Positions 1 to 64,000 of a stretch of DNA of 64,000 nt are shown in pieces. Position 1 is the first letter of the stretch. Every line of letters begins with the position of its first letter. This DNA is from Candidatus Endomicrobiellum calonymphae (GTDB lineage: Bacteria > Elusimicrobiota > Endomicrobiia > Endomicrobiales > Endomicrobiaceae), in contig JAISYK010000006.1 of the NCBI GenBank assembly GCA_031269945.1, positions 62,001-126,000 on the forward strand, written 5' to 3'. The notes below the pieces were generated by a model. The model ran no database searches and was not told where the DNA came from. It saw only the letters and a list, made by a program, of their open reading frames with translations. The position numbers and the translations under genes are program-made.

Positions 1-722
1 CCAAGAAGAAAGTTCTAATTCCAGATATAAATGCCGATTGTCCTATGGCGGATATGATAACCACCGAAAAGTTAAAAGAATTTAAGTCGCAGTGTAAAGA
101 TCCGGTAGTGGTAGCTTATGTGAATACTTCCGCTGCTGTGAAAGCTGAAAGCGATATATGCTGCACGTCTTCGAATGCGGTAGATGTTGTAAAAAGTATT
201 AAAGGTGATGGTGAAATAATTTTTGTCCCTGATAGAAATTTGGGTAATTATATTCAAAAAAAGTTAGGTAGAGGAATGAAAATATGGAATGGCTTTTGTC
301 CTACACATAATAATTTTATTTTGCCGGAATATATTTTAAAAGCTAGGAAAGAACATCCACATGCTGAAATTTTAGTACATCCAGAGTGTCGTCCTGAGGT
401 TATATCTCTGGCAGATCATATCATGTCAACTGGTAATATGTGCAGATATGTTAAAAGAAGTGCTATAAAAGAATTCATCATTGGAACGGAGAGTGGAATT
501 TTATACAAACTTGAAAAGGAAAATCCGAATAAAAATTTTTATTTGGCATCATCTCTTGCGATCTGTCCTAATATGAAAAAAATTACCTTGGCTAAAGTCA
601 AGGATGTGCTTGCAAATATGAAGAATTTAATTTCTGTGCCGGAAGCCATAAGAGAAAGAGCCTGCTACCCAGTTTTAAAGATGTTGAAAGTTACGCAAAA
701 TAAAACAATTTTTAAGAAATAG
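1..722 (+). CDS. nadA: Quinolinate synthase NadA, 5' end cut by the window edge
   Basis: NadA condenses iminoaspartate with dihydroxyacetone phosphate to make quinolinate in de novo NAD synthesis; it is a cytosolic [4Fe-4S] enzyme. The frame is open from base 3, before the first visible ATG at 45, and reads through PDINADCPMADM, so the true start lies upstream of the window. The three cluster cysteines of the family are visible: ICCTSSNAV, HPEC and ICPNMKKITL. The C-terminal RACYPVLKML segment is also typical. The gene ends in TAA and is followed by about 1.5 kb of decayed DNA. Family assignment is very secure; only the N-terminal part is missing from view. Confidence 0.96.
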   Translation, partial: KKKVLIPDINADCPMADMITTEKLKEFKSQCKDPVVVAYVNTSAAVKAESDICCTSSNAVDVVKSIKGDGEIIFVPDRNLGNYIQKKLGRGMKIWNGFCPTHNNFILPEYILKARKEHPHAEILVHPECRPEVISLADHIMSTGNMCRYVKRSAIKEFIIGTESGILYKLEKENPNKNFYLASSLAICPNMKKITLAKVKDVLANMKNLISVPEAIRERACYPVLKMLKVTQNKTIFKK

Positions 723-2193
723 AATACACGAAAGTTAGCGATACTTTATCAGACCCAAAGATTAGGATTAGGTACCGAGATTGTGGAACTTAATAGTAGA
801 AGTTGATCTTAAGTTGTACAAAGTAAGTGACTGACGATATTAAAATTGTAGAATGTTTTGCGGAAAGTAATGCTTTGCTGTTTACGTTGATTTGCATATA
901 AAAAGCTAGGAGGTGGGGTGCGGCAGCAACAAGGACCACCTTTTGATGAAGACACTGGGTGACAAAAATGTAAATTCAGCTTCCCTAAAAAATGAAGATG
1001 TAGGAGATAAAGAAAAAAAGATTTATGAAAATAGTGAAAAGCTTTTTATAAATGGTTCGTCAATGTGTGTTGTTTTTTTAGGATTGTTGTAGCAAATGAC
1101 GAATTTAAATCTATTAAGTTGGCCAATACAACGAAATTGGAGTTGTTGTTAATTAAGAAGGCTTTTGATGAGGGAAATAAGATCAGATTAAAAATATAAA
1201 AAATGACACGTGGTAGGGGGAAACAGGGGTAATAGATAAAATTGAAAAAAAGTATGATTTTAGGTAATGTAAGAAAACTATGAAAGGTGTACTTTGAAAT
1301 TTTGAGAGCTTTAACGAGTTTTGTCATCGCACAGATATAAATGAGGATCACATGTTGAAGGTATAGAGTGTTAAGTGTCAAGTGGGAGATATGGAAGAAA
1401 AAAATTTAGAACATCGTATGGGGATTTTATGCGGAGCAGATAACTTAACTGTTAATTGGAAGTAAATCTTAAATATTGTGATTTTTGTTGTGTGAGGTGA
1501 GACAAGATAAAAAGATTTTTAATGTGGTAATAAGGAGTAAGAATAAAAATGAAATTGAAGGAGCTTAAAAAATTACGAATATGATGTGGAAGTTGCTAAA
1601 AATAATGCAGCGTTTTGTAGGTAAAAAATTAATCTGATGAAAATTATATTATTTCATGAGCTGGGGCCTGTGATGATGATGTGTATATGTTTAAGAGAAA
1701 AGTGTTTGCCTAAATGAATTCGTGTTGCTTTGAGAAGAGAAGTATACTTGGAGTTATAGACGTTTTAGTTGTTGATAAAACAAAAAAAATGGGAGATCTT
1801 GTAAAAATGAAATTAAGAAACTATGGTATAATAAGGGAAGAGAGTAAGAATCTCGTAATTGAATGAGTTATATTTCTAGGTTTTTGTTAACGATTTTTGG
1901 AAAATTTTATTCTGCTGTGAATGCTAATAAGGTTAAGGCGTATGAAGGTAAAGATTATAAAAAAATATTCAGGATGAAGTTGGTTTGGATTTAAGATATG
2001 CGGTCGATCATGTTTCCATGAAGTTAATGTAAGGTAGTATAAGTATAAAATATAGTGGGTTTAAACTTAGATATAAAAAAGCTACCTTGTGTATCGTCGT
2101 GTTCTCGATCTCAGTTAGTATTACACTACTACAGATCCGTAGGTGGAAATTAATTTCCGCGTAGCCTTCCCTTCGATGATGCCAAAAGTGCTG
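723..2193. other. Decayed intergenic region, no recognisable gene
   Basis: Between nadA and the end of metH there is about 1.47 kb with no long frame on either strand. Short stretches of protein-like composition alternate between the three plus frames (for example around 960-1060, 1095-1200 and 1740-1860), which is what a heavily mutated gene looks like, but I could not match any of them to a family. A perfect 14-bp palindrome (GGAAATTAATTTCC) lies at 2145-2158, about 35 bases beyond the metH stop; it is not followed by a T tract in the metH direction, so I do not call it a terminator. Confidence 0.6.
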
Positions 2194-4608
2194 TTATCGT
2201 TTACGAGTTTTTTGTAGGGTTCTTATGTATGAGGCGGCTTCCATAGCGTCTTTAGCATAGGCGTCTGCATTGATTTCTTTTGCAAATTTCTCCGTAACCG
2301 CAGCACCGCCTATGATGATTTTTGTTGGGATACAGTTCATATTTTTTAGTTTTATAACTTTTCTCATTTCTGGCATTGTGGTTGTCATAAGAGCTGAAAG
2401 TCCAATTGCTATAGGATTAACTTCATTGGCTTTGTCTATTATTGCTTGAGAGTCAACATTTATTCCCATATCTATGACGTCAAACCCGTAACTTTCAAGC
2501 ACCGCCCCTACTATATTTTTGCCTATGTCGTGCATATCGCCTTTGACTGTGGCCATTATAATTTTCCCGATAGAAGAAATTTCCTCTTCTCTTTTTAAAG
2601 TGGTTTTTATTATACTAAAGGCTTCCTGTGCGGCTTGTGCGGACATAATTATTTGCGGTAAAAAGTATTCTTTCGCAGTAAATTTTTTCCCAACTATATT
2701 TAGAGCTTTTAGAACATTGTCATTTACTGTTTTAAAAGGATCTTCGTAGGATTCAATAATTTTGTCTAATATACCAGCTATAGGTTCCTTATTACCATTT
2801 AAGATCGAAAGATAAAGATTCTCACATGAAGATAGCTTTTTTGTTTCAGTTGTTGGAGTCTGTTTTGTAAAAGATGTGAAGGATTCCATATATTTGATTG
2901 CACCTTTATCTTTGTTTTCAAGCAAATTTTTAGCTAAAAGATTGTCAATATCCCATTTTGCGTATGGATTGACAATTGCAAAGTCAAGTCCAGCATTCAC
3001 AGCCATCTTTAAGAAAGTTGAGTTAATTGTCTGCCTTGAAGGGAGGCCGAAAGATACATTTGAGATTCCTAAAACAAGCCTGCATTCTGGATATATTTTC
3101 TTTGACTTCTTCATTGCTTTTAATGTTTCCTGTATCTGTTCTGGCGAAGAACTTACTGATAGAACGAGATAATCAAAAATAATATTTTTTCTTTCAAAAT
3201 TATAATGATCTGCAAAATTTAAAATCTTTTTGGCTACATTTAATCTTTCTTGTGCCGTCTTAGGTATTCCACTATCATCTGTTGTCAGTGCAATAAGTGC
3301 TGTGCCGTAGCGTTTTGCAATAGGCAATATAGCACTAAGCTTTGCTCGTTCACCGTTTACAGAATTTATAATAGGTCTGCCAGTGCAGTTTTTAACTCCT
3401 TGCTCTAAAGCCTTGATATTGCTTGAATCTATGCATAAAGGAACCGAAACTATTTCCTGTAATTGGTTCACAGCGTTTGCAAGAAGCTTTACCTCATCAA
3501 CTCCCGGAACTCCCACATTTACGTCTAATAAATTCGCACCGAAACGAACTTGCGAACGTGCTTCGTCTTTTATAGTTGACAAATCGTTTTTAACCAATTC
3601 TTCTTGAAACTTTTTTCTATTAGTTGGATTTATCCTTTCGCCTATAAAAACAGGTTTTTTAATTTCATTTATGTCTACGACTTTCGTTCTCGTTGAAAGG
3701 AAGTATTTATCTTTTTTATCGCGTATTTTTGGAGCTTTATATTTAAGTTCGTTAGATAAAAGTTTTATGAATTCAGGAGTTGTTCCGCAGCAGCCGCCGA
3801 GCATATTAACACCATAAAAATAGGCTTTTAAGCTTGCTTCCAGAAATTCTTCCTTTGTTTCTAAGAATTTTGTCTCATGATTAATTAGTTCCGGAATTCC
3901 AGCATTGGGCTTGAAAGATACGGGAAGATTTGTGTTTTTGCACAGAACTTGCGAAAGTTCCGCCAGCTCTATAGAACCTATACAACAGTTTAGCCCAATC
4001 GCATCAGCGCCTAAACTTTCCACCACGGAGATAAAACTTTTTAAATCTGTACCAGTAACCGTTGTGCCGTCTGCAGAAAAAGTCATAGTGACGATAATTG
4101 CACCCTCAAAGTTGTCTTTTGCCGCGAGAATTGCCGCTTTAGTCTCTTTTATTTCAGTCATTGTTTCAATGATTATAACATCTGCTCCGTGTTTTTGAAG
4201 AAGAGCTGATTGTAATGCGAAAGCTTTATAAGCATCGTCGAAAGACAAGGTGCCTAACGGCTCAATGTAATTGCCAGTTGAAGATACATCGCCAGCGACA
4301 ATAATATCTGGTGAAATTTTTCTTATTAAGTCAATTCCTGACTTTATTATATCTTCGGCTTTATCTAAAAAGTTGTGTTGTTGTAATATTATGGAGTTTG
4401 CTCCGAATGTGTTTGTGAGAACTACGTCTGCTCCAGCATCTATGTAAGAAGAATAAATTTCAGAAACTCTTTCTGGAAATTTAATATTTAGTTCTTCAGG
4501 AATTGTAACGTCGTCAAGATATTTTTTCTTTTGCAGCTCGGTCCCCATCGCCCCGCTCATAATTAACACACGGTGCTTAAGCATGTCCAAAAAATTTGAC
4601 TTGTTCAT
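2194..4608 (-). CDS. metH: Cobalamin-dependent methionine synthase, short form without reactivation domain
   Basis: Transfers a methyl group from methyltetrahydrofolate via methylcobalamin to homocysteine. Domain order in 804 residues: homocysteine-binding barrel (about 1-285) with zinc-ligand motifs GLNCC (205-209) and GGCCGTTP (271-278); pterin-binding barrel beginning near FIGERINPT (about 320-600); cobalamin cap and Rossmann domains with the lower-ligand motif GDMHDIG, His693. E. coli-type MetH is about 1,220 residues because it also carries the AdoMet reactivation domain; here that function is the upstream gene on the same strand. ATG start, 137 bases after that gene's stop, so probably one transcript. 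No SAM or cobalamin riboswitch was recognised upstream. Confidence 0.95.
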   Translation of the reverse strand: MNKSNFLDMLKHRVLIMSGAMGTELQKKKYLDDVTIPEELNIKFPERVSEIYSSYIDAGADVVLTNTFGANSIILQQHNFLDKAEDIIKSGIDLIRKISPDIIVAGDVSSTGNYIEPLGTLSFDDAYKAFALQSALLQKHGADVIIIETMTEIKETKAAILAAKDNFEGAIIVTMTFSADGTTVTGTDLKSFISVVESLGADAIGLNCCIGSIELAELSQVLCKNTNLPVSFKPNAGIPELINHETKFLETKEEFLEASLKAYFYGVNMLGGCCGTTPEFIKLLSNELKYKAPKIRDKKDKYFLSTRTKVVDINEIKKPVFIGERINPTNRKKFQEELVKNDLSTIKDEARSQVRFGANLLDVNVGVPGVDEVKLLANAVNQLQEIVSVPLCIDSSNIKALEQGVKNCTGRPIINSVNGERAKLSAILPIAKRYGTALIALTTDDSGIPKTAQERLNVAKKILNFADHYNFERKNIIFDYLVLSVSSSPEQIQETLKAMKKSKKIYPECRLVLGISNVSFGLPSRQTINSTFLKMAVNAGLDFAIVNPYAKWDIDNLLAKNLLENKDKGAIKYMESFTSFTKQTPTTETKKLSSCENLYLSILNGNKEPIAGILDKIIESYEDPFKTVNDNVLKALNIVGKKFTAKEYFLPQIIMSAQAAQEAFSIIKTTLKREEEISSIGKIIMATVKGDMHDIGKNIVGAVLESYGFDVIDMGINVDSQAIIDKANEVNPIAIGLSALMTTTMPEMRKVIKLKNMNCIPTKIIIGGAAVTEKFAKEINADAYAKDAMEAASYIRTLQKTRKR

Positions 4609-4745
4609 TTAACATCCTAAACTTTTATGCACACTCCCTTACATGATCTGGAGTGAAAGATTCTACTAATCAAAAAATAATTTTAAAGGTAACGTGTTAC
4701 TTAGGTAAACCAAGTTGTATTTTAATCATTCATAAATTCGCCACA

Positions 4746-5357
4746 TCATGAATTAATTTTTTTGACTCCTACCAAAGCTGAAACAGATTTTTCAGGTTTC
4801 ATATGATAAAATCTGTTTAGAGTAATTCCTGCACGTGCTGTGCCGATCCAACTTAAAAATTGTTTGTTGGCTTCAAGTGGCCAATCGCCGTATCCCGGAG
4901 AGTATCTTTTTGTCAATACGTTGTCTTTTTTTTCATAAGCTTTAATTTGTGCGTTGGCAAGAGTTATAACTTCCTCTGCAGCCACGGATCCTGCCGCGTC
5001 TAGTATTAAAGCGTTAAAAATTTCCTTTTTTTTTAAACAGTCGTCTCTTTTTTTTTCCAACGCACTACCTATAGTTACGGCTATTCCATATGCCTTGAAA
5101 CAGTTCTCTAAAAGTACTGCGACATTACTGCTTTTAATTTCATACCCACTCTCAAATAAAATTGAGTTCCCATGTAACGTTATATTTTCAATCGCAATCA
5201 CCGATTTAGGTTTAATGAGTTTTTGAGCTAAGTTTAAATTTTCTTTTATTAAGTTAATAGTCCTTATGTCAAGTTTTGTTTTATTGTGCAAATATCCTAA
5301 TCTTGCAAGTAATTCACTGTAGGATATCTCTACAATTGAAACATTTACCATAGCCAC
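4746..5357 (-). CDS. Stand-alone MetH reactivation domain protein
   Basis: 203 residues matching the AdoMet-binding activation domain of methionine synthase, here as a separate polypeptide. The diagnostic block RYSPGYGDWPL (from residue 151) and the C-terminal GITLNRFYHM and KSVSALVGV segments are those of the MetH activation domain, which reductively remethylates oxidised cobalamin using AdoMet. It is encoded directly upstream of metH on the same strand, so the two proteins are expected to act as a split MetH. The first possible start is GTG at 5357; an ATG two codons in (5351) is equally possible. Split MetH systems are known in anaerobic bacteria; the assignment of this gene is secure. Confidence 0.9.
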   Translation of the reverse strand: MAMVNVSIVEISYSELLARLGYLHNKTKLDIRTINLIKENLNLAQKLIKPKSVIAIENITLHGNSILFESGYEIKSSNVAVLLENCFKAYGIAVTIGSALEKKRDDCLKKKEIFNALILDAAGSVAAEEVITLANAQIKAYEKKDNVLTKRYSPGYGDWPLEANKQFLSWIGTARAGITLNRFYHMKPEKSVSALVGVKKINS

Positions 5358-6689
5358 GCATTCTACAAAAATTATTTATACAAGTAAAAGTGGTTTTAAA
5401 AAAAATCGTTCGGTGGGATATATCTATTGTAGTACTGTATGGTTAATATAACTGTGTAATAAACGTTGATGTTAATGTAAATATAAAAAATAGAATTTTT
5501 GAAAAGATTGAACTGATTTGTAATAAATAGATAAGAATGATGCTACAAAATGTTAATTGTTGAAGATCGTTGTCGATGCTGCGATTGCAATAACAGTATT
5601 ACTACGTTTTTAAGCAAGAAAGGGGAAAAATAAAATTGTAGAAGTAACTCTTAAAAATTATATTTGTATCGTATGTGGATAAAAAAACAGAGTATGAAAA
5701 ACATAAAAGCTGTTGTCATAAATATAAAATTATGTGTCAAGTATGTGAAGTGTATGAAATATTTTTTTTCTATGGATAGAGAAAAACGCATGAATTCTCA
5801 TAAAATCCATTAAAGTGAGTAGCCCAAAGAGCTCCGCTAAAATATATAGTGATAGTAATTCAAATTTTAATGTTCTATTTACTAATCAGAATTGGTGTGA
5901 TAAAAATATTTTTAGTAAGAAGTTCCCAAAATCTACTGAATAGATGAATTGTTTAATAAAGTTTCTAGTCGATAATTTAAAACATTCCTGAGAATATTAT
6001 GATTGTAATTATCTTAGTTTTCTAGATTTAATTTTTACAACTGTAAGTTTAAATAAAAAATTAAATTATATTTGTGAATCTGTGTAAAAACGTGAACTAA
6101 TAAAAAGATATTGAATTCTATTGAGGTTACTTGTTTAAACCTAACTTTAAGTATAGATGGGGAAAATACGAAGAAATTAAAAAAGGCACCCGAGCTTCTG
6201 AAATTATTTTTATGGCTATGGAGTTTGACAAGGAGAAACGTGAGAAGTTTGTAAAAGAAAATGTAGGTTTTGTTATTAAAAATTTGGTCTTGAGTCAAAA
6301 TGCTTATTTGACGTTTCAATTGACAGTTAAAGTTGTCTTTTTATACAATGTGGAACCGCGAACATAGAAGTTTTAGTGATAGTGCTACTCGTAAGCGCGT
6401 AGTTTACTGGCGGTTGTTCTCTTGAATATTACTGGAATAAAGTTTTTGATGTTTTTAGTCCAATGAATACCATAAAAGCAGTGGTATGTATGGGGGTTGT
6501 GTTATTTGTATAAATTATAGCGCTGCGTGTTACTAGGAACTTGTTTGGAGTGTTTAAGTCTTACGATAAAAATTTCACTGATGTGTATGTGTAGCAAACT
6601 GGAGACTTTGTGTGTATTAAATATCTTATAGACGTTCTGTGATTTCTGTTTTGAAAGTTTTCCCAATTATTTAGTTTATAATTCTCCGA
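5358..6689. other. Decayed region; one unexplained 78-codon frame
   Basis: About 1.3 kb without a recognisable gene. The only sizeable plus-strand frame, 6131-6367, encodes 78 lysine/glutamate-rich residues including KYEEIKKG and FVIKNLVLSQN; it has no ribosome site or partner that would support it as a functional gene, and I could not assign it. It has the look of an in-frame fragment of a larger dead gene, since the flanking DNA is equally protein-like but full of stops. It lies upstream of the kdsB remnant and could have belonged to the same LPS operon. Confidence 0.5.
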
Positions 6690-7318
6690 AGTTCGACATT
6701 TTGAAGACAAGAATTCTGGCTGTAAATCAGCAAATTGTGAGAATGTACAGAGAGAAAGGGAACGTGGTGCTTGTTCAATCTGAAAATAAAATCGCAGGTA
6801 TTTTCACAATAATAAAGAAAAGTTTTTGATGTTATCTGTGTTTGGCCGTGAGATGACACTGTTGTTGTATCTGTAGTGGCTATGGCATTAACTGTGAAGG
6901 CAGATTTAATAAATTCTGCTGAAATTGTAAACTTTATGCCGGAGTAGTTATTGGCAAATTTGAAACTGCGGCAATATACAATAGATCAGCATGAGTTGAA
7001 AGAAGTGATAGTGGGTTTATATAAAAAGTGAAGAAGGCTGTAGTTACTCTATCAATGTATGAATCAAGTGGGTTTTTCGATAAGCCATTGATTTAAATAA
7101 GAAAAAAAATCTCTCACACAAGCATGTTGGAGTTTATGGATGTAAAAGAAAATTTTTATTAGACTTTTTAAAAAGTAGTGTGTTATTTTTAGAGAAAGTT
7201 GAAAATATTGAACAATTAAAAGTTTTAGAGAGTAAAAAAACAAAAGTTGTTACGGCAGAGTGTGAATCCAATAGGGGTTGATACATCTGGAGATGTTCTG
7301 TAGAGTTGATAAGTATCT
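6690..7318 (+). pseudogene. kdsB: Remnant of CMP-Kdo synthetase (3-deoxy-manno-octulosonate cytidylyltransferase)
   Basis: No continuous frame, but three-frame reading gives KdsB pieces in the correct order: a DVICVWPxDDTVVV segment (x = stop) in place of the VNVQGDEP motif near 6828; a GFFDKPLI segment in the place of YFSRxxIP near 7070; then a strong run from about 7102, with SHKHVGVYG (family kHiGiYaY), EKVENIEQLKVLES (family LEQLRaLE) and, after a frameshift, IGVDTSGDV (family giDTpeDL). KdsB activates Kdo with CTP for lipid A core assembly. The stops and shifts make it non-functional. It lies just upstream of a kdsA remnant and intact kdsC, an expected Kdo operon order. The identification of the 3' half is strong; the 5' boundary is uncertain. 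Confidence 0.8.
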
Positions 7319-7464
7319 GTTAGTTGCTTTGTGATTTTATATTGCGATGCAGCTTTAGTTGGGTTTTTGTGTGCTTGTTACTTTTATTACTTTTAGTGGG
7401 GGATCAGGTTAAAAGTGTGTAACGAATGGAGAAGAACTGAGAGAAATGAGTGTATTATTTTTTT

Positions 7465-8170
7465 TGAGTGATGTAAGGTCAGCCTTGTTATTATAGATGG
7501 ACAAAGTGCGTAATTGCGAACGAAAGATATGCTTTTTTAAGCTTAACTTTAAATTTGATGGGAGATAACATTGTGGAGTTTTGGAGTCTCTTCATTTTTA
7601 GAGATTTCTGCGGTAAAGCAAATTGTTTGTTGGATTGTTCTTGTAGTGAGGAAGGTGTTGAAAAAGGCTTGAAATTCTGACTAGAATCAAAAGAGCGTTA
7701 AGGTTAGGTGTTATTAGAGATGTTCATAATAGAGTCCAAGTTCCGAAAAGTTGTACGAGTCATGGATTTAGGTTCAAGTCCCCTGTGTTTTCACCGCGTC
7801 AAACGAATTTAATAAAGACGTGTGACTCTCTTCTCTACTGGTAACAGGAAAACATGTTAATATTAAAAGGTGGTGGTGGGTATTTTTTATACCATAATAA
7901 TCTCGCGGTAGATTTCAAAGAGGTAGAAATAGAGGAAAAAGTGAGCTATCATGTGTTGATCTTGATAAGTAAGGAGTTTGTCTTACCTATTTCATGAGCG
8001 ACTGCAGTGCTTGGATTTCTGTGCTGTCTATAGAAAAGTTCATGGCAATCCTAATGAAGTACTTTCAGAGGGAGCAAACGAACGGTGTTGACTTAAAATG
8101 TTTTAAGCAAATATTTAAATATATAATAGATAAGTTGGTGAGAGAATATAAAGAAGATATTATGCTGTGA
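7465..8170 (+). pseudogene. kdsA: Remnant of Kdo-8-phosphate synthase
   Basis: KdsA condenses PEP with arabinose 5-phosphate. Ordered family blocks survive in shifting frames: VIANERYA near 7510, CGKANCL for the family KANRTS near 7615, EEGVEKGLKF, RDVHNRVQVP for TDVHxxxQV near 7718, SPRQTNLIKT for CRQTDLI near 7790, ENMLILKGGGGYFLYHNN for the ERGTxFGYNNL block near 7850, LAVDF, and VHGNPNEVLSEGAN for EVHPxPxxALSDG near 8040. At least four frameshifts and several stops separate them, so no product is possible. With the kdsB remnant upstream and intact kdsC downstream this marks the loss of Kdo synthesis at this locus. Confidence 0.85.
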
Positions 8171-8279
8171 AAATTGCGTGATATGTTTGTGTTGTTTTGG
8201 TCAGCTGTGTTTTATTGGTAGAATCAAGGATATTGCTTATAAGCTTAATTACTAAATGCGGAGATGTGGTAAATGAATA

Positions 8280-8819
8280 ATGAAAATTGAAAGGTGTATT
8301 GTAGAAAAAGCTAGAGAGATTAGGCTTTTAGCTTGTGATGTAGATGGCGTTCTAACGCGTGGAGAAATAATAATTTTAAATAACGGCGAAGAAATAAAAG
8401 TGTGGAACGTTAAAGATGGAATGGGGTACAATGAGCTTTTTAAGGTCCATCCTAGGATTAAAACTGCGTGGATAACTGGTAGACAGTCTCTTCAAGTGGA
8501 AATGCGTGCGAAAAATATGGGTATAGATTATCTCGTGCAGGATTGTATGAGTAAAATGTCGGCATTGAAAAAAATATTAGAGAAAGATTGTTTTAATGTC
8601 TCCGAAGTGGCGTATATTGGTGATGATATAGTGGATATATCTATACTAAAAGCCGTAGGGTTATCGATATGTCCTATGGATGCATGTGGGGAAGTAAAAA
8701 AACATGTTGATCATGTTTCAGTTTTTAACGGAGGGGAAGGTGTTGTGAGAGAAGTGATAGAACTTATTATGAAGGCTAAAGGTGAATGGGGAAAAATTTT
8801 GAGTAGTTATGAACGATGA
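8280..8819 (+). CDS. kdsC: Kdo-8-phosphate phosphatase
   Basis: HAD-superfamily C0 phosphatase that removes the phosphate from Kdo 8-phosphate. The 179 residues match the usual KdsC length. HAD motif I is CDVDGVLT with Asp20 and Asp22; motif II is AWITGR; the YIGDDIVD motif carries the metal-binding aspartates. The ATG at 8280 follows weak ribosome-site-like bases GGAGATG. It is the first intact gene after the dead kdsB and kdsA and is followed by lptC-lptA-lptB. Because the enzyme making its normal substrate is dead here, it is either a recent leftover, has another substrate, or a second kdsA exists elsewhere. The residue pattern looks intact. Confidence 0.92.
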   Translation: MKIERCIVEKAREIRLLACDVDGVLTRGEIIILNNGEEIKVWNVKDGMGYNELFKVHPRIKTAWITGRQSLQVEMRAKNMGIDYLVQDCMSKMSALKKILEKDCFNVSEVAYIGDDIVDISILKAVGLSICPMDACGEVKKHVDHVSVFNGGEGVVREVIELIMKAKGEWGKILSSYER

Positions 8820-8893
8820 GTGAGATCTATATATCAGGATTTTGTCGTATTTTATGCTTTTTATTTATTTTTTTTCTTTTGGCTTGAAAAGAT

Positions 8894-9412
8894 ATGTTTT
8901 ATAAAAGTTACATATTATTGTCGGTGATAATGTTCACTACTTTTTTGCTTCTAAGTTGTAAATCTAGAGGACTTATCATCGATGAAAGTTTGCCTAGTTA
9001 TGATCAGAAAGTGGAAAAATTTGTAGCAACCCGCGTCTACAAAGGGGAAATTAATATGATTGTTGAGGGAAGGTCTGCCATTGTAGATGCTAGAAATATT
9101 GTCGATTTAAGTCATCCTGTAATAAAACTTTACGATAAAGGCGATTGTGTTTTCAATCTAATCGCTGAAAATGTCAAAATAAATATGGAAACATGTGATG
9201 TTAAGTGTAGTGGCAAGTGTGTTATAAATGCTATAAATGGCGAAAACTTGCAAACTACAAATTTAATGTATAACGCCAAAAACAATTTGATTTACAGCAA
9301 TAATGATGTTAAGTTTACGAAACGTGGTGAGACAATATATGGCACAAGTTTTAAATCAGATACAAAGTTAAATAATATTGTTATTAAAAATCATAGAGTT
9401 ATAATTGATTAA
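8894..9412 (+). CDS. lptC: LPS export protein LptC
   Basis: Small envelope protein of the Lpt bridge that passes LPS from the LptB2FG transporter to LptA. The 172-residue product starts with a hydrophobic stretch ending in a lipobox-like LLLSC (Cys22), so it may be a lipoprotein instead of the single-membrane-anchor form of E. coli; the rest has the short beta-strand repeats of the LptC/OstA fold. The call depends on weak sequence similarity plus the gene order kdsC-lptC-lptA-lptB, which is typical. Its stop codon overlaps the next gene's start by 8 bases. Confidence 0.82.
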   Translation: MFYKSYILLSVIMFTTFLLLSCKSRGLIIDESLPSYDQKVEKFVATRVYKGEINMIVEGRSAIVDARNIVDLSHPVIKLYDKGDCVFNLIAENVKINMETCDVKCSGKCVINAINGENLQTTNLMYNAKNNLIYSNNDVKFTKRGETIYGTSFKSDTKLNNIVIKNHRVIID

Positions 9413-10115
9413 GCTAAGAAAAGTATTTTTTATTATTTTTTTTGTATGCGGGGCTATCATCTTTTATTTCGTCGGTTGTGCCCTAGGAAGAGTTGTTATA
9501 ATTGGAAAGAATATGGAAATAAAAGACGGAGGGAAAGTTACAATTTTGAAAGGTAATTCAAAGATTATCAGCGACTGGAATACAATAACAGCTGAAAATA
9601 TAATTTATGATAGGGGTAAATCCGTTATTTCGTCTCAAGGTGATGTTAGATTTTTGTTAAATTCGAAAAACAACGAAAGTGAAGCGATTGAGGGTTATGG
9701 AAATTTTATACGTTACAATGTGAATGAAAAAAATGGAAAAATTTGGGGAGATACTATATTAAAACTAAAATGTTTCATAAATGATTCAAGTTATCCCATT
9801 ATTTTGTGTGCTCAAGAAATCTATGTTGATGATAATCTGAAAATTTTGAAGGCTCATAGTAATGTTGAGGTTATGACTTCTTATGGCAAAATTTGTTCAG
9901 ATAATGCTGTTTTTTCTAGAAAAGAATCATATGCAGTTTTTGAAAAAGATAAGCAAAGGCCAGTAGCTAATGTTTTTCACGGTGGGATAAGAGGTATCTG
10001 TGAGGCGGATAGAATGGGTTTTTATAACTTATATGACGAAAAAAGAATAATTATGAACGGTTCGGTTGAAGTAAAAATTGAAATAAAAGAAAAAAAAAGT
10101 GATACTCAGAACTGA
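9405..10115 (+). CDS. lptA: OstA/LptA-like periplasmic LPS transport protein
   Basis: 236 residues with one N-terminal hydrophobic segment (about 5-28) and then the OstA-type beta-jellyroll repeats, visible as blocks such as KDGGKVTILKGNSKI, TAENIIYD and SQGDVRF. LptA forms the periplasmic filament that carries LPS to the outer membrane. The start is TTG at 9405, overlapping the end of lptC, and the 3' end overlaps the GTG of lptB by 17 bases, so translation is probably coupled across the three genes. It is longer than E. coli LptA (185), as is usual outside Proteobacteria. Confidence 0.82.
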   Translation: MIKLRKVFFIIFFVCGAIIFYFVGCALGRVVIIGKNMEIKDGGKVTILKGNSKIISDWNTITAENIIYDRGKSVISSQGDVRFLLNSKNNESEAIEGYGNFIRYNVNEKNGKIWGDTILKLKCFINDSSYPIILCAQEIYVDDNLKILKAHSNVEVMTSYGKICSDNAVFSRKESYAVFEKDKQRPVANVFHGGIRGICEADRMGFYNLYDEKRIIMNGSVEVKIEIKEKKSDTQN

Positions 10116-10818
10116 AAATTTATATAAAAAATATAAATATAGAATTGTCGTGAATGGCGTAAGTATAAGTGTGAAACAAGGTGAAATTGTGGGACTACTT
10201 GGTCCCAATGGTGCAGGGAAGACCACAGTTTTTTATATGACAATTGGTATTACAAAATCCTGTGGTGGTAGTGTTTATGTTGATGATACTGAAATAACTA
10301 CTTGGCCCATGTATCGTAGGGCTAGGATTGGTATAGGATATCTTTCGCAGGAGTCATCAATATTTAGCAAACTCACCGTTGAAGACAATCTTAATTCTGT
10401 AGCTCAAATAATTATAAACTCGAAAGCTCAAAGAAAAGAGAAAGTTGAAATTTTACTTGAAGATTTTAATCTTACAAAATTGCGTAAACAGTTAAGTGTC
10501 ACATTGTCCGGAGGAGAAAAAAGGAGACTCGAAATTGCCAGAGCTTTAGTAATGAGTCCTAAGTTTATGCTTTTAGATGAGCCATTTGTTGGTATTGATC
10601 CTATAACAGTTGATGGTATACAAGAGATTGTTAAAAAATTAAAATCAAAAGGATTAGGCATCCTTATAACAGATCATAACGTTAGAGAGACTCTTGAGAT
10701 TATAGACAGAGCATATGTGATTCATGAAGGTGAAATTTTACTTGAAGGAAATGCAAGAGAATTGCTTGAAAATTCAGAAGCTAAGAAAGTGTATTTAGGT
10801 GATGATTTTAAAATGTAA
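10099..10818 (+). CDS. lptB: LPS export ABC transporter ATPase
   Basis: Cytoplasmic ATPase of LptB2FG, which extracts LPS from the inner membrane. 239 residues with Walker A GPNGAGKT (35-42), Q-loop LSQESSIF, signature LSGGE (137-141), Walker B FMLLDEP ending at 163 and the switch His194 in TDHNV. LptB-specific features, DEPFVGIDPI and the LTVEDNL segment, are present. Start is GTG at 10099 inside the end of lptA. In many Gram-negative bacteria rpoN follows lptB; here an hpf remnant comes directly after, and no rpoN trace is visible in the roughly 130 bases between. Confidence 0.95.
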   Translation: MILRTENLYKKYKYRIVVNGVSISVKQGEIVGLLGPNGAGKTTVFYMTIGITKSCGGSVYVDDTEITTWPMYRRARIGIGYLSQESSIFSKLTVEDNLNSVAQIIINSKAQRKEKVEILLEDFNLTKLRKQLSVTLSGGEKRRLEIARALVMSPKFMLLDEPFVGIDPITVDGIQEIVKKLKSKGLGILITDHNVRETLEIIDRAYVIHEGEILLEGNARELLENSEAKKVYLGDDFKM

Positions 10819-10944
10819 TGAAAATATATTTTTTATTTGCTGTTAAGATATAGAGATTGTTGTAAATTGGTCTCTGTGCATTTTATAAATGATGTATGTC
10901 CGGTGCTTATTTTGTGATAAAAAGGTTAATATAGATAAGAATTG

Positions 10945-11326
10945 ATATGTTATCAGAGCTGTGCATCTCTGGAATTGACCAATTCCATTGATTTTTGTCT
11001 ACGAGAAAAAATTTCAAAGATTGATAGGTTTTCGGTGATAATGATGATGTAGAGAGAAGTGCGTCATTTTGTCGATTGAAAAAATTTAGGCATATGATGA
11101 AAGTAATTTCGTTGTAAGCAAATTTTCTTTCGTGTTAAAAGAATATAGAGAATATTTTTATGGTTTGTATTCTTCAATAGTTCCGACTGTAGATAGACTG
11201 GGAAGACAATTCAAAAAACAAAAAGAAGTTTTGAAAGTTCACAATAAGAATAATTTAAAAGTTTTAAGGAAGCAGGACAGTGAGAAAGCTTATTATGATA
11301 TCGAAAATTCAAGAGAAAAAAATTAG
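10945..11326 (+). pseudogene. hpf: Remnant of ribosome hibernation promoting factor
   Basis: HPF dimerises or stalls idle ribosomes. The 5' part reads LCISGIDQFH, then a stop in place of the T/S-D, then in a second frame LREKISKIDRFS, matching the N-terminal beta-alpha unit of HPF (ISGrxxxxTdaLrexvekKisKldrff). After a stretch with stops, a clean 64-codon frame (11132-11326) carries EYREYFYGLYSSI and VDRLGRQFKKQKEVLK, the conserved C-terminal helix of the HPF domain (yxaIdxavdkLerQlkKyKekl). It is located between lptB and ptsN, the classical position of hpf. Frameshifts and stops rule out a full product. Confidence 0.75.
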
Positions 11327-11541
11327 ACAAGAGAAAAAAATTAGAAAATAAGGCGTTTTGATTTAAAACTAGAAATACTGAAAAGGAGCAATTAACGACA
11401 TGGATAACCTTGCTTGTAAAATTTATATGTTTAAGGATTAGCACATGCATGGACAAAACAAGCGTTCTTTGTTGCGATGAAAATAGATTGCTAGTTCTTT
11501 TAAGCTAAATTAAATGTAAAATACCGGAGGGGAAGAGAAAA

Positions 11542-12000
11542 ATGAGGATTGTGGATTTTTTAGATCAGGATTCGGTTATTATTGATTTAAAAGCGTCGGA
11601 TAAAAAATTGGCGATTGTTGAGCTTGTAAAGGTTTTGAAAAATAAAAAAAAAATCGAAAATATTGACGAGGTTGTCGATGTTATATTGGAAAGAGAAAAA
11701 CTAGGCTCAACAGGAATTGGCCAAAGAGTCGCAATCCCTCATGGAAAGATTAATTCTTTAAAAGAACAGATAGGCGTTCTTGGAATTTCACAAAAAGGGA
11801 TAGAGTTTAACTCTCTTGATGGCGAACCAGTTCATATAATTTTTCTTTTGATTGGATCCGTTGAGATGACGTCCCAGCATTTAAAAGCATTATCTAGAGT
11901 TTCAAGACTTTTTAAAGATAAGTTTCTAAGGCAGGCTATAAAGAATGCTACTACGGCAGAGGAAGTTATAAAAGTAATAGAACAAGAGGACAATTATTAA
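11542..12000 (+). CDS. ptsN: PTS EIIA-type regulatory protein (EIIA-Ntr family)
   Basis: 152-residue PTS EIIA of the fructose/nitrogen family. The phospho-acceptor is His67 in RVAIPHGK, and the surrounding EREKLGSTGIG block is that of PtsN. Such proteins are phosphorylated by a PTS relay and regulate other proteins by binding; they do not carry sugar on their own. A good ribosome site, GGAGG, lies 9-13 bases before the ATG. It heads a cluster with hprK, rapZ and yvcK, and the stop codon overlaps the proposed ATT start of hprK. The gene is intact although the PTS permease in the same locus is dead. Confidence 0.93.
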   Translation: MRIVDFLDQDSVIIDLKASDKKLAIVELVKVLKNKKKIENIDEVVDVILEREKLGSTGIGQRVAIPHGKINSLKEQIGVLGISQKGIEFNSLDGEPVHIIFLLIGSVEMTSQHLKALSRVSRLFKDKFLRQAIKNATTAEEVIKVIEQEDNY

Positions 12001-12928
12001 TACATTTATTGATGTAGGTACGCTCATTAATGAGAAGGGTGGAGATTTTAAACTTGTACTTTTGCTAGGGGACGCTGGTCTTAACAAAAAAATTAAGACT
12101 TCTGATATTAACAGGCCAGGTCTTGCGTTTGCTGGATTTTTTAAGCATTTTCCATATGAACGCATGCAAATTATTGGAATGAGCGAATATTTGTATTTGG
12201 AAAATTTAAGTTATGACAATCAGGTAGAAATATTATCTAAGATTTTTTCTCATGAAGCTGCTGTGTGTTGCATTTTAACAAAGGGACTCAAACCTAATGG
12301 TGCGATGATAAAAATATTTTCTGATTTAGATGTTCCTCTTTTGAAAACGGAATTGGGGACTTCTTCATTTGTAAGCGATTTAATTTACTATTTAGATAGG
12401 AAGTTTGCCCCATCAATTAAGATACATGGAGTTATGACTAATGTTTATGGGTTAGGTGTTTTGATTATAGGTAAATCTGCGATAGGTAAATCTGAATGTG
12501 CTCTTGAGCTCTTAAAGAGAGGACATAAACTTGTTGCTGATGATGTTGTGGTTGTAAAAAAACATTCTGAATTTGCTTTGAGTGGGGGTGGTTTGGAGAT
12601 TACGAAACATCTTATAGAAGTGAGAGGCATAGGGATAATAAACGTTAAGGATATTTTTGGCGTAGGAAGTATTCTAGATGAAACTTCTATAGAGCTGGTT
12701 GTAAAACTTGAAACATGGGAATTGGAAAAAGAGTATGAAAGATTAGGATCTGGTGATAAATATTGCTCTAGATTTCTAGGTGTAAGAATTCCTAAAATTA
12801 CAATTCCTGTCGGGCCTGGTAGAAATCTTGCTGTGCTTGTTGAAACAGCAAGTTTGAATCAAAGACTTAAAAGTGAAGAGTGCTTTACGGCAAAGAATTT
12901 GGATTTTAAATTAAAAAAAAAGAAATGA
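11996..12928 (+). CDS. hprK: HPr kinase/phosphorylase, probable ATT start
   Basis: HprK phosphorylates HPr on Ser46 and removes the phosphate. The C-terminal catalytic domain has Walker A GKSAIGKSE, the ADDVV segment and the HprK signature EVRGIGIINV; GPGRNLAVLVE near the end is also typical. The first ATG-like start in frame is TTG at 12062, but the frame upstream to the stop at 11978 encodes DVGTLINEKGGDFKLVLLLG, which matches the N-terminal domain of the family. The only starts that keep it are ATT codons at 11993 or 11996, 3-6 bases after AGAGGA. With ATT at 11996 the protein is 310 residues, normal for HprK, and overlaps the ptsN stop. Confidence 0.9.
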   Translation: MNTFIDVGTLINEKGGDFKLVLLLGDAGLNKKIKTSDINRPGLAFAGFFKHFPYERMQIIGMSEYLYLENLSYDNQVEILSKIFSHEAAVCCILTKGLKPNGAMIKIFSDLDVPLLKTELGTSSFVSDLIYYLDRKFAPSIKIHGVMTNVYGLGVLIIGKSAIGKSECALELLKRGHKLVADDVVVVKKHSEFALSGGGLEITKHLIEVRGIGIINVKDIFGVGSILDETSIELVVKLETWELEKEYERLGSGDKYCSRFLGVRIPKITIPVGPGRNLAVLVETASLNQRLKSEECFTAKNLDFKLKKKK

Positions 12929-13209
12929 GTAATAAATAAAAATATGGAGAGATCTGAAGAACAACACTAAACGCCATAACATGGGGATGTGCAGTGATTT
13001 GTGTATGAGTATCAATATTTTCTGCTTCTACAAATAGAGAAATAAGAGATCTAATAAATAAATGTTATAGTACGCTGGCTTTATCAGTTTTTGGCACCTG
13101 TACCAAAAGTTTTAAGCAAAAAAATAGTCGATTTAGCATATGGTAAATGTATGTAGTAGGTGTGCGTTGTGCATAACGGCAAAGTAAATCTGTCTTTGGG
13201 ATAATAGTT
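12929..13209. other. Short decayed or non-coding spacer
   Basis: 281 bases between hprK and rapZ. Stops occur in all frames and no family could be recognised. It interrupts what is otherwise a tightly spaced ptsN-hprK-rapZ-yvcK cluster. Confidence 0.4.
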
Positions 13210-14067
13210 GTGAAATTGTATATAGTTTCAGGTATGTCAGGTGCAGGTAAAAGTCAAGCTCTCAAAATTTTTGAGGATTTTGGTTTTTTTTGTGTTGATA
13301 ATATGCCTATTCAAGTAGTTCTAGATTTTATTGATATATGTCTTAAAAATTCTGATGATAAACATGAAAATATAGCGATGAGTATAGATTCACGTGCGGG
13401 AGAGTCTCTTACTTGTTTTGAAAATTTGGTTACTGTTCTGAAGAAAAAAAATATAGAATGCAAGATTATTTTTTTCAATGCTTCTGATTCGGCATTATTA
13501 AAGCGTTATTCCGAGACTCGTCGCCGTCATCCTTTGGGAGAATCCTTATTTGAAGGAATAAGGCTTGAGAGAAAGGCTGTAGATGAAATTCTTAGAATTG
13601 CAGATAAGATAGTAGATACTACAGATATCAATGTGATTGAACTAAAAGAATTAATTTCTGTATTTATAGGTGTTTATCGATATAGAGATCAATATTTAAG
13701 TATTTCTGTTCTTTCTTTTGGGTATAAATACGGTATACCAAACGATGCCGATATAATTTATGACGTACGCTTTTTGGCGAATCCAAATTATGTACGTGAA
13801 TTGAAATTTAGAACCGGTAAGGATGATGACGTTAAAGATTATATAGAAAAGCAAGAAGAATTTAAGGCTTTCTTTGATATATTTTCAGGACTTATAATCA
13901 GAACTATACCATCATATGTTAAAGAAGGTAAAAGCTACCTAACTATAGCGATAGGGTGTACGGGAGGGAAACATAGATCAGTTTTTACAGCTATAAAACT
14001 CGCCGAATTTCTAAAAAATGAAAAGTATAAAGTGAAGCTCAACCACAGAGATATTTTTATATCATGA
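13210..14067 (+). CDS. rapZ: RapZ/YvcJ-type nucleotide-binding regulatory protein
   Basis: 285 residues, full length for the family. N-terminal P-loop domain with Walker A GMSGAGKS (8-15) and the CVDNMP segment; SETRRRHPL; C-terminal domain with YDVRFLANPN and the family-specific GCTGGKHRSV motif. In E. coli RapZ is an adaptor that sends the sRNA GlmZ to RNase E and so controls glucosamine-6-phosphate synthase; in Gram-positive bacteria YvcJ is a nucleotide-binding protein of less clear role. GTG start. Its place between hprK and yvcK is a widely conserved arrangement linking PTS state to cell-envelope sugar metabolism. Confidence 0.94.
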   Translation: MKLYIVSGMSGAGKSQALKIFEDFGFFCVDNMPIQVVLDFIDICLKNSDDKHENIAMSIDSRAGESLTCFENLVTVLKKKNIECKIIFFNASDSALLKRYSETRRRHPLGESLFEGIRLERKAVDEILRIADKIVDTTDINVIELKELISVFIGVYRYRDQYLSISVLSFGYKYGIPNDADIIYDVRFLANPNYVRELKFRTGKDDDVKDYIEKQEEFKAFFDIFSGLIIRTIPSYVKEGKSYLTIAIGCTGGKHRSVFTAIKLAEFLKNEKYKVKLNHRDIFIS

Positions 14068-14131
14068 TACCTGAATGAAAAAATCTCTGGTTGCTAGTGC
14101 CAATTTTTTTCGATGCAGGTGTGTATATATA

Positions 14132-15082
14132 ATGAAAAATCTGAATATTGTTGCTCTTGGTGGTGGAAGTGGATTGTCGACTCTTTTAAGAGGTCTTAAA
14201 AAGTATAACAAATCTATTACTGCTGTAGTGAATATGGCAGATGACGGAGGAAGTTCTGGTAAGCTGAGATCTGAATTTGGCGTTTTGCCTCCGGGAGACA
14301 TAAGAAATTGTTTGGTTGCTCTTTCTGAAGAAGAAAGTTTGATGTCGAAACTTTTTCAATATAGATTCCCAGCTCAAGGAACTTTGTCTGGGCATTCGTT
14401 TGGGAATCTCTTTTTGACAGCCATGTCATCAATTTTAGGCAGTTTTGATGGTGCCATAGCGAATTGCGGCGAAGTTCTTGCAATAAGGGGAAGGGTTTTA
14501 CCTGTCACTCTTTCTTCAATTGTGCTCGAAGCTGAACTTGAATGTGGAAAAAAAGTGAGAGGCGAGAGCAAGATTTCAGAAGTAGAAGAAAAAATCAAGC
14601 GTATAAATTTAAGTCCTATGAGTCCACCTGCTGCTCCTAACGTAATTGATGTTTTGAAAAATGCGGATATAATAATTTTAGGTCCAGGATCTTTGTATAC
14701 TTCAATAATCGTTAACTTGCTAATTGATGGAGTTGTCGATGCGATAAAGTTGTCAAAAGCTTATAAAATATATGTTTGCAATATTATGACGCAGCCTGGT
14801 GAAACGAAAAATTATAAACTTTCAGGACACGTGTCAGCAATAGAAGAACATTCTTATAATGGAATACTTGATTGTGTGATAGCAAATGAAGGTATAGTTC
14901 CGAAAAAACTTGTAAAAAGATATGAGAAATACGGGGCTTCTCAAGTTGAAAATGATAGAATACGTATCAGAACTGAAAAAGGGAATTTATTTTGTGACGA
15001 GTTTTATGCAAGACATGACCCTGATAAGCTCGCAAAAATTTTGGTTAAAATAATAAAATCAGCATTAAAATGTCAGGAGTGA
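14132..15082 (+). CDS. yvcK: YvcK/CofD-like gluconeogenesis and cell-shape factor
   Basis: 316 residues from the ATG at 14132, chosen because the protein should begin just before the nucleotide-binding loop IVALGGGSGLST; a longer frame from 14075 adds 19 unconserved residues. Other family blocks: ADDGGSSGKLR, LPPGDIRNCLVALS, GHSFGNLFL, ILGPGSLYTSI and the NIMTQPGET motif. YvcK proteins bind UDP-sugars, and B. subtilis mutants have morphology and gluconeogenesis defects. It directly follows rapZ (conserved pair) and precedes the dead EIIA gene. Confidence 0.93.
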   Translation: MKNLNIVALGGGSGLSTLLRGLKKYNKSITAVVNMADDGGSSGKLRSEFGVLPPGDIRNCLVALSEEESLMSKLFQYRFPAQGTLSGHSFGNLFLTAMSSILGSFDGAIANCGEVLAIRGRVLPVTLSSIVLEAELECGKKVRGESKISEVEEKIKRINLSPMSPPAAPNVIDVLKNADIIILGPGSLYTSIIVNLLIDGVVDAIKLSKAYKIYVCNIMTQPGETKNYKLSGHVSAIEEHSYNGILDCVIANEGIVPKKLVKRYEKYGASQVENDRIRIRTEKGNLFCDEFYARHDPDKLAKILVKIIKSALKCQE

Positions 15083-15119
15083 AAAAGAAATTTTGTCTTC
15101 ATGGATGAAGGAATTCTGA

Positions 15120-15494
15120 AACATGGTCAAAGACCATTGTCGTTTCTCATGGAGAATTGGCACAAGAATTTATGAATTCTGTAGAAGCTGTTACCTGTTA
15201 TCGGGAAACAATTTGATTTATATGTTGTTAGAAGAGAAATTGGTAACGGTTTGATAGAAATGAGAAAAAGGATTAAAAATTTTTTAGAAACGTAAATAAA
15301 AATGGCGAAAGTCTTATACTTGCTGATATGTGACAGAAGAAGCACCTCGAAATGCCTCGTTTATGTGTATGTCATTTAATGCCAGAGGTCATTTCTGTGG
15401 TGTTAGGCTTCCGATGGTATTATTCGCTGTATTTTCAAATAAAAAAGGTGTAACTGTTTTATATTTGGCAGAAAAGATTTTATTTGACGGATAA
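15120..15494 (+). pseudogene. Remnant of mannose-family PTS EIIA
   Basis: The N-terminal phospho-histidine block reads TIVVSHGELAQEFMNSVEAV, matching EIIA-Man (IvvSHGxlAegl); in a second region LILADM corresponds to the TDMxGG block, followed by PEVISVV and, in a shifted frame, GVRLPMVLFAVFSNKKG for the family vxGvNLPMLLeA block, ending with LAEKILFDG and a stop at 15494. Stops in the middle and at least two frameshifts prevent expression. It is the first of four consecutive EII remnants between yvcK and ptsH. Confidence 0.8.
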
Positions 15495-15639
15495 AAAAAC
15501 ATGATTAAAAAAGCATGATAAATATTTAAAAAATATTTGGAAAGATAAGTGAAAGTTGAAATAAGTGTATTCCTTGATTTTCAATATGTTATTTTTACTG
15601 TGAATAATTATCATTTGTTGAGTAATGTAGGATTGGTTA

Positions 15640-16070
15640 ACCAAGAGTAGAAGAAAAAAAATACTTATAACAACACTAATAAGAATAGGTGATATAAGAT
15701 TTATGATACACGGGCAAAATAATGCAAAGATGGCTAAGAGCCGTGGACGTTGGTGTTGTCTTGGGTTGTCTCGTGGATGGTTCACAAAGATGAGACTCAA
15801 CATATAACTTATGACCAATATTGTCTATATGATGATGCCCATGGTGACATAAAATTAGTTGTGGAATTTTTTTTAAATCTGTAAATGATGTCTGTGGGAG
15901 AAAAGTATTTTAAAAACGTGGAAAAGTAGCTTTTTTACAATCTTCATACGTAGATGCTGTCGATTTGGAGAATTTATGTAAGATGTGCAAGTAAGGAAGG
16001 TGTTGAAATAGGTGGGCATATTTTCCTAAGGATGATAAAGTTAATATTGTGCATTTTATAATAAATAAGT
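15640..16070 (+). pseudogene. Remnant of mannose-family PTS EIIB
   Basis: Near 15675 the reading LIRIGDIRFMIHGQ corresponds to the EIIB phospho-histidine loop (RiDDRLIHGQV) with a small insertion. Further on, in other frames, VAFLQSSYVDAVDLENL and GVEIGGHIFPKDDKVN correspond to the middle and to the vNvGGxhfxxg block of the family. The order and position directly after the EIIA remnant support the call. Multiple stops and shifts make it dead. Confidence 0.65.
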
Positions 16071-16249
16071 AAAGTTGATTTTGTTTTATGTATTCAGCGG
16101 ATATGTCAATATATTGCGAAATTTGCGTGATATTTGAAAAGTCTTGGCAGACAAGTTGCGAGTAAAATTGGAAGTAATTTGTAAATGATCTTAAATTTTT
16201 TTTAAGTAATCTTTGCTTTTTAGTTAGAAATTTGAGATGAATTGCGATA

Positions 16250-16890
16250 GTTTGGTTTTATTAAAACAAAAAAGGCGTTTTGTTTATCCTAAAACAGTTT
16301 ATATGGAACTACGATGACAGGGCTATGTGTAAGTAAAAATGTTGCTTTTCTTGCGTTCGTTTCAGCTTTATGCAGTTGCGGATGTAATCGCTATAGAGAC
16401 GCGATGTTTTGTCAACTCATAGTTTTTAGTACCCCTCTTGTAAGTTTTGTGGATAACATAAGTGCGGAAAATTTGGATAAGGTATATGGTTTGTGCGATA
16501 TAGTTAGTTGAGATGATTTGGATAAATGTGACACCTCATGTATGTCTCGCTGTGCTTGTTGGTGTTCCCAGTCTGAGTGTTTGGAATGTGTAAGTATTTT
16601 AATGAGTTCCGCGAATCCGCACACAATATGGAGATTAGTTTTGGTTGTGACATTTGGTTATTTGTACAGGTTGATAGGTATTTTTATAAGAGATTTTGAC
16701 ACTAGTTTAATGCGTTTTGTTTCGAGAAAAATACAAAATGAGGAATATAGGTGCGTAGCTTTATCTCAAAAGTATTTTTGTTTTACATATTTTCAACGAT
16801 TGTTGTCTGGCGGATGGTTGTATAAATTTATATACCTAGGGCTTTTACAATTTTCGTTCTTATAAAAGTTTTCAGAAAGCTTGCTTGGTG
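16250..16890 (+). pseudogene. Remnant of mannose-family PTS EIIC membrane subunit
   Basis: Hydrophobic pieces in changing frames: AFLAFVSALCS then DAMFCQLIVFSTPLV, which resembles the LDATAFGQFMISRPLV start of EIIC; EMIWINVTPHVCLAVLVGV near 16513, resembling the ELxWixxxPxGaxxPPD region; then a 115-codon frame (16518-16865) that from about 16630 encodes membrane-like sequence with FGYLYRLIGIFIRDFDTSL. Each piece alone is weak, but they lie in the right order between EIIB and EIID remnants. No intact reading frame of EIIC length exists. Confidence 0.55.
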
Positions 16891-16959
16891 TTTGTTACCC
16901 ATATGCAGCTTTGGTATGATGGTTACAACATGTAATCTCAAAAGAATAAGAATCTTTTT

Positions 16960-17830
16960 AGACGTTGAAAATATATATTTTTGCAAACGCTTAATATTAA
17001 TAATATAAATAGCAACATAAATTTAAAATTATAAAAGTGTATTTTGATATGTTTGTAAAAGCTTTTTTATACAAGTTTTGTAAAATTACGAACGACCGCA
17101 AAATGTTGGATTTTTATTTATATTAAAACTTTTTTATGCAAAATAATCTATTCATACAAAAATAAAAAAAAGAAACTTTCTTGAGATATATGGAGATTTT
17201 AACATGCATTCTTATATGGCTAGTTTGATAATTACAATTGTCGTAAATATGGGAAAAGCACTATCCGAATGTGAGTGAGTTTATTGAAAAAATTTTGATG
17301 TGAATACGATTAAAAATATAATGGGAGGGCCCTTAGTTGCTGCGGTAGAAGATTCATTTTTGGATGAGCATTATAAGATATTTAGTAGCCTCGGCAAGTA
17401 ATATTTATGCTTTTTCTTTTTACGGATCTGTTTAGTAATAAATTTCTAACGTATAGTTTTTGGACACCTGTGCTGTTTATTTTTTTACAATGTCGTTATA
17501 TATTCGTATAAGGTTTTTGTTTGTGTTTATGGGCTTTAAATTTGGTAGAAGAAAAGTATTTCTTTACTGGTAAATTTTAGATTTATGTTTCTGACGTAAA
17601 TACTGTATTGCAGTGAAATCGTATTTGTAATTTGTGTGTTGATTTTGTGTATTTAGAACTTTTATTTTTGGTTCTATAAACCGCTTAGACTTTTCGAAAT
17701 AATGTTTGCGATATTCTTATGTATGGTGTTTTGTGTGCCTTATCAGTTTTTGTTACTGGAAAGTTTAATGTGGTTTCTTGTTTTACACAGCACGATATTA
17801 GTATTTGTTGTGCGTGATTTTTGATTTCCT
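16960..17830 (+). pseudogene. Remnant of mannose-family PTS EIID
   Basis: Clear EIID blocks survive: MHSYMASLIITIV near 17204 (family hPyxAgxixG) and IKNIMGGPLVAAVEDSFLD near 17309 (family lMGPLAGIGDSFFW), then WTPVLFIFLQ and, in another frame, IRFLFVFMGFKFG, matching the C-terminal yNxxHlxiRxxGxxxGy region. Stops and frameshifts interrupt all of it. It is the last of the EII remnants and lies immediately before the intact HPr gene, the usual order in PTS mannose-family operons. Confidence 0.75.
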
Positions 17831-17847
17831 ATTTAGGAATGTGAACG

Positions 17848-18108
17848 ATGAAAGAGAAAATTATTGTTGTTTTAAATAAAATGGGGTTGCATGCAAGGCC
17901 AGCGGCACTTCTTGTGCATACTACAACTAAATATAACTCTGCGGTTAAAATTCTAAAAAATGATTTTGAAGTTAACGCAAAAAGTATTATGGGAGTTATG
18001 GCTTTAGCAGCTGGACATGGAAGTACATTGAAATTTGTTGCTGATGGGCCAGATGAAAACGAAGTTTTAGATGCTATTAAAGATTTATTTGAAAGTATGG
18101 CAGATTAG
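17848..18108 (+). CDS. ptsH: Phosphocarrier protein HPr
   Basis: 86 residues, standard HPr length. His15 in GLHARPA takes phosphate from EI, and Ser46 in NAKSIMGVM is the HprK site, so both phosphorylation sites are intact. In a sugar-transporting cell HPr would pass phosphate to EIIA-Man; the neighbouring EIIA, B, C and D genes are all broken, leaving PtsN and HprK as the partners visible in this window. The ATG at 17848 has only a weak upstream purine stretch (GGAATG). ptsI follows after 41 bases. Confidence 0.95.
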   Translation: MKEKIIVVLNKMGLHARPAALLVHTTTKYNSAVKILKNDFEVNAKSIMGVMALAAGHGSTLKFVADGPDENEVLDAIKDLFESMAD

Positions 18109-18149
18109 CCGTTTGTATCGTAAATTTAATTAGTGTATAGGAGAGAAAA

Positions 18150-19892
18150 ATGCCTGCCAAATGGGATATTGTTCTCAAAGGCGTTGCGGCATCATCAGGG
18201 ATTTCTATTGGCAAAGTCTTTTCTCTTGAAGATGATGATTTCTGTGTAATTCGCAGGGAAATACTTAGAAGTGCTAGAGAAACTGAAAAAAAGCGTTTAG
18301 CTAGGGCCGTTGAAAAAACTAGAACTGAGTTTAAAATAGTTTACGCTAAAATTGATGAGGTTCTTGGTAAAAATTATGCTCGAATAGCCGATGCCTATCT
18401 TTTGATTTTGGATGATCCGACTATGAAGAAAGAAGTTTATGAACTCATAGACAGTGGCGTTAATGCGGAGTACGCTGTTTTTAAAGTTATAGATAAGATT
18501 GCTCGTTCTTTCGAATTTATTGAAAATGATTACATTAGGGAAAGAAAAGTTGATATTCAAGATATTGGGAGAAAAATTATTGAAAATCTACTTGGTAAGC
18601 ATAGAAAAACTCTTGCAAATTTAGAGGAGGACTCAATAGTGGTTTCTCATAATTTAACTCCAGCTGATACTATGACAATAAGAGAGAAACTGGTAAAGGG
18701 TTTTGCTACAGATATTGGCGGAAAAACCTCTCATACAGCAATTATTGCACAGGGACTTTCCATACCAGCCGTTGTAGGTTTGAAAGTAGTATCCTCGCAG
18801 ACTAAAAGCGGCGATATCATTATTATTGATGGTAATAAAGGCGAGGTTATATTAAGTCCGACTCCTGAAACTATGGTTAAGTATAAGAGAGAATATGCTT
18901 TACAATTTGCAAAGAGAAGAGAGCTTGAAAAATTAAAAAATTTATCCTCTGAAACAACAGATAATCATAAAGTTTTAATTTTTGCAAATATTGATAATTC
19001 TGATGAGATAGAATCAATTTTAAGTAATGGAGCAATGGGTATAGGTCTTTATAGAACAGAGTTTATATACTTCAATCGCGGCGAAACTATGCCAACTGAA
19101 AAAGATCATTTTGAGAATTATTCTAAAGTTGCAAAAATTATGTCTCCTTATCCAACCGTTATAAGAACATTTGATTTGGGAGGTGATAAGCTTACAAAAA
19201 TGGGTCTTTTAAACGTAGAGCAGGAAAAAAATCCATCTCTGGGTCTAAGAGCTATAAGACTTTCGCTTAAATATCCCGAAATTTTTATTGACCAATTGAG
19301 AGGAGTTTTAAGAGCGTCAGCTTATGGGGAAATTAGACTTATGTATCCGATGATATCTGGAATCGAGGAATTATATGAGGCCAATAAGGTTCTCAATAAG
19401 GTAAAACAAGATTTGAAAAAAGAGCATATGGAATTTGATGAGAAAATGAAAATCGGTGTTATGATAGAAGTGCCGTCTGCTGCTACGATAATAGATGTTA
19501 TTGCTAAAGAGGTTGATTTTGTTTCTATAGGGACTAACGATTTGATACAGTATACGCTTGCTGTCGATAGAGTAAATGAAAATGTTGCTGGCCTTTATGA
19601 TCCGTTACATCCTGCAATTTTAAGGTTTATTAAAAAAATTATAGATGAAAGCCACAAAGTTGGAATAACCGTGAGTATGTGCGGTGAAATGGCAGGAAAT
19701 CCGTACTATGCACCTGTTCTCTTGGGTTTTGGACTTGACCAGTTCAGTGTATCATCTGCACAAATTCTCGAAATTAAAAAGGTAATAAGAGGTATTTCTT
19801 TTGAAGATGCCAAGAAGATCTCAGAAGAAATTTTAAAGTGTGGTAGTAGAGATTCAATATTAGAAATTATAAATACTATTCACGTGAAATGA
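18150..19892 (+). CDS. ptsI: PTS enzyme I, phosphoenolpyruvate-protein phosphotransferase
   Basis: 580 residues, complete. N-terminal HPr-binding and phospho-His domain with active His195 in GGKTSHTAIIA; C-terminal PEP-binding barrel with GIGLYRTEF, the PEP-binding TFDLGGDK loop, VMIEVPSA and the SMCGEMAG active-site Cys block. It starts the relay PEP to EI to HPr. AGGAGAG lies before the ATG, a good ribosome site. No lesion is visible, so selection seems to maintain the general PTS proteins after loss of the adjacent permease. Confidence 0.97.
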   Translation: MPAKWDIVLKGVAASSGISIGKVFSLEDDDFCVIRREILRSARETEKKRLARAVEKTRTEFKIVYAKIDEVLGKNYARIADAYLLILDDPTMKKEVYELIDSGVNAEYAVFKVIDKIARSFEFIENDYIRERKVDIQDIGRKIIENLLGKHRKTLANLEEDSIVVSHNLTPADTMTIREKLVKGFATDIGGKTSHTAIIAQGLSIPAVVGLKVVSSQTKSGDIIIIDGNKGEVILSPTPETMVKYKREYALQFAKRRELEKLKNLSSETTDNHKVLIFANIDNSDEIESILSNGAMGIGLYRTEFIYFNRGETMPTEKDHFENYSKVAKIMSPYPTVIRTFDLGGDKLTKMGLLNVEQEKNPSLGLRAIRLSLKYPEIFIDQLRGVLRASAYGEIRLMYPMISGIEELYEANKVLNKVKQDLKKEHMEFDEKMKIGVMIEVPSAATIIDVIAKEVDFVSIGTNDLIQYTLAVDRVNENVAGLYDPLHPAILRFIKKIIDESHKVGITVSMCGEMAGNPYYAPVLLGFGLDQFSVSSAQILEIKKVIRGISFEDAKKISEEILKCGSRDSILEIINTIHVK

Positions 19893-19921
19893 CATAAACA
19901 TTTTAAGAAAATTAGGTAAAA

Positions 19922-21709
19922 ATGTCTAATATAAGGAATTTTTGCATCATAGCTCATATAGATCATGGAAAAAGTACGATTGCCGATAGGCTTATTGAAT
20001 ATACAGGAACAATTTCTCGAAAAAAAATGAAGGACCAAATTCTCGATGGCATGGAACTAGAAAGGGAAAAAGGGATAACTATAAAAGCCAAAGCTGTGAG
20101 AATGAACTACTTAAGTAAAAATGGTGTGGAATATATACTTAATTTGATTGACACGCCGGGACATGTAGATTTTACATATGAAGTATCTAGGGCTCTTGCT
20201 GCATGCGAGGGTGCGATTTTAGTAGTCGATGCTACTCAAGGCGTGGAGGCACAAACTCTTGCAAATACTGCATTGGCGAAAGAAGCAAAACTTAAAATTA
20301 TTCCAGTAATAAATAAGATAGATTTGCCTACTGCCGATATTGAAAATGCTTGTGAGCAAATAAAAGAAGAACTGGAAATTGCTACTACTCCTGTACTTTC
20401 GAGTGCGAAAGAGGGGGTAGGCACGGAAGCAATAATTGAATCGGTGATATTAAAAATTCCTCCAGCTGAGGTATCTAAAGAAAAACCATTGTCAGCTTTG
20501 ATCTTTGATTCGTTTTATGACTCTTATCGCGGAGTTGTAGTTATAGTAAGAGTTTTTTGTGGAAAAATTCAAAAAGGCATGAAGATTAGGTTTATGGTAT
20601 CTAACGTAGAACATGAAGTGCTTGAAGTCGGATATATGAAAATAGAAATGATTGAATCAGATGAGCTTTTATCGGGCGAAGTCGGATATGTAGTCTCGGG
20701 AATAAAAGATATGCACGATATAAAAATTGGTGATACGATTACTGAAAGTGTAAATCCTACGAAATACCCACATGAAGGATATAAAGAGGTAAATCCTTTT
20801 GTTTTCGCAGGACTTTATCCCAATAGAGCGTCTGAATACGATAGTTTGAAAATTGCTTTAGAGAAATTAAGACTTTCAGATTCTTCTCTTGTATTTTCTC
20901 AAGAAGTTTCAGTGGTTTTAGGTTTTGGATTCAGATGTGGATTTTTAGGATCTTTACATTTGGATATAGTCAAAGAAAGACTTGAAAGAGAGTTTGGTTT
21001 AAATCTTCTAGTTACAGCCCCAAATGTTATATATAGAATAAAGTCTAAAGGTAAATTTGTAACAGTAGATGCTCCTTCCAAATTTCCGAATGTTTCAGAT
21101 ATTGAAGAAATTTGGGAACCGTATATTAAAGCTACAATAATTTGCCCTGTCAGTTTTTTGGGTTCTGTTTTTGATTTGTGTCAAAAAAGAAAAGGGAAAC
21201 AAGTGTTGATGAAGTATATAGGTGCTAAAGCTGTAATTTTAAAGTATCATATGCCTCTTGCGGAAATTATTGTTGGTTTTTATGATGACCTAAAGTCAGT
21301 TTCAAAAGGTTATGCTTCTTTTGACTATGAGTATATCGATTCGCAATTGGGAGATTTGGTAAAGCTTGAAGTTATGATAAATGCAAAAATTGTTGATGCT
21401 TTTACAACTATAATCTCGAAAAACGAGGCACAATACACAGCACGTTATCTTACTAAAAAGTTGAAATGTATTATTCCAAGGCATATGTTTGAAATTCCAA
21501 TACAGGCTATGATAAACAATAGAATAGTTGCCAGAGAGACTATATCAGCGATGCGTAAAGATGTACTTGCGAAGTGCTATGGTGGAGACATAACAAGGAA
21601 ACGTAAACTTCTCGAAAGACAAAAAGAAGGGAAACGTAAAATGAAAAAGTTTGGAAAAGTGGAAATACCACAGGAGGCTTTTATTGCAATATTAAAAATG
21701 AATAAGTAA
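19922..21709 (+). CDS. lepA: Elongation factor 4 (LepA) GTPase
   Basis: Ribosome-associated GTPase that back-translocates or assists initiation/assembly under stress. 595 residues, normal length. G1 AHIDHGKST (11-19), G3 DTPGHVDF, G4 NKIDLP; C-terminal LepA-specific domain with DSQLGDLVKLEV and a basic tail ending KRKMKKFGKVEIPQEAF, diagnostic of LepA. The ATG is 29 bases after ptsI, and the upstream bases are only weakly ribosome-site-like (TTAGGTAAAA). Confidence 0.97.
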   Translation: MSNIRNFCIIAHIDHGKSTIADRLIEYTGTISRKKMKDQILDGMELEREKGITIKAKAVRMNYLSKNGVEYILNLIDTPGHVDFTYEVSRALAACEGAILVVDATQGVEAQTLANTALAKEAKLKIIPVINKIDLPTADIENACEQIKEELEIATTPVLSSAKEGVGTEAIIESVILKIPPAEVSKEKPLSALIFDSFYDSYRGVVVIVRVFCGKIQKGMKIRFMVSNVEHEVLEVGYMKIEMIESDELLSGEVGYVVSGIKDMHDIKIGDTITESVNPTKYPHEGYKEVNPFVFAGLYPNRASEYDSLKIALEKLRLSDSSLVFSQEVSVVLGFGFRCGFLGSLHLDIVKERLEREFGLNLLVTAPNVIYRIKSKGKFVTVDAPSKFPNVSDIEEIWEPYIKATIICPVSFLGSVFDLCQKRKGKQVLMKYIGAKAVILKYHMPLAEIIVGFYDDLKSVSKGYASFDYEYIDSQLGDLVKLEVMINAKIVDAFTTIISKNEAQYTARYLTKKLKCIIPRHMFEIPIQAMINNRIVARETISAMRKDVLAKCYGGDITRKRKLLERQKEGKRKMKKFGKVEIPQEAFIAILKMNK

Positions 21710-22211
21710 GCTTATATCTAGATAAATAGATAAGAAAATGCACCTCTCTATGAGTAGATTTTGTGAAAAGTGTGTAAAAATATTGTATTAGGTGAGCACG
21801 TTTGTTTAATGTAATAGGGTGACGTACTGTTTCTGGCGATTTTTAGGAAGAAAAGAGGCACGAAAAGGACTTGTGCTGTTGTGGTATGCTCGATTAAATA
21901 TGATATAATGGGGGGGGGGCTGTGGGCCGTCCTTTATTTGCTGTTCATTGATAAATGGAATAGAAGGGAATATTATCTGGTGCGTGTTTCGAGAGATAGT
22001 TAATATGGCGTATAGCCTTATGAATATGAAAATAGAGGTACATTTTATTTGTAGTGTGACTATAAATAAATTGTATGATAGGTGTGTATATATGTGCTTA
22101 TATTTAAAACTCTGAGGTGTTCGACATAAATAATTAAATAATAAATAATAAAATGTAGAACTGTTTGTTTTATGTTAATGATATGATAATAGCGGGTGTG
22201 TAGATAATAAT
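21710..22211. other. Non-coding or decayed region with a G10 tract
   Basis: About 500 bases between lepA and lepB with no supported gene. It holds a run of ten G at 21910-21919, very unusual for this base composition. A short frame after it (WAVLYLLFIDKWNRR) is protein-like but could not be assigned. No hairpin with a T tract was found after lepA. Confidence 0.4.
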
Positions 22212-22991
22212 ATGGAGCTTAAACTTTTTCTTTCAGGATGTATTTTTTTTGTCATAGCTATGTTTATGCTTGCGGCAGAGAGGTATTTTAAAATTCCTCT
22301 ATCGCAAAGATGCTTTAAAAGAATCTATTCATGGGTTGATACATTTTGGTCTGCTCTTATAATAGCTTCTCTTATTATGTTTTTTTTTATACAAGCTTTT
22401 AGAATTCCGTCCGGCAGTATGAGAAATACTCTTATTGAAGGCGATCATCTTTTTGTGAATAAATTTATTTACGGGTTTCATGTTCCTTTTTCCTGTAGTG
22501 GAAAACGATTTGCTGCTTTAAAAAATATTAAAAGAGGAGATATAGTTGTTTTTCAGTCTCCTCCTGAAGCTTCAGAAGGTTATGAGAAAGGTGAGCATAA
22601 AAGGATAAAAAAAGATTATATAAAAAGATGCGTGGCTATTGCGGGAGACAAGGTTGAGATAAAAAACAAAGTGCTGTTTGTAAATAGCATACGTGTTGAT
22701 GACTCTTATGCGATTTTTAATGATTCTTCTGTTTTTCAAAAAACTGATTTGCTTAACGATGTGGAAAAATATCAGCGGGTTTGGGAACAAGGTAAGTTTG
22801 TCTCAATTCCTTCAACTTTTATAAGAGATAATTTTGGACCTGTGATTATCCCGAAAGGGTATTACATGATGATGGGTGATAATAGAGATTTTTCTTTTGA
22901 TTCGCGGTTTTGGGGACCATTGCTTGACAAATATGTAAAAGGGAAGGCTTTGTTCTTATACTGGCCAATTAAACGTTGGAGGATATTATGA
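22212..22991 (+). CDS. lepB: Signal peptidase I
   Basis: Membrane serine protease that removes signal peptides from exported proteins. 259 residues with an N-terminal hydrophobic segment (about 4-22) and a second one (about 45-63). Catalytic Ser69 is in IPSGSMRNTL and Lys138 in DYIKRCVAIAGD, the Ser/Lys dyad; GYYMMMGDNRDFSFDSRFWG is the conserved box near the C-terminus. ATG start. The stop overlaps the next gene (ATGA). Confidence 0.96.
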   Translation: MELKLFLSGCIFFVIAMFMLAAERYFKIPLSQRCFKRIYSWVDTFWSALIIASLIMFFFIQAFRIPSGSMRNTLIEGDHLFVNKFIYGFHVPFSCSGKRFAALKNIKRGDIVVFQSPPEASEGYEKGEHKRIKKDYIKRCVAIAGDKVEIKNKVLFVNSIRVDDSYAIFNDSSVFQKTDLLNDVEKYQRVWEQGKFVSIPSTFIRDNFGPVIIPKGYYMMMGDNRDFSFDSRFWGPLLDKYVKGKALFLYWPIKRWRIL

Positions 22992-23407
22992 CTTGGATTG
23001 TTTGGCTTATAATTTCTGTCACGCTTATAATTTTTGAAATGATTATACAATCGTTTTTTTTCTTTTTTTGTCTTTTTATCGGTTCTGTTTTTGCGGCAGG
23101 AATATCTTATCTTAATATTTCAGATTGGGTTGAATTTGCTGTTTTTGTAGTCACTTCTATCATGTCTGTGTATTTTGTGAAACCTGTGTTGAAAAAAGTT
23201 TTTAACGGTTCTAAGACAATAAATTCTAATGTGGATGCTCTTATTGGGGAAACTGCTGTTGTCATTGAAAAAGTGATTCCTTTGAAATCTGGTTTTGTGA
23301 AAGTTTTAGGCGAAATTTGGAGGGCTAAGTCAGATGTAGAGTTTGAAGCTGGGAAAATAGTTAGAATAGAAAATGTTAGCGGAACAACACTTATAGTAAG
23401 AGAGTAA
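22988..23407 (+). CDS. Short NfeD-family membrane protein
   Basis: 139 residues from the ATG at 22988, which overlaps the lepB stop as ATGA and follows a strong GGAGG; a longer frame from 22976 is less likely. Two to three hydrophobic segments occupy about residues 1-65, followed by a small beta-barrel (OB-fold) domain with LIGETAVV and GEIWRAKS, typical of NfeD (family LvGxxGxa, GexWxA). NfeD proteins are partners of SPFH proteins, and such a gene is next downstream. Function in membrane quality control is inferred from the family. Confidence 0.85.
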   Translation: MTWIVWLIISVTLIIFEMIIQSFFFFFCLFIGSVFAAGISYLNISDWVEFAVFVVTSIMSVYFVKPVLKKVFNGSKTINSNVDALIGETAVVIEKVIPLKSGFVKVLGEIWRAKSDVEFEAGKIVRIENVSGTTLIVRE

Positions 23408-23506
23408 AAAATACGTATCTGCTTTTTAATATGTAGGTGACAATTATATAATCTAATAAACAAAAAATTAAATAATATTTATAGATATTAAAAAATGGAG
23501 GTCAAC

Positions 23507-24436
23507 ATGTTGATGCTTGTTCTAGCAGTTATGGTTTTTTCAATTATTTTTATAGCGAATTCTATAAAAATAATAAGGCAATATGAAAAAGGAATTATTG
23601 AGACTTTGGGCAAATATACTGGGACGAGGAATTCTGGAGCAAATGTTATAATTCCGATATTTCAGAGAATGTTAAGAGTTGATATGAGGGAACGAGTTAT
23701 TGATGTTCCTCCTCAAAGTGTTATTACTAAAGATAATGTTTCCGTGATTGTAGATGCTATTATTTATTTTCAAGTTACTGATCCAGTAAAAGTTGTTTAT
23801 AATATTGAAAACTTTGCATTAGCTGCTTTAAAACTTGCACAAACAAATTTAAGGAATGTGATTGGTGATATGGAGTTGGATAGCACGCTTACGTCTAGGG
23901 AAAAAATAAATGCTCAATTGAGAGTTGTAATGGATGAAGCTACAGATAAATGGGGAGTAAAAGTTACAAGAGTTGAAATACAAAAAATAGATCCTCCCAG
24001 GGATATTACAGATGCCATGTCTAAACAAATGAAGGCTGAAAGAGAAAAGAGAGCAAATATTTTAGAAGCAGAAGGCTTAAGACAAGCGGCAATTCTAAAG
24101 GCAGAGGGTGCAAAGCAATCTGTTATTCTTGATGCGGAAGCTGTGAAAGAAAAACAGGTTTTGGAAGCTACCGGTGAAGCTGAAGCTATAAGAAAGGTTG
24201 CGGAGGCTGAAAGGTATAAGATTGAAGTGGTATATAACGCTATACATACGGGTAAGCCAACTAATGACCTTATTGCTATTAAGTACCTCGAGACACTTGG
24301 AAAAGTTGCGGATGGACAAGCGACAAAAATTTTTCTGCCGTTAGAAACTGCTGGAGTCACAGCCTCACTTGGTGGCATAGCGGAACTCTTTAGGGACCAA
24401 TCCAAAACTAAAATTAGAAAAGACAGTTTTAGATAA
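23507..24436 (+). CDS. SPFH-family (stomatin/QmcA-like) membrane protein
   Basis: 309 residues starting at the ATG 23507, which has GGAGG six bases upstream; an ATG at 23495 overlaps that site and is unlikely. One N-terminal membrane segment, then the SPFH domain (IRQYEKGIIETLGKY, IDVPPQSVITKDNVSV, LRNVIGDMELD), a coiled coil rich in Ala/Glu (AEREKRANILEAEGLRQAA) and the family's C-terminal KYLETLGK segment. These proteins form oligomeric membrane cages; with the NfeD gene just upstream this is the common NfeD-stomatin pair. Confidence 0.92.
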   Translation: MLMLVLAVMVFSIIFIANSIKIIRQYEKGIIETLGKYTGTRNSGANVIIPIFQRMLRVDMRERVIDVPPQSVITKDNVSVIVDAIIYFQVTDPVKVVYNIENFALAALKLAQTNLRNVIGDMELDSTLTSREKINAQLRVVMDEATDKWGVKVTRVEIQKIDPPRDITDAMSKQMKAEREKRANILEAEGLRQAAILKAEGAKQSVILDAEAVKEKQVLEATGEAEAIRKVAEAERYKIEVVYNAIHTGKPTNDLIAIKYLETLGKVADGQATKIFLPLETAGVTASLGGIAELFRDQSKTKIRKDSFR

Positions 24437-24493
24437 GTAAGTTTTATCAAGTATTTTTTTAAGGCAGGTGTCATAATAAATAATAAATATGCT

Positions 24494-25576
24494 GTGAAGG
24501 GTCTGTATATTCACGTGCCTTTTTGTAGTCGGAAATGTCTTTACTGTAATTTTTTTTCTGTGCAATATAGTGATGCTTTGGTAGATAAGTATATTTATGC
24601 CTTACTGAAACATGCGTTGAGATTTAAAAATAAAAAGGTAGATTCAATATATATAGGCGGCGGTACTCCCTCGGTTTTGTCTTTAAGACAGTTGCAAAGG
24701 CTTTTAGAATCGTTGTGCAAAATTTTTGATCTCTCAGAGGTTAGAGAATTTACATTTGAGTTGAACCCGGAATCGGTTTCAAAGGGAAAGTTGCGTTTTC
24801 TTAGAGAAATTGGAGTAAACAGATTAAGTATAGGGCTTCAATCTGTTGAAGATATATCTTTAAAATTTTTAGGTAGAATACACGATTTTGAGACTTTTTG
24901 TAATGTTTATGCTTTGGCGAGACAAGAAAATTTTGACAACATAAACATTGATTTAATATACGGTTTGCCAGATCAGACGCTAGAAGATTGGGAAAGAGTT
25001 ATAAAAAAAACTCTAGTTTTTGATAGTGAGCACTTGTCTCTTTATCCTTTATCAGTGAATGGAAACACTTCGTTTTATATAAGTGATATTATTACGCACG
25101 ACGATGTTCAAAGGAATATGTACGATGAAACTGTGGAGATTTTAGCAAACAAGGGGTATATTCATTATGAAGTTTCGAATTGGTCTAAACAAAATAAAGA
25201 ATCTTTTCATAATGTGAATTATTGGCATAATTTTGAATATGTAGGTCTCGGTGCCGGAGCCGCTGGGTATTTAGAAAGGAAAAGATACAAAAATGTGGAA
25301 GATATTAGTAGATATATAGATTTATTAAAAAATGGTTATAATGTCGAGTCTGAAAATGAATATATCGACGATAGAATTTACGAAATGGAAACTATTATAT
25401 TGGGGTTAAGGCTTTTAGATGAAGGATTGGATGTGAAATACTTCGAAAACCCTAAACATTACAATGTGCTTTTAGAATGTTTAGAAAATAAAACTTTAAA
25501 AATGGAAAGTGGCAAAGTAAGGCTTGCTAAAGAATGTGTTTTTATTTTTAATCAAATTGCTTTAAAATTTGCCTAA
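24494..25576 (+). CDS. hemW: HemW-type radical SAM protein
   Basis: 360 residues beginning at GTG 24494 with GLYIHVPFCSRKCLYCNFF: Cys11, Cys15 and Cys18 form the radical-SAM CxxxCxxC motif, followed directly by CNF as in HemW and not the CNC of HemN-type oxidases. Other HemW blocks: IYIGGGTPS, RLSIGLQS, NIDLIYGLP and, in the C-terminal half, HYEVSNWSK and HNVNYW. HemW proteins bind haem and probably deliver it to haem proteins; annotations as coproporphyrinogen oxidase are usually wrong for this subgroup. No haem-synthesis genes are present in the window. Confidence 0.9.
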   Translation: MKGLYIHVPFCSRKCLYCNFFSVQYSDALVDKYIYALLKHALRFKNKKVDSIYIGGGTPSVLSLRQLQRLLESLCKIFDLSEVREFTFELNPESVSKGKLRFLREIGVNRLSIGLQSVEDISLKFLGRIHDFETFCNVYALARQENFDNINIDLIYGLPDQTLEDWERVIKKTLVFDSEHLSLYPLSVNGNTSFYISDIITHDDVQRNMYDETVEILANKGYIHYEVSNWSKQNKESFHNVNYWHNFEYVGLGAGAAGYLERKRYKNVEDISRYIDLLKNGYNVESENEYIDDRIYEMETIILGLRLLDEGLDVKYFENPKHYNVLLECLENKTLKMESGKVRLAKECVFIFNQIALKFA

Positions 25577-25713
25577 TAAAGGTTTTAAAAAATCTTCATA
25601 TATTTATCAATCGTAAAGATAGGGTGGATGGGTTATATAGTTTTTACTCTCTTTGTTTGACTTGTTTAGCTAAAAAATATTATAAAACGCGAAAGGGGGG
25701 GTGGTGACTTAGG

Positions 25714-28311
25714 ATGTTAAAAAGTATTTTAAACGCCATTTTTGGCTCTCAAAGCAAGAGAGACGTGAGGGCTGTAAAACCTATACTGGAAGAAGTAAAT
25801 GCTTTCGAGACTCACATAAAAAAAAAATCAGATGATGAGTTAAGATCAAAAACTTTTGAATTTAGAACGCGTCTTTCTAATGGGGAAACTCTTGACGATA
25901 TTTTGCCTGAGGCTTTTGCTTGCGTTAGAGAAGCTTCGTTAAGAACAATAGGCTTAAGGCATTTTGATGTACAGATAGTAGGTGGATATATTTTACATAG
26001 AGGCAAAATAGCTGAGATGAAAACTGGCGAAGGCAAAACTTTAGTTGCTACTCTTGCGGCATACCTTAACGCTTTACCACAAAGAGGAGTGCATATAGTA
26101 ACTGTCAACGATTACCTTGCTAAGAGAGATAGGGAATGGATGGGGGTAGTTTATGAAAAACTCGGACTTACAGTTGGGAATATTGGTCATGATACAAAAA
26201 ACGAAGATAGAAAAGTAGCTTATAATTGTGATGTAACTTATGTGACGAATAACGAACTTGGGTTTGATTATTTAAGAGATAATATGGTTATTGCAAAAGA
26301 GGACAGGGTTCTTCGTCCTTTGAGTTATGCAATCATAGATGAAGTTGATTCAATTTTAATTGATGAAGCAAGGACACCTCTTGTCATTTCCGGTGCGATT
26401 GAACAATCAACAGACAAATATTATGTGTCAAATAAAATTATTTTTAATCTTATTGGCAGAAAAATTACGGAAAATGAGGAAATAAAAGCGAAATATGAAG
26501 GTGTTGATTTGACGAAAGGCTGTGATTACGTTGTTGACGAAAAAAACCATTCAGTTATTTTAACAGATCAAGGTGTTCAAAAAGCTGAAAAAATGCTTGG
26601 TTTAAGAGATATTTATGATGATTTGCAATCTGAGTGGGTGCATCATATAACGCAGGCTATAAAAGCACATAATTTGTATCGTAGAGATGTTGAATATGTG
26701 ATAAAAAATGGTGAAGTTATTATTGTGGATGAGTTTACTGGAAGACTTATGTATGGAAGGAGATGGGCTGATGGGCTTCATCAGGCGATTGAAGCGAAAG
26801 AAAATTTGAAAATTGCAGATGAAAATCAAACTCTTGCAACGATAACGTTTCAAAATTTTTTTAGGATGTATAAAAAAATTGCAGGTATGACTGGAACTGC
26901 CTCGACTGAATCTGCTGAATTTTGGGAAATTTATAAACTTGGTGTCGTTGAGATTCCGACAAATAATCCTATGATAAGAAAAGATTATCCTGATGTTATA
27001 TACAGTACTGAAAAAGAGAAATATAATGCCATAATAGTTGAGATTGACTCTATGTGGAAGAAAGGCCGACCTGTTCTTGTTGGTACAAGATCGATAGAAA
27101 AATCTGAAAAAATCGCGACAATGCTTAGAAGGAAAGGAATACCTCATCAAATTTTAAATGCTAAATATCATGAGCTTGAAGCACAAATTATCGCCGGTGC
27201 TGGTATTAAAAGTGCGGTTACAATAGCTACAAATATGGCTGGTAGAGGAACAGATATTGTTCTTGGCAAGGGCAAATCAGTTCAAAATAAAGAAGTTAAA
27301 AAATATGGCGGACTTCATGTAATAGGAACGGAAAGACATGAATCACGAAGAATTGACAATCAATTAAGGGGTCGTGCTGGGAGGCAGGGCGATCCTGGAT
27401 CTTCTAGGTTTTTCCTTTCTATGGAAGATGAGCTTATGCGTCTTTTTGGCTCTGATAAAATGTCTACTGTAATGCGTAAGCTTGGGTTGAAGGAAGGCGA
27501 AGCTCTTCAACATCCATGGATATCAAAAACCGTAGAAAGTGCACAAAGAAAAGTTGAAGGTATGAATTTTGACATAAGGAAACAGCTTATAGATTTTGAC
27601 AATGTTATAAATAAACAAAGGGAAGCTGTCTATGGTTTAAGAAATGGAATTTTAGATGGCGAGGATATAACGAGCACAATTAAGGATATGATAGATGAAT
27701 CAGTTAAAGAAAAGATTTCTTTATGGGCTGTTGGAAAATATTTAGAAGAATGGGATTGGGTGAGTATAAAGGCGTGGTTGCTTAAGACTTTTGGCATTAA
27801 ATATGAAGTTGAAAACAGGGAGGAAGTAAAATTTGTAAGTAGGAAGGCTGCTCAATCTAGTATCTTTGAGGAGATTCTTAAAGCTTATGGTAAAAGGGAA
27901 GAACAGCTTACTACTGGAATTATGTTCAACTTACAGAGAACAATATTTATACAAATGATAGATTCTTCATGGAAGGATCACTTATATGAGCTTGATCAAC
28001 TAAAACACAGTATTGGCTATAGGGCGTATGCTCAAAGAGATCCAAAAATTGAATATCAAAAAGAGTCTTTTGTTTTGTTTGAATCTATGATGAAAAGGAT
28101 AAGAGAAAACACAATAGAATATATATTTAAAATTCAAGTTGACACAAAGATACATGGAATGACAAAATTACAGAATTTTAAAAAAAATAGATTTGAGAAA
28201 TATAAACAAGGGGAATTTAATAAAAATTTAAACAAAATAAAAATAGGAAGGAATGATTTATGTCTTTGCGGAAGCGGTAAAAAATATAAAAAATGTTGCG
28301 GTGCGTCCTGA
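25714..28311 (+). CDS. secA: Preprotein translocase ATPase SecA
   Basis: Motor ATPase that drives proteins through SecYEG. 865 residues. Nucleotide-binding domain 1 with MKTGEGKTLVATL (Walker A) and DEVDSILIDEARTPL; PPXD region; NBD2 with ATNMAGRGTDI and QLRGRAGRQGD; helical scaffold; and a C-terminal zinc-binding SEC-C tail, CLCGSGKKYKKCCG, used for SecB or lipid binding. Start ATG at 25714; a G7 tract lies at 25695-25701 just upstream. All motifs are intact. Confidence 0.98.
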   Translation: MLKSILNAIFGSQSKRDVRAVKPILEEVNAFETHIKKKSDDELRSKTFEFRTRLSNGETLDDILPEAFACVREASLRTIGLRHFDVQIVGGYILHRGKIAEMKTGEGKTLVATLAAYLNALPQRGVHIVTVNDYLAKRDREWMGVVYEKLGLTVGNIGHDTKNEDRKVAYNCDVTYVTNNELGFDYLRDNMVIAKEDRVLRPLSYAIIDEVDSILIDEARTPLVISGAIEQSTDKYYVSNKIIFNLIGRKITENEEIKAKYEGVDLTKGCDYVVDEKNHSVILTDQGVQKAEKMLGLRDIYDDLQSEWVHHITQAIKAHNLYRRDVEYVIKNGEVIIVDEFTGRLMYGRRWADGLHQAIEAKENLKIADENQTLATITFQNFFRMYKKIAGMTGTASTESAEFWEIYKLGVVEIPTNNPMIRKDYPDVIYSTEKEKYNAIIVEIDSMWKKGRPVLVGTRSIEKSEKIATMLRRKGIPHQILNAKYHELEAQIIAGAGIKSAVTIATNMAGRGTDIVLGKGKSVQNKEVKKYGGLHVIGTERHESRRIDNQLRGRAGRQGDPGSSRFFLSMEDELMRLFGSDKMSTVMRKLGLKEGEALQHPWISKTVESAQRKVEGMNFDIRKQLIDFDNVINKQREAVYGLRNGILDGEDITSTIKDMIDESVKEKISLWAVGKYLEEWDWVSIKAWLLKTFGIKYEVENREEVKFVSRKAAQSSIFEEILKAYGKREEQLTTGIMFNLQRTIFIQMIDSSWKDHLYELDQLKHSIGYRAYAQRDPKIEYQKESFVLFESMMKRIRENTIEYIFKIQVDTKIHGMTKLQNFKKNRFEKYKQGEFNKNLNKIKIGRNDLCLCGSGKKYKKCCGAS

Positions 28312-28642
28312 TAATGAATTGTGCGTAAAGCATTTTCAATTGCTGGAAATTTTGTTGTTGAGATGCCATTTAAAAAGTATGCAGATTATAATAAATGCAT
28401 AAGATTTTTTTTAAAATAAACCTTCTTTAGTTTAAATATGAATAGTTCTAGTTTTTGTAATATTATTTTTGTGATTATCCAATTATTGAATTAAAATTCA
28501 ACAAATTTTTATTGAGAATTTTGTTGAGTATGTGGCGTTTTTAAGTATTTTTGCTCGTTGATGACGTTATATTGGCTTAAGTTTGAATGGAAATGAAAAA
28601 TTTGAGGAAAATCTTTAAATTACAAGTGCGTTATGTAAGAAT
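28312..28642. other. Spacer between secA and lnt
   Basis: 331 bases, AT-rich. A short protein-like stretch directly after secA (RKAFSIAGNFVVEMPFKKY) has no recognisable family and runs into stops. Nothing else was seen. Confidence 0.4.
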
Positions 28643-30184
28643 ATGAAGTTGAATTACAAAAAAATTGCAATTTGTGGTGTAACGGGGCTCTTGACTGCAT
28701 CTGCATTTCCTAAATTGAACTTGTTTTTTTTTGCATGGGTAGCTTTTATCCCTATGATTTTTGTAATAACGAAAACGGGACTGAAAGCTTCTTTTTTTTA
28801 CGGTTTTATTTCTGGCTTTGTTTTTAACATATTTGGACTTTACTGGCTCGTTTCAATGCTTCAATTTAACATTGGTTCTTATGCACAGTCGATAGTTGCA
28901 TCTTGTGCTTTGTGGACTTATCTTGCTTTATATTGGGGAATATGGAGTTTGTGGCTAAATCTATTAATTTCTAAGAATATTCTAAAAAATGCATTTTATT
29001 CAAATATTCTTTTAGCTTTTTTTGCTTCTTGTATGTGGATTTTACTTGAATATCTAAGAACATATTTGCTTACTGGTTTCCCTTGGATGCTTATTGGATA
29101 TTCTCAATTTAAATTTACTGAAATTATACAAATAGCTGAATTTACTGGCGTGTATGGTGTGTCTTTTTTAATAGTATTTTGTAATTTGTGTCTTTATTTT
29201 TGGCTCTCAAAGAAAAAAGAGAATTTGAGGTATACTAATTCATATTTATTTACGGTTTTGCTGCTTATTGTTGGGTTTTCAATATTTGGATTGATAAGAG
29301 CTAGTAAGTTCAGATCTTTAGGTGATCGAGAATTTATTGTTGCTGTTGTACAGCCAAATATAGATCAGTACAGGAAATGGAATTCCGATTATATAAGCAG
29401 CGTTTTATCTGATCTTAAAAAGTATGCTTTTGAAATTTCTAAAATTAGAGCTGACCTGGTGGTTTGGCCTGAAACTGTGTTTGCAGGTTTTATTAATAGA
29501 GATAAATATTTATACAATAGTGCAAAGCAGATAACAAGCATTGCTGGTGGATTAAATATTGTTGGTTCTTTTTATAATGATGAGAAAAATAGGCATTTTA
29601 ATGTTGTTTTAGCTTTTGAAAATGGCAATTGTAAAGGTATGCATAAGAAAAATCATTTAGTAGTTTTTGGAGAATTTATTCCATTTAAAACTTTTTTTTC
29701 GAAATTTTTTGGTGTCTTAAGTCAAATGAATGATTTGATGAAAGGTGAGGATAATGAAGTTTTTAGCAATGGTAAAATGAGTGTGGGATCGATTATATGT
29801 TCCGAAAATTTTTTTTCGAATATTTCAAGAAAATTTGCTCTTTCAGGAGCAAAAGTTTTTACGAATCATACAAATGATGCATGGTTTTTTGATACGGCTG
29901 CACCATATCAGCATTTTATGATGAATGTATTTAGAGCTATTGAAAATCGTAAATCTGTTATGGTCTCTGCAAATTCTGGAATTTCTGGAATAATTGAATC
30001 TTCAGGGATAATTATAGAAAAGACTTCATCCCTAAAAAAGGGGTTACTTATTGGCAAATTTTTTCAAAATAATTTTAAAACTTTTTATACAAAGTACGGT
30101 GATTTGTTTGTGGGCCTATGCGTTGTTTTACTTTTGGGTTTAGTATTTCTAAGGTTAAGTCTTGTTATTCGAAGTAAAATTTAG
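28643..30184 (+). CDS. lnt: Apolipoprotein N-acyltransferase
   Basis: Adds the third acyl chain to lipoproteins in the inner membrane. 513 residues: about six hydrophobic segments in the first 210 residues, then a nitrilase-type catalytic domain, then one C-terminal membrane helix (about 485-505). The catalytic triad positions are Glu in VVWPETVFAG, Lys in KNHLVVFGEFIPF and Cys in SIICSENFF. Retention fits the presence of a lipobox in LptC and indicates that an outer membrane with lipoproteins is still made. Confidence 0.95.
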   Translation: MKLNYKKIAICGVTGLLTASAFPKLNLFFFAWVAFIPMIFVITKTGLKASFFYGFISGFVFNIFGLYWLVSMLQFNIGSYAQSIVASCALWTYLALYWGIWSLWLNLLISKNILKNAFYSNILLAFFASCMWILLEYLRTYLLTGFPWMLIGYSQFKFTEIIQIAEFTGVYGVSFLIVFCNLCLYFWLSKKKENLRYTNSYLFTVLLLIVGFSIFGLIRASKFRSLGDREFIVAVVQPNIDQYRKWNSDYISSVLSDLKKYAFEISKIRADLVVWPETVFAGFINRDKYLYNSAKQITSIAGGLNIVGSFYNDEKNRHFNVVLAFENGNCKGMHKKNHLVVFGEFIPFKTFFSKFFGVLSQMNDLMKGEDNEVFSNGKMSVGSIICSENFFSNISRKFALSGAKVFTNHTNDAWFFDTAAPYQHFMMNVFRAIENRKSVMVSANSGISGIIESSGIIIEKTSSLKKGLLIGKFFQNNFKTFYTKYGDLFVGLCVVLLLGLVFLRLSLVIRSKI

Positions 30185-30325
30185 TGCTTTGTTTATATTA
30201 TATGAAGTTTTACTGAGTTGAATTGTTAATAAGAGACTGTGGAGTAAAATTAAGCTTGGATTTTAAGTTTTGCGGATTATTGATGGGTGTTATAATATAA
30301 TACGATAAATAAAAAGGGTTGTAAG

Positions 30326-31427
30326 ATGCTTATACTTGAAAAACAAAAAGAAATAATAGACGCATTAAGGGGGTTTCTTTAATATTGATTCAAAAATGGA
30401 TCAAATTAAAGAGATTGAAGTTGAAATATCTAAAGCTAGTTTTTGGGATGATAAGAATAGAGCTAAACAAATTATGGCGGAACTAGATGTTTTGAAAAGT
30501 ACTTACCAGTTGTGGCAAGATTTGAATACCCGGGTTAATGATTTAATCGACTTAAAAGAGCTTGCCAAATGCGAAGATGATGAAAGTTTTTTTAAAGATA
30601 TTGAGAACGTCAGCAAAAAACTTGAAAGAGATTTATTGGCTTTTGAATCTAAAATGAAACTTGATGATGATCACGATAAAAATGACGCCATTGTATCTAT
30701 ACACGCTGGAGCTGGGGGTATGGAATCCTGCGATTGGGTGCAAATGTTAGCGAGAATGTATTCTAGGTGGGCTGCAGATAAGGGATTTGGGATAGAGGTT
30801 GTAGATATTCTAGATGGTGACGAAGTCGGAATAAAAAGGATAACGATTGTAATAAAAGGCAATTATGCTTATGGTCTTTTGCAATCAGAAGTAGGCGTTC
30901 ATAGACTTGTTAGAGTTTCTCCATTTGATTCAAATAAAAGAAGACATACTTCATTTAGTTCAGTTGACGTCATAGCGATGGTGGCGGATAACATCGACGT
31001 AATTATAGAAAATAAGGATATAAGAATCGATACTTATAGATCCTCTGGGGCTGGAGGTCAACATATAAACAAGACAGATTCAGCAGTGAGAATTACCCAT
31101 TTACCTACAGGAATAATAGTTCAATCGCAAAATGATCGCTCACAGATAAAAAACAAAATAACCGCCATGAAGCTTTTAAAGGCTAAACTTTATGAATTTG
31201 AACGTGAAAAGCGACGTGCCACTTATGAAAAACATTATAATGAAAAAGGTGCCATAGAATGGGGTAGTCAGATACGCTCTTATGTTTTTATGCCTTATCA
31301 GCTTGTAAAAGACCATAGGACAGGATACGAAACATCGCATTTAGATTTAATTATGGATGGGAAAATTGACGAGTTTATAAATGCGTATTTGTCATGTAAA
31401 TTTAAAAAATCAACAATAAAAAAGTAG
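30326..31427 (+). CDS. prfB: Peptide chain release factor 2, expressed by programmed +1 frameshift at UAA
   Basis: RF2 terminates translation at UGA and UAA. Frame 1 starts at ATG 30326 and reads 18 codons ending ALRGFL, then TAA at 30380-30382. A +1 slip on CTT (30377-30379) continues in frame 2 as NIDSKMDQIKE and gives a product of about 366 residues, the normal RF2 size. The catalytic GGQ loop is in SSGAGGQHINKTDSAV and the stop-recognition tripeptide region is in LVRVSPFDSNKRRHTS. The frame-2 part alone (from 30396) lacks the conserved N-terminus. The stop in the slip site is UAA where the family almost always has UGA. Confidence 0.95.
30368..30383 (+). promoter_or_regulatory. prfB: prfB recoding site: internal SD, CTT slip codon, UAA stop
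   Basis: The bases AGGGGGTTTCTTTAAT match the classical RF2 slip site (AGGGGG-TAT-CTT-TGA-C of E. coli): an internal Shine-Dalgarno-like AGGGGG, a three-base spacer, the slippery CTT and a stop. Spacing is identical to the classical site. The stop is TAA, and the next base in frame 2 makes AAT in place of GAC. Whether UAA supports efficient slippage is inferred, not shown by the sequence. Confidence 0.88.
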
Positions 31428-31563
31428 AATGTGTCGTGGAAAATTGATTTTTATTTATAAAAGTTGTTTTTTGTGATTTTTAGCTCTGTATATAAGCAGA
31501 TTGATTTTTGTGAATTTTGACATCAAGTTGAATTTTTGTTAGAATCGTTCAACGGGTGGGGAG

Positions 31564-32199
31564 GTGAGTGAGAATATTGTAATGAGAATTTTAAAAGAAG
31601 GGTATTCGTTTATCGGGATTCCTCTTGTTTTGGGTCTTGGAGTACTTGTGCTGGGCAGAAGTAAAGTTTTGGTTTTATTGGGGATTTTATGTGTTTTGAT
31701 TTCGTTATTTTGCGTTTATTTTTTCAGAGATCCTAGAGTGCAAACAGCAGATGGCGATAATTTGGTACTTTCTCCGTGTAGTGGGACAGTTTTGGAAATA
31801 AGTGAGAGTGAAAAAGATAGGATTGTAAGAGTATTTTTATCTGTTTTAGATGTGCATTTACAGCGTTCTCCAGTTGCGGGAAAAGTCGTGAATATTGAGC
31901 ATAGACCTGGAAAATTTTTAAGAGCTATGAATCCGCAGGCTCATATAGTCAACGAGCAGAATATTATAGCTATAAAAAATAATAGTGGGGAATATTTTGT
32001 TAAACAAGTGGCAGGAATACTTGCTAGAAGGTGTGTTTCGTGGGTAAAATGTGGCGACATTTTAAAAAGCGGTGATAAAATAGGTATGATAAAGTTTGGT
32101 TCTCAGGTTGATTTGTATATGCCTAAAAGTGCTAGTGTTAGAGTAAAACGAGGAGATAAGGTTGTAGCTGGCGTAACAGTTTTTGCATCTCTAGGTTAA
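31564..32199 (+). CDS. psd: Phosphatidylserine decarboxylase, short type
   Basis: Makes phosphatidylethanolamine from phosphatidylserine. 211 residues as in the short PSD class. GTG start at 31564 after GGTGGGGAG. Two hydrophobic segments in the first 50 residues, then the PSD core with YFFRDP, LSPCSGTV, DVHLQRSPV and the self-cleavage site Gly-Ser in KFGSQVDLYMP, where Ser180 becomes the pyruvoyl group. The next gene is phosphatidylserine synthase, so the pair supplies the main membrane lipid. Confidence 0.94.
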   Translation: MSENIVMRILKEGYSFIGIPLVLGLGVLVLGRSKVLVLLGILCVLISLFCVYFFRDPRVQTADGDNLVLSPCSGTVLEISESEKDRIVRVFLSVLDVHLQRSPVAGKVVNIEHRPGKFLRAMNPQAHIVNEQNIIAIKNNSGEYFVKQVAGILARRCVSWVKCGDILKSGDKIGMIKFGSQVDLYMPKSASVRVKRGDKVVAGVTVFASLG

Positions 32200-32234
32200 T
32201 TATTAAAAATAATGAATAAATATCGAGCGATTTC

Positions 32235-33029
32235 ATGGCTAGGAAATTAAAGAAAAGTGTGGCGAGTTTTTTTACATGTGGTAACATGATATGTGGTTAC
32301 CTGTCTATGATATCGGTAGTGAATGGAGATTTTTTAAAAGCATCGTGGCTTCTTGCAATTGCGATAGTTCTTGATATGATGGACGGGAGAATAGCTAGGA
32401 TAACAAATACGACGAGCAGTTTTGGTGTTCAGTTAGATTCTTTAAGCGATTTAGTTTCGTTTGGGGTTGCTCCTTCACTTATGATGTATCAGTTTATTTT
32501 AAGAGATTTGGACAAAATTGGTATTGCAATTGCTGTGCTGCTTGTCTTATGTAGTGCGTTGCGGCTTGCAAGATTTAATGTTATAGCTAAAAGAAGCGCT
32601 GCTGTACACGGTTTTTTTGTAGGTTTGCCGACTCCAGCTTCGGCGGGATTGTTAGTATTTTTTGTGCTAAGTTATGAGTTGTCTATTAGATCTTTGGCAC
32701 TTAAAGCAGCTCCAATTTTAATTAAAAGTGTACCATTACTGCTAGGTATGATGCCTGTAGTAATGATAGTTTTGTCTTTGCTTATGGTTTCAAATCTTCC
32801 ATATGTTTCTTTTAAAAAAATAAAATTTTCTTGCTATGAGAAATTTAATCTTTTAGTTATGATACTACTTCTCATATGCGTGTTTGTGTGGGATATTGTC
32901 AGTAGTATTGTCTTTATGTTGTTTTTTGTGTATATTCTTTCTGGCATGTGTGGTTATGTGATAAGATTGTGGAAGAATTTGAGAAAAATTTATTTAAAAA
33001 AAGTAGGTGACGTTGACGTTGGCGATTGA
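32235..33029 (+). CDS. pssA: CDP-diacylglycerol-serine O-phosphatidyltransferase
   Basis: Integral membrane CDP-alcohol phosphotransferase that makes phosphatidylserine. 264 residues with six to seven hydrophobic segments. The catalytic motif D-x2-D-G-x2-A-R-x8-G-x3-D-x3-D is complete: Asp47, Asp50, Gly51, Ala54, Arg55, Gly64, Asp68 and Asp72. ATG start 35 bases after psd. The psd-pssA order is common across Gram-negative groups. Confidence 0.95.
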   Translation: MARKLKKSVASFFTCGNMICGYLSMISVVNGDFLKASWLLAIAIVLDMMDGRIARITNTTSSFGVQLDSLSDLVSFGVAPSLMMYQFILRDLDKIGIAIAVLLVLCSALRLARFNVIAKRSAAVHGFFVGLPTPASAGLLVFFVLSYELSIRSLALKAAPILIKSVPLLLGMMPVVMIVLSLLMVSNLPYVSFKKIKFSCYEKFNLLVMILLLICVFVWDIVSSIVFMLFFVYILSGMCGYVIRLWKNLRKIYLKKVGDVDVGD

Positions 33030-33661
33030 ACAAGTTTTTAATTTTGATTAAACCTTGATTTTGATTAAACTTGATGGATGGAGTTAAGAGGTTCTTTAAC
33101 ACGGCAAGAAGAATGGGGGGTGGAAGTGTTTTAAGATTGAGATTTTTCCCAATTAAGAATGAATGGTAGGGCTGTAAGATGGATTCAAAAATAACTGAAG
33201 TGAGCCACGGAGGGTTGGCAGAGTTGCAATGTTATCGACTAAAGGGTTGGTCGTTTTTTTTGTTTGAACTTTTTGAAGGATCGTATTCAAGGGAAGGGAG
33301 GTATATGGGAAACGTGGAATGAGGTGCTAGCATTTGTTCATCTAGGGGAAAATGCCATTGCCAAGACGAAAAAAAATACGAGGTTGAGATGTGAAAGTAA
33401 GTCCAGAAGAAAAGTAGTTGATCTTTGTATCAATTAGTGGTGCTATTTGGGAGGATAACGAGTAAAATTATGAGGGAGATGTTGTACCGCTGTTCTTCTG
33501 ATTTGTTGGAATTTGAAAAAAATTAAGTTAGAGATAGTGAAAAAAGATGTATACGCTACAAAAAAAAGTTGTAGTTGATGAGTAAGGAAAAATAGTTTGG
33601 GCTAATTTATGGAAAGATATTTTTGTGACTAAAAAACAATAATGTTGGGAGCGTATAAAAA
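33030..33661. other. Decayed region, possible anthranilate synthase fragment
   Basis: 632 bases with stops in all frames. From about 33190 one frame reads TEVSHGGLAELQ and GWSFFLFELFEGSYSREGRY, which resembles the N-terminal block of anthranilate/aminodeoxychorismate synthase component I (TPVxxxxxL...sFLLESveGgxxxgRYS). A weak SGAIWEDNE near 33440 could be the GGAVGYxgYD block. This is only suggestive, and I do not call a gene. Confidence 0.3.
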
Positions 33662-35431
33662 ATGCTAACGTCGTTGGATTTGTTTGTACGAGAGATGCGG
33701 GAGCTTCTTATACCTGATAACATTTATATTATGGATGGTTCTCGAGATGAAGCGGAGAAGTTGGTAGGTGTTGCTCAGAAATCAGAAGTAGGTGGAAGGG
33801 TTTCTTTAGAGAAATTGAACGATGAGGAATATCCAAACTCGTACTATCATCGTTCAGCTCCCAATGATGTTGCACGTGCTGAGCATTTGACTTATGTATG
33901 TACTGATTCGAAAGAACAAGCTGGACCAAATAATAATTGGATGGATCCTCAAGAAGCGAAAAAAAGAATGGTAGGCTTTTTCAAAGGCACTATGAAAGGG
34001 AGAACAATGTATGTTATACCTTTCGTTATGGGGACTCCTAAGTCAAAGTATGCAAAAAATTGCGTCCAGGTAACAGACTCTGTTTACGTTGCTTTAAGTA
34101 TGAGAATTATGTCAAGAGTTGGGAAACAGGCTATTGAAAGAATAGGTAATTCGTCCGACTTTTTTAGAGGAGTTCACTCTATAGGTGATGTAAATCCCGA
34201 TAAAAGATTTATTATGCACTTCCCTCAGGAAAATCTTGTTATGAGTTTCGGATCTGGATATGGTGGGAATGCTTTGCTTGGAAAGAAATGTTATTCTTTA
34301 AGAATTGCTTCTTATTTAGGCTACAAGGAGGGTTGGCTTGCTGAACACATGATTATTATGGGTGTGCAATCTCCCGAGGGGAAAGTGACATATTTTCTTG
34401 GAGCTTTTCCATCTGCATGTGGAAAAACTAATCTTACTCTACTAGAACCTGTACTTAAGGGTTATAAAATTTGGACATTGGGGGATGATATAGCTTGGAT
34501 TAACGTTGGGGAAGACAAACAACTTTATGCGATTAACCCTGAATCTGGTTTTTTTGGAGTAGCACCTGGGACAGGATTTAACACAAATCCTGTTATGATG
34601 AAAACGCTTAAAAATGATAAGTTTTACCCAACATTATTTACAAACACGGCTATTAATAATTTTAATAATACTCCGTGGTGGGAGGGAGTCTCAGATGACA
34701 TTCCTACAGATTTAAGAGATTGGCAGGGACAAAAATACGATAGGAATTCTGGTAAGCCTGCGGCTCATCCGAATTCGAGATTTACGGTTTCAATTTATAA
34801 TTGCCCTACGCTTTCGCCAGAATACGATAATCTTAAAGGTGTTCCTATTTCAGGAATAATTTTTGGTGGTCGTAGAAGGGATACGATTCCGCTTGTGTAT
34901 GAAGCTGAAGATTGGAACAGCGGTGTATTTACTGCTTCCATATTAGGCTCTGAGACGACTGCAGCCGCGAGTGGCCAGTTAGGAAATGTAAGGCGTGATC
35001 CTATGGCTATGTTGCCTTTTTGTGGGTATAATATGGGAGATTATTTCCATCATTGGTTAGATGTTGGTAAAAGGATAGAAAAGCATCCTAAGATATTTAT
35101 GGTGAACTGGTTTAGAAAGGATGAAAATGGCAAATTTATGTGGCCGGGTTTCAAAGATAATTTTAGAATTATAAAATGGATGTTGGATAGGATTGAAGGG
35201 AAGACTGGTTTCAAAAAACGTGAAATAGGTTTGTTCCCTGAGGAAAATTCCATAGATTTGAGCGGTTTTGATATTAAAAAAGAAGCTATGGAAAAATTGT
35301 TAAAAATTGATAGGGAAGATTGGAAAAGGGAAATATCAATGATAGAAGAGTTTTACGCAAGGTTTGGCAATAAAATTCCTGTGGACCTGAGAAATCATCT
35401 ATCTAATCTTAGAAAAAAATTTGGAGTATAA
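33662..35431 (+). CDS. pckG: Phosphoenolpyruvate carboxykinase (GTP)
   Basis: Interconverts oxaloacetate plus GTP and PEP plus CO2. 589 residues, full length for the GTP class. Kinase-1 loop GAFPSACGKTNL with reactive Cys253 and Lys255; DDIAW; substrate loop RSAPNDVARAEHLT; GTP-class FFGVAPGTGFNTNP and GGRRRDTIPLVYEA. ATG start. It can make PEP for the retained EI/HPr relay and for biosynthesis, or fix CO2 in the reverse direction. A good terminator follows. Confidence 0.97.
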   Translation: MLTSLDLFVREMRELLIPDNIYIMDGSRDEAEKLVGVAQKSEVGGRVSLEKLNDEEYPNSYYHRSAPNDVARAEHLTYVCTDSKEQAGPNNNWMDPQEAKKRMVGFFKGTMKGRTMYVIPFVMGTPKSKYAKNCVQVTDSVYVALSMRIMSRVGKQAIERIGNSSDFFRGVHSIGDVNPDKRFIMHFPQENLVMSFGSGYGGNALLGKKCYSLRIASYLGYKEGWLAEHMIIMGVQSPEGKVTYFLGAFPSACGKTNLTLLEPVLKGYKIWTLGDDIAWINVGEDKQLYAINPESGFFGVAPGTGFNTNPVMMKTLKNDKFYPTLFTNTAINNFNNTPWWEGVSDDIPTDLRDWQGQKYDRNSGKPAAHPNSRFTVSIYNCPTLSPEYDNLKGVPISGIIFGGRRRDTIPLVYEAEDWNSGVFTASILGSETTAAASGQLGNVRRDPMAMLPFCGYNMGDYFHHWLDVGKRIEKHPKIFMVNWFRKDENGKFMWPGFKDNFRIIKWMLDRIEGKTGFKKREIGLFPEENSIDLSGFDIKKEAMEKLLKIDREDWKREISMIEEFYARFGNKIPVDLRNHLSNLRKKFGV

Positions 35432-35482
35432 ATATGTAATGTATTTTGAATTTATAATTTCGTGTGTATTGTATAGTAAATA

Positions 35483-35528
35483 AATAGAGGCTGAAAAGAT
35501 TTTTTTTGACAGTCTCTATTTGTTTTTA
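35483..35528 (+). terminator. Rho-independent terminator after pckG
   Basis: AATAGAGGCTG (35483-35493) pairs with CAGTCTCTATT (35510-35520) over 11 bp with one G-T wobble, loop 16 bases, followed by TGTTTTT. It lies 52 bases after the pckG stop and before the Nudix gene. Confidence 0.75.
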
Positions 35529-35654
35529 ATATTAGGGAAAATGATAGAATAAAAAAGGTGGTAACAGAATTGAAGAAGCTGGAAGTAGGAGAATGATAAT
35601 CTTTAAAATACGAGGCATTTTCTCGGCAAGATGATTATTTTGGAGAGTATGATT

Positions 35655-36194
35655 ATGATGATTGAAAAAGCAATAAAAAAGAACATTGTATATTACGGAG
35701 TCGGGGTGGATTTTTTTTGTGATGAAGTTAAGCTTCCTAACAATACTATTGTGAAAAGGGAGTATATAAATCATCCTGGTGCGGCTGCCACTCTTCCTTT
35801 TGTTGATAAAGATAATATAATTTTAGTAAAACAATATAGATATCCTCTAAATCAAGTTACTTATGAAATCCCTGCTGGTAAAATTAATAAAGGAGAGACG
35901 CCTTTTGAGTGTGTAAGTAGAGAACTTGAAGAAGAAACCGGATATAGAGCTAAAAAATTAGAAAAACTTATATCGTTTTATCCTACTACTGCTTTTTCAA
36001 ACGAGATTATATACACTTTTGTAGCTTTTGGTCTTGAAGTAGGAAGACAAAATGCTGATGAGGACGAATTTGTTTCAAGTGAAATTGTAAATTTTAAGAA
36101 GGCGATAAAAATGGTCAAGACAGGTAAAATAGTAGACTCAAAGACAATTATCGCATTGATATACTTTGAAAATATTTTAAATATTAAGATCTGA
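35655..36194 (+). CDS. Nudix hydrolase, ADP-ribose pyrophosphatase type
   Basis: About 179 residues. The complete Nudix box (G-x5-E-x7-R-E-x-x-E-E-x-G) is seen in GKINKGETPFECVSREL followed by EEETGYR. The preceding VKQYRYPLNQVTYEIPAG segment is typical of ADP-ribose pyrophosphatases (NudF/YffH type). Starts at 35631, 35649, 35655 and 35658 are possible; I prefer 35655 because GGAG (35642-35645) is nine bases upstream. Substrate is inferred from the family. Confidence 0.87.
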   Translation: MMIEKAIKKNIVYYGVGVDFFCDEVKLPNNTIVKREYINHPGAAATLPFVDKDNIILVKQYRYPLNQVTYEIPAGKINKGETPFECVSRELEEETGYRAKKLEKLISFYPTTAFSNEIIYTFVAFGLEVGRQNADEDEFVSSEIVNFKKAIKMVKTGKIVDSKTIIALIYFENILNIKI

Positions 36195-36254
36195 TTTTTT
36201 TTGTATCTATCAACAGTGCATAATTTCTTGATTTAATAGTAGGAAGAGGATTTT

Positions 36255-38012
36255 ATGAAGAGAAGCGTTTATTGTGGAGATGTAGGAGAGAGTAGCGTAG
36301 GACAAGAAGTTACTGTATGTGGGTGGGTTCATTCGCGTAGAGATCATGGTGGCGTAATTTTTATTGATTTAAGGGATCGGGAAGGAATTTTGCAAATTGT
36401 CTTTCAGCCTGAAAGTAGAGAAGTATTTAAAACAGCTCAAGGCTTACGAAGCGAATATGTGATTCTCGTTAAAGGGTTGGTTAGATATAGGCCTGATGGC
36501 ACAATAAATCCGAATATTTCTACTGGGAAGGTAGAGCTTGTTACTAATAATCTTGAAGTGTTGAATACTTCGCTTGGACTTCCTTTTGAAATTTCAAATT
36601 ATAATGGTGCTAGTGAGGAGTTGAGATTGAAGTATAGATATCTTGATTTGCGTCGTCCAAATTTTCAGAAAAATTTTATAATGCGTCATAAAATTTCAAG
36701 AGAAATAAGAAATTTTTTAAACAAGGAAGGATTTTTAGAAATTGAAACTCCATTTTTAACAAAATCTACTCCAGAAGGTGCTAGAGATTTTTTAGTGCCG
36801 TCCAGACTTCAACATGGAGATTTTTTTGCTTTGCCTCAATCTCCACAACTTTTTAAACAGATTTTAATGGTTGCAGGTTTTGATAAATATTATCAGATTG
36901 CTAAATGTTTTAGGGATGAAGATTCGCGGTCAGATAGACAACTTGAATTTACGCAAGTTGATATTGAAATGTCGTTTGTGGATGAAAAAGATATAATGGA
37001 TATCGTTGAGAGAATGTTGGCGGGAGTTTTTAAAGATCTGTTAAATCTTGAAATAGAAATTCCATTTGAAAGAATATCTTATGCTGATGCAATGTTGAGG
37101 TATGGTTCGGATAAACCCGATACGAGATTTGAAGTTGAGATAATTGATTTTACACAGAAATTTAAAAATGTTGAATTTAGCGTATTTTCATCTGCGATTT
37201 TGAATGGAAAAATTGTGAGAGGTTTGTGTATCCCGAAAGGTGCAAATTTTTCTAAAGCTGAAATTGATAGATTAACAAAATTTGTTGGTGATTACGGAGC
37301 TAAAGGGTTGGCATGGATGAAGATTACCGACATTGGTGCGGAATCAAATATAGTAAAATATTTTAAAGAAAATGAGATAGAAATGATTATTTCTAATTTT
37401 AATGCCAAGGCTGGAGATTTAGTAGTTTTTCTTGCTGATAACGAAAATGTTGTCATTCAAGGACTAGGAGCATTGAGGCTTAAAGTTGGCAGAGAATGTA
37501 ATCTTATAGATAAAAATAAATTTAACTTTTTATGGATTGTCGATTTTCCTCTTATGGAATGGGATGAAGAGGAATGTAGATGGCAGGCATTTCATCATCC
37601 TTTTACAGCTCCTAAGTATTTACAAGAAGATACTTTTACGAAAGAAAATGTGAATAAGGCAAAAGCGAGAGCTTATGACATTGTTTTAAACGGATTGGAA
37701 CTCGGTGGTGGATCAATAAGAATACATAAAAGTGACATTCAGAAAAATATTTTTGACGTTTTAAGCATTTCAGAGGAATCCGCAAAAGAAAAGTTCAATT
37801 TTTTGCTTGAAGCTTTGAGCTATGGAGCCCCTCCGCATGGGGGTTTAGCCCTAGGTTTTGACAGATTGTGTGCTTTAATTTTAGGAGAAGAATCTATAAG
37901 AGAAGTTATAGCTTTTCCTAAAACGCAAAAGGGAGTAGATCCTCTTGCGAGTGCTCCAAGTCGAGTAAGCAATAGGCAATTAAAAGAATTGGGTCTACGA
38001 GTAATTTTGTGA
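36255..38012 (+). CDS. aspS: Aspartyl-tRNA synthetase
   Basis: Class II synthetase, 585 residues, bacterial type with an insertion (GAD-like) domain. N-terminal anticodon-binding OB fold (VCGWVHSRRDHGGVIFIDLRD); motif 2 CFRDEDSRSDRQLEFTQVD; motif 3 GGLALGFDRL near the C-terminus; KSTPEGARDFLVPSR is also diagnostic. ATG start at 36255 after AGGAAGAGGA. It is not possible to say by eye whether it also charges tRNA-Asn. Confidence 0.97.
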   Translation: MKRSVYCGDVGESSVGQEVTVCGWVHSRRDHGGVIFIDLRDREGILQIVFQPESREVFKTAQGLRSEYVILVKGLVRYRPDGTINPNISTGKVELVTNNLEVLNTSLGLPFEISNYNGASEELRLKYRYLDLRRPNFQKNFIMRHKISREIRNFLNKEGFLEIETPFLTKSTPEGARDFLVPSRLQHGDFFALPQSPQLFKQILMVAGFDKYYQIAKCFRDEDSRSDRQLEFTQVDIEMSFVDEKDIMDIVERMLAGVFKDLLNLEIEIPFERISYADAMLRYGSDKPDTRFEVEIIDFTQKFKNVEFSVFSSAILNGKIVRGLCIPKGANFSKAEIDRLTKFVGDYGAKGLAWMKITDIGAESNIVKYFKENEIEMIISNFNAKAGDLVVFLADNENVVIQGLGALRLKVGRECNLIDKNKFNFLWIVDFPLMEWDEEECRWQAFHHPFTAPKYLQEDTFTKENVNKAKARAYDIVLNGLELGGGSIRIHKSDIQKNIFDVLSISEESAKEKFNFLLEALSYGAPPHGGLALGFDRLCALILGEESIREVIAFPKTQKGVDPLASAPSRVSNRQLKELGLRVIL

Positions 38013-38285
38013 TAAATTCCTCAATTTCTTAGATTCATATAAATACATAATAACAAAAAATTGAATTGTTGGTAAAAGGAAAATGAATATTAAGTTTTGA
38101 AAAATTGTAAAAATATTGGTGGAAGTTGGATATGATATTTAATTTCTGCGATTTAACTTTAATATAATTTAATGAATACAAGTACTAGTATCTGGCTTTG
38201 TAAATTTAACTAATTCTTTTAGTTCATTCTTGATTTGTGTGTTTATTTATAAAAATTTTAAAGTGACTGAACATCATAAATATAG
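38013..38285. other. AT-rich spacer
   Basis: 273 bases between aspS and the pgpH remnant. phoH often precedes pgpH-ybeY in other bacteria, but I found no trace of it here. Confidence 0.35.
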
Positions 38286-39798
38286 TTGAATATAGTTAAA
38301 AAGATTTTTAATTATGTTAAAGATTTACTAGAGTCCAAAATGGATAATTTATTAGGGAAAATGAGATTTTGGGTAAGAATCATCTTTTTAAAGGTTGCAA
38401 AAAAACTCAAGGTGAAATATCATAAGGGTCCGATTTTACGCTATCCCAAAAATTTATTTTCAAAAGAAATTAAGATACCTGTTATTTATTGTTTCATCGA
38501 CTTTTACTATAATAGTGATGTCTTGTATGTTTGTCATAGTGCTTGGCATAAGTTATAAAACTATACTTGCAACTGCTATTATTGCAGTTGGTATAGTATT
38601 TTTTATTGTTCATATGACTAAGAATATAGAAAAGGTAATATTTCGAGATAATGATGCAGTTGTTTTGATGTGTTTACTTTTTATTATCGCGATGTTTGTT
38701 TTTCAGGTTTCAAAAGAATATATATCTCCTTTCGTGTCTCCAGTATCTGCCTTTACTATTATGGCGACGATGCTTTTGTCGCTTAAAATTGGGATTATAT
38801 ATGCTATCCTTTTAAGTCTGTTTGTAGTATTTTTAAATGACATGAGGTTTGATATTTTTTTAATTATGCTCTGCAGCAGTGTCTGGACTATGACAAATGT
38901 ACAAAACATACGTAGAAGAGCTGACTTTACAAATGTAGTGGTTAAAACTGTCATTGCAAACACAACGATAACGTCGATCTTTTATTTTTTTGATAAATAT
39001 GACATTTCTCAGTTTAAGTGTAGCTTTTCTTATGGTGTGTTAAATGGCATATTTGTGATTATTCTTCTGCTCGTTTTTGTACCCTTATTTGAAAAATTAT
39101 TTTCCAGAATAACAAACATTAAATTAATTGAATTTTCTGATTTTAATAATTCTTTGCTTAAAAAACTTATGTTTGAAGCTCCGGATACGTATCATCATTC
39201 GATTATGACTGCTGATATTGCCGAGCAAGCTGCTAATGTTATGAATGCAAATTCGCTTCTTGCGAGGGTTGATGCTTATTATCATGATATAGGAAAACTT
39301 AAAAAATCTCGATATTTCATAGAAAATCGGACTTCTGGCTATAATCCTCATGATGGGTTGTCTCCAACGATGTCGAGTCTAATTTTAATTTCGCACGTTA
39401 AAGATGGTATTAGATTGTCTAGAAAGTATAATATTGACAATGAAATTGTCAATATTATTGAATAGCATGACGGTACAACGTTAATACACGATTTTTACCC
39501 ATAGAGCATTGGAAGAAAATTTTGAAGTGGATATAGAAAATTTCAAGTATCCGGGACCTAAACCGACTAGTATAGTATCTGCAATAGTGATGATAGCTGA
39601 TTCTTCCGAAGCCGCGTGTCGTAGTATCGTAGTATTGAGGAGTCGACTGCACAGAGAGGATAATAAACAATAAATTTATTGATGGACAATTTTCAAATTG
39701 CCCTATAACTTTGAGAGATTTAAAAGTAATAAAAGACAGTGTAATTTCGACTCTAATAGGTATTTATCATGCAAGAATTGAATATAAAGATGGGAAGT
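38286..39798 (+). pseudogene. pgpH: Broken 7TMR-HD phosphohydrolase (PgpH family)
   Basis: PgpH proteins hydrolyse cyclic di-AMP. A long frame (38515-39465) encodes several membrane segments and the start of the HD domain with YHHSIMTADIAEQAANV, RVDAYYHDIGKLKK and ISHVKDGIRLSR. It is cut by a TAG at 39463 exactly where the family has Gln before HHGTT; downstream the sequence continues as HDGTTLIHDFY, then in another frame ENFKYPGPKPTS and MIADSSEAACRS, then ITLRDLKVIKDSV and IYHARIEYKDG to a stop at 39798. A further frameshift lies near 38500 between the N-terminal piece (38286-38558) and the long frame. The large extracytoplasmic domain usual in the family is absent. Confidence 0.85.
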
Positions 39799-40209
39799 AG
39801 TAGTTTAAATTTCATTAATTTTCCTAAGCAATATATATCGATCCTCAAAAAAGCCGCCTTGAATACTTTAAAGTCGGAAAAAATAAAAAGGTATCAAATA
39901 AATTTTGTAATTGTAAGTAATGAAAAAATGAGGAATTTAAATACAAAGCATAGGAAAGTCAAATGTGTAACTGATGTTATGTCTTTTCTGTTAATTCCTA
40001 AATTTTTTGTGGGTGATATTTATGTTTCTGGAAGACACTCACAAGAACAGGCGAAAAAATATGGTAACACGTGGCAGCAAGAACTCGCATACTTAGTGAT
40101 TCACGGTGTGCTTCATCTGTGCGGATATACAGACTATGAAGCTGTGAACAGGACTAAAATGTTTGATAAGCAAGATAAAATATTTAAGTTTTTATTTTAC
40201 GATACTTGA
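39769..40209 (+). CDS. ybeY: Endoribonuclease YbeY
   Basis: Metal-dependent RNase for 16S rRNA 3'-end maturation and ribosome quality control. 146 residues with VIVSNEKMRNLN, KVKCVTDVMSF and LGD-like VGDIYVS blocks, and the metal motif HGVLHLCGYTD. In E. coli the motif is H-x3-H-x5-H; here the third position is Asp, a variant also found in other phyla. Start is ATG 39769 or ATG 39790. It overlaps the end of the dead pgpH gene, as in the usual pgpH-ybeY pair. Confidence 0.88.
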   Translation: MQELNIKMGSSSLNFINFPKQYISILKKAALNTLKSEKIKRYQINFVIVSNEKMRNLNTKHRKVKCVTDVMSFLLIPKFFVGDIYVSGRHSQEQAKKYGNTWQQELAYLVIHGVLHLCGYTDYEAVNRTKMFDKQDKIFKFLFYDT

Positions 40210-40246
40210 AGTATTTTCTTATTTTTTAGTTTTTGGAGTAACTACT

Positions 40247-40903
40247 ATGTACTATATGATAAAAGGGTTGGTTCTCAATACGAGGATACAGAGCGAACAT
40301 GATAAGCTTGTGACTTTGTACTCTTACGAATGTGGAAAAGTTCAAGCTGTTGTGCCTAGTGCAAAAAAAATTGCAGCGAAACTTTCATCGGCAACGGAAC
40401 CTTTGACCGAAAGCGAGTTCTTAGTTTTTAGCACTCATATCACTATGAGGCCTAAAGTTACAGGGGCAAGCATAATTAAGAACAATACAAGAATAAAAAC
40501 AGATTTAAATAAGAACTTGTATGCTTTATACGCTGCGGAAATAAGCGAGAAATTTACACCTTTTAATCTTGAGAATACTAGAAAATATAATTTAATAGCG
40601 AGAATTTGGGAAATACTTGAAACTTGTAAATATCCTAAACGTGCTCTCATTGCTTTTATTTTACGTTTTTTAAAACTTTCTGGATACGCTTTTTCAGATT
40701 ATTTGAAACGCGTAACTTTTGTCAATGAAGATATTAAAAATGTTATAAAAAAACTTTCAAATTGTTCTGGTGCCGATATTGACCTTATAGATGAAATTGA
40801 AGATGAAAAAATATGGAATTATGTTGAATCTTACGTTATCAATTACATCTCTCGCCCTTCGTTGAGTATTTTTTTGAAAAAGATTAAAAAGTATAAACTG
40901 TGA
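40247..40903 (+). CDS. recO: DNA repair protein RecO
   Basis: RecO helps RecA load on gapped DNA together with RecR. About 218 residues from ATG 40247, chosen because GGAG lies upstream and because the OB fold starts at IKGLVLNTRIQSEHDKLVTLYS; a longer frame from 40163 adds an unlike N-terminus overlapping ybeY. The middle FTPFNLENTRKYNLIARIWEIL and helical C-terminal domain fit RecO. The zinc-binding cysteines present in many RecO proteins are not visible. Divergent but probable. Confidence 0.8.
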   Translation: MYYMIKGLVLNTRIQSEHDKLVTLYSYECGKVQAVVPSAKKIAAKLSSATEPLTESEFLVFSTHITMRPKVTGASIIKNNTRIKTDLNKNLYALYAAEISEKFTPFNLENTRKYNLIARIWEILETCKYPKRALIAFILRFLKLSGYAFSDYLKRVTFVNEDIKNVIKKLSNCSGADIDLIDEIEDEKIWNYVESYVINYISRPSLSIFLKKIKKYKL

Positions 40904-43900
40904 AATTGACCAAACGATATTTATATATAAATTTTATAAATTATTCTAAAAGCGTGTGGAAGTATTTGATATTTTATACATGTTTTATTTTTTTTCTAAA
41001 AATTGTAAATATATAAAATTTAAAATTACATTTTCTGTCTAATAAATAGATAACATTTTTGTTTAACATTTTAGTTATTGACGAAAAAGAATTTGCTCTT
41101 GATATTTTGGATAAAGTCCGTTAGTCTATAATACACAGTTTTTGGAAGTACTATCAATCGAACATATTGCCTATTTTTGTGTCCTACGAAAAAAATTCTA
41201 TCGGTAAGGATGTGTGTTTATTTTAACTTTGTGATTAGGAAGATGTCATTGATAGAAATATCGAAAAGAATTAAAAATAAAAAAGATACTATACTTTATT
41301 TTGGTGGACAAAGTTGTGCTATGTGGGCAGTAAAATTTAAATTTATGGCAGGTCAAGTGTGAATGGGCGAAACATATTTTAGAGTATCTCAAAAAAAGTT
41401 TTTGTCATCTTACAAAAAAAACAAGAAAATATGGTAAAATCGAACTGTTAAAATTACGGTTTTGTAGTAAAAGAAGTTATAACAAACAACTAAGCTCGTA
41501 TTGAATAAATTAAATTAAATGTTCAGTAAGTTTAGTGAAACTGAAATAGGTTAATAAGTTGTAAAATTGGGGAACGGGTAAAAAAATTAATATAGCAAGT
41601 TGGACCAAATTTGGAATGTTAAATTACAAAGGATATTAGTTGTGGTGGATTGTCATTCTTAAATGAAAGTTCTGAAAGAAACAAATGGGCTTGCTTGCTG
41701 CAATAAATTTCCAATTTAATTTGTTTGTATTACAAGATAATTATTAAAAATCTAAATTGCTTTTCTAGATGGTTGGCTTATTCAGCGGTTTTTGTGTTTC
41801 GATTTATTCAACTTGACTTGATTTTGTTGGCAATGTTATTTAAACTGTTTTTTGTTGTTTCAAGTTTTGATATAGTTAATATAATAATTCATTAGTAAAA
41901 TTGTTACTCTAGAAGTTCTATCTTCAAAATCTTTCACAGTTTTATCTTTGATAAAATTGAGATAAAAAGCACAAGTCTTCATAATTTTTATATTGTATTA
42001 CCTTCTTTTTATTAGCACATAATACTCATAATTGCAAACAAGTGAATTTTATATTGTGGTGGCTCCACACCCACCCCATAAAGAGTTCTAAATTGTCGCT
42101 TTACAATTGTGTTTTTGACATCATTAATCGTTACATTTTCAGTAACGTCCATCACAATACTTTCACTTATAATAAAAAGAGTTTCTTTGATTTGGTATAT
42201 TAAATTATATCGGATTTATTATCTACTTTCTGCACGCCATAAAAGATTAGTTTGTTTTTTCGCCATTTTTGATAAATATCTTTAGTTTTTCATTAATTAG
42301 TCTTAGTAACTTATTTATTATTGTTGATTATGTGCTCTATAAGTATGTCAATTCTACTATTTTTATGTACGCTCACAAATTCGTCATCTTTCATATGACA
42401 GAAACAATACTACGTCTATTTTTGTGTGATGTTTTAAAAAAATATCTACTTTTTTATTTTGTTCGCTAAATAAGCATTTTGAAATCTTTACAACGAAATC
42501 CAACTTTGCTGTCAATTCATTTTTGTTATTTTTTGTTAATGTAGTGGTTGGCATAATGATTATTAATTTTTGTCTATTCGGTTGCAAATAATTTATTGCT
42601 TGTTATACAAATTTTATCGGTGAGCTATGTCCGTATTATACATTTTGTAATTTTCTTTGTCTTGTGTATATTTTAACAATTTTTATCGACAAACTTCGCT
42701 ATATTTATAAACTGTTTCTGAATAAAAGGTTTATTCTTTCATCTCTGCGTAACAACATGTTAAAAACAATCAAGTAAAAATAAAACAAAATAAATCAATC
42801 TCAAGCTTAATTAATCAATTCTCTTTTATATTTTTTTAGTCATATCATTATTTTCTTTTGCTAGACTAATCATTCTCTACATAGACTTCTCCATAAGAGA
42901 AATACCCGAATATTTGTATAAAAAAGTATCAAGTGTCAAGCAAGAACAACATCATTCAAACTCAGTCTTGCTTGCTCTAACCATAAGAATTTTTATGTGA
43001 TCTAGTGGAAAATAAGTTTTTTGTTTTTAATTTTTTAGTCAGAGACAAAAGGATATAATATATCAAGTTCCTCGTCATTTTTATCCAGTGCATAAATTTT
43101 TACATTCAGTGATTTTTATAATTTATTTGTATTCGTTTAACTTAAAATTTATGTTCTTCATAAATGTAAAAATGTCCTCACACCTAAGCTTTTTTGATGG
43201 ATTGATTATTTTTGTGCATTCAATTGATTGTTTTCAAATGTGGGTATTGAGAATTTTACTTTTGCGCTTGTACGATTTTGCAACATTGTGATATGCATTT
43301 TTTAAATGCACACATATCATTATCGAATGCTCTATCTTACTTACACAAAAGAAAAATAAATTTTTATGATTGTCCCTTGTTTTGTTTTTCTGTTAAATGT
43401 GTTTTTGTTAGATTATCATTGTTAATGTTGTTGCCATTTTTACGTTTTTCATATTTTTATTGCAATATAAAAATAAAAAATAACATATCAGCGAAATTAA
43501 ACTTTTTTATCGATTGCTCTTGAAGTTTCGGATAGTATGTAACATTGATTTGGATTTCTTCTTATCCAGAAATAACAATATCAATAATATCTTTATGTGT
43601 ATTGTATCGTTTTCTTATATACTGTTTAATTTTGTTCTCGATATTTTGAAAATGTTTTAATGTTTTTACTTCAGGAATAAATAGGGGCATTCTTAAAAAA
43701 CCAGAGCATTTTTTATAATCTGTTTTTTTTGATTTAAACTTGTGAGTAGTTGAAATTGCGGATTTTTGCATAAATTTGATCACTTCATAAAACTTTTAAA
43801 ATATGGTTTAAGTGCTTGATTCTGAAACTTTTTTGTCTGCCATAATTTAATTCTTAATTTGTACTAGAGTATAGAAAACATAATTTGTATCGCAATAATA

Positions 43901-43943
43901 AAATCGCCGAAAAAATGCTATCTATCATCTGGTATAGAATAAT
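40904..43943. other. 3-kb decayed region without recognisable genes
   Basis: Very AT-rich DNA with many short frames on both strands. The most protein-like pieces are: plus 41060-41360 (ILVIDEKEFALDILDKVR; ILYFGGQSCAMWAVKFKF); minus 42384-42587 (LTAKLDFVVKISKCLF; KVDIFLKHHTKIDVVL); minus about 42050-42180 (VTINDVKNTIVKRQFRTL); minus 43562-43783 (73 codons, lysine-rich). None has a ribosome site plus conserved motif, and I could not assign any. The minus-strand pieces follow mnmA and could be the decayed tail of its operon. Confidence 0.5.
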
Positions 43944-45029
43944 TTAGCTCGTTGTTGTGTTTTGTATTATTCCGCCTCCCAAAACGATATTTTCTTTATA
44001 AAATACTGCACTTTGTCCTGCAGTAATAGATATTTGCGGTTCAAAAAATTTAATTTTTATTGAAGACGTTCCTGTTGGAGTAATAATTGCTTTTGCGGGT
44101 TTGTGTTGTTGACGAATTTTCACAGTTGCCTCAAAGGAATTTTTGGGGATTGGAATTGAGCACCATGATATTTCTTTGACTCTAAGCGATAATGAATATA
44201 AATCTTCCATTGAACCTACTACTACAGAATTTTGTTTGTATAAAATATTTACGACATATAGGGGGTCATTCCTTCCACCAGCAAGTCCAAGCCCTCTACG
44301 TTTCCCTATTGTGTAATTCCATATTCCGTTGTGTTTCCCTAGAATTTTGCCTTTTTTATCTATAATATTACCTTGATTTATTGGAAATTTTAAAATATCA
44401 TTATAGTTTCCGCAATAAAAATCTTGACTTTCAGATTTTTCAGCTACTGGAATTTCTATTTTTTTTGCAATGGTTCTTATCTGTTTTTTTGTATATTGTC
44501 CAATGGGGAAAAGAACTTCTGAAAGCGTTTTTTGCGTAAATCTATATAGAAAGTAGCTTTGATCCTTATTTAGATCTATGCCTCTCTGAAGCTGATATAT
44601 ATTATGGTGATTGTTAAAAATTATGTTTGCGTAATGTCCTGTGGCAAATTTTTCAAAAACAATCCCAGCTTTTTTTGCCGCGGCAGGAAGAATTCCAAAT
44701 TTGATATGAGCGTTGCATAAAATGCAAGGATTTGGGGTACGTCCTTTTTTATACTCATTTCTAAAATTTTTAAGGACACATTTTTTATATTCTTCGTGGC
44801 AATCTATTATGTATAAAGGAATTTTAATAAAATCGGCTATTTTATATGCTGATTCAATATCTCTATCCTCAGGGCCAAAGCAAGTGTCATAATTTTTGAT
44901 TTCTGTTGCTTTAATAGACTTATCCCATATAGACATCATTACGCCAGTTACGTCATAACCTCGTTTTTTTAACAAATAAGCTGCTATTGCAGAATCTACT
45001 CCTCCACTTAATCCGATTAATACCTTCAT
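43944..45029 (-). CDS. mnmA: tRNA-specific 2-thiouridylase MnmA
   Basis: Thiolates U34 of Lys, Glu and Gln tRNAs. 361 residues. PP-loop GLSGGVDSAIAA (6-17); the catalytic cysteine pair is in NPCILCN (about residue 102) and KSESQDFYCGN (about 200); DLNKDQSYFLYR and GKRRGLGLAGG are also diagnostic. ATG start with AAGAGGA upstream on the minus strand. Neither iscS nor other sulfur-relay genes were recognised nearby. It is an island of intact sequence between two decayed regions. Confidence 0.96.
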   Translation of the reverse strand: MKVLIGLSGGVDSAIAAYLLKKRGYDVTGVMMSIWDKSIKATEIKNYDTCFGPEDRDIESAYKIADFIKIPLYIIDCHEEYKKCVLKNFRNEYKKGRTPNPCILCNAHIKFGILPAAAKKAGIVFEKFATGHYANIIFNNHHNIYQLQRGIDLNKDQSYFLYRFTQKTLSEVLFPIGQYTKKQIRTIAKKIEIPVAEKSESQDFYCGNYNDILKFPINQGNIIDKKGKILGKHNGIWNYTIGKRRGLGLAGGRNDPLYVVNILYKQNSVVVGSMEDLYSLSLRVKEISWCSIPIPKNSFEATVKIRQQHKPAKAIITPTGTSSIKIKFFEPQISITAGQSAVFYKENIVLGGGIIQNTTTS

Positions 45030-45064
45030 TTTAATCCTCTTTTTATTTTAGTAAAACCCTTTTA

Positions 45065-45612
45065 CTTGTGACGTGTATCTGCCTGTTTATAGATTTAGTT
45101 TTATTTTCTGTGTAAGAAATATGCATCTTCAGTACAACGAAGAATCGTTTATGTAAGCAACGCCAAGGTGTATTCTACAAGTTTATAAATGTAATTAATA
45201 GCAATGTCTAGATCTTTAATATTTGAAATAATTTTTGTCATTTTATCAACACATTACGCTAGAAATCTTCGCTTGATTGTATGTAAAACACTTATTATAA
45301 CTATATTTTTCTTTTTTGGCTCTGATTTTATGATTTTTTGAGGTTTTTACACAATAGCGTGTTTTAAGTATTGATTGTCTTTTCTCAGACAGCAGTATAA
45401 ACAATTTTGATTGCAATAATCAGAAAATTCTATATCAGCTTCAAGATGTACCTCATTACCTAAATATTTTTTACGTATTTCATATGGGATTGAAAAAAGT
45501 TTTTTAATTCCACACCCTCAAGAAAATATAGAATTTCTTTTTTCTCTAAAGTTGTGTGATATTTGGTGATTTTGTTTAGTATGAGGTCAATATCATTGCT
45601 CGTACGTGAAAT
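45065..45612 (-). pseudogene. hydE: Remnant of [FeFe]-hydrogenase maturase HydE
   Basis: Reading the minus strand from about 45605: IDLILNKITKYHTTLEKKEI (N-terminal helices), then after a frameshift PYEIRKKYLGNEVHLEADIE and EFSDYCNQNCLYCCLRKDN, which matches the HydE signature (vhlRgiIEFSNyCrxnClYCGlRxdN) including the radical-SAM CxxxCxxC. Beyond a degraded part, MTKIISNIKDLDIAINYI corresponds to the following IKxxxdvAitLSxGE block, and EDAYFLH fits the AGADRYLLRhE region. The C-terminal half is missing. HydE acts in building the H-cluster, so this is a fossil of hydrogen metabolism. Confidence 0.75.
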
Positions 45613-46824
45613 ATATAAAACAGTGGATGTTATAATTTTGAGCGTTTAAGTTAAAAATTGGTTCAACCTATCTGAATTATCATTATGAGATTAAAATTTA
45701 AACTAAAGTTTACATACTTGTAAATTAATTTTTTGTTTTTACGAAAAAGGTTAGAATGTGAATAGAAAACAATAAAAGTATAATATGAAATTAAGATTAT
45801 TTGGTAAATTTTTTAATGATTCACATTAGTTTATTTGTGTTATCTTTTATTATATAAAAACTTTGAGAAGTAAAAGGCGAAAAATGAGCAAATATTTATG
45901 TTGAACAAACTTATATTTGTAATGTATTCATTTTCTTTAGTTTATTCTATATAAAGCTGATAGAACTTTCAAAGATCTAAAAAGACTTTTGAAATCTGTT
46001 ATGAATGTAGGTAATCCTCACATAAGTGGAACAGGTAAGACCTCAATTTGGGAGTGAGTTAATGCTTCAGATAGTGGTGATGAATTGTTTCTAATTGCTA
46101 GAAGCGTTCCTGAAACTGCGTAAATTGTTTGGACTCAAAAATAATAAGATATATGAATGGCTTTTTGAGGTTTGAAAGTGAAGTAAAGCTTGGTATTTAT
46201 GTTTTGGATAATAATTTTGACATTGGAGTATTCAAAAAGATTTGGACATTGTGTGTGCATAAATACGATGAGTTTTTTCGAAAAGGAGTGTGCTTATACT
46301 TGCTGGAATTTTAAAAGAAAATCAAAAGGCTTTAAAAAGAACTGGTATTTTGGTTATCCAAATTCTTAATTCTTAAATATGATTTTGTATGAACGACTAA
46401 AAAACAGAAAAGATCAGTTTTTATTTTATCAAGGTGAGAGTTTATTGTAAGATATTATGTGGCAATTTTAAATATAGAATTGTTGATTTAGATACGAATC
46501 TTGGTACTTGAACTTTTAAAGAAATCTAATGTGTATTCCTTAAGTGCAGTAGATTTTGTGAAAGGATTTAAGAATTTTATTAAAAAATCGAGAATAAGAA
46601 TAAAAGGTTATGTAATATACTGTACTGACTGATAGGTTATATTGACTATAATAATGTGATAAAAAATAATTAGTTGCAAAGAAAAAAAAACTTTTTTATC
46701 GTTATGGCAAAAGATGCGGTCAAGCTGGAAAAATTAATGATAGCTTAAAGTGAAAAAATCGTTGGGCCTCTTGTTATGGAACTACAGTTTATTATGGAAC
46801 TACAGTTTAAGATTGAAAAAAAAC
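45613..46824. other. Decayed region, possible sugar isomerase fragment and an 18-bp tandem repeat
   Basis: About 1.2 kb without an intact gene. Around 45960-46120 the plus strand reads RTFKDLKRLLKSVMNV, HISGTGKTSIWE and DELFLIARSVPETA, which faintly resembles a SIS-domain sugar isomerase (xGxGxSs ... DvxxxiSxSGeT), such as those of Kdo or heptose synthesis, with an internal deletion; this is weak. A 61-codon frame at 46129-46314 is unassigned. An exact 18-base tandem duplication (TTATGGAACTACAGTTTA twice) occupies 46774-46809, just before the gmhB remnant. Confidence 0.4.
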
Positions 46825-47320
46825 AATTGAAACAAAAAATGTTAAAAAGTTTGCGGTTTTTCTAGATGGAGATGTGACGATTATTTTTGATAAGAACTAT
46901 TTGAATTCTCCAAATAAAGCGAAATTTTATTCGTTTAATGTAAGAAATATAAATAAATTGCGAGAAGCAGGCTTTCAGGCAATAATCGTCACAAATTAAT
47001 CCGGTGTCAGCAAAAGTATGTTTACTGAAAAGATCTAATAAAAACAAATGAAAAACTTTTATCTCTGCTTAAAGGAGCTGAAGTAGATTTTTTTTTGTTT
47101 ATTGTCCGCACTCTAATTTTGATGATTGTTGTTGCAGAAAACAAAAACTGATTAAGGCATTCATTTATAAGAGGGGCAAGAAATTTTGATATAAATCTTG
47201 AAAAAATTTTATGTTGTTGTTGAGGTAGCGTAAAAGAGATTATTTATTTGGTTTCAATATGTAGGGAGAGGGGGAAAGTATACTAGTTCTTACTGGGCGT
47301 AGTAAACAGTAGGGTAGTAA
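46825..47320 (+). pseudogene. gmhB: Remnant of D,D-heptose 1,7-bisphosphate phosphatase
   Basis: Family blocks in order: VKKFAVFLDGDVTIIFDKNY (HAD motif I region, family kAvFLDRDGTInvdxxY), INKLREAGFQAIIVTN followed by a TAA in place of Gln and then SGVSKSMFTEK (family TNQSGIaRGxfTe), FDDCCCRK in another frame (zinc loop of GmhB), FDINLEK and, near 47250-47310, GESILVLTGRSKQ for the C-terminal VLTG block. Stops and frameshifts exclude function. GmhB makes ADP-heptose precursors for the LPS inner core, so this parallels the loss of kdsA and kdsB. Confidence 0.8.
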
Positions 47321-48122
47321 CACAAAGTAATAAATGAAAGAGAAAACACGTTTATTGTATGTAAAATCTTAAAATAAACTGTAAATTTTGTAATTGGGGA
47401 TGCCAAAAATCGCTAAAAACGCAAATTTGTATTTATGAAAAATATTTTTGAATAGGTATGTGATTAATTTAATGATTATTGTAAATATATACTCATACTT
47501 TTTAGCGTTTGTATAGAATAGTTTCAACTCTTCTTTAGAATTTTTAATTTGATTAAAAAAGAATACTAACTTAATAACTTACTGGTACTTTATTTTTATG
47601 TTAACTTATTCTTTGTTTCTAATCTGACAAACAGTAGAAGTGTGTTTTAAACTTTTCAAGAAAACAATATTTTTTGTGTTTCCTATTTTCTGTGCAGATG
47701 TAACGCACTTTTGGGAAACTTACGAGCTTTTTAGCACAATTCTTGTGGTGATAAGTCTTTAATACAAACAAATTTTAAAATTTTTCTTGTAAATTCATAT
47801 TTGGTACTGAAACTATAAAGCTGTACGCATCATCGTACGATATAAAATACTACAAATTTTTTAACCTCTGATTACTAATTTTCTATTTTGCCAAGTTGCT
47901 ATGTGTGTCACTTAGGTGATACAAGTTGTCTTGTTTCTAATTTGTAAAAAATGTGTTATATTCATTGTATGGAAAGTTAAGATGTGATTAGCTAAGAGTT
48001 GGAAAAATGAAAAAGGTGTTTGATTCAGGAAGAGGTTCCATTTTAAGTGATTTTTTATTGTTATTGTTTGCGGGTAAAGTTCGGAGTGGGTTGGGTGTAA
48101 AATATATACCAGGGGTGATACA
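47321..48122. other. AT-rich region before gpmA, nothing recognised
   Basis: About 800 bases with long A/T runs and no supported frame. A 119-codon minus-strand frame at 47912-48271 overlaps the start of gpmA, is serine- and phenylalanine-rich like an antisense shadow, and is not called. Confidence 0.4.
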
Positions 48123-48890
48123 ATGATGTATAAAGTCGTTTTAGTGAGACATGGCGAGAGTGTTTGGAATAAAGAGAACAGATTTACTGGCTGGACAGAT
48201 GTAGATTTATCTAAAAAAGGGAATGAAGAAGCTTTAATGGCCGGCGAACAGTTAAAGGAAAGCGATTTCACTTTTGATCTAGCTTATACTTCTGTCCTTA
48301 AAAGGGCGATTAAAACTCTTTGGAATATAATTAATAAAATGGATTTAGTTTGGATTCCAGTTGTTAAGAGTTGGAAATTAAATGAAAGACATTATGGAGC
48401 TTTACAAGGTTTGAATAAAACTGAAATGGCTGCGAAATATGGAGAAGAACAAGTAAAAATCTGGAGAAGAAGCTACGATACTTCACCAATGCCCTTGAAT
48501 GAAAATGATGAAAGATATCCTGGAAAAGACGTGAGGTATTCAAAAATTTTAAAAAGCGAGATACCTTTAACAGAATGTTTAAAAGATACTGTAATGAGAA
48601 TTGTGCCATACTGGGAAAAAGAAATTTCTCCGCAAATACGGTCGGGTAAAAAAATTATAATAGTAGCACACGGTAACAGTTTAAGAGCTTTAGTGAAATA
48701 TTTAGATAATATAAACGATAACGATATAGTAAATTTAAATATACCTACTGCAATGCCGCTGATCTATGAGCTTGATGAAAATTTGAAAGCCATTAAAAAT
48801 TATTATCTTTGTGATTCTGATGCTGTTAAAAAAGCAATAAAAGCAGTAGTAAATCAAGGAAAAATTGAGAAATTATACTATAAGTTGTGA
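48123..48890 (+). CDS. gpmA: 2,3-bisphosphoglycerate-dependent phosphoglycerate mutase
   Basis: Glycolytic interconversion of 3- and 2-phosphoglycerate. 255 residues, typical for the cofactor-dependent type. Phospho-His10 in [35 protein letters not shown] and the second active-site His in [15 protein letters not shown] are intact. ATG start with AGGGGTG eight bases upstream. It is intact amid decayed DNA, which fits continued use of lower glycolysis. Confidence 0.97.
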
Positions 48891-48986
48891 TAATTATTAT
48901 ATGATATTTATGGTTTAGCTTTTGGTCTAACTTTGCACTGTTTGGAAAAGGTGTTTTTTATTTTTGATTTTTAAGGAGATGTGCTC

Positions 48987-49997
48987 GTGGTGAGTGTGAG
49001 GCAACATATTTTGGAGTTAGCTAGGAAGAGGAGAGGGAAGATAGTTATGCCTGAAGGTTTTGATGAAAGAGTTTTAAAAGCTGCCAAAAGACTTACTGAA
49101 GATGGGATAGCGTCAGTAGTTTTGCCGGTTGATGATATAAAAAATATTGAAAAAATTGCATATGAAGCTGATATAGATTTAAGAGGTATTGAAGTAATTA
49201 AAATTGACAGAGATATTCTTGATAAAGAGAAAATTAAAGAATTTGTTGATGCCAGAACTAAAAAGTGCATGATCACTAAAGAAGAGGTATTAAATCTTTT
49301 AAAAAATCCTTTATATTTTTCAATGATGTATTTAAAAAGTGGAAATTGTGATGCTTGTGTTGGTGGTGCTGTTTATGATACAACAAACGTTTTAAGAGCT
49401 GGTATTCACGTGGTTGGGACCGCTGAGAATATGAAAATGATTTCGTCATATTTCCTTATGATACCTCCGGAAGGGCATAGTCTTGCGAAAGAGCCTGTAA
49501 TATTTGCTGATTGTGCCGTAAATCCTGATCCGCAGCAGTCCACAGAGTTAAAAGATATTGCTATTGCAACGGTCGAAAGCTTTAAAAAACTTTTTCCTGA
49601 TAAGCAAGCGAATGTAGCAATGCTTTCTTTCTCAACAAAAGGAAGCTCTAATAATAAAATTTTATTAAAGGTTCAGGAGGCGACTGAACTTGTCAAATCT
49701 CATTTTGCTGGCCGGAACGATATAAATATTGATGGAGAACTTCAATTTGATGCCGCTGTCGTGCCGAGCATTGGAAAAAGGAAAGCACCTAATTCTTCGG
49801 TCGCTGGCAATGCTAATATATTTATTTTCCCAGAATTAAATGCAGGTAATATCGGTTGTAAAATTGCGGAGAGGTACGGTGGCTTTCAAGCTGTTGGTCC
49901 GATAATTCAAGGCCTTGCACTTCCGGTAAGTGATTTGAGCAGAGGTTCTAATTCTGATGATATTTATCTTATTAGTGCAATTATTTTATGTTTTTAG
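48987..49997 (+). CDS. pta: Phosphate acetyltransferase
   Basis: Converts acetyl-CoA and phosphate to acetyl phosphate. About 336 residues. GKIVMPEGFDERVLKAAKRL at the N-terminus, GAVYDTTNVLRAGIH, FADCAVNPDP, MLSFSTKGS and the C-terminal FPELNAGNIGCKIAERYGG are Pta signatures. GTG starts occur at 48981, 48987 and 48990; I prefer 48987 because AAGGAG (48973-48978) is eight bases before it. ackA, the usual partner for ATP formation from acetyl phosphate, is not next to it and no remnant was recognised. Confidence 0.95.
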   Translation: MVSVRQHILELARKRRGKIVMPEGFDERVLKAAKRLTEDGIASVVLPVDDIKNIEKIAYEADIDLRGIEVIKIDRDILDKEKIKEFVDARTKKCMITKEEVLNLLKNPLYFSMMYLKSGNCDACVGGAVYDTTNVLRAGIHVVGTAENMKMISSYFLMIPPEGHSLAKEPVIFADCAVNPDPQQSTELKDIAIATVESFKKLFPDKQANVAMLSFSTKGSSNNKILLKVQEATELVKSHFAGRNDINIDGELQFDAAVVPSIGKRKAPNSSVAGNANIFIFPELNAGNIGCKIAERYGGFQAVGPIIQGLALPVSDLSRGSNSDDIYLISAIILCF

Positions 49998-50661
49998 GAT
50001 ATAGATTAATTATTAATTATTGTGTTAGACGTAACGTGAATTGTCGTTTGTTGTGTTCTTGAAGTTGCATTAGGCCGTATTTATTACAGAGTTTTTTCTA
50101 GCGACGGGGGGGGGATTTTTGCTACTTATGAATATTTCTTTTGGTGTTTTTAGGATGAGTTCAGTCTTGTTGTGAGTGGATTTGATTGTTGAAAGGTTTT
50201 TTTGATTTTAGTGATTAGGGTTTCCTGTGTCTTCGTTTGGCGGGCGTGCCCAATAATTATCCGATGTCCTTAATTTCTTCTTATTATATGGTTGGTTTTT
50301 CTTCATATTTGAACTAATTTGATTCAGTCATTATGTGACGTTGCAATCAAGTTTTCCGTAATCTTTTTGCTTACATATTTTTTTTGCCTGTGTAAGTTGG
50401 TATATAGTATGTATATAGCCTTATTTTATATCTTCTTGTATTTTGTTTTATGTTTAAAAGTGAATCTCCACAAGAGATGAAAACATTTTTGCCATTGTGA
50501 TAAATTTCAAAAGATTTAAGGAACAAATGCTTAAATTTGCGAGAGTTTTGCACTGTGACGCCCGCGAGATGATCACAATCAGAATAGACGATTTTCAATC
50601 TAAACAAATATCGAATAACTGCTGCTTGAACCCGCTCTCTTCTCTTGCTAGAATGTAAAAT
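49998..50661. other. Decayed region with G9 tract and a possible TilS fragment
   Basis: 660 bases with no intact gene. A run of nine G is at 50106-50114. On the minus strand, directly after the M42 peptidase gene (about 50660 down to 50440), an open frame without its own start reads KRERVQAAVIRYLFRL, DHLAGVTVQNSRKFKHL and FEIYHNGKNVFISC. The pattern resembles the C-terminal end of tRNA(Ile)-lysidine synthase (RExxxxAl...Hixxixxl...K...LpxxxxvxxxxxxlxI), but the match is weak. Confidence 0.3.
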
Positions 50662-51720
50662 TTAAAACTCACAGTTCTCTCCGACGGCTTTATATATTAT
50701 TTTTGTTGCTAGATCAACAGCAGAGTTTACGTCTTTAATACTGAACACAGATGTCGGAGCGTGGATATATCTTGTTGGAATACTTAAAATTCCCGTAAGT
50801 ATTCCTTTTCTGCTCATATTTATCGTCGCACCATCTGTCATGCCACCGTCGATTATGTCTATTTGATATGGGATCATGTTTTCGTGTGCGACATCAAACA
50901 TGAGCTTGCGCACCTTTTCTGGGACTATTGTCCCTCTTCCAGAGGCTTCTACTATTGTTATGGCAACACCTTTGCCGAGTTTTAGTGCGGAAATTTTTTC
51001 ATCAATTTCGGGTGTATCTCCTGTTACGGTTGTATCTATGATAAGTGCAAAATCAGGATCTATACTAAAAGATGAGGTCTTGCCTCCTTTTAGGCCGACT
51101 TCTTCCTGTGCTGTAGCACATGCATAAATCTCAGCGTTTATATCTTTTGATTTTACAAGATTTTCCATAACTTTTATCATAGCATAGCATCCTACTCTGT
51201 TATCTGCAGCTTTTCCGTAATAAATGTTGTCATTTAAAATGCCTGCATTAGGCTCAAAAATTATTTGGTCGCCGATATCCACGACTTTTAATACATCGTC
51301 CTTTGAATACAAGCCTATATCTATAAACATATTGCTGTATCTGATTAGTTTTTTTGATTCTTCTGTATCCATCAAATGTGGTGGTTTTGTTCCTATTATA
51401 CCAGTGATGCATTCGCCATTTTTGTTTATGATTTTTACTATTTTCCCTAAAAGAACTAAATCGCTTATGCCGCCGATCTTAATGAAATATATAAATCCTT
51501 TTTCACTTATGTGTTTTACAACCATACCGACTTCATCCATATGTGCTACGAGCATCAGTTTCTTTTTGCCTTTGCCTAATTTCCCTATGACATTGCCGAA
51601 ATTGTCAATTTCAATGCTATCACACGCTTTCATAAGAGCCTTAGTCATAATTTTTGCGATATTTTTTTCATAACCTGAAATTCCATCACACATTAACAAG
51701 TCACTAAGTATTTTTTCCAT
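50662..51720 (-). CDS. M42-family aminopeptidase
   Basis: Cobalt/zinc aminopeptidase of the FrvX/YsdC/PepA-like group that trims peptides in the cytosol. 352 residues. Metal ligands are visible: His in LVAHMDEVGMV, Asp in GKAADNRVGCYA, the Glu pair in AQEEVGLKGG, Asp in LIIDTTVTGD and His in RYIHAPTSV. GMTDGATINMS is the conserved glycine loop. ATG start with GGAGAATTGAG upstream on the minus strand. Exact substrate (glutamyl, lysyl or general) cannot be told from the sequence. Confidence 0.93.
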   Translation of the reverse strand: MEKILSDLLMCDGISGYEKNIAKIMTKALMKACDSIEIDNFGNVIGKLGKGKKKLMLVAHMDEVGMVVKHISEKGFIYFIKIGGISDLVLLGKIVKIINKNGECITGIIGTKPPHLMDTEESKKLIRYSNMFIDIGLYSKDDVLKVVDIGDQIIFEPNAGILNDNIYYGKAADNRVGCYAMIKVMENLVKSKDINAEIYACATAQEEVGLKGGKTSSFSIDPDFALIIDTTVTGDTPEIDEKISALKLGKGVAITIVEASGRGTIVPEKVRKLMFDVAHENMIPYQIDIIDGGMTDGATINMSRKGILTGILSIPTRYIHAPTSVFSIKDVNSAVDLATKIIYKAVGENCEF

Positions 51721-51861
51721 CTCAATTCTCCGAATTAATATTTCAATTATAAAAGGATTTTTAAATACAAGGCTAAATTGTTGCTTACATAATAAACAAC
51801 GTATTTTGCGTATATAAATTTTCCCATATTAAAAATTCTTAAGTATAAGCCTATATTTTTT

Positions 51862-51881
51862 ATAGAACTTTAAAGTTCTAT
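51862..51881. repeat. Perfect 20-bp palindrome over the 3' end of the M48 gene
   Basis: ATAGAACTTTAAAGTTCTAT is its own reverse complement and spans the last codons and stop of the M48 protease gene. It could fold as an 8-bp stem with a four-base loop. In the gene's direction it is followed by an A-rich run, not U, so a standard terminator is doubtful; in the plus direction it is followed by TTTTATTTAT. Confidence 0.55.
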
Positions 51882-53108
51882 TTTATTTATTGCTTTAATT
51901 CTCTCTAAAACAGGCGGATGTGAATATTCTAAAAACACTTTGAATTTGTGAGGGTATAAATTTGATAAATTATCAACTGAAAGCTTTTTTAAAGCGTTTA
52001 TCATAGCTTCTGGTTTTTTATAAGTTTTTGCCGCATAAGCGTCTGCTTCGTATTCATGTTTTCTCGAAAAATAACTTAAAACTATTGATGTTATTAGAGA
52101 GACAGGTTCGTAAAGAAATGAGAAAAATATTATTCCGGCATATATTGGTTGTGTATCCATTAAGAAAGCGTCGTAAAACCATATTTTATCTATAAAAAAT
52201 GAAAAAACAAACAACATAGTTAGAGTTAAAACAAATGAAAAAATCATATGTTTTAATATATGCCCAAGTTTAAAGTGTCCCATTTCATGTGCTAAAATGC
52301 TTGTTAGTTCGTCAACACTATGTTTTTGGATAAGAGTGTCAAATAGAACTATTCTACGAAATTTCCCTATTCCTGTAAAAAATGCATTTGATTTTGTAGA
52401 ACGTTTTGAACCATCCATCTTAAGTAAACCTTTCATTTTAAAATTTTCTTTTTTTGCGTATTTTTCAATAGAATTTTTTAGTTCTCCGTTTTCTAGAGGG
52501 GTATATTTATTGAACAGAGGCATTATAATCACTGGTGAAATAAAAGTTATAAAAAGTTCAAAAATAACGATGACTAAAAAGGCATATAACCAAGCGTATT
52601 GGCGAACACTTATGAAGAACCATAATATCGCAATAAAAATAACGGAATCTATTATAGCAGTTACAATCCATGATTTTAGTAAGTCTGTAAAAAAAGTTTT
52701 TGTATTTGTTCTATTAAATCCAAATTTTTTTTCTATTACGAACACAGAATAGATTGAAAAAGGCACTTTTAATATTTCTGAAGCAAAAAAAAATATGCCA
52801 ACAAAAGTGAGTCCAGTTAAAATTGGGCCAAAGCCAAAAGAAACGACAGTCGTGTTTAAGTAATTGAAGCCACCTGAAATTATAAAAATAATTTGGATTG
52901 CTAGGAAGAAAGTGGATGAAACTATAGAAAATTTTGTGGTTGTTTTTAAATACTTTTGCGATTTTATGTATTTTTCTCTATCATAATATTCCTCAAATTC
53001 TAAGGGTATATTGTTTGAAAGATTTTTAATATTGAGCAAATCCGCTATTGTTTCTATAGAATACACTGCGACAACAAAAGAAAGTATTAAAAAAGTGTAG
53101 ACGTTCAT
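51870..53108 (-). CDS. M48-family membrane metalloprotease (CAAX protease/Ste24-like)
   Basis: 412 residues with about six to seven hydrophobic segments and the zinc motif HEMGH in SILAHEMGHFKLGH, plus the third-ligand Glu in RKHEYEADAYA. These are the Ste24/HtpX-type M48 features; the length and an N-terminal CAAX-protease-like domain (SIYSVFVIEKKFGFNRT) point to the Ste24 branch. Likely role is membrane-protein quality control. ATG start on the minus strand with GGAGAAG upstream. Confidence 0.92.
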   Translation of the reverse strand: MNVYTFLILSFVVAVYSIETIADLLNIKNLSNNIPLEFEEYYDREKYIKSQKYLKTTTKFSIVSSTFFLAIQIIFIISGGFNYLNTTVVSFGFGPILTGLTFVGIFFFASEILKVPFSIYSVFVIEKKFGFNRTNTKTFFTDLLKSWIVTAIIDSVIFIAILWFFISVRQYAWLYAFLVIVIFELFITFISPVIIMPLFNKYTPLENGELKNSIEKYAKKENFKMKGLLKMDGSKRSTKSNAFFTGIGKFRRIVLFDTLIQKHSVDELTSILAHEMGHFKLGHILKHMIFSFVLTLTMLFVFSFFIDKIWFYDAFLMDTQPIYAGIIFFSFLYEPVSLITSIVLSYFSRKHEYEADAYAAKTYKKPEAMINALKKLSVDNLSNLYPHKFKVFLEYSHPPVLERIKAINKIEL

Positions 53109-53394
53109 TTGTTAAACTTCTCCTTTAATTTTAGTAGTCTTACGAAATACGATATCTATTTATATGTATTAATGAAGCGTATCACTTGTTTTATCAATTG
53201 ATTACACATAGATATTTACGATCACTAACAGAAAAAGAATGTTCCTAAGCTAGTATTTAATTATACAATAAAGTTGTATGTGACAATCATTATACTGTAT
53301 TATAGTGTTTGATATCCAATATAATTATACATAGTTAGTGCTTGTAATACATTATGGTGTAGGTATATAATTACAATTTGAATTTGGTATTATT

Positions 53395-54060
53395 GTGTTT
53401 ATTAAAAAGAAAATTTTTATTACTATTGACGGCGGAGAGGGCTCTGGTAAAACGACGCATTCTAAACTTTTAAAAAATTATCTTAAAAAAAAAGGGTTTA
53501 AGGTGCTTTTAACAAGAGAGCCCGGTGGGAATATTTTAGCGGAAAAGATAAGAAACATTATTTTAGATCCGGAGTTGAATATTGTTCCCCTAAGTGAACT
53601 TTTTCTTCTTGAGGCTGCAAGAATTCAACACATTAAGGAACAAATTTGCCCTGCTTTAGAAAAAGGAGAGATTGTTGTTTGTGATAGATTTGCAGATTCC
53701 ACTGTTGCATATCAAGGCTATGGAAGAAAATTAAATTTAAAACTTATAAATAAATTAAATTTAATTGCTTCGTGTGGATTAAAGCCAATTTTGACGTTGT
53801 ATCTTGATATAACGCCCAGTGAGGGCTTGAATAGGGCGAAGAAATCAAAGAGAGATAATTATGGCGATGATGGTGACAGGATTGAGAGAAAGTCTATACA
53901 ATTTCATGAAGATGTAAGAAAGGGCTATTTAGAACAAGCGAAAAAGTATTTTAAAAGAGTAAAAATTATTGAAACGGAAGAAGGATCAGTCAAAGAAACG
54001 CATATGCTGATAAAAGATATTGTAGATGAGGTTTTACATAAGTGTTTGAAAGAATATTAG
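53395..54060 (+). CDS. tmk: Thymidylate kinase
   Basis: Phosphorylates dTMP to dTDP. 221 residues. P-loop IDGGEGSGKTTHS near residue 11, LTREPGG, the substrate motif CDRFADSTVAYQGYG and a LID-like region (RAKKSKRDN). Start is GTG 53395; the upstream 287 bases to the divergent M48 gene are AT-rich and must hold both promoters. The 3' end overlaps holB by 19 bases, the well-known tmk-holB pairing. Confidence 0.95.
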   Translation: MFIKKKIFITIDGGEGSGKTTHSKLLKNYLKKKGFKVLLTREPGGNILAEKIRNIILDPELNIVPLSELFLLEAARIQHIKEQICPALEKGEIVVCDRFADSTVAYQGYGRKLNLKLINKLNLIASCGLKPILTLYLDITPSEGLNRAKKSKRDNYGDDGDRIERKSIQFHEDVRKGYLEQAKKYFKRVKIIETEEGSVKETHMLIKDIVDEVLHKCLKEY

Positions 54061-55022
54061 GTCAAGAAAAAGCAAAGATGGTGCTTTCAAGTCAAATAAA
54101 GAACGGTAAAATCGCACAAGTTTATATGTTTATTGGAATTGATGGCATAGGGAAACGCTCTACTGCCGTTGAATTTGCCAGAATTATGAATTGTAGTATA
54201 AATGATTTTACTAAAATTGGTGTGGGTGCTTGTGGGGAGTGTATTTCTTGTGAAAAGATAGCAAAAAATATCCATCCAGACATACATTTTGTAGATTTTG
54301 CCAAACAATCCGAGCTTGAAAAAAGCGATTTAGAAAAGCAAAGGATACTAAAAATAGAAACTATTAGGCATATGAAAAAAAAGGTTTTGACAAAAGTGTA
54401 CGAGGGGAAATGGAAATTTTTCATTGTGGATCCTGCTGAAAAGATGAATATTGCGACATCAAATTCGTTACTTAAAACGTTTGAAGATCCGCCTAATAAT
54501 ACAGTCATAATTTTAATCGCAAAGCATAAGGAAACAATTCCTCAGACGATAATTTCACGGTCGCAAATTATATTTTTTCAACCTTTAAAAGTAAGTGAAA
54601 TTTCAAGTTGGCTTATGTCAAATTATTCAATGCACAGTTCAGAAATTCAAAATTTGGTTTCTTTAAGCGAGGGATCTATAGGAGATGCAGAAAAGCTTGC
54701 CAATGAAGATAAAAAAAGTAAGTTATCTTTGTGGTTTAAACTTAAAACTCAGAATTTTTATATTTCTGATATATTAGAATTATCAAAGAATGTTGCAGGG
54801 AAGGGTGCTGCTTTGGAGTGTGTTGATTCGATTATATGTGAGGCAAAGAAAGACTTTAGAGTCCACCCCGATGCAATTGCTCCTGTAATTGAATTGTTAA
54901 TCACTTCAAAAACGCTACTTCTTAAAAATGTAAATGCACAAATGGTTCTAGATAATTTGTTTTTTGATTTGTTGGGTCTAATGAAACGTATGAAATATGC
55001 TGTTATGTATGGTATTAGCTAA
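54042..55022 (+). CDS. holB: DNA polymerase III delta-prime subunit
   Basis: Clamp-loader subunit. 326 residues. GTG start in the end of tmk. N-terminal AAA+ domain with ERILGQEKAKMVL, a degenerate P-loop in FIGIDGIGKRSTA, zinc-finger cysteines in GACGECISCEKI, VDPAEKMNIATSNSLLKTFE (Walker B-like region) and SRSQIIFFQPL (SRC-like motif as SRS). The C-terminal part is helical. The order tmk-holB-ricT-metG-tatD supports the call. Confidence 0.9.
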   Translation: MFERILGQEKAKMVLSSQIKNGKIAQVYMFIGIDGIGKRSTAVEFARIMNCSINDFTKIGVGACGECISCEKIAKNIHPDIHFVDFAKQSELEKSDLEKQRILKIETIRHMKKKVLTKVYEGKWKFFIVDPAEKMNIATSNSLLKTFEDPPNNTVIILIAKHKETIPQTIISRSQIIFFQPLKVSEISSWLMSNYSMHSSEIQNLVSLSEGSIGDAEKLANEDKKSKLSLWFKLKTQNFYISDILELSKNVAGKGAALECVDSIICEAKKDFRVHPDAIAPVIELLITSKTLLLKNVNAQMVLDNLFFDLLGLMKRMKYAVMYGIS

Positions 55023-55144
55023 ATATGAAAATTTGTAAGCATATGTTCAATAAAATAGTACTTGGTGAACTGTTCATGTTAACTTTTAGGTTTAGGTAAA
55101 TTATCATACTGTACTTTAGTATATTGAAGGAGTGTAATTTTTTC

Positions 55145-55942
55145 ATGATTGTGGAGGTAATGCTTAGAGATATTAAGGATAAGGTATACGCCGATAGTGG
55201 GCATTTTCGTTTAAGACCAAATGATAAAGTTATAGTTGAAACTGAACATGGAGTTGAGGTCGGAACGATTTACGAGGAAGTGAAGGGTGTATTAACGAAT
55301 GAGAGCGTTCCAAATAAAGTTTTAAGAAAAATGACTGATGACGACAAGAAGAAGTTTGTAGAAAATAAGATAAAGAGTTTAAAAGTTCGAAATATAGTAT
55401 TGAAAAAAGTTCAAAATTGTAATCTCGATATGAAATTGACATGTGTCCAGTATATTTTTGACCGTTCGAAACTATTTGTGTATTATACTTCCGATACTAG
55501 AGTTGACTTTAGAAAACTTATTAAAGATCTTGGATATGCTTTGAAAACGAGAATACAAATGGTTCAGATAGGTGTAAGGGACGAATCGAAAATATTTGGC
55601 GGAATCGGAACATGTGGACGAATTTTGTGTTGTCGGAGTTTTTTAAAAGATTTCAATTCTGTAACCATGGATATGGCCAAAGAGCAAGATTTATCTTTGA
55701 ATACGGCGAAACTTTCTGGGCTTTGTGGTAGGCTTATGTGTTGCATAGCATATGAAAATGAAACTTATAAAAATATAAAAAGAAATTTGCCTGAAATAGG
55801 GGAAACTGTTTTCACACCGGATGGCAAAGCCGAACTCGTGGCGATAGATTGTATAAGGGAAGTGGTGATTGTTAGTTTTGGAGATAAAACGATTAAGGTG
55901 TTTACGATAGAGCAAATTAAAAATATAAAAGTAAAAAAATAA
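55145..55942 (+). CDS. PSP1-domain protein (RicT/YaaT-like)
   Basis: About 265 residues. PSP1 domain with VEVGTIYEEV and DKKKFVENKIKS, then FSY-like RVDFRKLIKDL and the conserved cysteine cluster GTCGRILCCRSFL ... LCGRLMCCIAYE, which binds an Fe-S cluster in the B. subtilis Ric complex. ATG 55145 is preferred (AAGGAG 11 bases upstream), although TTG 55124 also starts the frame. In B. subtilis RicT, with RicA and RicF, modulates RNase Y; here it is found in the usual tmk-holB-ricT-metG context. Confidence 0.88.
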   Translation: MIVEVMLRDIKDKVYADSGHFRLRPNDKVIVETEHGVEVGTIYEEVKGVLTNESVPNKVLRKMTDDDKKKFVENKIKSLKVRNIVLKKVQNCNLDMKLTCVQYIFDRSKLFVYYTSDTRVDFRKLIKDLGYALKTRIQMVQIGVRDESKIFGGIGTCGRILCCRSFLKDFNSVTMDMAKEQDLSLNTAKLSGLCGRLMCCIAYENETYKNIKRNLPEIGETVFTPDGKAELVAIDCIREVVIVSFGDKTIKVFTIEQIKNIKVKK

Positions 55943-56018
55943 AATATGATTGTTAGAGCTTTATTTGAAATTTTTAAAATCTTTATCTTAATGTGACTAT
56001 GTAACGAATGGAGGATAA

Positions 56019-57560
56019 ATGAAATTTTATATTACAACTCCGATTTATTACGCGAATGGCGTTCCCCATATAGGGCATTCTTATACGACCATAGCTTCCG
56101 ATATTGTCGCTAGGTGGAAGAGATTAAATAATTTTGATGTTTTTTTTCTTACTGGAACTGATGAGCATGGTGCAAAAATTGCTGCGGCCGCAAAGGTGCA
56201 AAACAGAACTCCGCAGAATTTGTGCGATGAGGTGAGTGCTAAGTTTAAAGAGGTGTGGAAACTTTTGAATATTTCTTACACGGAATTTATACGAACTACA
56301 GAACAAAAGCATATTATTTCTGTTAAAAAAATAGTGAAAATTTTATTTGAAAAGGGTTTTATATTTAAAAAAAAATATGAAGGATCATATTGCTTAGAAT
56401 GTGAAAAATTTTACTCTCAAAAAGATTTAGATGAAAACAATAATTGCCCATTTCACAAAACGAGTCTAGTAATTCAGTCTGAAGAAAATTATTTTTTCAA
56501 ATTATCATTTTTTCAGATTAAGCTTTTGGAAAGGATATCTAACCCAAGTCACAAAGAGTATATAAAAATACAGCCTGAAGAGAGAAAAAATGAAATTATA
56601 GGGAAACTGAGGCTAGGTCTTGAGGATATAAGCTTTTCAAGAACCGCTCTAGAGTGGGGGATTCCACTTCCTTTTGACAAAGAACAGACAGTATATGTTT
56701 GGGTTGATGCACTGGTAAATTATATAACCGGAGTAGGTTATATGATAAATGATGCAAAATTTAGAAAGTACTGGCCAGCTGATATACATTTAATGGCAAA
56801 AGACATTTTATGGTTTCATTCTGTGGTTTGGCCTGCAATCTTAATGGCTGTTGACCTTCCGCTTCCTAGAAGAATATGTTCGCACGGATTTTTTACTCTG
56901 AATGGAGATAAAATATCAAAGTCTTTGGGCAACGTTATATCTCCTGGTGAGCTTGTTGATAAATATGGTGTTGATGCTGCAAGATATCTTATAATAACTC
57001 TTATCCCATTTGGTCCTGACGGCAATATTTCGTGGCGAGAATTAACGTTGAAGTATAATACTGATTTAGCAAATAATCTTGGAAATTTAGTTTCGAGAAC
57101 TATAAAAATGGCTGAAAAATATTTTAATTTTCAAGTGTTACAGAACACGATTAATTTACATCTTGCAAAAAGAGTAGCTGCGATTCTCAAAGAAAATTTT
57201 GCCGACAGTATAGATAATATGCAATTTAATAAAGCTGCTGAAGTTCTGCAGGATGCGATTACGCTTATAAACAAACAAATTGAAATTGACTCTCCGTGGA
57301 AGCTTTTTAAAGTGGACATAAAAAAACTTTCTTTTTGTATTGATTCTTATTTGCAAGCGATATGTGTTATTGCAATGTACTTGCTACCGTTCATGCCTGT
57401 ATCATCTGAAAAAATATGGAATATGATGGGTGCTGTGGGAAATATAAGCGAAGTTGCAAAAAAATATTTCTCGAATATGATAATTCCAGAAAATGGATTT
57501 TCAGCTCCGCAAACAAAATTAAATTCAATGGAAATTTTATTTCCAAGGATTGAAAAGTAA
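56019..57560 (+). CDS. metG: Methionyl-tRNA synthetase
   Basis: Class I synthetase, 513 residues, the shorter type without the C-terminal dimerisation domain. HIGH motif at 17-20 (GVPHIGHSY), KMSKS motif as GDKISKSLGN, WFHSVVWPAIL and GFDEHG-like TGTDEHGAKIA. The connective-peptide zinc cysteines are present (YCLECEKFY and a later NCPFH, where the fourth ligand position is His). ATG start after GGAGG. It sits in the ricT-metG-tatD order. Confidence 0.96.
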   Translation: MKFYITTPIYYANGVPHIGHSYTTIASDIVARWKRLNNFDVFFLTGTDEHGAKIAAAAKVQNRTPQNLCDEVSAKFKEVWKLLNISYTEFIRTTEQKHIISVKKIVKILFEKGFIFKKKYEGSYCLECEKFYSQKDLDENNNCPFHKTSLVIQSEENYFFKLSFFQIKLLERISNPSHKEYIKIQPEERKNEIIGKLRLGLEDISFSRTALEWGIPLPFDKEQTVYVWVDALVNYITGVGYMINDAKFRKYWPADIHLMAKDILWFHSVVWPAILMAVDLPLPRRICSHGFFTLNGDKISKSLGNVISPGELVDKYGVDAARYLIITLIPFGPDGNISWRELTLKYNTDLANNLGNLVSRTIKMAEKYFNFQVLQNTINLHLAKRVAAILKENFADSIDNMQFNKAAEVLQDAITLINKQIEIDSPWKLFKVDIKKLSFCIDSYLQAICVIAMYLLPFMPVSSEKIWNMMGAVGNISEVAKKYFSNMIIPENGFSAPQTKLNSMEILFPRIEK

Positions 57561-57588
57561 ATTATGATGATTAAATGTAAGTTGTAAA

Positions 57589-58356
57589 ATGATAATTGAC
57601 ACGCATGCACACACAACAGATGAAAGGTTTAATGTTGATAGGGAAGTTGTTATACAAAACGCTTTTAATTTAGATGTGAAAATAATTTTTGAAATAGCTT
57701 GCGAGACTAGTCATTGGAATAAAGTTTTAGAGCTTTCAAAAAGAGATGGTATTTTTGCGTCGTTGGGAATTCATCCTAGTAATGCGTCAAAGGTAATTCA
57801 TAAAGACTTTGATAGGTTAGAGACTTTGGTTCAAGATAAAAAATGTATAGCTATTGGTGAAATAGGTTTAGATTATCATTATGATTCTTCCATAAAAAAT
57901 ATTAATTTTCAAAAAGAGTTATTTATAAGACAAGTTAATATTGCTAATAAATATAATAAGCCAATTATTATTCACTGTCGTGATGCATATAATGATATGA
58001 TTTGTGTTTTAAAAGAATGTGAATTTGCTTTGAAGGGTGTTGTACACTGTTTTTCTGGAAATTTAAAACAAGCTAAAATATTTATTGATGCCGGATTTTT
58101 GCTTGGAATTGGTGGAGTCTTGACGTACGATGAGTCAGATGATTTAAGGCAAATTGTTTCTAAAACCGATATGAGTAATTTGTTATGCGAAACTGATTGT
58201 CCGTATCTTGCTCCTCAAAAATATAGAGGACAAAGAAATGAGCCGTCTTATATATTTGAAACTTTAAGAGAAATTGCGAGAATAAAAAAAATGTCATTTA
58301 GCGAAGTGGTGCAAACTGCGACACAAAATGCTCTGAAATTATTTAGTATATATTGA
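57589..58356 (+). CDS. tatD: TatD-family DNase/deacylase
   Basis: 255-residue metal-dependent hydrolase with a TIM barrel. Metal ligands: His in IDTHAHTTD, Glu in AIGEIGLDYHYD, His in IIIHCRDA, His in VVHCFSG and Asp in CETDCPYLAP. TatD proteins are 3'-5' exonucleases or D-aminoacyl-tRNA deacylase-like enzymes. It follows metG by 28 bases, a common pair, and precedes a TatD-linked radical SAM gene. Confidence 0.95.
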   Translation: MIIDTHAHTTDERFNVDREVVIQNAFNLDVKIIFEIACETSHWNKVLELSKRDGIFASLGIHPSNASKVIHKDFDRLETLVQDKKCIAIGEIGLDYHYDSSIKNINFQKELFIRQVNIANKYNKPIIIHCRDAYNDMICVLKECEFALKGVVHCFSGNLKQAKIFIDAGFLLGIGGVLTYDESDDLRQIVSKTDMSNLLCETDCPYLAPQKYRGQRNEPSYIFETLREIARIKKMSFSEVVQTATQNALKLFSIY

Positions 58357-58470
58357 TATATATATTAAGTAAGATGATTAGGTGAAAGTATGTTTTTAAT
58401 TGATTGCCAAAAAGTATAATGTTTGCTGAGATACAAGATTTTATCAGGATTTTATTAAAGGAATTTACAT

Positions 58471-59073
58471 ATGAACACGATTTCTTATATTTATGAAGGT
58501 AACCTATATTTAAATATAACTAACAGATGTATGATGTCGTGCCCGTACTGTATAAAACGCAAGTGGAACAATAAGTTTGAAGGGAATGATTTAAAGCTTG
58601 AGTTAGAGCCGTCTTATGAAGAAGTTTTAGCTGCTATAAAAAATCCTGAGAAGTATGGTGAAGTAATTTTTTGCGGATATGGAGACTGCTTAATTAATAT
58701 TGAGACAGTGAAGAAAATTTCAAAATGGATAAAAAACAAAGGAGGAAAAGTGAGAGTTAATACTGCTGGGCTTGCAAATCGTTACTATGATAGGAATATT
58801 TTACCTGAGCTAAAAGGGATTGTTGACGTTATATCAATAAGTTTAAACGGATCAAATTCTAATGAGTTTAATGAGATTAATAAGCCAATGTTTAAGGAAG
58901 AATCTTTTGACGAGGTAGTAAAATTTGTTAAGGAAGCAAAGAATCACATCCCTAAAGTTGTTATAACCGCTGTGGAACTTCTTATGCTTGATACGTCAAA
59001 AGTTAAAAAAATCGCGAAAGAAATTGATGTACGGTTTAGAATCCGCCCCTATCTAGATGTTGAAGAGAACTAA
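58471..59073 (+). CDS. TatD-associated radical SAM protein
   Basis: 200 residues with the radical-SAM motif CMMSCPYC near residue 19, LNITNRC before it, GYGDCLINIET (the SAM-binding GGE-like region) and VDVISISLNG. It fits the small radical SAM family known to be encoded next to tatD (NCBIfam name: TatD-associated radical SAM protein). AAAGGAAT precedes the ATG. Substrate and role are unknown; the linkage suggests a DNA, RNA or tRNA-related step, which is only inference. Confidence 0.85.
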   Translation: MNTISYIYEGNLYLNITNRCMMSCPYCIKRKWNNKFEGNDLKLELEPSYEEVLAAIKNPEKYGEVIFCGYGDCLINIETVKKISKWIKNKGGKVRVNTAGLANRYYDRNILPELKGIVDVISISLNGSNSNEFNEINKPMFKEESFDEVVKFVKEAKNHIPKVVITAVELLMLDTSKVKKIAKEIDVRFRIRPYLDVEEN

Positions 59074-59911
59074 GTTTATCACAATACATAATTAATAAGA
59101 TTGTTAATAAATTTGTATCATTTAGTATATTTTGGCGTTATCGAGATTGCCTTGCTCTATGTGCACGTGACGTAGAATGGTGATTTATACCGTGCTGCCT
59201 TTCAAAATATATTTTTAGAGGTGATCTTTTAGATGAATACAAAACAATATTTCACTTAATGGAGTAATAAGTAATATATAATGCCGCGTAGCACGTGCAC
59301 GATACAGATGAAGTCCTTTAAAAAAAGCAAGGTGGTTTTGAATTTGATTATAAAATATAAAATATCGCAAAAACTGTTGAAGAGGGGTTCGTAGATGATG
59401 ATCTACTATGACAGTAATGTTGTGGATAATGTGGAGATATTGCAAACAAAAAGTACTATATACCATTTCTCTATCGTCTCGTGTGCTATATTTAAATAGT
59501 GTGTTAGAAAAAATTTATTATTCGTCAAAAGTGAAAAATGATAATGATTTTTATTACTTATTACTTTAAGAGTTCTCTTGAATGGAAATATGAGAAAATA
59601 GCTTTTCTTGGACGTGATGTGTATATAATAAATAGGTATGATGGACGGTTAACTGTTAGCACAAGGATTGTATCTTTGAAAACACGGATTTTAGCTCCAG
59701 ATTATGGACATTGATTATGAGGATTTTATAAAAGGGAAATGGGTGGGTTGGGATGTGAATCGAAACCAGGGACCAGGGACTAGAGAGTAGAACTTTGTAA
59801 TGCTTAATGATATAGTAGTTTGTATTTTTTCGAGAAAAATGAAAAATACCAAACTCTCTATCAGTATTTTTGCACAAACACGGATATGCACTGGAGAGCC
59901 GATAAACAGCC
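59074..59911. other. Decayed region with a small GC-rich heptad repeat
   Basis: About 840 bases with no intact gene. Protein-like pieces on the plus strand (NIAKTVEEGFVDDDLL near 59350; EKIAFLGRDVYIINRYDG near 59590) are separated by stops and were not recognised. At 59765-59778 the sequence contains ACCAGGG twice in a row, then ACTAGAG, a heptanucleotide-repeat-like element in otherwise AT-rich DNA. Confidence 0.4.
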
Positions 59912-59997
59912 TGCCGAGAGCGGGACTTGAACCCGCACATTGCCTAAGCAATTTGAGATTTTGAGTCTCACGTGTCTGCCAATTCCACCATCTCGGC
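59912..59997 (-). tRNA. tRNA-Leu (anticodon CAA)
   Basis: On the minus strand the acceptor GCCGAGA (59997-59991) pairs with TCTCGGC; D-arm GGTGGAATTGGCAGAC; anticodon stem-loop TGAGA-CTCAAAA-TCTCA with anticodon CAA (reads UUG); long class-II variable arm with a TTGC/GCAA stem; T-arm GCGGG-TTCAAGT-CCCGC. The discriminator base is A, and CCA is not encoded. 86 nt, intact. Confidence 0.97.
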
Positions 59998-60094
59998 TAT
60001 AAAAACCTCACTCTATAACAAAAGAAACCTCAATCAGTAATTTTAAAGTTGTGTGTTTTCTACCGATTTCAACATGTGCATCTACATTAAGATT

Positions 60095-60550
60095 TCATAA
60101 ATCAAAAGTTAATGCTATTTCTCCACAACCTGGGAACAGGTGACAATCAACGCATTCACGCCATATTTTATGTGGTAAATTATCTTTTTGAATTTTTTTA
60201 TACCCAAGCTTAACGAAGAACTCCGGATTAAAACTTAATACAAAAACCTTGTTTATTCCTAATTTTTTTGCGTTTTTTTGAAGATTACTAACTATTTTTC
60301 TGCCCAATCCTTGTCTTTGATATTCATCTAATACTGCTAAGCTTTTTATTTCTGCTAGATCTTCCCATGAAACATGTAATGCACCGCAAGCAATTACTTT
60401 ATTATTGTTTTCTAAGACAACGAACTCTTGAATATCTTCGTATAACGTATTTAAAGATTTATGCAACATTTTTTTATTACTTGCATAATATTCTATAATC
60501 TCGTGTATACCTTTTATATCCGTTACCTTAGCCGGCCTTATTATTGTCAT
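60095..60550 (-). CDS. GNAT N-acetyltransferase, ArgA-like (short N-acetylglutamate synthase type)
   Basis: 151 residues of GNAT fold: RPAKVTDIKGIHEII at the start, acetyl-CoA loop DEYQRQGLGRKIV, and a C-terminal LPHKIWRECVDCHLFPGC block that is typical of stand-alone N-acetylglutamate synthases (family LPxKxxxxCxxCpxxxxCxE). Likely first step of arginine synthesis. It lies 25 bases after the korC-like gene on the same strand. ATG start with AGAGGTT upstream on the minus strand. Confidence 0.85.
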   Translation of the reverse strand: MTIIRPAKVTDIKGIHEIIEYYASNKKMLHKSLNTLYEDIQEFVVLENNNKVIACGALHVSWEDLAEIKSLAVLDEYQRQGLGRKIVSNLQKNAKKLGINKVFVLSFNPEFFVKLGYKKIQKDNLPHKIWRECVDCHLFPGCGEIALTFDL

Positions 60551-60575
60551 GAAGAACCTCTTAATAATTAAGTTT

Positions 60576-61151
60576 TTATTTTATAAGGTTATATCCTGTC
60601 TGGATTGCCTTTTTATTAATTTCGATAAGTTGTTGTTTTGACTCAAATACTTTTTCACATGCATATAAGGCACTTTCTAAATGGAGAATCCTTTCAGAGT
60701 TTTCATCTACACTTTTAGAACTACAAACACCTTTCTCGATGAGTTTTATTAGTAATCCTATTGCAACCATATTTGCAGTTTTCAAGTTTTCAGTTGTTTT
60801 AATTGCAATATCAGTTATAGGTACGAAATAGAACTTCGTATTACATTTTTTATTTTGCATTATAATCGAAGAGTTGGCTATTATAGCACCATCAATCATT
60901 TTTGGCATAAACTTGCTTAAAGATGGGCCACTTAATGCTATTAATATATCTGGGATTGAAACAACTGGGGAACCTATTTCATCGTCCGATACTATAACTG
61001 CAGAACTTGTCGTGCCTCCGCGCATTTCAGCCCCATAAGATGGGAACCAAGTTGTGTACAACTTCTCTTTTATCGCTGCTTGTGCGACCAAAATTCCAGC
61101 TATAAGAGCACCTTGCCCTCCAAAGCCAGATATTATTATTTTCTTTTGCAT
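60576..61151 (-). CDS. 2-oxoacid:acceptor oxidoreductase gamma subunit
   Basis: 191 residues with SGFGGQGALIAGILVAQAA at the N-terminus and PSYGAEMRGGTTSSAVI, the diagnostic blocks of the gamma subunit of 2-oxoglutarate/2-oxoisovalerate ferredoxin oxidoreductases (KorC/VorC). The enzymes oxidise 2-oxoacids to acyl-CoA with ferredoxin and need alpha and beta subunits. Those are not adjacent: an ArgA-like gene follows and a divergent promoter precedes. The partner subunits may be elsewhere. The start ATG is 210 bases from hrcA on the other strand. Confidence 0.9.
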   Translation of the reverse strand: MQKKIIISGFGGQGALIAGILVAQAAIKEKLYTTWFPSYGAEMRGGTTSSAVIVSDDEIGSPVVSIPDILIALSGPSLSKFMPKMIDGAIIANSSIIMQNKKCNTKFYFVPITDIAIKTTENLKTANMVAIGLLIKLIEKGVCSSKSVDENSERILHLESALYACEKVFESKQQLIEINKKAIQTGYNLIK

Positions 61152-61263
61152 CTTGTTCTCTGTGTGATTTAATCTATGTTTACATCAATAAACGCCTGAC
61201 GTACGGTACGAATACTATGATATATCATGCATTTTGTCAATTGTTGAGTTTATTTATGAAATC

Positions 61264-61292
61264 TTGACATAATTCGATGTTACTGATACAAT
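61264..61292 (+). promoter_or_regulatory. Sigma70-type promoter of the hrcA operon
   Basis: TTGACA (61264-61269) and TACAAT (61287-61292) are separated by exactly 17 bases, an almost consensus sigma70 promoter. The CIRCE operator begins two bases downstream, so it would cover the transcription start. Confidence 0.85.
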
Positions 61293-61293
61293 G

Positions 61294-61320
61294 GTAGCAC
61301 TGTGCTTTAGTGAGTGCCAG
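61294..61320 (+). promoter_or_regulatory. CIRCE operator (HrcA binding site)
   Basis: GTAGCACTG-N9-GAGTGCCAG matches the CIRCE inverted repeat TTAGCACTC-N9-GAGTGCTAA at 7 of 9 positions in each arm with the exact N9 spacing. It lies between the promoter and hrcA, 42 bases before its ATG. It indicates HrcA autoregulation of hrcA-grpE-dnaK. Confidence 0.9.
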
Positions 61321-61361
61321 AAATAAAATTTACCATTTAGAACAGTTTTTGAGAGGATAAA

Positions 61362-62402
61362 ATGCGACATGTATCTTTGGAAATTATAGAGAAAAGAAAA
61401 AATCACATACTAAGCGCAGTTATACACCATTATATTAAAACAGGAAAACCCGTAGGATCCAACGTTTTAATAAAGGAATGCAATATTTCTCTTTCTCCGG
61501 CAGCTGTCAGAAAATTGATGTCAAACCTTGAAGATGATGGTTATTTAACTCATCCACATACTTCTGCAGGCAGGGTCCCTACTGACAAAGGATACAGATC
61601 TTATGTTAATAATCTCATCAAACTTCAAAATTTTGCTGTCAATGAGGAGGAGAGAATAAGGAGAGAATATGAGCAAAAATATAACGAGATAGAAACGCTC
61701 CTTTCTGAAACTTCCCGTATTTTGTCAGGACTTTCTCGGTATACGGGTTTTGTTATGACGCCTAAAGCTCAATGTGATCAAATAAAAAATATCGAGTTTA
61801 TACAAATTTCAAAAAACGAGCTTTTGGTTGTTTTGTTCACTAAAAGTGGGTTGATAAAACATAAAAAGATAGAAGCTTGCCTTACATATGAACAAATGAG
61901 CAGTCTTAGAAGTTTCTTAAATGAGAAATTAAGAGGAGTATCAGTTGCTCAAGCAAACAAGAAAATTATTTCAGAAATTAGGAATTTTAGACAAAATGAA
62001 GCTAAAATTCTAGAAATTGCTGAAAAAATAAGTGATGTCTTTTATAATATACAAGATGATGTTTATATAGATGGTGTACCAAATGGGATTACAATTTCAG
62101 GCTTTAAAGACTTTGATTTGATAAAGTCGTTCATTAATTTTAAAGAATACAAAGAAAAATTTATTGAAATAATAAATAAGGATTTTAACGATAATGGAAT
62201 AAATGTGAAAATAGGTTCCGAAAATATGCTCTCTGAGCTTAAACGCTTAAGTGTGGTGACGTCAGTTTATAATGATGGAGAACGTGCGATAGGTGTTTTG
62301 GGAATTATTGGCCCTAAACGGATGGAATATGAAAAAATGATGTCTATAGTAAGTCATGTTTCCGAATCGTTAAACAGATTTTTTAGAAAGGTGTCTAGCT
62401 AG
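61362..62402 (+). CDS. hrcA: Heat-inducible transcription repressor HrcA
   Basis: Represses class I heat-shock genes by binding CIRCE; GroEL assists folding of HrcA in known cases. 346 residues. N-terminal winged helix with VIHHYIKTGKPVGSNVL and SPAAVRKLMSNLEDDGYL, THPHTSAGRVPTDKGYR (diagnostic), then the GAF-like domain and dimerisation insert, with GVLGIIGPKRMEYEKM near the end. ATG start after GAGAGGA. A CIRCE site is located upstream, and grpE and dnaK follow. Confidence 0.97.
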   Translation: MRHVSLEIIEKRKNHILSAVIHHYIKTGKPVGSNVLIKECNISLSPAAVRKLMSNLEDDGYLTHPHTSAGRVPTDKGYRSYVNNLIKLQNFAVNEEERIRREYEQKYNEIETLLSETSRILSGLSRYTGFVMTPKAQCDQIKNIEFIQISKNELLVVLFTKSGLIKHKKIEACLTYEQMSSLRSFLNEKLRGVSVAQANKKIISEIRNFRQNEAKILEIAEKISDVFYNIQDDVYIDGVPNGITISGFKDFDLIKSFINFKEYKEKFIEIINKDFNDNGINVKIGSENMLSELKRLSVVTSVYNDGERAIGVLGIIGPKRMEYEKMMSIVSHVSESLNRFFRKVSS

Positions 62403-62459
62403 GACCAGACAGTCTTAGTAAAAGAAGAAGACTAAGTGAAGTTCTAAAGGAGGGATAAT

Positions 62460-63026
62460 TTGGAACACGAAAAGCAGAAAATCAAAAAAGTTGAAACTAG
62501 ACGTGAAGTGCAAGATTGTTATTATAATGAAGCAAGAGATGAAAAGATTTTTGAACTTGAAATTTTAAAACAATCGGTTGAAGAGAAAGGAAATCAAGCA
62601 CAGAATTTTTATGACCAGCTTTTGAGACTCAAAGCTGATTTTGAAAATTATAGAAAGCGCTCTGAAAAAGAAAAAAAAAATTATTTAGAATGGGGTAAGG
62701 AGAAAATTCTTATTAAGCAAATTAATATTTACGATGTTTTTCAGCAGGCCTTGCATAGTGTAAGGGGGGAGAATAATCTAGAGAGCGTAATGCTTGGACT
62801 TGAGATGATAAACAAGGAATTTTCAAAAATGCTAAAAGAAGAAGGTGTTGAAGAGATACAATGTGAAAAATTTGATCCGACTGTTTGCGAAGCTTTGGAT
62901 TATGTTGAAAGTGAAGAAGAAGACGGGAAAATCTTGGAGATTTATCAAAAAGGATATAAATTAAACAAAAGATTAGTAAGAACAGCAAAAGTCAAAGTTG
63001 CGAAAAATATAAAAAATGTGAATTAG
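62460..63026 (+). CDS. grpE: Nucleotide exchange factor GrpE
   Basis: Releases ADP from DnaK. 188 residues: a highly charged N-terminal coiled coil (about 20-75), LLRLKADFENYRKRSEKEKK (the conserved GrpE helix segment), then the C-terminal beta domain with EGVEEIQCEKFDPTVCEAL and a KGYKLNKRLVRTAKVKV end, all family hallmarks. Start is TTG at 62460, fixed by AGGAGG six bases upstream. It is the second gene of the CIRCE-controlled operon. Confidence 0.95.
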   Translation: MEHEKQKIKKVETRREVQDCYYNEARDEKIFELEILKQSVEEKGNQAQNFYDQLLRLKADFENYRKRSEKEKKNYLEWGKEKILIKQINIYDVFQQALHSVRGENNLESVMLGLEMINKEFSKMLKEEGVEEIQCEKFDPTVCEALDYVESEEEDGKILEIYQKGYKLNKRLVRTAKVKVAKNIKNVN

Positions 63027-63162
63027 AGTGTTATTTTTTGTTGTTTTTTAAGTTTGAATTGAAAAAAATTGAGTTTGTGAAGGACTTTGTTTTTATTACG
63101 TGCTAAAATAGAATTAAAAAATTTATTATGAATAGAAATAGAAAAAAAAATGGGGGAAGCGA

Positions 63163-64000
63163 ATGGCAAAAATTATAGGAATAGACTTAGGGACGTCAAA
63201 TTCTGCAGCAGCTGTTATGGAAGGTGGGAAGACTACTCTTATTCCCTCGGCTGAGGGGACAACATTGGGAGGTAAAGCATTTCCATCTTATGTTGCATTT
63301 ACTAAGGACGGACAGCTTTTGATCGGTGAACCAGCAAGAAGACAGGCAGTTACGAATCCGGAGGGGACTTTAAGTGCTTTTAAGAGGAAAATGGGTGCAG
63401 ATTATAAGTATAATGTAAACGGCAAAGAATTTACTCCTCAGCAGCTTTCAGCTTTCATTCTTCAGAAGATAAAAAAAGATGCCGAAGCTTACTTGGGTGA
63501 AACAATATCTAAAGCTGTTATCACGGTACCGGCTTATTTTAATGATAATCAAAGACAGGCTACAAAAGATGCAGGAGCAATAGCTGGTCTTGAAGTTGTA
63601 AGACTTGTAAACGAGCCTACAGCGGCATCTCTTGCTTATGGTATAGATAAAGTTGGGAAAGAACAAAAGATATTGGTTTTTGACCTTGGGGGAGGCACTC
63701 TTGATGTAACAATTATGGAAATGGGTGCAGAAGGAACTTTTGAAGTTCTTTCAACTTCAGGAGATACTCAACTTGGCGGAACTGATATGGATAATGCCTT
63801 AATTGATTATATTGCTGAAGATTTTAAAAAAGTGAACGGTATAGATTTGAGGAAAGATAAAATGGCTGTTCAACGTTTGAAGGAAGCTGCTGAAAAAGCT
63901 AAAATCGAGCTTTCAAATGTTCTAGAAACTGATATTAATCTTCCATTTGTTACAGCCGATGCAACAGGTCCAAAGCATTTAATGATGAAATTTACTAGAG
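63163..64000 (+). CDS. dnaK: Chaperone DnaK, 3' end beyond the window
   Basis: Hsp70 chaperone; the ATPase domain is visible for 279 codons and the frame is open to the last base. ATG 63163 after GGGGGAAG. Phosphate-1 motif [47 protein letters not shown] and phosphate-2 [13 protein letters not shown] are intact. It is 136 bases after grpE and probably co-transcribed from the HrcA-controlled promoter. The substrate-binding domain is outside the window. Confidence 0.97.

Follow-up and report, generated by a model that had tools for sequence, protein, structure and literature searches.

The bacterium from which the analyzed DNA comes, a Candidatus Endomicrobiellum (Elusimicrobiota; source genome, G000), lacks every LPS-synthesis gene tested, with its lipid A, Kdo and heptose genes all dead, while kdsC and the six genes of a complete Lpt bridge remain intact and under purifying selection. 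Lipid A synthesis has been lost three times in the genus, and we hold with moderate confidence that the bridge carries a non-LPS cargo and that KdsC serves another phosphorylated substrate. Endomicrobiellum is a genus of endosymbionts in termite-gut flagellates (PMC11257099). The G000 assembly (808 kb, 13 contigs) is 83% complete, and its KdsC is 81% identical to that of Ca. Endomicrobiellum mastotermitis and 79% identical to that of E. glyptotermitis. We analyzed it within a set of 42 Endomicrobiellum genomes, one per species. The window, the whole stretch of DNA analyzed, is 64,000 nucleotides long.

The gene order in relatives is hldD-hldE-kdsB-kdsA-kdsC-lptC-lptA-lptB, mostly followed by hpf, ptsN and hprK. 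We located remnants of these genes in the window by tblastn with proteins from six Endomicrobiellum relatives, and scored them by frameshift-aware alignment to the relatives' intact proteins, taking the maximum of 20 shuffles as the null. The kdsA (Kdo-8-P synthase) remnant, at 7507–8149 on the forward strand, matched in several frames (tblastn E = 2e-16) and scored 356 against a null maximum of 58, with 1 stop and 10 frameshifts over 201 aligned codons. The bulk of kdsB (CMP-Kdo synthetase) has been deleted; what is left, at 7028–7300 on the same strand (tblastn E = 7e-16, with 63% identity at 7117–7269), scored 213 against 47, with 1 stop and 3 frameshifts over 93 aligned codons. Both remnants lie in the order expected from relatives, and because their scores far exceed the shuffle maxima they are not chance matches. 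The earlier note on this DNA was thus right that kdsB and kdsA survive as remnants, but the stretch 6690–7028, which it had assigned to kdsB, belongs to hldE.

The decay is also wider than the two genes to which that note confined it. Upstream on the forward strand are remnants of hldE (heptose kinase; 6662–7028, tblastn E = 1e-9, score 205 against a null maximum of 54) and hldD (ADP-heptose epimerase; 5400–6651, the start being approximate, with a tblastn match at 6439–6651). The hldD remnant, aligned to the intact E. glyptotermitis protein, has 4 stops and 8 frameshifts and scored 159 against a null maximum of 86, about twice its shuffled control, whereas the other remnants at this locus score several-fold above theirs; it sits in the same order as the relatives' gene. 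Downstream, hpf (ribosome hibernation factor; 10957–11438, forward strand) is reduced to three pieces with stops (tblastn E = 5e-21), which marks general erosion outside the LPS pathway, and an lpxK-gmhB pair at 45892–47410 is broken as well. In several relatives, hpf was not found at this place. Between these wrecks, kdsC and lptC-lptA-lptB are full-length open frames, as had been proposed from the letters of the window. The kdsA and kdsB remnants together carry 15 lesions in 294 aligned codons, compared with no stops, frameshifts or gaps in the 180 codons of kdsC.

The claim that Kdo synthesis is lost had been made to depend beforehand on there being no intact kdsA or kdsB elsewhere. In the 83%-complete G000 assembly we found no second kdsA, the sole KdsA-family match being an AroG-type DAHP synthase, and no second kdsB, the sole KdsB-family match being IspD. 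With kdsA and kdsB wrecked and no other copy found, the evidence supports a loss of Kdo synthesis; KdsC would then not be acting on Kdo-8-P in a Kdo-making cell here, and would be left without its usual substrate.

A genome-wide search for waaA and the lpx genes, which the earlier note had recommended, yielded syntenic remnants and nothing intact. Profile searches for LpxC, LpxB, LpxK and WaaA gave no intact match in G000, while these families are intact in about 30 of the 42 genomes. Contig C4 has, flanked by intact bamA and matE, remnants of lpxD, lpxC, lpxA, two genes for sugar modification, lpxB and recG; on contig C12, between intact secF and a phosphofructokinase-like gene, lie remnants of waaA and three GT9 (heptosyltransferase) genes. 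In the window, the lpxK remnant (45892–46862, forward strand) is syntenic between mnmA and gpmA, with 15 stops in the tblastn match (E = 8e-30) and 4 stops and 11 frameshifts over 295 codons in the frameshift-aware alignment; PF02606 is intact in the lpxK of relatives. Directly 3' of it is a remnant of a gmhB-like heptose-bisphosphate phosphatase gene (46835–47410, forward strand; up to 16 stops by tblastn), named from context, the relative's copy being a HAD phosphatase (PF13242/PF08645). The lpxD remnant stands out only weakly from its shuffles (90 against 52; tblastn E = 5e-5), and a candidate lpxI remnant, scoring 72 against a null maximum of 78, was not significant and is not claimed. The recG remnant (L152:12462–14645) has 12 stops and 30 frameshifts, and the gene is intact in the closest relatives. 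Since the LPS-gene remnants occupy their syntenic places between intact neighbors, they are not assembly gaps. None of lpxA, lpxC, lpxD, lpxB, lpxK and waaA, the set expected of an LPS-producing diderm, has an intact copy in G000. Lipid A, Kdo and heptose genes were lost together, so what had been framed as a Kdo problem is one of the whole pathway, and the proposal that the bridge carries Kdo-free lipid A is excluded by the wrecked lpxA, lpxB, lpxC, lpxD and lpxK.

Relatives carry LpxC as a fusion with FabZ. Of this fusion, G000 has kept the FabZ half as an open frame of 173 aa (75% identity), and its LpxC half is wrecked. The same reduction of LpxC-FabZ to FabZ alone has occurred in four genomes, G000, G041, G023 and G031 (FabZ-only remainders at L152:7303–7824, L108:10357–10848, L109:7715–8212 and L154:8660–9139). 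The split separates the two functions, with fatty-acid synthesis retained and lipid A abandoned.

We built a tree from LptF, LptG, LptB and PtsN, in which G000 groups with the intact G003, G008 and G011, G041 is sister to the intact G020, and G023 stands apart. These positions imply separate losses of lipid A synthesis in the G000, G041 and G023 lineages. The lpx cluster is also missing from G031, a 60%-complete genome that was not placed on the tree. All three LPS-less lineages retain LptB, LptF, LptG, LptC, LptA and LptD; kdsC is retained in two of them (G000 and G041) and is gone from G023.

Five components of the bridge in G000, LptB, LptF, LptG, LptC and LptA, were recognized as present and intact. 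In the window, all on the forward strand, are lptC (8894–9412; TIGR04409 over cut-off), lptA (9405–10115) and lptB (10099–10818; TIGR04406 at 349.7 bits, over cut-off). LptA matches TIGR03002 (E = 1e-5) and PF03968 below both curated cut-offs; its gene is full length and syntenic, with 64% identity to a relative. The sixth component, LptD, had been stated to be absent from all Endomicrobiaceae (PMC11257099), and the Pfam LptD profile alone gave five borderline matches. A profile made from four of the borderline sequences, however, found LptD in 36 of the 42 genomes, including G000, G023 and G041. In G000 the gene is intact and divergent (contig C4, 46775–48859; L265:1438–3630), and its product has a jellyroll domain and a large beta-barrel. 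The identification rests on the PF03968+PF04453 architecture in relatives, on profile matches to 12 LptD structures (best E = 1e-12), and on a Foldseek search with a model of mean pLDDT only 63, in which the 37 best matches were all LptD (TM ~0.5–0.57 for the best). The published absence of LptD from Endomicrobiaceae is thereby corrected. G041 has two LptD-like genes a few kilobases apart (C1:577229–579307 and 582790–584895). LptE was not found in Borrelia (PMC10353723). At conserved residues, the Lpt proteins of LPS-less lineages are as well preserved as their counterparts in LPS-makers; the only convergent changes that we found among them were an LptG tryptophan (G041 and G023) and a V-to-I change in LptB.

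We measured constraint with a codon model that gave the G000 branch its own dN/dS, and tested ω = 1 for each gene. For kdsC, dN/dS was 0.078 on the G000 branch and 0.139 in the background, and ω = 1 was rejected (2ΔlnL = 44.9). The G000-branch values were 0.15–0.17 for lptB, 0.22–0.24 for lptC, 0.29–0.33 for lptA, 0.33–0.35 for lptD, 0.17–0.19 for lptF and 0.09–0.12 for lptG, each rejecting ω = 1 and each, like that of kdsC, an average that spans pre-loss time. The fraction of the branch that follows the loss is known only roughly, because dS of the remnants is saturated and their dN/dS is pulled down by an aligner that chooses frames so as to keep similarity; with G000 branch lengths of up to 20, the remnant dN/dS values that we computed were not used for neutrality, and lesion counts were used instead. 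Neutral evolution over the time span of the remnants predicts ~9.5 disabling lesions in kdsC, which has none (P ~1e-4); for the six Lpt genes together the same purpose-written aligner gave 112 expected and none seen. Constraint on the Lpt genes in G000 is approximately that in LPS-making sisters, with lptB slightly raised in a nine-taxon test and borderline relaxed.

These numbers bear on whether kdsC and the Lpt genes no longer have a function and have simply not been broken yet, a reading we consider unlikely. Genome erosion is general in Endomicrobiellum (PMC11257099), G023 has already lost kdsC, and on the G041 branch dN/dS after LPS loss is relaxed for lptG (1.06), lptF (0.55) and lptB (0.36), with the lptG and lptF frames still open. 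The lptG/lptF pattern reflects either relaxation or adaptation after LPS loss, and the relaxed genes are compatible with slow loss; values for lptA (0.22) and kdsC (0.20) on that branch are indistinguishable from background, and the kdsA remnant of G041 is less decayed than that of G000. Against this reading, ω = 1 is rejected for every Lpt gene of G000, of which only lptB is even borderline relaxed, the expected lesions are missing, and the bridge is intact in all three LPS-less lineages. A bridge on its way out, as the earlier note had allowed, is therefore disfavored in G000 and possible in G041.

If the bridge is kept for use, it would still be working as an ATP-driven conveyor of lipid from the inner to the outer membrane, taking up an amphiphile at the inner membrane and handing it on along LptC-LptA-LptD. 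Spirochetes and Thermotoga are known to have Lpt but no LPS (PMC10353723). What the bridge carries in LPS-lacking diderms is contested: glycolipids have been put forward (PMC10353723), and so have surface lipoproteins, the latter for Borrelia by He et al., as summarized in PMC13317210. A glycolipid other than LPS, the cargo suggested for Borrelia, Treponema, Thermus and Thermotoga, would suit the observations that LPS-lacking diderms with Lpt orthologues have glycolipids of their own (PMC10353723) and that PF03739 is present in our Thermotoga, Thermus and Deinobacterium controls. However, no match to GT4 (PF00534, the glycosyltransferase family covered) passed the cut-off in G000 or in seven relatives, which weakens a glycolipid cargo, and the GT9 genes of G000 are dead. 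The suggestion that the bridge carries another glycolipid thus holds as to another cargo, while a GT4-made glycolipid is not obvious, and we regard a glycolipid as a doubtful candidate. Near lptFG lie FtsX/MacB-type and ABC genes that are LolCE- and LolD-like by generic domains and position; because of these genes and because no GT4 glycosyltransferase was found, surface lipoproteins or another amphiphile would be the leading candidates, with a glycolipid (PMC10353723) or a phospholipid as further ones.

The kdsC gene (8280–8819, forward strand) encodes a 179-aa HAD phosphatase with family-conserved motifs. It scored 150.9 bits against TIGR01670, over the cut-off of 106.95, and missed the narrower NF007019 equivalog (157 against 208). 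The protein aligns to E. coli KdsC (2r8e) and keeps the DxD (CDVDGVLTRG), TGR (WITGR), K (at MSK) and GDD (GDDIVD) motifs and the C-terminal GGxGxVRE tail (as NGGEGVVRE). Since all near-invariant positions are retained bar one, a K-to-R change, its chemistry is probably unchanged, and the most obvious candidate for its substrate would be a sugar phosphate. In G007 and G017, kdsC, with ~94% identity to a close relative, has a single frameshift, either a sequencing error or a first step of loss.

Across the genus, KdsC and Kdo synthesis come apart in both directions. In G000 and G041, kdsC persists without working kdsA and kdsB. Conversely, in five genomes kdsA is intact but there is no functional kdsC, which was undetectable in G012, G021 and G029 and is wrecked in G027 and G030 (14 and 17 lesions); kdsB is intact in four of the five and was not found in G021. 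Moreover, lptCAB is intact without kdsC in G023, G012 and G021, and in G012 only 23 bases separate kdsA from lptC. From the five kdsA-bearing genomes and from G023, we conclude that Kdo synthesis and lpt expression can each do without kdsC. In Kdo synthesis, another phosphatase presumably stands in for KdsC, and whether KdsC is conserved is not tied to whether Kdo is made.

Retention of kdsC only as the first gene of a kdsC-lptC-lptA-lptB operon, its translation protecting the lpt message, is in our view quite improbable. The kdsC-lptC gap is only 74 bases, and around kdsC we counted 8 promoter-like matches against 4.3 expected by chance with no clear lpt promoter, so that lpt may need read-through; but a dN/dS of 0.08 denotes selection on the protein rather than on an open frame, and the three genomes with lptCAB and no kdsC argue against it. 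KdsC would instead be kept for another small phosphorylated substrate. That the LPS genes lie in unassembled DNA, or that the wrecks are sequencing errors, is very improbable despite the incomplete assembly, since the wrecks are syntenic at a number of distinct loci and carry dozens of lesions next to clean neighbors, the genes are single copies in relatives, and G008, with a full lpx set, is reported at the same completeness, so that the 83% figure partly reflects genome reduction.

With the synthesis genes dead, KdsC and the Lpt bridge intact under selection, and kdsC dissociated from Kdo across lineages, KdsC and the bridge both probably have non-LPS jobs. Conceivably, though we put this forward tentatively, the bridge of Endomicrobiellum has an essential second, non-LPS cargo (surface lipoproteins, for example) that LPS-making ancestors already had, KdsC has a second substrate, and the parallel losses unmask both.

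The closest known case is Ca. Endomicrobium trichonymphae Rs-D17, which belongs to this genus and also lives in flagellates; its LPS biosynthesis is described in PMC4505116, with reference to the 2008 genome, as interrupted by pseudogenes. The G000 lineage, by contrast, lost the pathway separately. In a search that left aside the 2008 and 2016 genome papers, we found no report of kdsC and a complete Lpt bridge with LptD persisting in Rs-D17, and our literature search found nothing relevant on kdsC retained beside kdsA and kdsB pseudogenes. An Lpt bridge without LPS is shared with Borrelia burgdorferi, Treponema pallidum, Thermotoga and Thermus; those, however, are entire groups without LPS, whereas in Endomicrobiellum the loss is recent and repeated and LPS-makers remain. 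Outer membrane synthesis genes are often lost in intracellular life (PMC11257099), but LPS loss in other endosymbionts comes with erosion of the envelope, whereas in G000 the export machine is under selection after its loss of synthesis. As far as we have checked, the parallel recent losses with a complete bridge under selection, the recognition of LptD, the dissociation of kdsC from Kdo and the repeated reduction of LpxC-FabZ to FabZ are new.

The cargo of Lpt in LPS-less bacteria is disputed, and it was earlier studied in groups wholly without LPS. With LPS-makers and LPS-losers in one genus, and at least three independent losses, a before-and-after comparison becomes possible.
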